Positions 1 through 34,745 of a DNA stretch of 34,745 nucleotides are shown piece by piece; the first letter of the stretch is position 1; each line of letters begins with the position of its first letter. Origin of the DNA: Methanobacteriota archaeon (GTDB lineage: Archaea > Methanobacteriota_B > Thermococci > Methanofastidiosales > Methanofastidiosaceae). Made by a program: the position numbers and the translations under genes. The stretch lies in the NCBI GenBank assembly GCA_023622545.1, contig JAMNZA010000072.1, positions 1-34,745 on the forward strand, given 5' to 3'. The notes below the pieces were generated by a model, which did no database searches, was not told the origin of the DNA, and was given only the letters and a program-made list of their open reading frames with translations.

Positions 1-561
1 CCAGCCGACTGAATTATATGGTTTATATCCATCAGGCAAGGTCAAAGTAAGTGTTGCATAATCATCAGGCCCAAGTTGATTTGATATCTCAAAGTCAAAT
101 GAGTTTAATATGCTAGGTTTCAGGTCGTAAATATTCTGTGTATTTATGGTATATATGACATTAAACTGATAATCTGGAAGACCTCTTTTTCCTTCGGTAT
201 CAACAATTAATCTGACATTAGTAGAATTATCGTCAAATACTGGAGAAAATGTATTCCAACTTAGATTAGAATCTCTATAGCTTATGTCGACACGGCTAAC
301 TAGAGACTTTGGCAGATTAGTTTCGAATACTATCTGTGGCGGGGCATCTGAAAGCAAAATTTGATGAGTTATATAAGTATAGTCCTGATTGATATTAACA
401 TCAGTAATTATATTTGTTTTAGTTAAAGGTCCGATATCCACAGAATCTGAAGATATTTGGAATGAATACAATAAATTCTGTGCTTTAATCTCTGGACAGC
501 TCAGTGAGATTATTCCCATTAATACTATTAAAAAGACAAAAGCTTTCTTTTTCAAATACAT
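1..561 (-). CDS. Secreted/membrane-anchored surface protein, 3'-truncated by window edge; paralog of the downstream-numbered 633..1661 gene
   Basis: Hand translation of minus strand from ATG at 561: MYLKKKAFVFLIVLMGIISLSCPEIKAQNLLYSFQISSDSVDIGPLTKTNIITDVNI... with signal peptide; aligns collinearly to the 342-aa neighbour (e.g. YSFQISSDSVDI / YSFNVLSDSSDI; LPDGYKPYNSVGW / LPESFKPLNTTGW). Absent from the ORF track because it has no stop within the window. Confidence 0.8.
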   Translation of the reverse strand, partial: MYLKKKAFVFLIVLMGIISLSCPEIKAQNLLYSFQISSDSVDIGPLTKTNIITDVNINQDYTYITHQILLSDAPPQIVFETNLPKSLVSRVDISYRDSNLSWNTFSPVFDDNSTNVRLIVDTEGKRGLPDYQFNVIYTINTQNIYDLKPSILNSFDFEISNQLGPDDYATLTLTLPDGYKPYNSVGW

Positions 562-632
562 CCCTCCACAAGTTGATTGAGCAAGTTGACAATTTATATT
601 ACTTACTATAATAAATTAAAGAGAAAAATAAA

Positions 633-1661
633 CTAGGTAATGAATATTATATAAAGCAGTAGAAACACTACAAATGTTCCAACTACGGAACTTATTAGAA
701 GTTGAGTCGATGTGATGACTGATTTTGTTCTTAGTTCTGCAAAGACCAGTAAAAGTATTGGCAATAATATTGTAAGGCCCCACGAGAACTGCCAGAAGTT
801 GTTAGATATCCTATCAGAGACCTGCCTGTCCTCTTCAGCTTTTTCTAGTTTTTCATTAAGTGTTTCAATCTCTAAAGTTAAATTATGATTTTCTGTTTTG
901 TAGCTATCAACACTGTCCTGAAGTTCAATTATGCTTTGAGATAACTTTGCATTGTCTTCCCTAAGATTTGATATCTCCTGTTTCAATGAGTCGATGGATT
1001 CAGAGTAGTCACTTTCTCTGAAAAAGATTGTATAAAAGATTCCTGATGTTTTAGTAATAGGTGTGGTATACTGGAATCTCTCATCTATTAATCTCCATCC
1101 TGTTGTGTTGAGTGGTTTAAAACTTTCAGGAAGAGCAATATTAAGGGTTGCCGTGTCATCTTCTCCTAAATTTGTAAGCAATGAATATTCAAAAGAATGA
1201 TTTATGCTCTGGAAGAGTGTATAGATTGATGAAGTGTTCAACTTGTAATTTACAATAAAGTAATAACCATTCAATGAACTCTTATCTGTGGTGTCTAAAG
1301 TAAAACGTACATTTGGAGCATCTGTTTCTAAAGTTACGGGCACAGTTTGCCAAGAAGAATTAAGATCTTTGTACATGAATTCTACTTGATTGATGCTTGT
1401 CTTAGGTATAGAAGTTTCAAATACTAAAAATTGAGGTGAATTTGATAGATATAGCTCATTATTTAACATTATAAACTCTTCAGATATGTCGATATCTGTA
1501 ATAATGTCTACTTTAGACAAGGAAGCAATATCTGACGAATCAGATAAAACGTTAAAAGAATAAACAAATCCTTGTGCAGTTGTCCCTTGAATATTAAATG
1601 CTAATGCCCCAAGCATTAGAAAAAGAATCAAAATAATTGATTTCTTATTCGTAATTTCCAT
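633..1661 (-). CDS. Signal peptide + beta-rich ectodomain + coiled coil + C-terminal TM surface protein
   Basis: 342-aa ORF; N-terminal hydrophobic signal, heptad-like segment SLKQEISNLREDNAKLSQSIIELQDSVDSYKTENHNLTLEIETLNEKLEKAEED, C-terminal hydrophobic segments. Confidence 0.8.
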   Translation of the reverse strand: MEITNKKSIILILFLMLGALAFNIQGTTAQGFVYSFNVLSDSSDIASLSKVDIITDIDISEEFIMLNNELYLSNSPQFLVFETSIPKTSINQVEFMYKDLNSSWQTVPVTLETDAPNVRFTLDTTDKSSLNGYYFIVNYKLNTSSIYTLFQSINHSFEYSLLTNLGEDDTATLNIALPESFKPLNTTGWRLIDERFQYTTPITKTSGIFYTIFFRESDYSESIDSLKQEISNLREDNAKLSQSIIELQDSVDSYKTENHNLTLEIETLNEKLEKAEEDRQVSDRISNNFWQFSWGLTILLPILLLVFAELRTKSVITSTQLLISSVVGTFVVFLLLYIIFIT

Positions 1662-1752
1662 CTCCGGAACTCTAAGGGCTATAGTTAATTTAAAAATCTT
1701 TTGCCTTTAATTTTAAGATATATTTTTAAGGAAGGAATAAAATATAGTATTT

Positions 1753-2394
1753 ATGGCAACTTTAGATGATGTTCTTCACGTCATATCTACAGACGATGAA
1801 AAGGCAAAGATGGTTGCCATGGAACTAGCAAATGACAACGGGAGACGCATAATAGATGCTTTTTTTATCGAGCCTCAATCGGCAGGCGATTTATCAAAGA
1901 AACTTGATCTTCCAATGCCCACAGTTATGTTTCACATCGAGCGTTTAATAGAAATAGGTATAATTGATGTAGTTGATACTAAATTATCAAGGAAATTTAA
2001 GGACATAAAATATTACGGCCCAAAGAAGACTGCAATCTTGATAGTTCCTTCCCAAAAAGAGGAGACGGTAAAGAGTCTTTCACAAAGTCTAAAAACATCT
2101 TATCTGCCCCCGGTAACTGCTTTAATGGTGATGTTCTTGGTAGTTATTTTGGGTATAGGTTTTAGCGCACCAGGAATTTTACAATCTTTTCAATCACAGG
2201 ACACACCTATGCTTTCTCAAGGATTAGGTGGCGAAAATGAAACAAAACAGATGGATTATAATGCGAGGATCGTTGCACCATCTGCAGAAACTGCACCCGT
2301 AATAAACCCTTACATCCCACTTGTTTTCACGATTATAGGTGGGCTTTCTTCATTAGCATTGATAATGTTATTACTTAAGTTAAAGGGTAGATGA
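1753..2394 (+). CDS. Membrane-anchored winged-helix (ArsR-like) transcriptional regulator
   Basis: N-terminal wHTH pattern (AGDLSKKLDLPMPTVMFHIERLIEIGIIDVVDTKLSRKFKDIKYYGPKK) followed by two hydrophobic TM segments. Confidence 0.75.
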   Translation: MATLDDVLHVISTDDEKAKMVAMELANDNGRRIIDAFFIEPQSAGDLSKKLDLPMPTVMFHIERLIEIGIIDVVDTKLSRKFKDIKYYGPKKTAILIVPSQKEETVKSLSQSLKTSYLPPVTALMVMFLVVILGIGFSAPGILQSFQSQDTPMLSQGLGGENETKQMDYNARIVAPSAETAPVINPYIPLVFTIIGGLSSLALIMLLLKLKGR

Positions 2395-3146
2395 TTTTGA
2401 GAATTGGCATAATATCTAGGACTGACCGGGAAAAATCATTAGATATTTCAAAAAACATTTCAGACCTTCTTAAGGATAAACATGAAATATTTTTAGATGA
2501 AACATTGAAGGAGTATTTCCCTGATGCTAGGTATTCTAAAAAAGCCGGGGATGTAGATATACTAATCTCTGTAGGCGGAGACGGCACTATTCTAAAGTCT
2601 GTTAGGAGGTACAGAGACACCCCTATATTGGGTGTAAATATGGGGAAGGTAGGATATCTAAATGAAATATCTCCTGAGAGTATCAACTTGATTCCAAATA
2701 TTTTAGAAAAGCATACAATAGAAGAACGATCTATGATCTCTTGCACAATAGGGAAAAGAATGGTAGAAGCATTGAATGATATCGTAGTTAGAACTGAAGT
2801 TGCTACAAGAGTTTCTCAAGTCAAAGTTGAAATATCTGGGCATGACTACCTAGTTTCAGGCGATGGTGTTATAATTACTACCCCCACTGGTTCAACAGCT
2901 TATTCCTTCTCTGCAGGAGGACCAATTTTAAGAACTAACTCAGAGGTATTTGGGATTACACCAATATGCCCCCTATATCGAAAATCTACCCCTATAGTCT
3001 ATCCAGACTATGAAAAGGTGATAGTAACTATTATGGACAGGCCTTGCACTATAGTTGCGGATGGATTCCCTGAAGGCACAATGAAACGTGGGGATAAAAT
3101 CGAAATTAGAAAAAGCATGCTGAAAGCTAAATTTGTAAAGAAGTGA
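2391..3146 (+). CDS. nadK: NAD(+) kinase
   Basis: GGDGT motif (ISVGGDGTILKSVRR), GVNMGKVGYLNE, DGVIITTPTGSTAYSFSAGGPI; 4-nt ATGA overlap with upstream ORF. Confidence 0.93.
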   Translation: MILRIGIISRTDREKSLDISKNISDLLKDKHEIFLDETLKEYFPDARYSKKAGDVDILISVGGDGTILKSVRRYRDTPILGVNMGKVGYLNEISPESINLIPNILEKHTIEERSMISCTIGKRMVEALNDIVVRTEVATRVSQVKVEISGHDYLVSGDGVIITTPTGSTAYSFSAGGPILRTNSEVFGITPICPLYRKSTPIVYPDYEKVIVTIMDRPCTIVADGFPEGTMKRGDKIEIRKSMLKAKFVKK

Positions 3147-3616
3147 ATTTCTTGAAATTAGTTCTTGATGCATCAGCATTTATTAGTGGATTTTTGCCTC
3201 AGGAAGATGAGTATTATACTGTTTATGATGTAATTGATGAACTTCAAGACGAACAATCTAAAGAGAGGTTTTCTTACTTCTTAAATTCAGGAAAAATTAT
3301 AATTAAGGAACCTGATCCTAAAAGTATAAAGAATGTTGAGGAGAAAGCACAAAGAACAGGCGATAAACTATCACTTACAGATATTAAACTAATAGCAATT
3401 GCAATTGAAACAAGCTCTGAAATTATTTCGGAAGATTATGGGATTCAAAATATTTGTTCTATTTTTGGTATCAAATTTAATTCTATCCGAGAATCTGGAA
3501 TAAAAAAAGTTATTCGATGGGAATACTACTGCATCGGATGCAGAGAAATATTTTCAAAAAATACGACAATTTGCGAAAATTGTGGAAACTTAATAAAAAG
3601 AAGGCCAATAAAATAA
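3143..3616 (+). CDS. nob1: Nob1-like rRNA maturation endonuclease (PIN domain + zinc ribbon)
   Basis: PIN start LVLDASAFISGFLP; acidic motif SLTDIKLIAIAIE; C-terminal zinc ribbon YYCIGCREIFSKNTTICENCGNLIKRR; GTG start overlapping the NAD kinase stop. Confidence 0.88.
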   Translation: MNFLKLVLDASAFISGFLPQEDEYYTVYDVIDELQDEQSKERFSYFLNSGKIIIKEPDPKSIKNVEEKAQRTGDKLSLTDIKLIAIAIETSSEIISEDYGIQNICSIFGIKFNSIRESGIKKVIRWEYYCIGCREIFSKNTTICENCGNLIKRRPIK

Positions 3617-3643
3617 TAAATTATAATTATCTTTGATTTATTA

Positions 3644-3666
3644 TTAAATAACTGCAAGTTATTAAA
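3644..3666. promoter_or_regulatory. Operator-like imperfect palindrome upstream of the DtxR-family gene
   Basis: TTAAATAACT-GCA-AGTTATTAAA (9 of 10 arm positions complementary), upstream of a TATA-like ATTTATATT and ATG 3707. Confidence 0.45.
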
Positions 3667-3706
3667 ACAGTTAAATTTATATTTAGGAATACTTAATATT
3701 GTTAGT

Positions 3707-4198
3707 ATGGTCGACACTACAGGTACTGAAGAAGACTACTTGAAGGCAATATTTACTATTACAGATAGTAAAGGTTTTGCTAGAACTAAAGATATTGCCA
3801 AGGCTCTAGGTGTAAGACCTGCCACTACAGTTGAAATGTTAAAAAAACTCGAAGAAAAAGGGTTAATAAAAAGAGAGCATTACGGCCCTACTGTTTTAAC
3901 TGATAAAGGGTCTAGAATTGCAATGTTGACTATTAATAAACACAAAGTTCTTCTAGATTTCTTTAAGATGATACTTGTACCTTTAGAAGAAGCAGAGAAA
4001 GATGCTTGTGACATGGAACATAATCTCAGCAAGGTCACTAATGAACAGCTAATCAAATTCATGGCTTTCCTTTCTCACGAAGGGTTTTTTGATATATGGG
4101 CAAGGAAATTTAAGGATTTTTCAACAAGTGGCAAGATGAAACCTATGAAGTTCTCAGATGAAGAGTATTATGATTTTGCAACCCAAAATATGAAATAG
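3707..4198 (+). CDS. DtxR/MntR-family metal-dependent transcriptional regulator
   Basis: TGTEEDYLKAIFTITDSKGFARTKDIAKALGVRPATTVEMLKKLEEKGLIKREHYGPTVLTDKG pattern typical of the DtxR wHTH plus dimerisation domain. Confidence 0.85.
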   Translation: MVDTTGTEEDYLKAIFTITDSKGFARTKDIAKALGVRPATTVEMLKKLEEKGLIKREHYGPTVLTDKGSRIAMLTINKHKVLLDFFKMILVPLEEAEKDACDMEHNLSKVTNEQLIKFMAFLSHEGFFDIWARKFKDFSTSGKMKPMKFSDEEYYDFATQNMK

Positions 4199-4246
4199 GT
4201 CAATAAAAAAACAAACTATTTAAGATAAAAAGATAATATCAAAATC

Positions 4247-5218
4247 ATGATATCTCTTGGGATAGAGGGTACAGCTCATACCCTTGGAGTTGGGATAGTT
4301 TCTAATGATGGTGTACTCTCTAATATCACTGATTCTTATAGCTCAGATGGAGGTATACACCCCAGAGAAGCGGCAGATCACCATGCACATGTTATAGGCA
4401 GTGTGATGGAAAGATCTTTTTTAGAATCAGGTATAAAAAAAGATGACATAGACTTAATTTCATTTTCAATGGGGCCTGGACTTGGGCCGTGTCTTAGGAT
4501 TGTTGCAAGTGCAGCTAGATCCCTTTCTATAAATCTTAACGTTCCTGTAATAGGAGTTAATCACTGCGTAGCCCATGTTGAAATTGGTAGATTTGTCACA
4601 GGGGCAAAGGATCCAGTTACCCTTTATGTTTCAGGAGGAAATACTCAGATACTAGCTTATGCAGAAGGCAAGTATAGGGTATTTGGAGAAACTCTTGATG
4701 TCGGCATAGGTAATATGCAGGATACCTTTGGCAGAGAGATGGGTATTGGATTCCCTTGCGGGAAACAAATAGATGATTTGGCTAGCAAAGGCAAGAACTA
4801 CCTACCTTTACCTTACACAATTAAGGGAATGGATTTTTCATTTTCTGGGCTTTTGACAGAATCAATTAAAAAACTAAAAACTAATAGCCAAGAAGATGTT
4901 GTTTTTTCTCTTATGGAAACTGCTTACTCTCTAGTAGTTGAAGCATCTGAGCGTGCAATGTCACACACGGAAAAAAATGAATTATTATTAACTGGGGGTG
5001 TTGCTTCTTCTAGGAGATTAAAAGAAATGTGTGCCACAATGTGCGAAGAAAGAGATGCTTCTCTTTATGTTCCACCTGCACCTCTATGCCGAGATAACGG
5101 GGCTATGATTGCATACCAAGGCCTTTTAGAATATTCTAATGGTAAGAGAATGGCGATTGAAGATACAATTGTAAAACAGAAATGGAGAACTGACGAGGTG
5201 GAAGTTAATTGGATATAG
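4247..5218 (+). CDS. kae1: tRNA N6-adenosine threonylcarbamoyltransferase Kae1 (KEOPS)
   Basis: MISLGIEGTAHTLGVGIV, HHAHVIGS, GPGLGPCLRI, NHCVAHVEIGR, LYVSGGNTQIL, GMDFSFSGLL, LLTGGVASSRRL. Confidence 0.95.
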   Translation: MISLGIEGTAHTLGVGIVSNDGVLSNITDSYSSDGGIHPREAADHHAHVIGSVMERSFLESGIKKDDIDLISFSMGPGLGPCLRIVASAARSLSINLNVPVIGVNHCVAHVEIGRFVTGAKDPVTLYVSGGNTQILAYAEGKYRVFGETLDVGIGNMQDTFGREMGIGFPCGKQIDDLASKGKNYLPLPYTIKGMDFSFSGLLTESIKKLKTNSQEDVVFSLMETAYSLVVEASERAMSHTEKNELLLTGGVASSRRLKEMCATMCEERDASLYVPPAPLCRDNGAMIAYQGLLEYSNGKRMAIEDTIVKQKWRTDEVEVNWI

Positions 5219-5808
5219 AATTAATAGAAAAAGCAGTAGATCTAATAACAAAAGGGGGAGTAATAGTATATCCAACTGACACATGCTATGGTATAGGCTG
5301 TGACGCCACAAATCCATCTGCAATAAAGAAAATCTTCAAAATTAAAGGAAGAGAAAAAAATAAACCCCTGCCATTAATAGCATCTTCCTTAGAAATGATA
5401 GAAAAATATGTTTTTATGGACGAGAGAGCCATAAAATTATACCATGCCTTTCCAGGGATATCAGTCGCCTTAAGAAAAAAGGGAAGCGATATACCAGATA
5501 TCGTTAATAAAGAAAAAGTCGCATTTAGAATCCCTTCAAATGAGATGTCTAAAAAACTATGTGAGTTATCTGGAAAGCCTTTGGTATCTACAAGCGCAAA
5601 TCTTTCAGGTGACCCTTCACCTTATTCAATAGAAGAAGTTAAACTAAGTCTTAAAAAATCTCTAAATCAGATTGACTTATTTATTGATTCAGGGATTCTT
5701 AATAATAATCCTCCTTCCACAATAGTAGATTTAGTTGAAGGTAAGATAGGTAGAATTGGATCCGTAAAGGAAGATCAGATAAAGAATTTACTAGGTGGTC
5801 AAATTTGA
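5209..5808 (+). CDS. sua5: Sua5/YrdC family L-threonylcarbamoyladenylate synthase
   Basis: GGVIVYPTDTCYGIGCDATNPSAIKKIFKIKGREKNKPLPLI and SGKPLVSTSANLSGDPSP; TTG start. Confidence 0.93.
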   Translation: MDIELIEKAVDLITKGGVIVYPTDTCYGIGCDATNPSAIKKIFKIKGREKNKPLPLIASSLEMIEKYVFMDERAIKLYHAFPGISVALRKKGSDIPDIVNKEKVAFRIPSNEMSKKLCELSGKPLVSTSANLSGDPSPYSIEEVKLSLKKSLNQIDLFIDSGILNNNPPSTIVDLVEGKIGRIGSVKEDQIKNLLGGQI

Positions 5809-6452
5809 TTCTAAAGAAAGGGGCTGAAGCTGACATTTATCTAGAAGATTTCAAGGATATATTCGGATTTGAGTTCTTTAACGAGAAAGTGATAATCAAG
5901 AAAAGAGTAAAGAAAAGTTATAGAATTCCTGCAATTGATGATAACATCAGAGAATACAGGACTATAAAAGAGGCTAAGATCATAAATAAAGCAAAAGTTT
6001 CAGGTATCTACTCACCAGCATTATATCTTGTGGATTTAAAGGATAAAAAAATTGTAATGGAGTACGTTCAAGGCCTAAGACTCAAAGAACATTTATTGTC
6101 AAATGGCATTGATAAAGAAATACCTTTAGAGATTGGGAGATCTATAGGGCGCTTACATAAAGCTGGGATAGTTCATGGAGATCTCACAACATCTAATATG
6201 ATACTAAATGAAGGAAAAGTATATTTCATAGATTTTGGTTTATCTGAGGATTCTGAAGAAATTGAAAAACAAGGTATCGATATACATCTTTTAAGACAAG
6301 CATTAGAGAGCACACATTATGATGTCTCTGAGGAATTATTTAAAATAATACTAGAAGGATATTCACAAATTGTTGGAGAAGAAAAGAAGAAAGAAATTCT
6401 TCTCAGGATAGAACAAATTGAAAAGAGAGGAAGATACAGAAAAAGAGATTAG
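5805..6452 (+). CDS. bud32: Kae1-associated kinase Bud32 (KEOPS)
   Basis: GAEADIYLEDF, VIIKKRVKKSYRIPAID, GRLHKAGIVHGDLTTSNMIL, VYFIDFGLS; TTG start in 4-nt overlap with sua5. Confidence 0.93.
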   Translation: MILKKGAEADIYLEDFKDIFGFEFFNEKVIIKKRVKKSYRIPAIDDNIREYRTIKEAKIINKAKVSGIYSPALYLVDLKDKKIVMEYVQGLRLKEHLLSNGIDKEIPLEIGRSIGRLHKAGIVHGDLTTSNMILNEGKVYFIDFGLSEDSEEIEKQGIDIHLLRQALESTHYDVSEELFKIILEGYSQIVGEEKKKEILLRIEQIEKRGRYRKRD

Positions 6453-6700
6453 ATTTTCTCTAATTCACTTAAAACTTCCCATAAAATTGTCCTTGTATGC
6501 ATTGGCATATTTGGATCATTTGAAATTTCGTCCAATAGCTCGACTGCAGCATGGGCTCTTGACTGTACAGGCTCAGAAGTATCTAATAGTCTGTCAGCAG
6601 CTTCTTTGGCAGTTCTTCTTATATTTCTAGGAACACTATTGTCTTCATTAACAAACTCGTTTAAGTAGTCGACTATACCCCTAATATTTTCTTCGGGCAT
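6449..6700 (-). CDS. UPF0147 family protein
   Basis: MPEENIRGIVDYLNEFVNEDNSVPRNIRRTAKEAADRLLDTSEPVQSRAHAAVELLDEISNDPNMPMHTRTILWEVLSELE; start moved inside the listed ORF to the ATG after GAGGTGAT. Confidence 0.85.
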   Translation of the reverse strand: MPEENIRGIVDYLNEFVNEDNSVPRNIRRTAKEAADRLLDTSEPVQSRAHAAVELLDEISNDPNMPMHTRTILWEVLSELEKI

Positions 6701-6765
6701 CATATCACCTCTTCTATATATTCGTTGAATATAAAATTGCTTTAAAACCTTTATCTTTGGGAAAT

Positions 6766-7707
6766 TCAATTAATCATTAAGAAATAGGTTAATATTATAG
6801 ATATTAAGCCGAAAATACCTCCAAAAAACCATAGTATATAAACAAGCTTTTTTTCAGAAAGTTTGATATTAGAAGTAAGAATATTAGCAATTGAAAGGTA
6901 TTTTTGAGGATGTAATATCCCTTCTTTATCTACTAAAGTAGGCCCATACTTTTTACTGCCAAATCTTCTCTTGGATTTAAAAAAAAACTCTAAAATTTGA
7001 GGAATTAAAAGAAATACCCCTATTACCTCAATATGCATTATTATTGAAAACGAAGCTATTACTGCGCCAACAATTAAAGTCCCTGTATCGCCAGGAAAGA
7101 TTTTTGCCGGATACTTATTATATAACAAGAACGCTAAAAATGATAATGAAAAGGTAAGAATATAAAATCCCATTTGAGGATCTTTTAAAATAAACATACA
7201 AATCGAAAGTGAAAGAGTTGATAAAAATCCTAAGCCTATCTCTTCACCATTAAACCCTGCCAACAAATTTGTTAGATTCGAAGCTGCAGTAATCCCTATT
7301 GGGACAATTAAATAGTAGAGGATTCCAAGATTAATTTTAAAGAAAATTAGATTTATTGTTGTATCATCAATAAAAAATAGTAAAGGTATTCCACCTAAAA
7401 GGCATAGCGCTGTTTTTAATAACTGAGGAATATTAAATACGTCATCGATATAACCTATCAAACCGATAGTTGCAACTGGAAAAACAAACATCAAAATTCT
7501 TGTATCAAAGGTCAAAAGGTAATATAATATTAGAACGGGCAAAGTTCCAAGTATAAGGGCTAAACCTCCAGCTTCAGGTACTTCATACTTTTCTATTTTA
7601 TGGAGATCAACTCCAATCATTCCACGGTTTTTATTGTATTTCCCAATAATTGGAGTAATTATCAATGTGATTATAAATGAAACAAATGGGAGAATTAGAT
7701 TGTTCAT
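6766..7707 (-). CDS. Glycosyltransferase family 4 (MraY/AglH-like polyprenyl-phosphate GlcNAc-1-phosphate transferase)
   Basis: Multi-TM; EAGGLALILG, GYIDDVFNI, NLTNLLAGFNGEEIGLG, FPGDTGTLIVGA motifs. Confidence 0.88.
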   Translation of the reverse strand: MNNLILPFVSFIITLIITPIIGKYNKNRGMIGVDLHKIEKYEVPEAGGLALILGTLPVLILYYLLTFDTRILMFVFPVATIGLIGYIDDVFNIPQLLKTALCLLGGIPLLFFIDDTTINLIFFKINLGILYYLIVPIGITAASNLTNLLAGFNGEEIGLGFLSTLSLSICMFILKDPQMGFYILTFSLSFLAFLLYNKYPAKIFPGDTGTLIVGAVIASFSIIMHIEVIGVFLLIPQILEFFFKSKRRFGSKKYGPTLVDKEGILHPQKYLSIANILTSNIKLSEKKLVYILWFFGGIFGLISIILTYFLMIN

Positions 7708-7746
7708 GAACTAAATTTTATATAGAAGTTCTTAAATATTTTTATT

Positions 7747-8397
7747 ATGGGCACGTCTCTTTCTCAGTTTAATCTCTTTCTATTTGATATGGATGGAACT
7801 TTAGTCGAATTTAAACTTGATTTTCAATATCTCAAAAATGAAGCAGCAAGGCTCTTAGAAGAAAAAGGCATTAATTTTGAAATTAAAAGATCACTAAGCG
7901 AAGCTATAAGAGATTCTAAGTATTATTTTGTCAATGAAGAAGATTATATTATTTTTGTAAATATAATGGAGGATTTAACTTCAAAACATGAAATTGAGAC
8001 GGCAAATAAAGCAGAAGCATTTCCACATTCTAAAGAATTACTAAAATATCTGAAATCAAAAGGGAAAAATATTGGGATTATAACTAGAAACTGTAGAGCC
8101 GCAACAATTAAAACATTGGAAGTTTCTGATTTGATAGATTATATAGATATAATTGTAACAAGGGAGGACGTTGTAAATTCTAAACCTCACCCCGAGCACG
8201 TTGAAGTAGCAATGAAGCTCTTAGATAAAAGTTCAGCAGAAACTGTAGTTATAGGGGATCATGAGTATGACATTGCTTCTGGTAAAAGTGCTGGATGTTT
8301 TACAATAGGAATTTTATCTGGTGTGTCCTCAGAAGAGACTCTAAAAACGGCAAACATCGTTATATCCTCTCTAGAAGACATTATTTCGTTTTTATAA
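7747..8397 (+). CDS. HAD-superfamily hydrolase (phosphoglycolate phosphatase-like)
   Basis: FLFDMDGTLVEF (motif I), IGIITRN (motif II), SKPHPEHV, VVIGDHEYDIASGKSAGC (motif IV). Confidence 0.85.
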   Translation: MGTSLSQFNLFLFDMDGTLVEFKLDFQYLKNEAARLLEEKGINFEIKRSLSEAIRDSKYYFVNEEDYIIFVNIMEDLTSKHEIETANKAEAFPHSKELLKYLKSKGKNIGIITRNCRAATIKTLEVSDLIDYIDIIVTREDVVNSKPHPEHVEVAMKLLDKSSAETVVIGDHEYDIASGKSAGCFTIGILSGVSSEETLKTANIVISSLEDIISFL

Positions 8398-8468
8398 CTC
8401 AATTGACAATAAAGTTTTTAAACAGCAATTAAATCCACTCTTATATAATCAAATAAAGGAGGGTTACA

Positions 8469-8876
8469 ATGGAATTCAAGATTGTTATTTCTTACGCAGA
8501 TGGTAAGACTATAAAGAAAGAAGTAAAAGACAAACAGGCTGATGCCCTCTTTGGTTTAAAAATTGGCGAGGAGTTTAGTGGTGAGACCATAGGACTTTCC
8601 GGTCATGTATTAAAGATTACAGGCGGATCCGATAAAGATGGATTTCCAATGAGACAAGATCTTGATGGAAACAGAAGAGTTAAACTTTTACTTTCTAAGG
8701 GCGTTGGATTTAATCCACAAGATAAAGGTGAAAGAAGAAAAAAGAGAGTTAGAGGAAACACCATAAACGAAGATACTGTCCAAATTAATACCAAAGTAAT
8801 GAAGCCTGACAAATACGAGGCACCTGAAGAAAATAAAGCTGAAGAAGCCCCGAAAGGAAAATCTGAAAGTGCATAA
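8469..8876 (+). CDS. rps6e: 30S ribosomal protein S6e
   Basis: ITGGSDKDGFPMRQDLDGNRRVKLLLSKGVGFNPQDKGERRKKRVRGNTI; SD GGAGG upstream. Confidence 0.95.
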   Translation: MEFKIVISYADGKTIKKEVKDKQADALFGLKIGEEFSGETIGLSGHVLKITGGSDKDGFPMRQDLDGNRRVKLLLSKGVGFNPQDKGERRKKRVRGNTINEDTVQINTKVMKPDKYEAPEENKAEEAPKGKSESA

Positions 8877-8903
8877 ACTCAATTAATTAAAGGAGACATA
8901 TAG

Positions 8904-10124
8904 TTGGGACAAGCTGAAGTAAATATAGGTCTTGTAGGCCATGTAGACCATGGTAAAACTACATTAACGAGAGCTCTATCCGGAGTCTGGACTGACAAAC
9001 ATAGCGAAGAGCTTAGAAGAGGTATCACTATAAGACTTGGTTATGCTGATATCGAATTTAGAAAATGTAAAGCATGTGAAGGAGTCGAGGCATATACTAC
9101 AGAAAAAACTTGTCCGAAATGCGGTGGAGAAACTGAAGTATTAAGAAAAGTTTCATTTGTTGATGCACCAGGGCATGAAACGTTAATGGCAACAATGCTT
9201 TCAGGAGCGGCAATAATGGATGGTGCGATATTAGTTATTGCAGCAAATGAAAAATGCCCACAACCACAAACAAGAGAACACCTAATGGCCTTAAATATTG
9301 TTGGAATTAAGAATATTGTAATTGCGCAAAATAAAATAGAGCTAGTTTCAAAGGAAAAAGCTATTGAGAATTATAATCAAATTAAGAACTTCATTAAAGG
9401 AACTGTCGCAGAAAATGCTCCTATTATCCCAATTTCAGCTCAACATAGAGTAAATATAGATTACTTGATTAAATCAATTCAAGAAGTAATAAAGACGCCG
9501 AAAAGAGATCCAGAAAAACCCCCAGTTATGTACGTTGCAAGATCTTTTGATACAAATAGGCCAGGAACGGCTCCAGAAGACTTAAAGGGCGGTATTTTAG
9601 GGGGTTCTCTAATACAAGGAAAGTTAAAAGTTGGGGATAAAATAGAGATAAGGCCTGGATTTGAGAAAGTAGAACAAAATAAGAAAGTTTTTAAGCCAAT
9701 TATAACTTTCATTTCAAGTTTAAATGTTAGTAATGATTCAGTTGAAGAAGCTTTACCAGGAGGCCTTCTTGGAGTTGGTACTTTTCTTGATCCTGCGGTA
9801 ACTAAATCTGACACGCTAGCCGGTAGTATTTTGGGGTATCCAGATCAACTTCCTAATGTTTGGGAAACATTGTCTCTTGAAGTTCATCTTTTAGATCGAG
9901 TAGTTGGAACAGAGGAAGAAACTACCGTGGAACCTATTAGGCCAAAAGAAATGCTTCTCCTAAATGTTGGAACTGCAAAAACAATTGGTACAACTACAAA
10001 AGTAGGAAAAGTTACAGAATTAATTTTAAAACTTCCAGTATGTTCTATTGCCGGTGAAAGAGTAGCTATCAGTAGAAGGGTAGGGGCAAGATGGAGACTA
10101 ATAGGGTACGGAATAATAAAATAA
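8904..10124 (+). CDS. eif2g: Translation initiation factor aIF2 subunit gamma
   Basis: [25 protein letters not shown], zinc knuckle CKACEG...[32 protein letters not shown] start behind AAGGAG. Confidence 0.96.
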
Positions 10125-10495
10125 CAGTTATTTTAGATACAAATTTTCTTCTTCTTCCAGGTAGATTTAATTTATGGATTGAGTCTATTGAAGAAGTTAT
10201 TGATAGGAAATGTGAGATACTTATACCTTCAAATGTAATGTCTGAACTAAAACGGATTGAATTAACTGGCTTAGACAAGATTTCAAAAGAAGTTGCATTG
10301 AAGATTTCTGAACGCTATAAGATAATAGAACTTGAAGGTCCTGTTGATAGATCAATCCTAGAATTTGCTAAAAATAATAAATGTATTGTAGCAACAAACG
10401 ACATGAAACTAAAGTCAGATCTAAGAAGCAACCAAGTTCCAGTAATTTTTTTAAAAAAGGGTTCAAGACTCGCGCTTGAAGGCTATATTGATTGA
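10091..10495 (+). CDS. PIN-domain protein (Fcf1/Utp24-like)
   Basis: [62 protein letters not shown]; overlaps the aIF2-gamma 3' end. Confidence 0.85.
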
Positions 10496-10977
10496 ATTTT
10501 TTTTATCATAAACATAACATTAAAATCAATAGGCTTTGAAGTATCAACAATTGTTATCTCATCTTCAAAATCTTCAAATACTTCCTTTATCTTTAGATAA
10601 ACGCTGAAATCAGCGTCACTGAATTTGTCTTTTCTGTTTGTAATTCTCTCTTTTAGAATGTGCTCAGGTGTTTCACAATAAAAGAAAATAATTTTTTCAC
10701 CGACTGATTCTCCAACTTGTGTTGCCATATTCCGCAAAGATTTTGAATAAAAAGTTCCATCGAGTATCACATTTTTACCAGAGACCAAATATTTTTTCGT
10801 CTGGGAAAATAGTTCATTATATACAATTCTTTTATCATCTTCATTATATATTGGATCTTTAAATAGATTCTTTCGGATCTTGTCCGTAGATAAAACAACA
10901 GCGTTTATCTCTTTTGAAAGAGAATCTGCAATTGTTGTCTTCCCTGAACCTGGAAGACCAGTTATAATAATAAGCAT
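10483..10977 (-). CDS. P-loop kinase/AAA ATPase-like small protein
   Basis: Walker A GLPGSGKTT; nucleotide kinase-like VILDGTFYS and ITNRKDKF; 164 aa. Confidence 0.75.
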   Translation of the reverse strand: MLIIITGLPGSGKTTIADSLSKEINAVVLSTDKIRKNLFKDPIYNEDDKRIVYNELFSQTKKYLVSGKNVILDGTFYSKSLRNMATQVGESVGEKIIFFYCETPEHILKERITNRKDKFSDADFSVYLKIKEVFEDFEDEITIVDTSKPIDFNVMFMIKKIQSI

Positions 10978-11037
10978 AAATTCTATTTTAAGGTAAGTTT
11001 TAAATATATTACTTAAAATAGTAGTTGAGGGAATAAT

Positions 11038-11349
11038 TTGCCAGATAAATTCACAAAGTCTCCGTATAAAAAGGCTAGAATTAAAGATATTCCAAATGAG
11101 AAGTATGTCAGTGTAGTAGGAGCAATAATAAAAAAAGATGGAAATGATATACTCCTAGACGACGGCACTGGACAGATTGAAGTTGTTTTCAGCGAAGATA
11201 TTAACTTCAAAGAAGGAGATATTGTTAGAGTTTTTGGAATATATATCTCAAAATCCCTTAAAGGTGAGATAATTCAAGATATGTCAAATCTTGATATTAA
11301 ACTTTACAGAGATAGTTTTGATAAAATTAAAAGTCTTTATCATTCCTAA
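11038..11349 (+). CDS. Small single OB-fold nucleic-acid-binding protein (RPA-like)
   Basis: VSVVGAIIKKDGNDILLDDGTGQIEVVFSEDINFKEGDIVRVFGIYI is a typical OB-fold strand pattern; TTG start; upstream of pcn. Confidence 0.7.
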   Translation: MPDKFTKSPYKKARIKDIPNEKYVSVVGAIIKKDGNDILLDDGTGQIEVVFSEDINFKEGDIVRVFGIYISKSLKGEIIQDMSNLDIKLYRDSFDKIKSLYHS

Positions 11350-11407
11350 TTCCAAAAATTTATAAATATAATAATAAAATAATGCTAATAGATTGTTAGG
11401 TGAGTTA

Positions 11408-12145
11408 ATGTTTGAAGCCGTTTTGAGCGCCGAAACCTGGAAAAAATGTGTCACTGCTATAGGTAGTCTTGTAGAAGAAGTTCCACTAAAGATTACAGCT
11501 GAAGGTATTGAGCTTAGGGCAATGGATCCTTCTCATGTCAGCATGATTGATTTTAAGATGAATAAAGAAGTATTCGCAGAATACAAAACTGATAAAGAAA
11601 CTACCATTGGTATTGATATAGAAGAGATGTCTAAGTTCATCAATAGAAGTAGAAATGACGACATTCTTGTTCTAAAACTCGATGAAGAAAAGAATAAAAT
11701 CTTAATGGTTCTAAAAGGAACTTCAACTAGGCGATTTGGATGTCAACTTATAGATGTCACTGAACAATCAAATCTTAAAATGCCAGCTCTAAATACAACT
11801 TCAAAAGTGAGAATTAGTTCCCAATCCTTTAGAGAAGGTCTAAAAGATGCAAATATAGTTTCTGACCACGTAACTTTAAGGGCAGATGATGCATTCTATA
11901 TGAACGCCGAAGGGGACACAGGAGACATTGAAGTTAAATTGGAAAAGGGTGACCCAGATCTATATGAAATTATTGTTTCTGCTGGAGCTTCTTCCACATT
12001 CAACTTGAGTTACTTATCAGATATGTCAAAATCAATTCCTGGAGAAATGTCTTTAGAGATGGGTAATGATATGCCAGTAAAACTTCAATTTGAAATTGAA
12101 GGCGCTACAATTGTGTTTATACTTGCTCCAAGAGTTGAAAGATGA
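11408..12145 (+). CDS. pcn: DNA polymerase sliding clamp (PCNA)
   Basis: MFEAVLSAETWKKCVTAIGSLVEEVPLKITAEGIELRAMDPSHVSMIDF; C-terminal VKLQFEIEGATIVFILAPRVER. The ORF track start (11393) extends 5 codons upstream. Confidence 0.95.
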   Translation: MFEAVLSAETWKKCVTAIGSLVEEVPLKITAEGIELRAMDPSHVSMIDFKMNKEVFAEYKTDKETTIGIDIEEMSKFINRSRNDDILVLKLDEEKNKILMVLKGTSTRRFGCQLIDVTEQSNLKMPALNTTSKVRISSQSFREGLKDANIVSDHVTLRADDAFYMNAEGDTGDIEVKLEKGDPDLYEIIVSAGASSTFNLSYLSDMSKSIPGEMSLEMGNDMPVKLQFEIEGATIVFILAPRVER

Positions 12146-12657
12146 GTACTATTATGGGAAAAGATAATGATTCTCCTATAATTATTTTTAGAAAAGAATG
12201 CATAAAAATTGGTATTCTTGACAATAATAGAGAAGAAAATAGTGATATTTTTTCTCTTTTAGAGAACATACCCGAAGGAATTACACTTGAAGACAAAATA
12301 AAAAAATTCAAAAGTGACCGAGCAAAGTTACAATTTGAGTCCTTTTGTAGAAAAAAATTTGAGCGTATACTTCAAAGATCTTTTGAAAACTCCGAGCCAG
12401 AAAATGATTTAGAATTTAAAATTTATAAATCAATACAAGAGTTATTCAATGAATACAAAGCTAATATTTTAAATAATAATATAAAACAGAAAGAGGAAAG
12501 GGAAAAGGTTTTTAAGGAGGTAAGGCTCTCACAAGATGTGCCAGAGTTCATAGGGGAGGATATGAAGTCCTATGGACCGTACAAAAAGGGGGAAATAGTT
12601 TCAATCCCTCTGAGAAACGCTGAGATACTTATAAGAGAGAAAATTGCTGAAAACTAA
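12142..12657 (+). CDS. GINS complex subunit (Gins51-type domain order)
   Basis: Helical N-terminal domain followed by small C-terminal B domain VRLSQDVPEFIGEDMKSYGPYKKGEIVSIPLRNAEILIREKIAE; 4-nt ATGA overlap with pcn. Confidence 0.85.
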   Translation: MSTIMGKDNDSPIIIFRKECIKIGILDNNREENSDIFSLLENIPEGITLEDKIKKFKSDRAKLQFESFCRKKFERILQRSFENSEPENDLEFKIYKSIQELFNEYKANILNNNIKQKEEREKVFKEVRLSQDVPEFIGEDMKSYGPYKKGEIVSIPLRNAEILIREKIAEN

Positions 12658-12672
12658 TTGAAAGTGATTCTT

Positions 12673-12951
12673 ATGAAAATGCCAAAAAAGATGAATACCT
12701 ACTGCCCGACCTGTAAAAAACACACTTCTCATAAAGTAGAGACCGTTAAGAAAAGGAAAAGAGGAGAACTCAGTGCAGGTCAGAGAAGGTATAGAAGAAA
12801 AATTAAAGGTTACAGGGGTTTCCCTAGATCTTCAGTTAATGGTGAGAAAACTGTAAAGAAACTTGATTTGAGATACAGATGTGAAGTATGCAAGAAAGCC
12901 ACTACAAGAAAAGGTTTCAGAATTAAAAAATTAGAATTCGTGGAGGCATAA
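12673..12951 (+). CDS. rpl44e: 50S ribosomal protein L44e
   Basis: [53 protein letters not shown]...[21 protein letters not shown]. Confidence 0.95.
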
Positions 12952-12953
12952 AA

Positions 12954-13130
12954 ATGAAAAAACTTGTTTCTAAGTTTTTGAGAGTAAAATGTACTGACTG
13001 TTCTAGTGAGCAGATAGTATTTAACAGACCTGCTATCACTGTAAAGTGTCTTACATGTGGTAAATCTTTGGTAGAATCAAAAGGTGGAACAGGCAAAATC
13101 AACGCTGAAATACTAGAAGTATTGGAGTGA
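12954..13130 (+). CDS. rps27e: 30S ribosomal protein S27e
   Basis: 58-aa ORF below the track cutoff: [58 protein letters not shown] with the C2-C2 zinc ribbon; SD GGAGG. Confidence 0.95.
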
Positions 13131-13137
13131 TTATTTA

Positions 13138-13917
13138 ATGCTTGAAAAGGAGTACCCCGAAGAAGGGGATCTTGTCATGTGTTCGGTTAAGGAGGTATTC
13201 CCATATGGGGCCTTTGTAGTTCTGGATGAATATGACAAGGAAGGTATGATTCATATAAAGGAGATATCCTCTAGCTGGGTTAAAAACATTAGAAACCATG
13301 TTAGAGAAGGTCAAAAAATAGTCTGTAAAGTCCTAAAGGTAGATGAATCTAAAAATCATATAGATTTGTCTTTAAGAAGAGTAACAAGCCAACAGAAAAA
13401 AACAAAAGTCCAAGAATTTAAAAGAGAGAAAAAAGGAGAGAAACTTTTAGAATTATTCGCAACTAATATCGGTGAAGACTATAAGAATATAATTCATACC
13501 ATTGGGGTACCTCTAGTTAACAAATATGGTGACTTATACGCTGCCTTTGAAGAAACTTCAACGAAAGGTAAGGGCGTTTTACAAGGAATAATCGATGAAA
13601 AATATATCGATGGCCTTTATGAAATTATAACAACTAATGTAGAAAATCCATTAGTCTCTATCACTGGCCACATCACTCTTGAATGCTATTCTGGGGAGGG
13701 TGTGAATATAATTAAAGAGGCCTTGATTAATGCTAGAGAGAAATTTAAGGACAAAGTTGAAGAAGTTGATATAAGAAATGAAGGCTCTCCAAAGTATTCT
13801 ATACATATCGTCGCTGAAGATTATAAAGCGGCAGAATCTGTTTTGAGAGAGATTGCAGAAATGGCAATATCTTTTGTTCAGAGTAATGAAGGTAAAGGTA
13901 CCTTTAAGAGATCATAA
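13138..13917 (+). CDS. eif2a: Translation initiation factor aIF2 subunit alpha
   Basis: S1 domain [74 protein letters not shown]. Confidence 0.96.
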
Positions 13918-13918
13918 T

Positions 13919-14080
13919 ATGAAGATGAAAATCTGTCCAAAATGTAATACTTATACCATGGAGGACATATGTTCTGTGTGCAAAGTTCCTACAGTTAATC
14001 CTCATCCACCCAAGTTTTCACCTGAGGATAAATATGGAAAATACAGAAGAATAATAAAAAAAGAGAGTGGAGTGTTATGA
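13919..14080 (+). CDS. nop10: H/ACA RNP protein Nop10
   Basis: [48 protein letters not shown]; track start (13853) lies inside aIF2-alpha, ATG at 13919 preferred. Confidence 0.94.
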
Positions 14081-14856
14081 AAGAAACATTTATTATTGAA
14101 GAGAAAAAGGATTTCAAACTTGACAATCCGATATTCATAGAAGGACTTCCTGGGATAGGACTTGTTGGAAAATTAGCGGCAGATCACCTTATTCAGGAAC
14201 TTAAAGCAGTTAAATTTGCTGATTTATATTCACCAAGATTTCCTCATCAAGCGTTAGTTGAGAAGGATTCAACAATGCGTTTAATGAAAAATGAATTTTA
14301 TTATTATACAGGAGGAAAAAGAGATATCCTATTTCTTTCAGGAGATACCCAACCTCCTCCTACAGATGCTTTTGGGCATTATGAGATTTCCGCATCAATA
14401 TTAGACTTTATTGAAAAGTTTGGAGTGAAAGAAATGTTCACTCTTGGCGGGTATTCAACTGGAGGGTATCCTGTAAAGGAGCCAAAGGTATTAGGCGCAG
14501 CTTCAGATATAGAAACTGTTGAAAAATACAAGGACAAGAATATTGTTTTCAGAGAGGATCCTGGATCTGCCATAGTCGGTGCTTCTGGACTTCTTATTGT
14601 ATTGGGAAAGCTTAGAGGAATGAAAGGATTATGCCTTTTAGGAGAATCGCCAGGATATATAATAGATGCCAAAGCTTCAAAGGCAGTTTTACAGATTCTA
14701 GTAGATATATTAGAACTAGATATTAGCATGGAAGAGCTCGATAAAAGAGCTGAAGAGACTGAAAAGGCACTTTCAAAGATACAGGAAATGCAGAAAAACA
14801 TGACTGAATATCAGACATTGCCTCCTGGAAACGAAGAAACAGGATATATAAGATAA
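14077..14856 (+). CDS. PAC2 family (proteasome assembly chaperone-like) protein
   Basis: [70 protein letters not shown]. Confidence 0.9.
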
Positions 14857-14895
14857 TTATTTTTTTTATTTTAATTTAATAAAACAATTTTGAAT

Positions 14896-15804
14896 TCATT
14901 TTGTAGATAAATTAATGTTTTGAGTATTCTTACCCCTATTCATTATGCATCCAATAATCTTTTCATAGATGTCGGGATAGCTAATATCTTCCCCTCCATC
15001 TAGAGAAGGATTATCATTTACCTCTATAACATAAAGACTACCATTATTTTCTTTTATATCCACACCATAAAGCCCATTACCAATAGCGTTCCCGGCTCTT
15101 ATACCAAGATCGATAATGTCTTGAGGAACTTCTTCTTTTGGGACACTTACAACATCACAGTAGACTAAGTGACCGTTTACAGAGGCTTGGATTTTAAATG
15201 TTTCATTAGGGATTATATATTTACAAGCATATAACAACTCACCATCAAGAACCCCGATTCTCCAATCAAATTTACTATCAATGTATTCTTGTACAACAAC
15301 CCAGTCTGAGAGCTTTATGAATCTCCTTGATACTTTTATGAATTCTTCTTTTGTATATACTCTTTCTACTCTTGCAGAGAATGAAGTTGACGGTTCTTTC
15401 AGAATCATTGGTGGATTAAACATTTTGAATATTTCTTCAAGATTCTCTAAGGTAACTTCACCTTTTTTTATAAAGATTGTTTTCGGCATTGGTACATCTT
15501 TTTTCATAAGATGCAGATACATATTCACCTTGTCAGAACATATCCTAATCGAAGTGGGATCGTCTATTACAGGTACACCATTCAATTCGGCTATTCTTGC
15601 AGCAACGTAGCTTATATTCATTGAGTCTGTTCTAGACCTAATGAAAAGTCCATCAAGCCCCGAAATTTTTTTAATTTCTGTGGGAAAGATAAAATAGGCT
15701 TGATGTCCCATGTTCTCTGCTTCATCTCTGAATTTAATTAGTGAGATAAGTTGCACAGAACTACTTAGAGTTTGCCTATCAACAAAAATTCCTAATTTCC
15801 CCAT
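14896..15804 (-). CDS. RimK-like ATP-grasp ligase (catalytic half of a split RLAN-RimK protein)
   Basis: GLFIRSRTDSMNISYVAARIAELNGVPVIDDPTSIRICSDKVNMYLHLMKKDVPMPKTIFI, MILKEPSTSFSARVERV, YGVDIKENNGSLYVIEVNDNPSLDGGED. Confidence 0.88.
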   Translation of the reverse strand: MGKLGIFVDRQTLSSSVQLISLIKFRDEAENMGHQAYFIFPTEIKKISGLDGLFIRSRTDSMNISYVAARIAELNGVPVIDDPTSIRICSDKVNMYLHLMKKDVPMPKTIFIKKGEVTLENLEEIFKMFNPPMILKEPSTSFSARVERVYTKEEFIKVSRRFIKLSDWVVVQEYIDSKFDWRIGVLDGELLYACKYIIPNETFKIQASVNGHLVYCDVVSVPKEEVPQDIIDLGIRAGNAIGNGLYGVDIKENNGSLYVIEVNDNPSLDGGEDISYPDIYEKIIGCIMNRGKNTQNINLSTK

Positions 15805-16579
15805 TTTCTATCCCAGTTTCAACTCTTGTTTGAAATTCTTCTTTTTCATCGTTCGATAGCTCTGATCTTTTTATGGGTGATATAGAGGAAAGATAATATT
15901 TCTCTCCATCATATATTAGGATTATCTTAGCAACTGGCACCTCAAATACTTCATATATCTTTTTAAGAAGTGCACATATCTCCGGATCTGTTGTGGTATT
16001 CTTCCCAAATAGAGTGGTGAAGGTCTTTATTTCTGCATTTGGTGGCAATCTCTGGAAGCAGAAAGGGTATTTACCTGAATGAGTTACTTTCTTTATTGCT
16101 TCTTTTGCAGTTTCTAAATCGTATGCAACTTCGTATCTTGAAGAATCAGAGTAGTAGTTTATTCCATATATCATTGATGGCACAGGACAGTATGTGTCAG
16201 AGATTCCCCATTCAGATACAGGTATTCCTGTCATCTGAGCTTTTGTAAGGCATATAGGTATTACATAAGCATCAAGTATTTGATCACTACTTGGTGTTAT
16301 TTTGTACCCATTTTGATTTTCTCTTAATACTATCCTATAGTAAGACTCTGTCTTGTAATGGTATTCATTACTTAAAACAAATAGGTTGTTACCTGAGTAC
16401 ATCTCAGTTATATCTTTATCAAAAAGACTTATTTTTTTATGCAAATTTTCTGCACCTTTTTTATGGGTGTTAACCCTGGTATCATTATGTGCCTCTAAAA
16501 AATTAACAAATGGCATTACAAAATTTTCAATCGTTTTTACATCACAACTATTTGACGAATCATCATCTTCTGATTCCAT
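15779..16579 (-). CDS. RLAN (RimK-like ATP-grasp N-terminal) domain protein, partner of the ATP-grasp ligase
   Basis: NLFVLSNEYHYKTESYYRIVLRENQNGYKITPS resembles the RLAN signature; C-terminal FGKNTTTDPEICALLKKIYEVFEVPVAKIILIYDGEKYYLSSISPIKRSEL matches (from memory) the linker part of fused RLAN-RimK proteins; overlaps the ATP-grasp start. Confidence 0.78.
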   Translation of the reverse strand: MESEDDDSSNSCDVKTIENFVMPFVNFLEAHNDTRVNTHKKGAENLHKKISLFDKDITEMYSGNNLFVLSNEYHYKTESYYRIVLRENQNGYKITPSSDQILDAYVIPICLTKAQMTGIPVSEWGISDTYCPVPSMIYGINYYSDSSRYEVAYDLETAKEAIKKVTHSGKYPFCFQRLPPNAEIKTFTTLFGKNTTTDPEICALLKKIYEVFEVPVAKIILIYDGEKYYLSSISPIKRSELSNDEKEEFQTRVETGIENGEIRNFC

Positions 16580-16604
16580 AAAAACAGCCAGCTGGGATTT
16601 CTCC

Positions 16605-16847
16605 CTAGATCATCTCCATGTTTATATATTGCGTAGAATTCACCAAGATACTTCTAAAGTAATTTTTGTATACAAACAATATTGTTAAAGAGACCAGTAC
16701 AAAGAATAGAAAGTTCAAAATGGTAAAGTCATTTTCAATATTATATTTTAATAAGAAATCTGTGTTAAAAACAGTGGAGATTGTTTTAGAAATAATAGCT
16801 AGTTCGCTTAGAATAACTAATGTAGATAATTTCCACATTGGATTCAT
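16605..16847 (-). CDS. Small two-TM membrane protein (putative)
   Basis: MNPMWKLSTLVILSELAIISKTISTVFNTDFLLKYNIENDFTILNFLFFVLVSLTILFVYKNYFRSILVNSTQYINMEMI; start chosen at the ATG about 9 nt after AAGGAA; same strand as and just upstream of the RLAN gene. Confidence 0.45.
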   Translation of the reverse strand: MNPMWKLSTLVILSELAIISKTISTVFNTDFLLKYNIENDFTILNFLFFVLVSLTILFVYKNYFRSILVNSTQYINMEMI

Positions 16848-17005
16848 CTTTGTTTGTTCCTTGTCAAGCAATTAGTGAGTGCAATGGACTATCCATTATA
16901 TCTAAACTTGAATATCAACAACTACTTTTAAACCTTTCTATTGCTCACAGTAGGAAATCAACAAGAGTTAAATAATTAGGAATATTAGAAAAAGGTGGTG
17001 AATAC

Positions 17006-17218
17006 ATGAATAAACTTACAATACCCTATTTAATTGCTGGTATATTTATATATATTAATGGAATTAGAGTATATTTTCAAGGTGACTTCATTGGAATGTT
17101 AATTTACACATGCATTGCATGGATTCTATTTTTGATGGCCTATTATTCTAACAAGAAAAAACCAAAAGAAACAGATAGTCTCGGAGAACCTTTTACAACT
17201 GGAGGAGAATCAAATTAG
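17006..17218 (+). CDS. Small two-TM membrane protein
   Basis: 70 aa, two hydrophobic stretches (LIAGIFIYINGIRVYF; GMLIYTCIAWILFLMAYY); SD-like AAAGGTGGTGA upstream of ATG. Confidence 0.6.
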   Translation: MNKLTIPYLIAGIFIYINGIRVYFQGDFIGMLIYTCIAWILFLMAYYSNKKKPKETDSLGEPFTTGGESN

Positions 17219-17255
17219 ATATACTCAATTTAATTATATTTATTGGGTCAAAACT

Positions 17256-17264
17256 TTTATATAT
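17256..17264 (+). promoter_or_regulatory. Putative TATA box for serS
   Basis: ACTTTTATATATAAATA about 30 nt upstream of the serS ATG; archaeal TATA-like, implying a very short leader. Confidence 0.5.
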
Positions 17265-17292
17265 AAATAAAGAAAGCGGGTATTGTGATAAA

Positions 17293-18825
17293 ATGAAACT
17301 CCTTTTAGATGCCGAGTATCTCCTAAGTAAGGAATTGACAGGGGATGGAGTTCAAAAAATAAAGAAATATATCTCTGATGAAACAAAAGACATTTTGTAC
17401 AAAGGATTGCCAAAAGACAAACTTTCAGAAGCCCCTAAGATTTTGGAATCAAACATTTCTCGAGATGCCATCTCTATTAAAATTGAAAGTGGCACATATG
17501 TTAGGGCGCATTCAGTAGCCATAAGACTAAAGAACTCAATATCTTCTCTTTTAGGAAAGGAGTTTAAAGTTGGTATAAAAAAAGTAACAGGTAAGACTTA
17601 CACTTTATCACTTGAACTTGATAAAATTCCAAAAGATCCAATCAAAATACCTTTTGTTGAAAATATCTCTATTGAAGGTAATAATGCAATATTGGTCCTT
17701 ACTAATTTAGATGAAGAGTTTCTTACTAAAAATTATGTTGATAGAATAATTAATTTATTTTATGAAAAAGTTGAGGCTCAGTTTTGGGGTGGTAAGGGTG
17801 AGCATTGGGAATTAATATCAAAGAGTGAAAACAAAGAACCTATAACTACAAAAGATCCTACCTCTGAATTGTTGGCACTAGGATGGCTAAAACAAGGACC
17901 AAGTCAAGGCCAATGGTTTTACCATGCGCCAATAGCTGCACTACTAAGAACTATGGAAAGAATAGCAGTTGAAGAAGTATTAAAACCTCTGGGTTTTATT
18001 GAGGTAATTGCACCAAAAATGGTACCTTTTGAAATTTGGGAAAAAACTGGGCATCTATCCGGAAGCGAACCAGAAATATATTATATATCCCCTCCCATTT
18101 CTAGAGATATCTCTGTATGGGAAGAAGTTATTGACCTATATAAGATAACAAAAAAAGCCTATGTTGAGAAAATACGTGAAAGGATGAGGGATCCAATAGG
18201 GGGCATGACATATGCACAGTGTCCTCCTATGTATTGGGCTTTTGATGGAAAGACTATTGATGATTCTGAGTTTCCAGTTTTAATTTACGATAAAAGTGGC
18301 CCCTCTTACAGATGGGAAGCAGGTGGAAGGCAAGGCATTGAAAGAGTAAATGAATTCTGGAGAATAGAACCTGTATTTATCGGATATCCTGAACAGTTAA
18401 TTGAACTTAAAGAGAAAATGATGGAAAGATACGCATACGTATTTAACAAAATATTCGAAATTGAATGGAGAACTGCATGGGTAACTCCATTTTATATGGC
18501 ACAAGCAGGGCAAACTGGAATTGAAAAGGAAACAGAAAGAATCAAAGGTACTGTTGATTATGAATCTTGGATCCCTTCAAGGGGTAGCAGAGAAGAAAGT
18601 GAATGGCTAGAATTTCAGAATCTTTCTATCGTTGGAGATAAATACACTAAGGCGTTTTCTATTAAATCATCAAAAAACAAAGAATTATGGTCTGGATGCT
18701 CTGGAATTGGCCTTCAACGATGGACAGTTTCTTTCTTAGCTCAAAAAGGTCTTGATTCTGATAACTGGCCGAAAGAATTTAAGAAATACCTAGGTGAATT
18801 CCCAAGACAGATTAAGTTTGTTTAA
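17293..18825 (+). CDS. serS: Type-2 (methanogen-type) seryl-tRNA synthetase
   Basis: 510 aa; LIKAEs SGTYVRAHSVAIRLKNSISSLLGKEFKVGIKKV; catalytic core LRTMERIAVEEVLKPLGFIEVIAPKMVPFEIWEKTGHLSGSEPEIYYIS, MTYAQCPPMYW, WSGCSGIGLQRW (zinc-ligand cysteines). Confidence 0.9.
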   Translation: MKLLLDAEYLLSKELTGDGVQKIKKYISDETKDILYKGLPKDKLSEAPKILESNISRDAISIKIESGTYVRAHSVAIRLKNSISSLLGKEFKVGIKKVTGKTYTLSLELDKIPKDPIKIPFVENISIEGNNAILVLTNLDEEFLTKNYVDRIINLFYEKVEAQFWGGKGEHWELISKSENKEPITTKDPTSELLALGWLKQGPSQGQWFYHAPIAALLRTMERIAVEEVLKPLGFIEVIAPKMVPFEIWEKTGHLSGSEPEIYYISPPISRDISVWEEVIDLYKITKKAYVEKIRERMRDPIGGMTYAQCPPMYWAFDGKTIDDSEFPVLIYDKSGPSYRWEAGGRQGIERVNEFWRIEPVFIGYPEQLIELKEKMMERYAYVFNKIFEIEWRTAWVTPFYMAQAGQTGIEKETERIKGTVDYESWIPSRGSREESEWLEFQNLSIVGDKYTKAFSIKSSKNKELWSGCSGIGLQRWTVSFLAQKGLDSDNWPKEFKKYLGEFPRQIKFV

Positions 18826-19993
18826 TTGTTTCCCTTTTTTCTCTTTTTAAATAAATTAAGAAAACATCAATTAACGCAAATATAGCTAGTAAATAGAAGG
18901 CTTCCCTCCAAGTCAAAATGTCTGCAATATATCCTCCAACTGAAACAGCAAAGGATCCAAAGCCAAATATGCAAAGAGAACTAAATCCATAAAGAAGCCC
19001 CCTTATCTTTGGACTTCCCATTGATGCGGTAAGCATATTTTGAGCAGGCTGTGCAGCAAAATAAGAGAATCCCATTAACATTGAAAAGATAACAAATATT
19101 ATCGGGTTAGAAGTATTAGCAATTAAGGCAATAGAAATTGAAGCTATCAAAGTGAATATAAGTAATGGTTTTTTATATCCGAGTCTATCGGATATTTTTC
19201 CACCAAGAATTTGCCCCGGCATCCCAGCGACTATGAGTATCGTAGTTATTATTCCTCCTATCAGTACTCTAATAGATAAAACATCTTTAGCAAAAGTAGT
19301 CAATAGCAAAACTGTTCCAGTATAGAATAATCCTCTAAAAAGTAGGATTAGGATATATAACACAAATTTTTTTGATATCAATTTTCTTGTTTCTTGAAGA
19401 TACTTGAAGTCAAGATTTTCTTCATCTTGGATATAATCTTTGACCTTAGAATCTTTAATTGAAAAACTAATAGACAATAAAACTAATATCGGGATACTCC
19501 AAAATAGATAAGGATATTTCCATCCAATGTAGACCCCAACTGCAGCAGCTATTATAGGAGAAGAGGATTCACCTAAGTTCCCTAATAAACCATTAAATCC
19601 CATGGCTTTTCCCATGTCCTTTGGGTAAAGCTTAGATACTAGTGAGAGGCCTGCGGGGTGGTAAGTTCCTGCTCCGACGCCCAACAGTAATAAAGACAAC
19701 CATAGGCCAAGAGGACCATTTGATAAAACTATGCCTACAATTGATAATAAGAATAAACCTAGTCCAATTTTCATAACTTTTAAAGAGCCCACCCTATCGG
19801 AGAGTAGTCCTGATGGCAAAGCAAGTGCGCCAAAAGCCAAAAAAGAAATAAAAGCAAAAGATGCAGTTTCAGTATTTGTAAGATTTAACTCTGACCTTAT
19901 TAAGGGCAAAAGGGGTGCTAGAGTCAAAGTCATCGCATGTGTTATGGTATGACAAAAAGAAGCAAAATAAAGCACTCTTTTTTTAGAAACCAT
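18812..19993 (-). CDS. Major facilitator superfamily transporter
   Basis: 393 aa, about 12 hydrophobic segments; GLLSDRVGSLKVMKIG and GGKISDRLGYKKPL are MFS loop motifs. Confidence 0.9.
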   Translation of the reverse strand: MVSKKRVLYFASFCHTITHAMTLTLAPLLPLIRSELNLTNTETASFAFISFLAFGALALPSGLLSDRVGSLKVMKIGLGLFLLSIVGIVLSNGPLGLWLSLLLLGVGAGTYHPAGLSLVSKLYPKDMGKAMGFNGLLGNLGESSSPIIAAAVGVYIGWKYPYLFWSIPILVLLSISFSIKDSKVKDYIQDEENLDFKYLQETRKLISKKFVLYILILLFRGLFYTGTVLLLTTFAKDVLSIRVLIGGIITTILIVAGMPGQILGGKISDRLGYKKPLLIFTLIASISIALIANTSNPIIFVIFSMLMGFSYFAAQPAQNMLTASMGSPKIRGLLYGFSSLCIFGFGSFAVSVGGYIADILTWREAFYLLAIFALIDVFLIYLKREKRETIKQT

Positions 19994-20030
19994 ATAAATT
20001 AATTAAAATAATATATTAAAAAAGTTTTGT

Positions 20031-20147
20031 CTAGCTTCTAATTGCTGGGTAGTATTTCTCTTTTTTCCTCTTTCTGAAATTAACCTTTTGAGGATATTTA
20101 CCACTTTTCTTAACGCTTCTCAAAAGATTTTTTATTCTTCTCCTCAT
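20031..20147 (-). CDS. 38-aa highly basic small protein
   Basis: Unlisted ORF (below cutoff): MRRRIKNLLRSVKKSGKYPQKVNFRKRKKEKYYPAIRS*; AAGGTGA SD 4 nt upstream of ATG. Confidence 0.55.
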   Translation of the reverse strand: MRRRIKNLLRSVKKSGKYPQKVNFRKRKKEKYYPAIRS

Positions 20148-20285
20148 GAATTCACCTTTTTCTTAAAGCATTTTCATTACTTTATAAAACTTTTTATTAA
20201 CTTACCTGGATTTAAAGATTATAATCGTTTTAGAGAATCAATTAATTATCTTAAGGCTTATAAATCTTCTTTTTATCTCATCCTC

Positions 20286-20957
20286 ATGGATAGAGTATCC
20301 GTTATAATCCCTTCATTTAATGTTGAAAAAAGCATCAAAGAGGTCATAAATAGAATTCCAGAAGATATTTTTGAAATAATCGTCGTAGATGATGGAAGTA
20401 AGGATAACACTGGAAAAATTGCTAAAAAAACAAGAGCAAAAGTTGTTACTCACGAAGTAAACTGTGGTAAGGGAAGGGCAATGAGAACGGGGATCTCTAA
20501 TTCAAAGGGAGACATCATTGTTTTTCTTGACGCAGATCTTCAACATAAACCAGAAGATATACCAAGTCTTATTGAACCAATTCAAAATGGTAGGGCGGAT
20601 ATAACAATTGGTTCAAGATTGATAGGTGACATAAGTAATATGCCCATCCAGAGAAAGATAACTAATTTTAGTTCAACAGCTTTAATTAGATTATTTTTTG
20701 GAGTAAAAATATTGGATACACAATCTGGTTATAGGGCGATAAAAAGAGAATTTTTAGAAAAAATGAATTTAGAATCAAATCGTTATAATATTGAAACAGA
20801 AGTGTTAGCGTATGTAGGTAAGTTTCATATGAGAGTCGAGGAGGTACCAATTGAAACTATCTATGGAGATGAAAAATCTCATTTCAAAATGAGAGACATT
20901 ATAAAATTTATTTATCTTCTGTTTTATCTTAAACTTAATAAAATGAGAAAGAAATAA
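20286..20957 (+). CDS. Glycosyltransferase family 2 (dolichyl-phosphate mannosyltransferase-like)
   Basis: MDRVSVIIPSFNVEKSIKEVINRIPEDIFEIIVVDDGSKDNTGKIAKK, VFLDADLQHKPEDIPSLIEPI, DTQSGYRAIKREFL; the track N-terminal extension is rejected. Confidence 0.88.
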   Translation: MDRVSVIIPSFNVEKSIKEVINRIPEDIFEIIVVDDGSKDNTGKIAKKTRAKVVTHEVNCGKGRAMRTGISNSKGDIIVFLDADLQHKPEDIPSLIEPIQNGRADITIGSRLIGDISNMPIQRKITNFSSTALIRLFFGVKILDTQSGYRAIKREFLEKMNLESNRYNIETEVLAYVGKFHMRVEEVPIETIYGDEKSHFKMRDIIKFIYLLFYLKLNKMRKK

Positions 20958-20981
20958 ATACTCATAATATAGGTGTTCGAC

Positions 20982-21938
20982 ATGGACAAACGATTAGAAC
21001 TTATAACTAGAAACGCAGAAGAAATAGTAACGGAGGAAGAGATACAAACACTTATCTCAACAAAATCTCAACCTATTTGCTACTGCGGTTACGAAACTTC
21101 AGGTGACGTTCATCTTGGTCATCTTGTGACAATGTCAAAATTAAAGGACATGGAAAAAGCAGGATTTAAAGTCAAAGTATTATTTGCTGATTGGCACACG
21201 TGGCTTAACAGAAAAGGAAATTGGGAATGGATACACGAGCAGACATCGATTTGGGAAGAAACTTTTAAATCATTTGGATTAAAATCTGCCGAATATGTAT
21301 TAGGTTCTTCATTTGAAAGATCTTTAGAGTATATCGACGATGTTTTTACCTTATCTTTAGATACAACAATAAACAGAGCTCTTAGAAGTATGCAAGTAAT
21401 CGCAAGAGATATTGAGCATGCTAGAGTTTCTCAAGTATTATATCCGTTTCTACAGATTGTGGATATAAAATACCTTGGAGTAGATGTTGCAATTGGAGGA
21501 ATTGAGCAAAGAAAGATCCACATGCTTGGAAGAGAACTTGCTTCAAAAATTGATTATTCTCCATTTGTATGTGTTCATACTCCTCTCATTTCATCACTAA
21601 CTGGCCCCGGAGATAAAATGAGTTCTTCTAAACCTGAAAGTATGATTTCTGTAAGAGACGATGAAATGGCCATTAAGGAAAAAATTAATAAGGCCTACTG
21701 CCCTGTAGGCGTAAAGGAAGAGAATCCTCTACTCCAAATAGCCCGTTTGATACTATTTCCAAAGATTACTGGAGCTTTTCAGGTAAAAAGGCCAGAAAAA
21801 TATGGGGGCAATGTAGAATTTGATTCCTACGAATCACTTGAAAGGGCTTATCTATCCAAGGAATTACATCCAATGGATTTGAAGAAGTCAGTTATTGATT
21901 ATCTAGTCGATATAATAAGTGAGATAAGATCTGTATAG
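20982..21938 (+). CDS. tyrS: Tyrosyl-tRNA synthetase
   Basis: CYCGYETSGDVHLGHLVTMSKLKDMEKAGFKVKVLFADWHTWLNRKG; KMSSSKPES KMSKS-like motif; AGGTG before ATG. Confidence 0.93.
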   Translation: MDKRLELITRNAEEIVTEEEIQTLISTKSQPICYCGYETSGDVHLGHLVTMSKLKDMEKAGFKVKVLFADWHTWLNRKGNWEWIHEQTSIWEETFKSFGLKSAEYVLGSSFERSLEYIDDVFTLSLDTTINRALRSMQVIARDIEHARVSQVLYPFLQIVDIKYLGVDVAIGGIEQRKIHMLGRELASKIDYSPFVCVHTPLISSLTGPGDKMSSSKPESMISVRDDEMAIKEKINKAYCPVGVKEENPLLQIARLILFPKITGAFQVKRPEKYGGNVEFDSYESLERAYLSKELHPMDLKKSVIDYLVDIISEIRSV

Positions 21939-21948
21939 GAGGGATTAT

Positions 21949-22257
21949 CTGAAATACGTAACAGGCACTAACGAGGAAGAACAGATCCAAAGAACAAGAA
22001 CTCCGCAAAAAGGAGAAGTGTTGGGAGTTGTTGATCAAATGCTCGGTGCAGGTAGAATGAAAGTTCGATGTACCGATGGAAAAGAGAGAGTTTGTTCAGT
22101 ACCGGGGAAATTTAAGAGAAAACTATGGATTAAAATGGGAATGGTCGTTCTGGTAGAGCCATGGGAAATTAAGGGTGACGAAAGAGGAAATATTATCTAC
22201 CGATATTCAAGAGCCCAGACAAAGTGGCTAATTGATAACGGCTACATGACTCTTTAG
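21949..22257 (+). CDS. eif1a: Translation initiation factor aIF1A (apparent CTG start)
   Basis: Extended translation: (CTG)KYVTGTNEEEQIQRTRTPQKGEVLGVVDQMLGAGRMKVRCTDGKERVCSVPGKFKRKLWIKMGMVVLVEPWEIKGDERGNIIYRYSRAQTKWLIDNGYMTL; AGGAGGG at 21937-21943. The track gives only the GTG-initiated C-terminal part (22018). Confidence 0.88.
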   Translation: MKYVTGTNEEEQIQRTRTPQKGEVLGVVDQMLGAGRMKVRCTDGKERVCSVPGKFKRKLWIKMGMVVLVEPWEIKGDERGNIIYRYSRAQTKWLIDNGYMTL

Positions 22258-22260
22258 ACT

Positions 22261-23034
22261 ATGGGCGACATTGATAATCATATTCATGTTTATGAAAAAA
22301 AGAAAGATATTAAGAATCTGAAGCATGAAAGAGTAGAACGAGATTCAGAAATATTTAAAGTCAGAGATGAAGTTTTTGATCAATCAACAAGACTTACTCT
22401 CTTTAAACTAATGAATAACGGATATATTGAATCTTTAAACGGCGAGATTGCAACAGGAAAAGAGGCAAATGTCTTTTATGGAAAGAATCGCGAAGGAAAA
22501 GAAATTGCCGTTAAAATATACAGAATTGCAACTTCTAACTTCAATAAGATGTATTCTTATCTCGTGGGCGATCCAAGATTTTATTATACTAAAAAAGATA
22601 AGAGAAGTACTGTATTTGCATGGGCAAAAAGAGAATTTAAGAATCTAAAAACTGCAAGTGAAGTGATAGATGTTCCAAAACCTATTATAGTAAGGAATAA
22701 TGTTTTGATAATGGAGTTTTTAGGTAAAAATATGAAATCATATCCAACTCTTAAGGATAAAAAACCAAAAGATCCTGAAAAAGAGTTTAACTTAATAATC
22801 GAAAATATAAATAAGCTTTACAAAGCTGGCTTAATACACGCTGATTTAAGTGAATACAACATATTGATGGGCAAGAAGATTTATTTCATTGATTTTGCCC
22901 AAGGGACAATAAAGAATAACGTCATGGCCCAAGATTTCCTTAAAAGAGACGTTGAGAACATTACAAGATTTTATTCAAATTATATAGAAGTTTCAGATGT
23001 CAACGAAACACTGAAGGGGATATTAAATGAGTGA
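22261..23034 (+). CDS. rio1: RIO1-family serine protein kinase
   Basis: ATGKEANVFYGKNREGKEIAVKIYRIATSNF, RDPRFYY-like GDPRFYY, LIHADLSEYNIL, IYFIDFAQGT. Confidence 0.94.
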   Translation: MGDIDNHIHVYEKKKDIKNLKHERVERDSEIFKVRDEVFDQSTRLTLFKLMNNGYIESLNGEIATGKEANVFYGKNREGKEIAVKIYRIATSNFNKMYSYLVGDPRFYYTKKDKRSTVFAWAKREFKNLKTASEVIDVPKPIIVRNNVLIMEFLGKNMKSYPTLKDKKPKDPEKEFNLIIENINKLYKAGLIHADLSEYNILMGKKIYFIDFAQGTIKNNVMAQDFLKRDVENITRFYSNYIEVSDVNETLKGILNE

Positions 23035-23584
23035 AGAATTTGTTAAGATACCTCAAGATCGGCTGGGTGTCCTCATCGGAAAAGATGGGGAAGTCAAAAG
23101 ACTTATTGAAAAGAAACTTTCAGTAAAACTTGAGATAGATAGTGAAGAAGGCCTTATTTCCATATTCCAAAAAGAAGGTGCTGAGGATCCTCTAAATTTG
23201 TGGAAAGCAAGAGATATTGTAAGGGCTATCGGTAGAGGTTTCCCTTTTGAAAAAGCCTCAAAAATATTTAGTGACTATTATGTATTTGAAATGCTTTATC
23301 TTCCTGATTACTTAGGTAAATCTGCCAAGGCTTGGGAAAGACAGAGAAGCAGAATAATTGGTAAAGACGGCAGCACAAGAAAAACTATTGAAGATTTAAC
23401 AAGTTCCGATATTTGTGTCTATGGAAAAACTGTATCTATAATAGGGGATTTCGACGGTGTTGCAGATGCAAGAGAAGCACTAGAGATGATACTTGAAGGA
23501 AAACCACACTCTATAGTGTATAGATATTTAGAAAAAAGGAAAAAAGATAAAGTTAGAGATTTTGGAGAAAATAAATCTCTTTAA
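23027..23584 (+). CDS. KH-domain rRNA-processing protein (Dim2/Pno1/Krr1-like)
   Basis: [35 protein letters not shown], second [65 protein letters not shown]. Confidence 0.92.
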
Positions 23585-25539
23585 CTTTCAATTACTTCAT
23601 ATTGTTTTTTTAGATTGTCAATGACTTCAGGTTCAGTAAGTGTAGTTGTGTCACCAAGAACCTTTCCTTCTGCTATATCCTTTAGAAGTCTTCTCATTAT
23701 CTTTCCACTTCTAGTCTTTGGCAATTCACTCGAAAATATTACTTTTCTTGGTTTTGCAATAGGGCCTATTTTCTTTGAAACGTGCTCTCTTATTGAATCC
23801 TCTAAATCAAAGTCTTTGTCTATATTGTCTCTTAAAACAATAAATGCAACTATTGCTTGTCCAGTAATTTCGTGAGTAATACCTACAACAGCTGCCTCTG
23901 CAACAGAAGGATGAGAAACTAAGGCACTTTCAACTTCCATAGTTCCTATCCTATGTCCCGCTATTGAAAGAACATCGTCTACCCTTCCAAGCAACATTAG
24001 ATAACCTTCGCTATCTCTTCTGGCTCCGTCCCCAGTAAAATAATATTTCCCTCCCCATTTACCCCAATATTTTTCTAAATATTTTTCTTCATCTCCGTAG
24101 ATTCCCTTTAACATCGAAGGCCATGGCTGTTTTAAAACAAGATACCCCCCTTCATCAGGTTCAACTGGGTTACCAGATTCGTTTAGTATGTCAATGGACA
24201 CTCCAGGAAATGGAAATCCTGAATGCCCTGGCTTCATAGTATGGTAACCTGGAAGTGTAGTTATCATTATCATGCCTGTTTCTGTCTGCCACCATGTATC
24301 TACGATAGGACATCTTTTCTTTCCGATGTTAGTATAGTACCATATCCAAGCTTCGGGATTTATAGGCTCACCAACGCTTCCAAGTAATCTCAATGTTTCG
24401 AGAGAATATGGGGCTATTAATTCGGCTCCTGCTTTCATGAACGCTCTAATTGCTGTCGGTGCAGTATAGAAGATAGTTATACCATATTTGTCTATTATTC
24501 TCCAGTATCTATCCATCTCTGGCCAGTCAGGAGCACCTTCGTACATAAACAAAGTGGCTCCAACTGCTAGAGGTCCATAGACAATGTAACTGTGTCCTGT
24601 GATCCATCCAATATCTGCAGTACACCAGAATACATCTTGATCTTTCATATCAAATATTAATTTACTTGTAGTATACGCTCCTGTTAAATATCCACCAGTT
24701 GAGTGAACTACCCCTTTGGGTTTTCCAGTTGTTCCTGAAGTATACAAAATAAATAAGCTATCGTCTGAATTCATTGATTCAGGCTCGCAATAAGGATCTA
24801 CTTCATCTGCAAGTTCATGCCACCAAAAATCTTTTCCTTTTTTTATCCTGAGAGGAAATTCGCCTCTCTTTATGATTAATACATTTTCAATCGAAGGAGT
24901 ATCTTTAACGGCATAATCGGAATCATGTTTTAATGGAATCAAGCTTCCTCGTCTGTATCCTCCATCTGCAGTTATTAGTAATTTGGCTTTACAATCATTA
25001 ATTCTGTCTCTTAAAGCTTCAGAGCTAAAACCACCAAACACTGCCATATGTATAGCACCAATTCTTGCGCACGCTAGCATTGCAATTACAGCTTCAGGGA
25101 TCATAGGCATGTATATGGCTACTCGGTCCCCCTTGTTTACTCCGAGTTTTTTTAGTACATTGGCAAATTTGTTTACTTCTCTGTATAAATCCCAATAAGT
25201 CAAAGTCTTGGTATCTCCTGGTTCACCTTCCCAAATAATAGCTGCCTTGTTCCTTCTTCCATTCTTAATATGTCTATCAACACAGTTATAGCATACATTT
25301 ATCTCCCCCCCAACAAACCATTTGGAATGAGGAGGATCCCAATCCAAGACTTTTTCCCATTTTTTGTACCAAGTTAGCTCAGAAGCGTATGTTGCCCAAA
25401 ACCCTTCTGGGTCTTTTTCAGCTTTTTTGAATATTTCTTCGCTTGTTATATAAGCATTATTTTTAAAATCGGTAGATGGGTAAAATCTTCTGAATTCTGT
25501 TAACAATCCTTCAAGAGACTTCCCCTTTGTAGACACCAT
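23581..25539 (-). CDS. acs: Acetyl-CoA synthetase (AMP-forming)
   Basis: 652 aa; [81 protein letters not shown]. Confidence 0.95.
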
Positions 25540-25719
25540 ATAATCTCTCCAAAAAGATATTTATACCTAAGATTTCGTTAATTTTTCAAATTAAATAAAC
25601 GACTACTTACCTAAATTAACATCCCTTTATAAGTTTTTCTAATATTTAATAAAAAGTTAAAACAAAATACATTAATATTCTATAATAATAGGAAATTATC
25701 CTAAGAAGGAAATTATTAT

Positions 25720-27717
25720 TTATTCAGAATACTTTAAGAGTATTTCAGAGAGATCGCTGACATCTATTTCAGAAACATCCTTTAAGTTTCTCTTACAGAA
25801 TGGACAAGTAGAAATTATTGCTTCTGCTTCAACTTCTATCGCGTCCTTAACTCTTTCTCTAGCCATAGCAATTGCTAACTCACCGAACAAGGATTTCACT
25901 CCACCGCCCGCACCACAACATCTTGAATTTTCTTTTGTTCTTTTCATTTCTACTAATTCAATATTTGGTATCACCTTTAGAATATCTCGTGGCTCTTCAT
26001 AGATTTTAAGGTGTCTACCCATATGGCAAGGATCATGGAAGGTCAATTTAATTTTATTTCCGTCTTTTATCTTCAATTTTCCTTCTTTGATAAGTTTAAG
26101 GAAGTATTGTGATGAATGAAGAAGTTTTAATTGAGATTCTTCAAAATTCGGATAATCCTTTAAGAATGTTCTAAGACATCCTGCACAAGAAAAGATTACT
26201 GTACTAACACCAGTCTGTTTTATCTTTTCCAGATTCTCCTTTGCAAGTTCTTTAGCTAATTCTTTTTCCCCTGTCCTCAAAGCAACTGATCCACAGCAAA
26301 CCTCTTCGATAAGAGCATAAGATACGCCTGCTCTTTCAAGGATTTTCATAGTTGAATCTTTAATATCTTTTTCTCTGTATAAGGCCATACAGCCCCTAAA
26401 GTATACGATATCTGTCCCTTTCTTAGTTTCGTTCTTTGATTTTTCACCAAAAGGATTTTTAGATTTTTTGATGTTTTCAATTATTTTTCTATGAGTTGGA
26501 AAATTCTTTTCAATTGAAGTAACTTCCTCTCTGATCCTTTCTGAATATTCGGAATTACCAATATCGACAGGACAAGATAACTCACAAGAATTGCATGTCG
26601 TGCAGAAATATAATCCATTCTCAAGGGCGGTATCAGGACTATCCAAAAAATAAGAAGCAGAAGTTCCTCTTCCTCCAAGGTAGCCTTTGTATCCATATTC
26701 ATTTCCTACGACATAGTATACTGGGCAATCAAGAAGACAATTGCCACAACCTATACAGTAAAATAAATTTTTGTAGCCCTTCTCAATAGCTTCTGTTCTG
26801 CCATTGTCAACAATAACAAGTATTACCTCTCCAGGTCCCTGCATCCCTTTGAATAACATTTTTTCTATATCAGCAGTCTTAGATATCCCCGCTATTATTT
26901 CAACATAGGAGGTTATAGGTGCCCCAGTTGCATAATAAGTACAAAGTTTAAGCATGTTTATTGCTTCTTCAATATTGGGGTAGAGCTTGTCTATAGAGGT
27001 AACAATTATATGTTTTTTTTCTCGCATTTGTACAAGATTGATATTGCCCTCATTATTGATAATTATTGCAGCACCTTCTTCTGCACAAATAGCATTTGCA
27101 CCAGTAATGCCGACCTTTGCCTTTTCTATATAGTTCCTGATTTTCTCTCTGCCAAATTTTGTGAGAGTAAGTGGATCTGGTTCCAGATTAATCTGAAAAG
27201 CATCTGAGAATATCTTTGCAATGTCATATCTTGAAAGATGGCACGCTGGGCCAGTGGGATGAGCAGGCTTCCCGTTAGATAATTGTATAATGTAATCCCC
27301 AAGATCTGTTTCGATAACTTCAATACCTTTTTCTTCAAGCTTTTCATGAAGGCATATTTCTTTTGTAACATTTGATTTTGATTTTACAACTAATTTTTCT
27401 TCTCCTATCTCATTAATGATATAATTAACAGCATCATCATTATCTTTAGCAATAAATACTTTGAATCCATTTTTTTCAAAATTCTTAATAGCTTGAGATA
27501 AGAGTTCTTTATTCCCAATTGAATATTCTCTCGATTTTTTTAATCTTTCTTTTCTAGAATCTAAATCTGGAAATAAAATCCTATTTTCATTTTGTCTATC
27601 TCGTGTTGTTTTGAAAGCTTTTCTTAGGGCAATAAGTTTTTCTTTATTCTTTAAAGGTTCATTTATTTTGTTTTTTAGATATTCTTCAGTGACCACTCTG
27701 GAAATTAATCTGGCCAA
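25720..27717 (-). CDS. LUD-domain + 2x[4Fe-4S] + CCG-domain fusion (LutB/LutA-like or HdrD-like oxidoreductase)
   Basis: LUD-like region with GITGANAICAEEGAAIIINNEGN; ferredoxin motifs CIGCGNCLLDCPV and CTTCNSCELSCPV; CCG motifs CCGSVALRTG...CAGC and SRCCGAGGG...CPFC; TTG start. Confidence 0.88.
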   Translation of the reverse strand: MARLISRVVTEEYLKNKINEPLKNKEKLIALRKAFKTTRDRQNENRILFPDLDSRKERLKKSREYSIGNKELLSQAIKNFEKNGFKVFIAKDNDDAVNYIINEIGEEKLVVKSKSNVTKEICLHEKLEEKGIEVIETDLGDYIIQLSNGKPAHPTGPACHLSRYDIAKIFSDAFQINLEPDPLTLTKFGREKIRNYIEKAKVGITGANAICAEEGAAIIINNEGNINLVQMREKKHIIVTSIDKLYPNIEEAINMLKLCTYYATGAPITSYVEIIAGISKTADIEKMLFKGMQGPGEVILVIVDNGRTEAIEKGYKNLFYCIGCGNCLLDCPVYYVVGNEYGYKGYLGGRGTSASYFLDSPDTALENGLYFCTTCNSCELSCPVDIGNSEYSERIREEVTSIEKNFPTHRKIIENIKKSKNPFGEKSKNETKKGTDIVYFRGCMALYREKDIKDSTMKILERAGVSYALIEEVCCGSVALRTGEKELAKELAKENLEKIKQTGVSTVIFSCAGCLRTFLKDYPNFEESQLKLLHSSQYFLKLIKEGKLKIKDGNKIKLTFHDPCHMGRHLKIYEEPRDILKVIPNIELVEMKRTKENSRCCGAGGGVKSLFGELAIAMARERVKDAIEVEAEAIISTCPFCKRNLKDVSEIDVSDLSEILLKYSE

Positions 27718-27801
27718 TAATATAAATTTTACTATAATAAAGATAAGTTAGTTACCAAAAGTTTTAAATATATATTCATAAAAGTCCAATTATGGTTGAT
27801 T

Positions 27802-27833
27802 CTTTCGATATAATGTTTTTTCTATATCGAAAG
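27802..27833. repeat. Perfect 11-bp inverted repeat with 10-nt spacer (putative operator)
   Basis: CTTTCGATATA-ATGTTTTTTC-TATATCGAAAG, between the divergent LUD/CCG gene and mmsA. Confidence 0.7.
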
Positions 27834-27922
27834 TTTTATAAAAGGATTGGAGATACGTCAAAATCAACTATAAATATTAAAATTAGTTCCAAATATTGCA
27901 TTAATAATATGGAGGCAGTTAA

Positions 27923-29407
27923 ATGGATGTTAAAGTTTACAAAAACTATGTAAACGGAAAATGGATTGATCCCGAAAATACCGGGTATGTTGATATTGTT
28001 AACCCTAGTACAGGAGATATAATAGCTAAGGCTCCTCTCTCTACAAAAGCTGAAGCCGACAAGGCAATAGAAGCTGCACACAATGCTTTCAAGCAATGGA
28101 GCCAGACTCCGGTGCCAAGGAGAGCAAAGCCACTATATAAATTGAGAGATATCTTCATGGATAATGAAGAAGAAGTATCAAAAATATTGGTGGAGGAAAT
28201 GGGAAAGTCTTTGCCTGACGCAAGGGCTGAGATGAAAAGATCTTTTGAGAACATAGAGGTCGCATGTGCAATGCCAATGCTTCAAATGGGAGATAAATTA
28301 GTAGGCAGTTCATTTGGAATTGATGGCGAAGTTCTAAGATTACCTATGGGAGTCTTTACAATGGTCGCACCATTTAACTTCCCTGCAATGGTTCCATTTT
28401 GGTTTATACCTTATGCAATTGCGACTGGAAATACAATTGTAGTAAAACCATCAAAACAGGTTCCAGGGACAATGATAAAAATTACTGAATATATTGATAA
28501 AATTGGATTACCACCTGGCGTATTTAATCTTGTTAACGGTGACAGAGTAGTTGCTGATTCATTTATTGATCATCCTAAAGTAAAAGGATTCTCTCTTGTC
28601 GGTTCTACAAATGTATGTAGAACTGTAGCAGAAAAATGTGCAAGAAATAACAAAAGATTCCAAGCTATGGGAAGTGCTAAAAATCATCTTATTGCAATGC
28701 CTGACGCAAAGGTAGACGAAGTTGTAAGAAATATGCTAACTTCTTGCTTTGGCTGTGCTGGTCAGAGATGTATGGCTTCTTCAGTACTTGTTGGCGTTGG
28801 TGACGAAATGTACAAGACTATTTGTGACAAGTTCGTCGAGGCAGCCAAGGGAGTCATAATGGCAAATCCACTTGATCCAAAGTACGCCGAAGAACCTATG
28901 GTAATGGGTCCAGTAATATCTAAGAAAGCTTATGATTTCATATACAAAATGATTGATGTCGGGATAAAGGAAGGAGCTAAACTTCTTTTAGACGGTAGGG
29001 GCGTTAAGGTTCCAGGGCATGAAAAAGGATTTTTCATAGGGCCAACAGTCTTTGCGGATGTTAAAGAAGGAATGGAAATACACAAAACTGAAATATTCGG
29101 ACCTGTCGTTTGTATCATGAAGGCAAAGAATCTTGACGAAGCAATTGGCATAATCAATAGACATCAATATGGAAACGGTGCATCAATCTACACCCAAAAC
29201 GGATACTGGGCCAGGGAATTCAAACTTAAAACAGAAGCTGGAATGTTAGGAATTAACATTGGTATTCCTGCACCAGTAGCTTTCTTACCTTTTGGTGGAA
29301 TGAAGAATTCACAGTTTGCTGATATTAAGGCTCAAGGCAAAGCAATTGTTAATTTCTACACTCAAGACAAGATTATAACAGAAAGATTCTGGCCAGAAGA
29401 AGATTAA
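27923..29407 (+). CDS. mmsA: CoA-acylating methylmalonate-semialdehyde dehydrogenase
   Basis: VNGKWIDPENTGYVDIVNPSTGDIIAKAPL, APFNFPAMVPFWFIPYAIATGNT, GSTNVCRTVAEKCARNNKRFQAMGSAKNHLIAMPDA, CFGCAGQRCMA; SD GGAGG. Confidence 0.9.
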   Translation: MDVKVYKNYVNGKWIDPENTGYVDIVNPSTGDIIAKAPLSTKAEADKAIEAAHNAFKQWSQTPVPRRAKPLYKLRDIFMDNEEEVSKILVEEMGKSLPDARAEMKRSFENIEVACAMPMLQMGDKLVGSSFGIDGEVLRLPMGVFTMVAPFNFPAMVPFWFIPYAIATGNTIVVKPSKQVPGTMIKITEYIDKIGLPPGVFNLVNGDRVVADSFIDHPKVKGFSLVGSTNVCRTVAEKCARNNKRFQAMGSAKNHLIAMPDAKVDEVVRNMLTSCFGCAGQRCMASSVLVGVGDEMYKTICDKFVEAAKGVIMANPLDPKYAEEPMVMGPVISKKAYDFIYKMIDVGIKEGAKLLLDGRGVKVPGHEKGFFIGPTVFADVKEGMEIHKTEIFGPVVCIMKAKNLDEAIGIINRHQYGNGASIYTQNGYWAREFKLKTEAGMLGINIGIPAPVAFLPFGGMKNSQFADIKAQGKAIVNFYTQDKIITERFWPEED

Positions 29408-29433
29408 ATTTTTTTATATATTATTTTTTATAA
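29408..29433. terminator. T/A-rich intergenic likely terminator between convergent mmsA and Lrp genes
   Basis: TTTTTTTATATATTATTTTTTATAATC, T-runs readable on the plus strand; archaeal oligo-T termination. Confidence 0.4.
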
Positions 29434-29895
29434 TCAAATATCTACTCGGATATCCTCTTTTATCTTTTTTATTATAACGTGAGTATTAGATCTTTCAATT
29501 TCTTTCATCGAGATAAATGTTTCAACAATTCTATTTAGATCTTCCATATTCTTTGCCCTTATTAAAACAACAAAATCATGTTCACCAATAAGAAAATATA
29601 CGCCCCAGACTCCTTGTATGCTCCTAAGCTTATCACCGATAAACTCGACATATCCTGGATTATAATGAGCTCTTACCAAAGATATGGCTAGGATACCCAT
29701 TCCTACTTTCTCAGGGTCGATAATAGCTGCAAATTTTTTTATTACTCCCCTCTCTTTCAAGTTCATTACTCTATAGTGTATAGTTGATTTAGAAACTCCA
29801 AGATCTTTTCCTAAAGTTTCAAAACTAATTTCTGAGTTATCTTGCAAAGCGTTCAATATTTTTATATCTATTTCATCTAAATTAGAGTTTTCCAT
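29434..29895 (-). CDS. Lrp/AsnC family transcriptional regulator
   Basis: LDEIDIKILNALQDNSEISFETLGKDLGVSKSTIHYRVMNLKERGVIKKFAAIIDPEKVG plus RAM-like C-terminus. Confidence 0.92.
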   Translation of the reverse strand: MENSNLDEIDIKILNALQDNSEISFETLGKDLGVSKSTIHYRVMNLKERGVIKKFAAIIDPEKVGMGILAISLVRAHYNPGYVEFIGDKLRSIQGVWGVYFLIGEHDFVVLIRAKNMEDLNRIVETFISMKEIERSNTHVIIKKIKEDIRVDI

Positions 29896-29958
29896 GGTAT
29901 TATTAAATCATTGTTCATTTAAAAGAGTACTTACTAGATTAAGAAGAAAAAAGAATAG

Positions 29959-30366
29959 TTAAATAAATCTTAATTTTTTTATTTTATATTCTCCATTTAC
30001 TATCTCAAATGTTACAGTTATTGCAACATTATCTTTTTGTTCGAATATGCCTTTGTAATGAATTATATAACCATTATTAATTGGTCTAATATCGTATAAT
30101 TCTCTTGAAATATACTTACCTGGATTCTGATAAAAATTATTTGTAAATTCAAAAAAAGAATTTTCTCTGAATGAATTCTTATAGGAATCTGTAAAATGTT
30201 CAGTAAACTTTTGGTAATTATTTTCGTTTAGTCCTTCCATAGTACTGTTCATAATAGGGTCTGTCATTTTTATTACTGTATCTTTGTCAAAGTCTTCATA
30301 TAAACTACATCCAGCAAAAATTGTCATTAAAAAGATTAAGAGAATGGTAGCAATTAATTTGTTCAT
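29959..30366 (-). CDS. Small lipoprotein (DUF3887-like)
   Basis: Signal with lipobox-like IFAGC; compact alpha/beta ectodomain ending VTFEIVNGEYKIKKLRFI. Confidence 0.65.
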   Translation of the reverse strand: MNKLIATILLIFLMTIFAGCSLYEDFDKDTVIKMTDPIMNSTMEGLNENNYQKFTEHFTDSYKNSFRENSFFEFTNNFYQNPGKYISRELYDIRPINNGYIIHYKGIFEQKDNVAITVTFEIVNGEYKIKKLRFI

Positions 30367-30463
30367 ATACCTAATTAGATATTATATTTTTAAAGTTATT
30401 TGGGAAAAATATAAATTTAATAGCTTTCAAAATTTTTATATAAAATAAAAAATATATGATAAA

Positions 30464-30551
30464 TGGCGCCGAGGAAGGGATTTGAACCCTTGTGGTGGCG
30501 AGCACCAGCGGTTTTCGAGACCGCCGCCTTCCCAAGCTAGACTACCTCGGC
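30464..30551 (-). tRNA. tRNA-Ser (anticodon CGA), CCA encoded
   Basis: Minus strand GCCGAGG...CCTCGGC-G-CCA; T-arm AAGGGTTCAAATCCCTT; anticodon arm GCGGT-CTCGAAA-ACCGC; long class II variable arm TGGTG-CTCG-CCACCA. Confidence 0.95.
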
Positions 30552-30552
30552 T

Positions 30553-31872
30553 TTAAAATGGAATTCTAAAGTTCTTACCTGCGTAGACTGCACTTTGTCC
30601 CATATACTCTTCAATTCTTAGCAGTCTATTATATTTGGCGCAACGCTCACTTCTTGAAGGGGCACCAGTTTTAATCTGTCCCGATGAAATGCCTACAGCA
30701 AGATCTGCAATCATTGTGTCCTCAGTTTCCCCACTTCTATGGCTCACTACAACTGAGTAACCGTTTCTGTATGCCATACTTGCTGTATCGATAGCTTCAG
30801 TTAAAGATCCTATCTGATTTACTTTTAATAATAGAGAGTTACAAGCACCTTTCTTGATACCTGTTGAAAGAATATTCTTATTTGTAACAAAAATATCGTC
30901 ACCTACGATTTGTATTTTCTTACCTAATTTTCTTGTTATTTCTACAAATCCATCAAAATCATCTTCGGCCATTGGATCTTCTATAGACACAATTGGATAC
31001 TTTGAACTAACATCAGCAAATAAATCTATTAGTTCTCCAGAGTCCATTTTTTTACCCATGGCGTTATACATTTTTGATTTTTCATCATAGAAAGTAGATG
31101 AAGCTGTATCTAGTGCAATTTTTACTGAATCTTTGTAGGATAGCTCTTCAATCGTTGACATAATTACTTCAAGGGGTTCAGAAATTTCTTTCATTGGAGG
31201 AGCGTAACCCCCTTCATCTGGAGCGTAACCCCCTTCATCTCCAACGTTTGTCGAGCTTTTTCCATATTTCTTAGCAATGATTTTTTTCATATGATGGTAT
31301 ATTTCAGCGCATATTCTCAAAGCTTCAGAGAATGATTTGGCTCCAACTGGCATTATCATGAACTCCTGAAAGTCAAGTTCATTTCCGGCATGCTCTCCAC
31401 CGTTGATAACATTCATCATAGGCACCGGAAGAACGTAAGTATTTAATCCCCCAATATATTGGTATAAGGGAAGATTTAGGGTGTCTGCTGCACATCTTGC
31501 AGCTGCAAGAGAAACAGAAAGTATTGAATTTGCACCAAGATTGCTTTTATTTTCTGTTCCGTCTTCTTCTATCATAATCCTGTCTATTTCTCTTTGTTTT
31601 CTTATATCCATCCCAATGAGAAGTGGTGTGATAGTTTCATTAACATTTCTTACAGCATTTAAGACTCCTTTTCCACCATATCTTTGATTTTTATCTCTAA
31701 GTTCTAAGGCTTCATTTTTTCCAGTTGATGCTCCAGAAGGTACTATGGCCGAACCATAGCCCTCTCCAGTAATAATTTCTGTTTCAATAGTTGGATTTCC
31801 TCGTGAATCAAGAACTTCTCTAGCTTTGATATCTATAATTTCAAACATCTCATAATCTTTTGCACTAAGCAT
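30553..31872 (-). CDS. eno: Enolase with a 7-aa internal tandem duplication
   Basis: IKAREVLDSRGNPTIE, GGEHAGNELDFQEFMIMPVGAKSF, NVGDEGGYAPDEGGYAPPMKE, VSIEDPMAEDD, IVGDDIFVTN, SHRSGETED. Confidence 0.95.
   Translation of the reverse strand: MLSAKDYEMFEIIDIKAREVLDSRGNPTIETEIITGEGYGSAIVPSGASTGKNEALELRDKNQRYGGKGVLNAVRNVNETITPLLIGMDIRKQREIDRIMIEEDGTENKSNLGANSILSVSLAAARCAADTLNLPLYQYIGGLNTYVLPVPMMNVINGGEHAGNELDFQEFMIMPVGAKSFSEALRICAEIYHHMKKIIAKKYGKSSTNVGDEGGYAPDEGGYAPPMKEISEPLEVIMSTIEELSYKDSVKIALDTASSTFYDEKSKMYNAMGKKMDSGELIDLFADVSSKYPIVSIEDPMAEDDFDGFVEITRKLGKKIQIVGDDIFVTNKNILSTGIKKGACNSLLLKVNQIGSLTEAIDTASMAYRNGYSVVVSHRSGETEDTMIADLAVGISSGQIKTGAPSRSERCAKYNRLLRIEEYMGQSAVYAGKNFRIPF
31199..31240. repeat. 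Perfect tandem duplication, 2 x 21 bp (GGAGCGTAACCCCCTTCATCT)
   Basis: Two identical adjacent 21-mers (31199-31219 and 31220-31240), encoding DEGGYAP twice on the minus strand. Confidence 0.97.
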
Positions 31873-31920
31873 AAAAGCACCTTCATTAATTTAATAAATA
31901 GGTAAATTTTAAGGTTTTCC

Positions 31921-33999
31921 ATGATGATTGAAGACCTTCCACTACCAAGAGAATATATTAGTCTTCTTCAATCGAAAGGCTATTCTAAATTATACCCGCC
32001 GCAAGAAGAAGCAATTGATAAAGGTCTTTTGTCAGATAGAAATCTACTTTTTGCAATACCTACAGCATCAGGTAAAACCCTAATCGCAATTTTAGCTATT
32101 TTAAATAATAAAAATAAGAGTAAAAAGACCATCTATATAGTTCCTTTAAGGGCTTTAGCTGACGAAAAATACAAGGAATTTAAAGATCTTGGATTAAATG
32201 TGGGAATATCAACAGGTGATTACGATCATATTGATTATACACTAAAAAAATATTCAGTTTTGATATTAACAATAGAACGTTGTGACTCTCTTTTAAGAAA
32301 CGATACTAATTTTTTTGAAGATTTTTCATTGGTAATTTATGATGAAATACACTTGATCGATTCTCCAAATAGAGGTTCGACACTTGAGATAGTCATCTCT
32401 AAACTATTCGGTAAAAGAGTAATAGGGCTATCAGCAACTATTTCAAATGCAGATGAAATAGCTTTATGGCTAAAAGCAGTTCTGATAAAATCCGATTGGA
32501 GGCCTGTACCTCTAAAAAAGGGTATTCTTTTAGGAGAAACACTATTTTTTCAAAATGAAGAAAGAAATATCGGATTTGTAGAAGACCCAATTTATCAATT
32601 GTGTTTAGATTCTATAAAAGATGGAGGACAAGTTCTAATTTTTGTAAATAGTCGAAGGGCTGCAGAGTCTACATCGGACAAAATTGCAAAAAGATTTTCA
32701 ATAGTAAATAATGAGGGTAGTTTTTCCGATACAGTTTCAGGCAAGAAATTAGAAAAAATGTTTAGACATGGTGTTGGATTTCATCATGCTGGACTACTTA
32801 ACGAAGACAGAAAGAAAGTCGAAGAGTATTTTATTAATAACTCTATGAAAATAATAGTGGCGACACCCACTCTCGCAGCTGGAGTAAATCTTCCTGCAAG
32901 AAGGGTCGTAATAAAAGATTATTACAGATTTGATCCTAATTTTGGAGCAATAAAAATACCAAGAATTGAGATAGCTCAAATGATGGGGCGAGCTGGAAGA
33001 CCAAAATATGATTTAAGTGGAGAGGCTATACTAATTGCAAAAAACGAAGAAGAAAAAAATTTTTTATTCAAGGAGTACATTGAATCTGACCCTCTTCCAG
33101 TATCTTCAAAATTAGCATCTGAAGGTGGACTAAGGGCACATATTCTATCGCTTATAGCCTCAGGATTTGTTAAGGATAAGGATAATCTCCATAATTTTTT
33201 TAATACAACATTTTATGCATCTAAGGAGAATTCTGAATTAATTATTCCATTAATAGATAAGGCTCTTGATTTTTTGATAGAAAATAATTTGTTAGAGGAT
33301 GATTTTTCTCCTACGCCCTTAGGTTTTCTCGTTTCTAAATTATACATTGATCCAAAATCTGCGATTATAATGAAAGAGGGCATATTAAAAGATAAATTTA
33401 GTGACATTGGAATACTGCATCTCTTGTGCTCTACTCCCGATATGCCTATTCTTTATCTTAGAAAAAAAGAATTTGAAGCTTATAGTGAGGCTCTATCTGA
33501 TTTTTGGGAGAAAATAATAACAGAAATCCCTGATACTTTTTATGAAGAAGCAGATTTCGAATTTTTCATTTCACAATTCAAAACTGCAATGCTTTTCAAT
33601 GATTGGATAAATGAAGAAAAAGAAGAATTGTTAGTTCAGAAATATAGAATTGGAGAAGGGGATTTGCAAAGACTTAGAGAGAACATGGATTGGCTTCTGT
33701 ATTCTTTTGAGAGAATATGTCATATCTCAAAAAGAGATGCTTCTCAAGTTAAATCATTAAGAACAAGGGTAAAATACGGAGTTAAAGAAGAATTATTAGA
33801 TCTTGTAGAGATTAAAGGTATCGGTCGAATAAGAGCTAGAAAATTATACCAAGAAGGTATAAAAAGTAAGGAAATGATAAATATTAATAATTTACCTTTA
33901 ATCAAAAAGATATTGGGAGAAAAAATTGCTGGAAATCTTATTTTGGGTAGTGACTTTGAAGAAGGCAGATTAAAGCAAACAAGAATAGATGATTATTAG
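31921..33999 (+). CDS. hel308: Hel308-like Ski2-family superfamily 2 DNA helicase
   Basis: Q-motif YPPQEEAI, Walker A AIPTASGKTL, VPLRALADEKYKEF, DEIHLI, GLSATISNADEIALWL, VGFHHAGLLNEDRKKVEEYF, ATPTLAAGVNLPARRVVI, QMMGRAGRPKYD. Confidence 0.93.
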   Translation: MMIEDLPLPREYISLLQSKGYSKLYPPQEEAIDKGLLSDRNLLFAIPTASGKTLIAILAILNNKNKSKKTIYIVPLRALADEKYKEFKDLGLNVGISTGDYDHIDYTLKKYSVLILTIERCDSLLRNDTNFFEDFSLVIYDEIHLIDSPNRGSTLEIVISKLFGKRVIGLSATISNADEIALWLKAVLIKSDWRPVPLKKGILLGETLFFQNEERNIGFVEDPIYQLCLDSIKDGGQVLIFVNSRRAAESTSDKIAKRFSIVNNEGSFSDTVSGKKLEKMFRHGVGFHHAGLLNEDRKKVEEYFINNSMKIIVATPTLAAGVNLPARRVVIKDYYRFDPNFGAIKIPRIEIAQMMGRAGRPKYDLSGEAILIAKNEEEKNFLFKEYIESDPLPVSSKLASEGGLRAHILSLIASGFVKDKDNLHNFFNTTFYASKENSELIIPLIDKALDFLIENNLLEDDFSPTPLGFLVSKLYIDPKSAIIMKEGILKDKFSDIGILHLLCSTPDMPILYLRKKEFEAYSEALSDFWEKIITEIPDTFYEEADFEFFISQFKTAMLFNDWINEEKEELLVQKYRIGEGDLQRLRENMDWLLYSFERICHISKRDASQVKSLRTRVKYGVKEELLDLVEIKGIGRIRARKLYQEGIKSKEMININNLPLIKKILGEKIAGNLILGSDFEEGRLKQTRIDDY

Positions 34000-34073
34000 A
34001 CAATATAAACCATAAGTTTAAATAATATATATGCTTATTATTGTTATATTTTAATGATTAATGGGGAATATTT

Positions 34074-34745
34074 ATGGATATACTGTCAGGTGCTGAAGGT
34101 CAACTAACAAATAAATTATTAGTGGATATATCTGGTACGATTAAAGGATTTGTTAAAAATGTCGACGTTGAAATGGTTGAAGGTAAAATTCTAATCCATA
34201 TGAAACTTGGACAAAGCGCCGAAAGTTATGGATTGTCTCGTTCTGAATCAAAGTTATTAAAATTTGAATCTAAGATAACTTTAGTTGCCGATGAAATAGT
34301 TTCTGTAGGAAAGGACTGCATAGTAGTGTCTAAGGGGAAATTGCCTCCGCTAGAAGAAATTAAAAAAGCTAAGATGTACAAAGCCGAAAATGATAGCCTA
34401 AAAGAAAAGTTGAATCAAGTTAATGAAGAACTTGAAAACTCATTGAGAAAATTGAAAGTATTAAAAGAGGACAAAGCTGAGATGGAATTCAAATTAAATA
34501 AATTACTTAAAATTGAAGAAGAATTCGATGATTTAAGACTTAAATGTGCAAAACAAGAAGGCGAATTGGAAGCTTCAAGGATTTTCATTGGAAAACTAAA
34601 AGGACAAGAATCCACTAAAGAGCCAAAAGACAGAATATTCCCTAAAATAGAAGAAATAATTGACGATGAAGTATTGGATAAAGAATCTGAAAAAGAATTT
34701 GATAATGTTCTAAATGAGGACTTCACTTTGTTTGGAGAAGAAGAG
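34074..34745 (+). CDS. PRC-barrel-like + coiled-coil protein, 3'-truncated by window edge
   Basis: Open to the window end: MDILSGAEGQLTNKLLVDISGTIKGFVKNVDVEMVEGKILIHMKL...EIVSVGKDCIVVSKGKLPPLEEIKKAKMYKAENDSLKEKLNQVNEELENSLRKLKVLKEDKAEMEFKL...; absent from the track because it lacks a stop. Confidence 0.7.
   Translation, partial: MDILSGAEGQLTNKLLVDISGTIKGFVKNVDVEMVEGKILIHMKLGQSAESYGLSRSESKLLKFESKITLVADEIVSVGKDCIVVSKGKLPPLEEIKKAKMYKAENDSLKEKLNQVNEELENSLRKLKVLKEDKAEMEFKLNKLLKIEEEFDDLRLKCAKQEGELEASRIFIGKLKGQESTKEPKDRIFPKIEEIIDDEVLDKESEKEFDNVLNEDFTLFGEEE

Follow-up and report, generated by a model that had tools for sequence, protein, structure and literature searches.

The window analysed here is a 34,745-nucleotide stretch of DNA from Candidatus Methanofastidiosum, belonging to a genome that is 68% complete, and the same-genus relatives with which it was compared are also Candidatus Methanofastidiosum MAGs. 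On its minus strand lie two overlapping genes, ORF1 and ORF2, which are read in different frames and converge with a gene at 14077-14856 (Table 1). An earlier, sequence-only reading of this DNA had described both ORFs, a start of ORF2 inside ORF1 and a G4 tract at the junction, and its coordinates and strands are borne out. On the coding strand the junction reads GAA AAT GGGG AAATTAGGAATTTTTGTTGATAGG; dropping one G on paper gives ...TGIENGKLGIFVDRQTL, as that reading had claimed.

Table 1. Features of the ORF1/ORF2 locus, in window coordinates
Feature	Position	Strand	Remarks
ORF1	15779..16579	minus	266-aa RLAN protein; predicted to be a degenerate (pseudo) ATP-grasp subunit
ORF2	14896..15804	minus	RimK-type ATP-grasp ligase, 302 aa; predicted catalytic subunit
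ORF1/ORF2 overlap, 26 nt, dual-coded in different frames	15779..15804	minus	24/26 bases invariant (8 species)
G4 tract, including the G of the ORF2 ATG	15799..15802	minus	GGGA in G004
GGGAT, Shine-Dalgarno-like, 5 nt 5' of the ORF2 ATG	15810..15814	minus	invariant in 8 species
T5 run just before the ORF1 stop	15784..15788	minus	alternative possible +1 slip site, from sequence only
Small membrane-protein ORF directly upstream of ORF1	16605..16871	minus	both ends out of frame relative to relatives

In the relatives, ORF1 is preceded by a fast-evolving membrane protein of 85-99 aa, which starts with MET.L and ends with GEFYA(I/R). Small gaps put the corresponding ORF of the window out of frame at both ends, and G004, one of the related genomes, has no clear counterpart upstream of ORF1. 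The ORF1 leader (16580-16617, minus strand) contains GGAG and, after it, a mini-ORF of the form Met-X-stop, ATG ATC TAG in the window and ATG GTG TAG or ATG ATT TAA in relatives; the mini-ORF is present in 5/7 cases, as is a hairpin of the GGGAGAAATCCC type. Neither the leader nor the junction gave an Rfam match to a known RNA element.

The profile search suggested in the sequence-only reading places ORF1 in the RLAN family (PF14401), with 37 bits against a gathering cut-off of 25 (HMMER), and the same model was matched by all seven ORF1 members scanned. The match lies mainly in residues 182-251 and covers well only the C-terminal half of RLAN; the N-terminal 45 residues of ORF1 are variable in the genus. 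ORF2 scores 51.6 bits with the RimK model PF08443 (gathering cut-off 21), and its metal-binding motif VIEVNDNPS is invariant in the genus (EVNDNPS in 7/7 sequences). It matches the models of the RimK, LysX, ArgX and MptN amide ligases over the whole grasp domain, but falls below every curated cut-off: 91.1 bits with TIGR00768 (RimK family alpha-L-glutamate ligase; cut-off 143.4), and 72, 71 and 49 bits with the MptN, LysX and CofF equivalogs (cut-offs 350, 276 and 300). The substrate can therefore not be read from the family.

The two-gene arrangement in the genus and its single-chain relatives in bacteria

A comparison of close relatives for split and fused forms, another check that the sequence-only reading had suggested, found only the split form. 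In all eight genomes of the genus with a complete junction, several of them separately deposited MAGs, RLAN is encoded by a separate ORF rather than as the N-terminal domain of an ATP-grasp chain, and the frame offset, the ORF2 ATG and the overlap are the same; this count leaves out G001 and G005, where there is a contig end or unrelated upstream sequence. As eight genomes share the frame relation and the ATG, the split must predate the radiation of the genus. The break coincides with a boundary between domains: the final predicted helix of ORF1 stops at residue 258, and the overlap begins with residue 259. RLAN was found in 8 of the 115 genomes examined from the phylum, all eight inside the genus; a scan of genome contigs, with whole-genome searches limited to this phylum, recovered no relatives beyond the genus, and viral contigs yielded none. 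In G005 (locus L008, G005:C77, 1-440) the ORF2 homologue begins at about residue 20 after an unrelated coding sequence, which is either an assembly chimera or a real truncation.

Plasmid-encoded proteins of Azospirillum brasilense, Legionella adelaidensis, Pseudomonas aeruginosa, Tistrella mobilis and Aeromonas caviae match ORF2 over 87-96% of length at 28-37% identity. These homologues are single chains in which RLAN is followed by a RimK-type ATP-grasp domain, the order of RLAN, linker and ATP-grasp that the sequence-only reading had given for bacteria. In profile comparisons ORF2 aligns with the bacterial ATP-grasp part along its entire length (35% identity, E 2e-47), and residues 65-254 of ORF1 align with the bacterial RLAN (P=7e-5); a tblastn search with ORF1 against plasmids gave no match. 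The two versions thus share the order of RLAN and grasp, but the bacterial one is a single chain with a linker of ~10 further residues between the end of RLAN and the first grasp strand, whereas the archaeal one is divided over two ORFs and carries ~52 residues in the middle of ORF1 that are absent from bacterial RLAN. In the alignment EIRNFC, the in-frame tail of ORF1, falls opposite the WR(E/D)P terminus of the bacterial domain. What is found here is a genus-wide split of an already known bacterial enzyme.

The overlap and its translation

Conservation within 1.15 kb peaks at the 26-nt overlap (24/26 bases), with windows shifted by a few bases scoring 25. Of the ORF2 codons inside the overlap, 5 of 7 are invariant at silent sites, compared with 25 of 203 outside it (Fisher P=7e-4). 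An overlap of 34 nt between aIF2gamma and a PIN-domain gene (window 10091-10124), five kb away and present in every copy examined from the genus, served as a control; in the same eight genomes its PIN-frame codons are invariant in 5/5 cases, compared with 11/72 outside it. As this ordinary overlap shows equal conservation at silent sites, double coding alone explains the pattern at ORF1/ORF2, and the reading of silent-site conservation as a sign of frameshifting was dropped as unnecessary. The GGGAT element before the ORF2 ATG is invariant even though GGG makes up 17% of the Gly codons, and it resembles the element preceding an overlapping gene at 23027. The tail of ORF1 is conserved in its own frame, with IRNFC invariant; its stop is not fixed, TGA being replaced in two species by CGA or AGA followed by TAG, one codon later.

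We consider it likely that the pair is a genuine counterpart, in two genes and two subunits, of the single-chain RLAN-RimK amide ligase of bacteria. A single message would give rise to ORF1 and ORF2 as two distinct polypeptides, with ORF2 initiating at the conserved ATG inside the end of ORF1, presumably aided by GGGAT, and carrying the N-terminal peptide MGKLGIFVDR. Separate initiation is favoured because of the lack of RNA structure at the junction (see below), the mobile stop of ORF1, the invariant GGGAT and the behaviour of the control overlap. The sequence-only reading had offered a two-subunit ligase with translational coupling; its two-polypeptide part fits the data best, whereas strict coupling is uncertain. 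Only spacings between -8 and +10 nt are taken to make termination-reinitiation coupling likely (PMC10666635), and since the 26-nt overlap lies outside this range, strict coupling of this kind is not claimed for ORF1 and ORF2. Archaeal pairs of overlapping subunit genes for which termination-reinitiation is described are likewise adjacent on the same strand and keep their overlap in evolution, but the usual overlap in these pairs is 1-4 nt (PMC10666635). By analogy with the fused bacterial relatives, the two products probably associate physically.

The sequence-only reading had also raised a one-base homopolymer error, by which the assembly would have broken an ordinary fused gene. Although the window MAG is incomplete and its small upstream ORF shows frame breaks relative to relatives, the probability of such an error is negligible: the exact frame relation recurs in eight genomes, and in G004 the tract reads GGGAAAA in place of GGGGAAA (G3A4 for G4A3), so that the homopolymer differs at equal length and the frame is kept. 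This candidate is accordingly excluded. It is also highly improbable that ORF1, or the pair as a whole, is decaying and no longer functional. The restriction of the good RLAN match to one half of the domain and the variable N-terminus of ORF1 speak for decay, but identities of 63-90% are maintained for both proteins within the genus, and in ORF2 the amino acid is retained at most variable codons and the ATP-grasp motifs do not vary.

A programmed +1 frameshift, on GGG-G or on TTT-T, would yield a fused protein, either alone or beside the two separate ones, and we regard it as unlikely. Inspection of the sequences reveals candidate shift-prone sites in all eight (GGG-G or GGG-A, plus TTT-T), at which a GGG or TTT codon in the P site might pair anew after slipping by +1; moreover, the entire overlap stands out by its conservation, the bacterial relatives are fused, and for the haloarchaeal virus HSTV-2 a +1 frameshift has been proposed (PMC8211752). 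The resulting fusion of ~63 kDa would contain the predicted junction peptide IENGKLGIFVDR, or NGEIRNFVDR if the slip occurred at the T5 site. However, the displacement of the ORF1 stop by one codon in two species is ill suited to a stop-dependent shift, ORF2 is provided with a conserved ATG and a Shine-Dalgarno-like element of its own, and the ordinary aIF2gamma/PIN overlap is equally conserved at silent sites. A slip on the G4 tract would, in addition, drop the ~10-residue linker of the bacterial type along with the conserved tail of ORF1. Nor was any stable or covarying stimulatory RNA structure found at the junction, where z-scores ranged from +0.6 to -1.7 in six species and a single pair covaried. 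The programmed -1 frameshifting of Sulfolobus fucA1 (PMC8211752) is similar in that an archaeal enzyme is encoded in two overlapping frames. The ORF1/ORF2 case differs from it in requiring a +1 shift, in lacking any visible stimulatory element and in the conserved start that belongs to the second ORF itself. The proposal of frameshifting made from the sequence thus gains no positive support. As a stable gene boundary placed on a homopolymer, the junction is instead a counter-example, mimicking a sequencing error or a frameshift site.

RLAN as a candidate decayed ATP-grasp domain

The main interest of the probable two-subunit ligase lies in ORF1, whose predicted structure suggests that RLAN may be a decayed ATP-grasp domain. 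ORF1 was modelled alone in two AlphaFold2 runs without templates, which gave modest confidence (mean pLDDT 53 and 61, pTM 0.55 and 0.68). The PDB matches listed for both models are all ATP-grasp ligases (D-Ala-D-Ala ligase, RimK, ArgX, PsnB and L-amino acid ligase), the best E among the matches listed being 2e-5 and 7e-5, with TM by query of at most 0.44. The order of elements corresponds by eye between ORF1 EICALLKKIYEVFEVPVAKIILIYDGEKYYLSSISPI and ORF2 IIDLGIRAGNAIGNGLYGVDIKENNGSLYVIEVNDNP, but the catalytic metal-binding residues are missing from ORF1, which in a manual alignment has YYLSSISPI opposite LYVIEVNDNPS of ORF2. Compared as profiles, bacterial RLAN and archaeal ATP-grasp narrowly outscored all of 200 column shuffles, and the remaining pairings gave weaker results; the archaeal ORF1 profile against ATP-grasp was not significant and did not go beyond the shuffles. 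Sequence and profile searches of the PDB gave no solved relative of RLAN.

We give about even weight to the proposal, drawn from these models, that RLAN is a degenerate ATP-grasp and that the pair, one RimK-like subunit being active and the other catalytically dead, forms a heteromer that would have arisen by duplication, with the genes kept apart and ~52 extra residues present in Methanofastidiosum and a single chain in bacteria. In the two-subunit ligase ORF2 would be the catalytic subunit, in which, judging from its family, ATP would activate a carboxylate as an acyl-phosphate that is then joined to an amine. ORF1, perhaps a decayed ATP-grasp and devoid of the metal-binding EVNDNP motif, might be a partner subunit that helps with substrate binding or dimerisation, an arrangement that could be likened to a heterodimer of active and inactive RimK. 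Our literature search found almost nothing on the RLAN domain, which in the data searched had previously been without a structural explanation, and the pseudo-ATP-grasp idea would provide it with a concrete, testable role. The natural split should also make it straightforward to express and purify RLAN on its own and to test it separately from the ligase.

Some of the bacterial copies adjoin a GNAT-DUF3335 protein or a glutamate-cysteine ligase family protein, and these neighbours point to peptide or amino-acid chemistry. Searches of ten Methanofastidiosum genomes recovered neither DUF3335 nor GCS2, and the archaeal substrate may therefore differ. At two of the bacterial loci (L044, 3136-4362, and L047, 3086-4324) the RLAN-RimK gene immediately follows a fusion gene of the GNAT-DUF3335 (C39-peptidase-like) type, a neighbour that suggests a peptide-related pathway.
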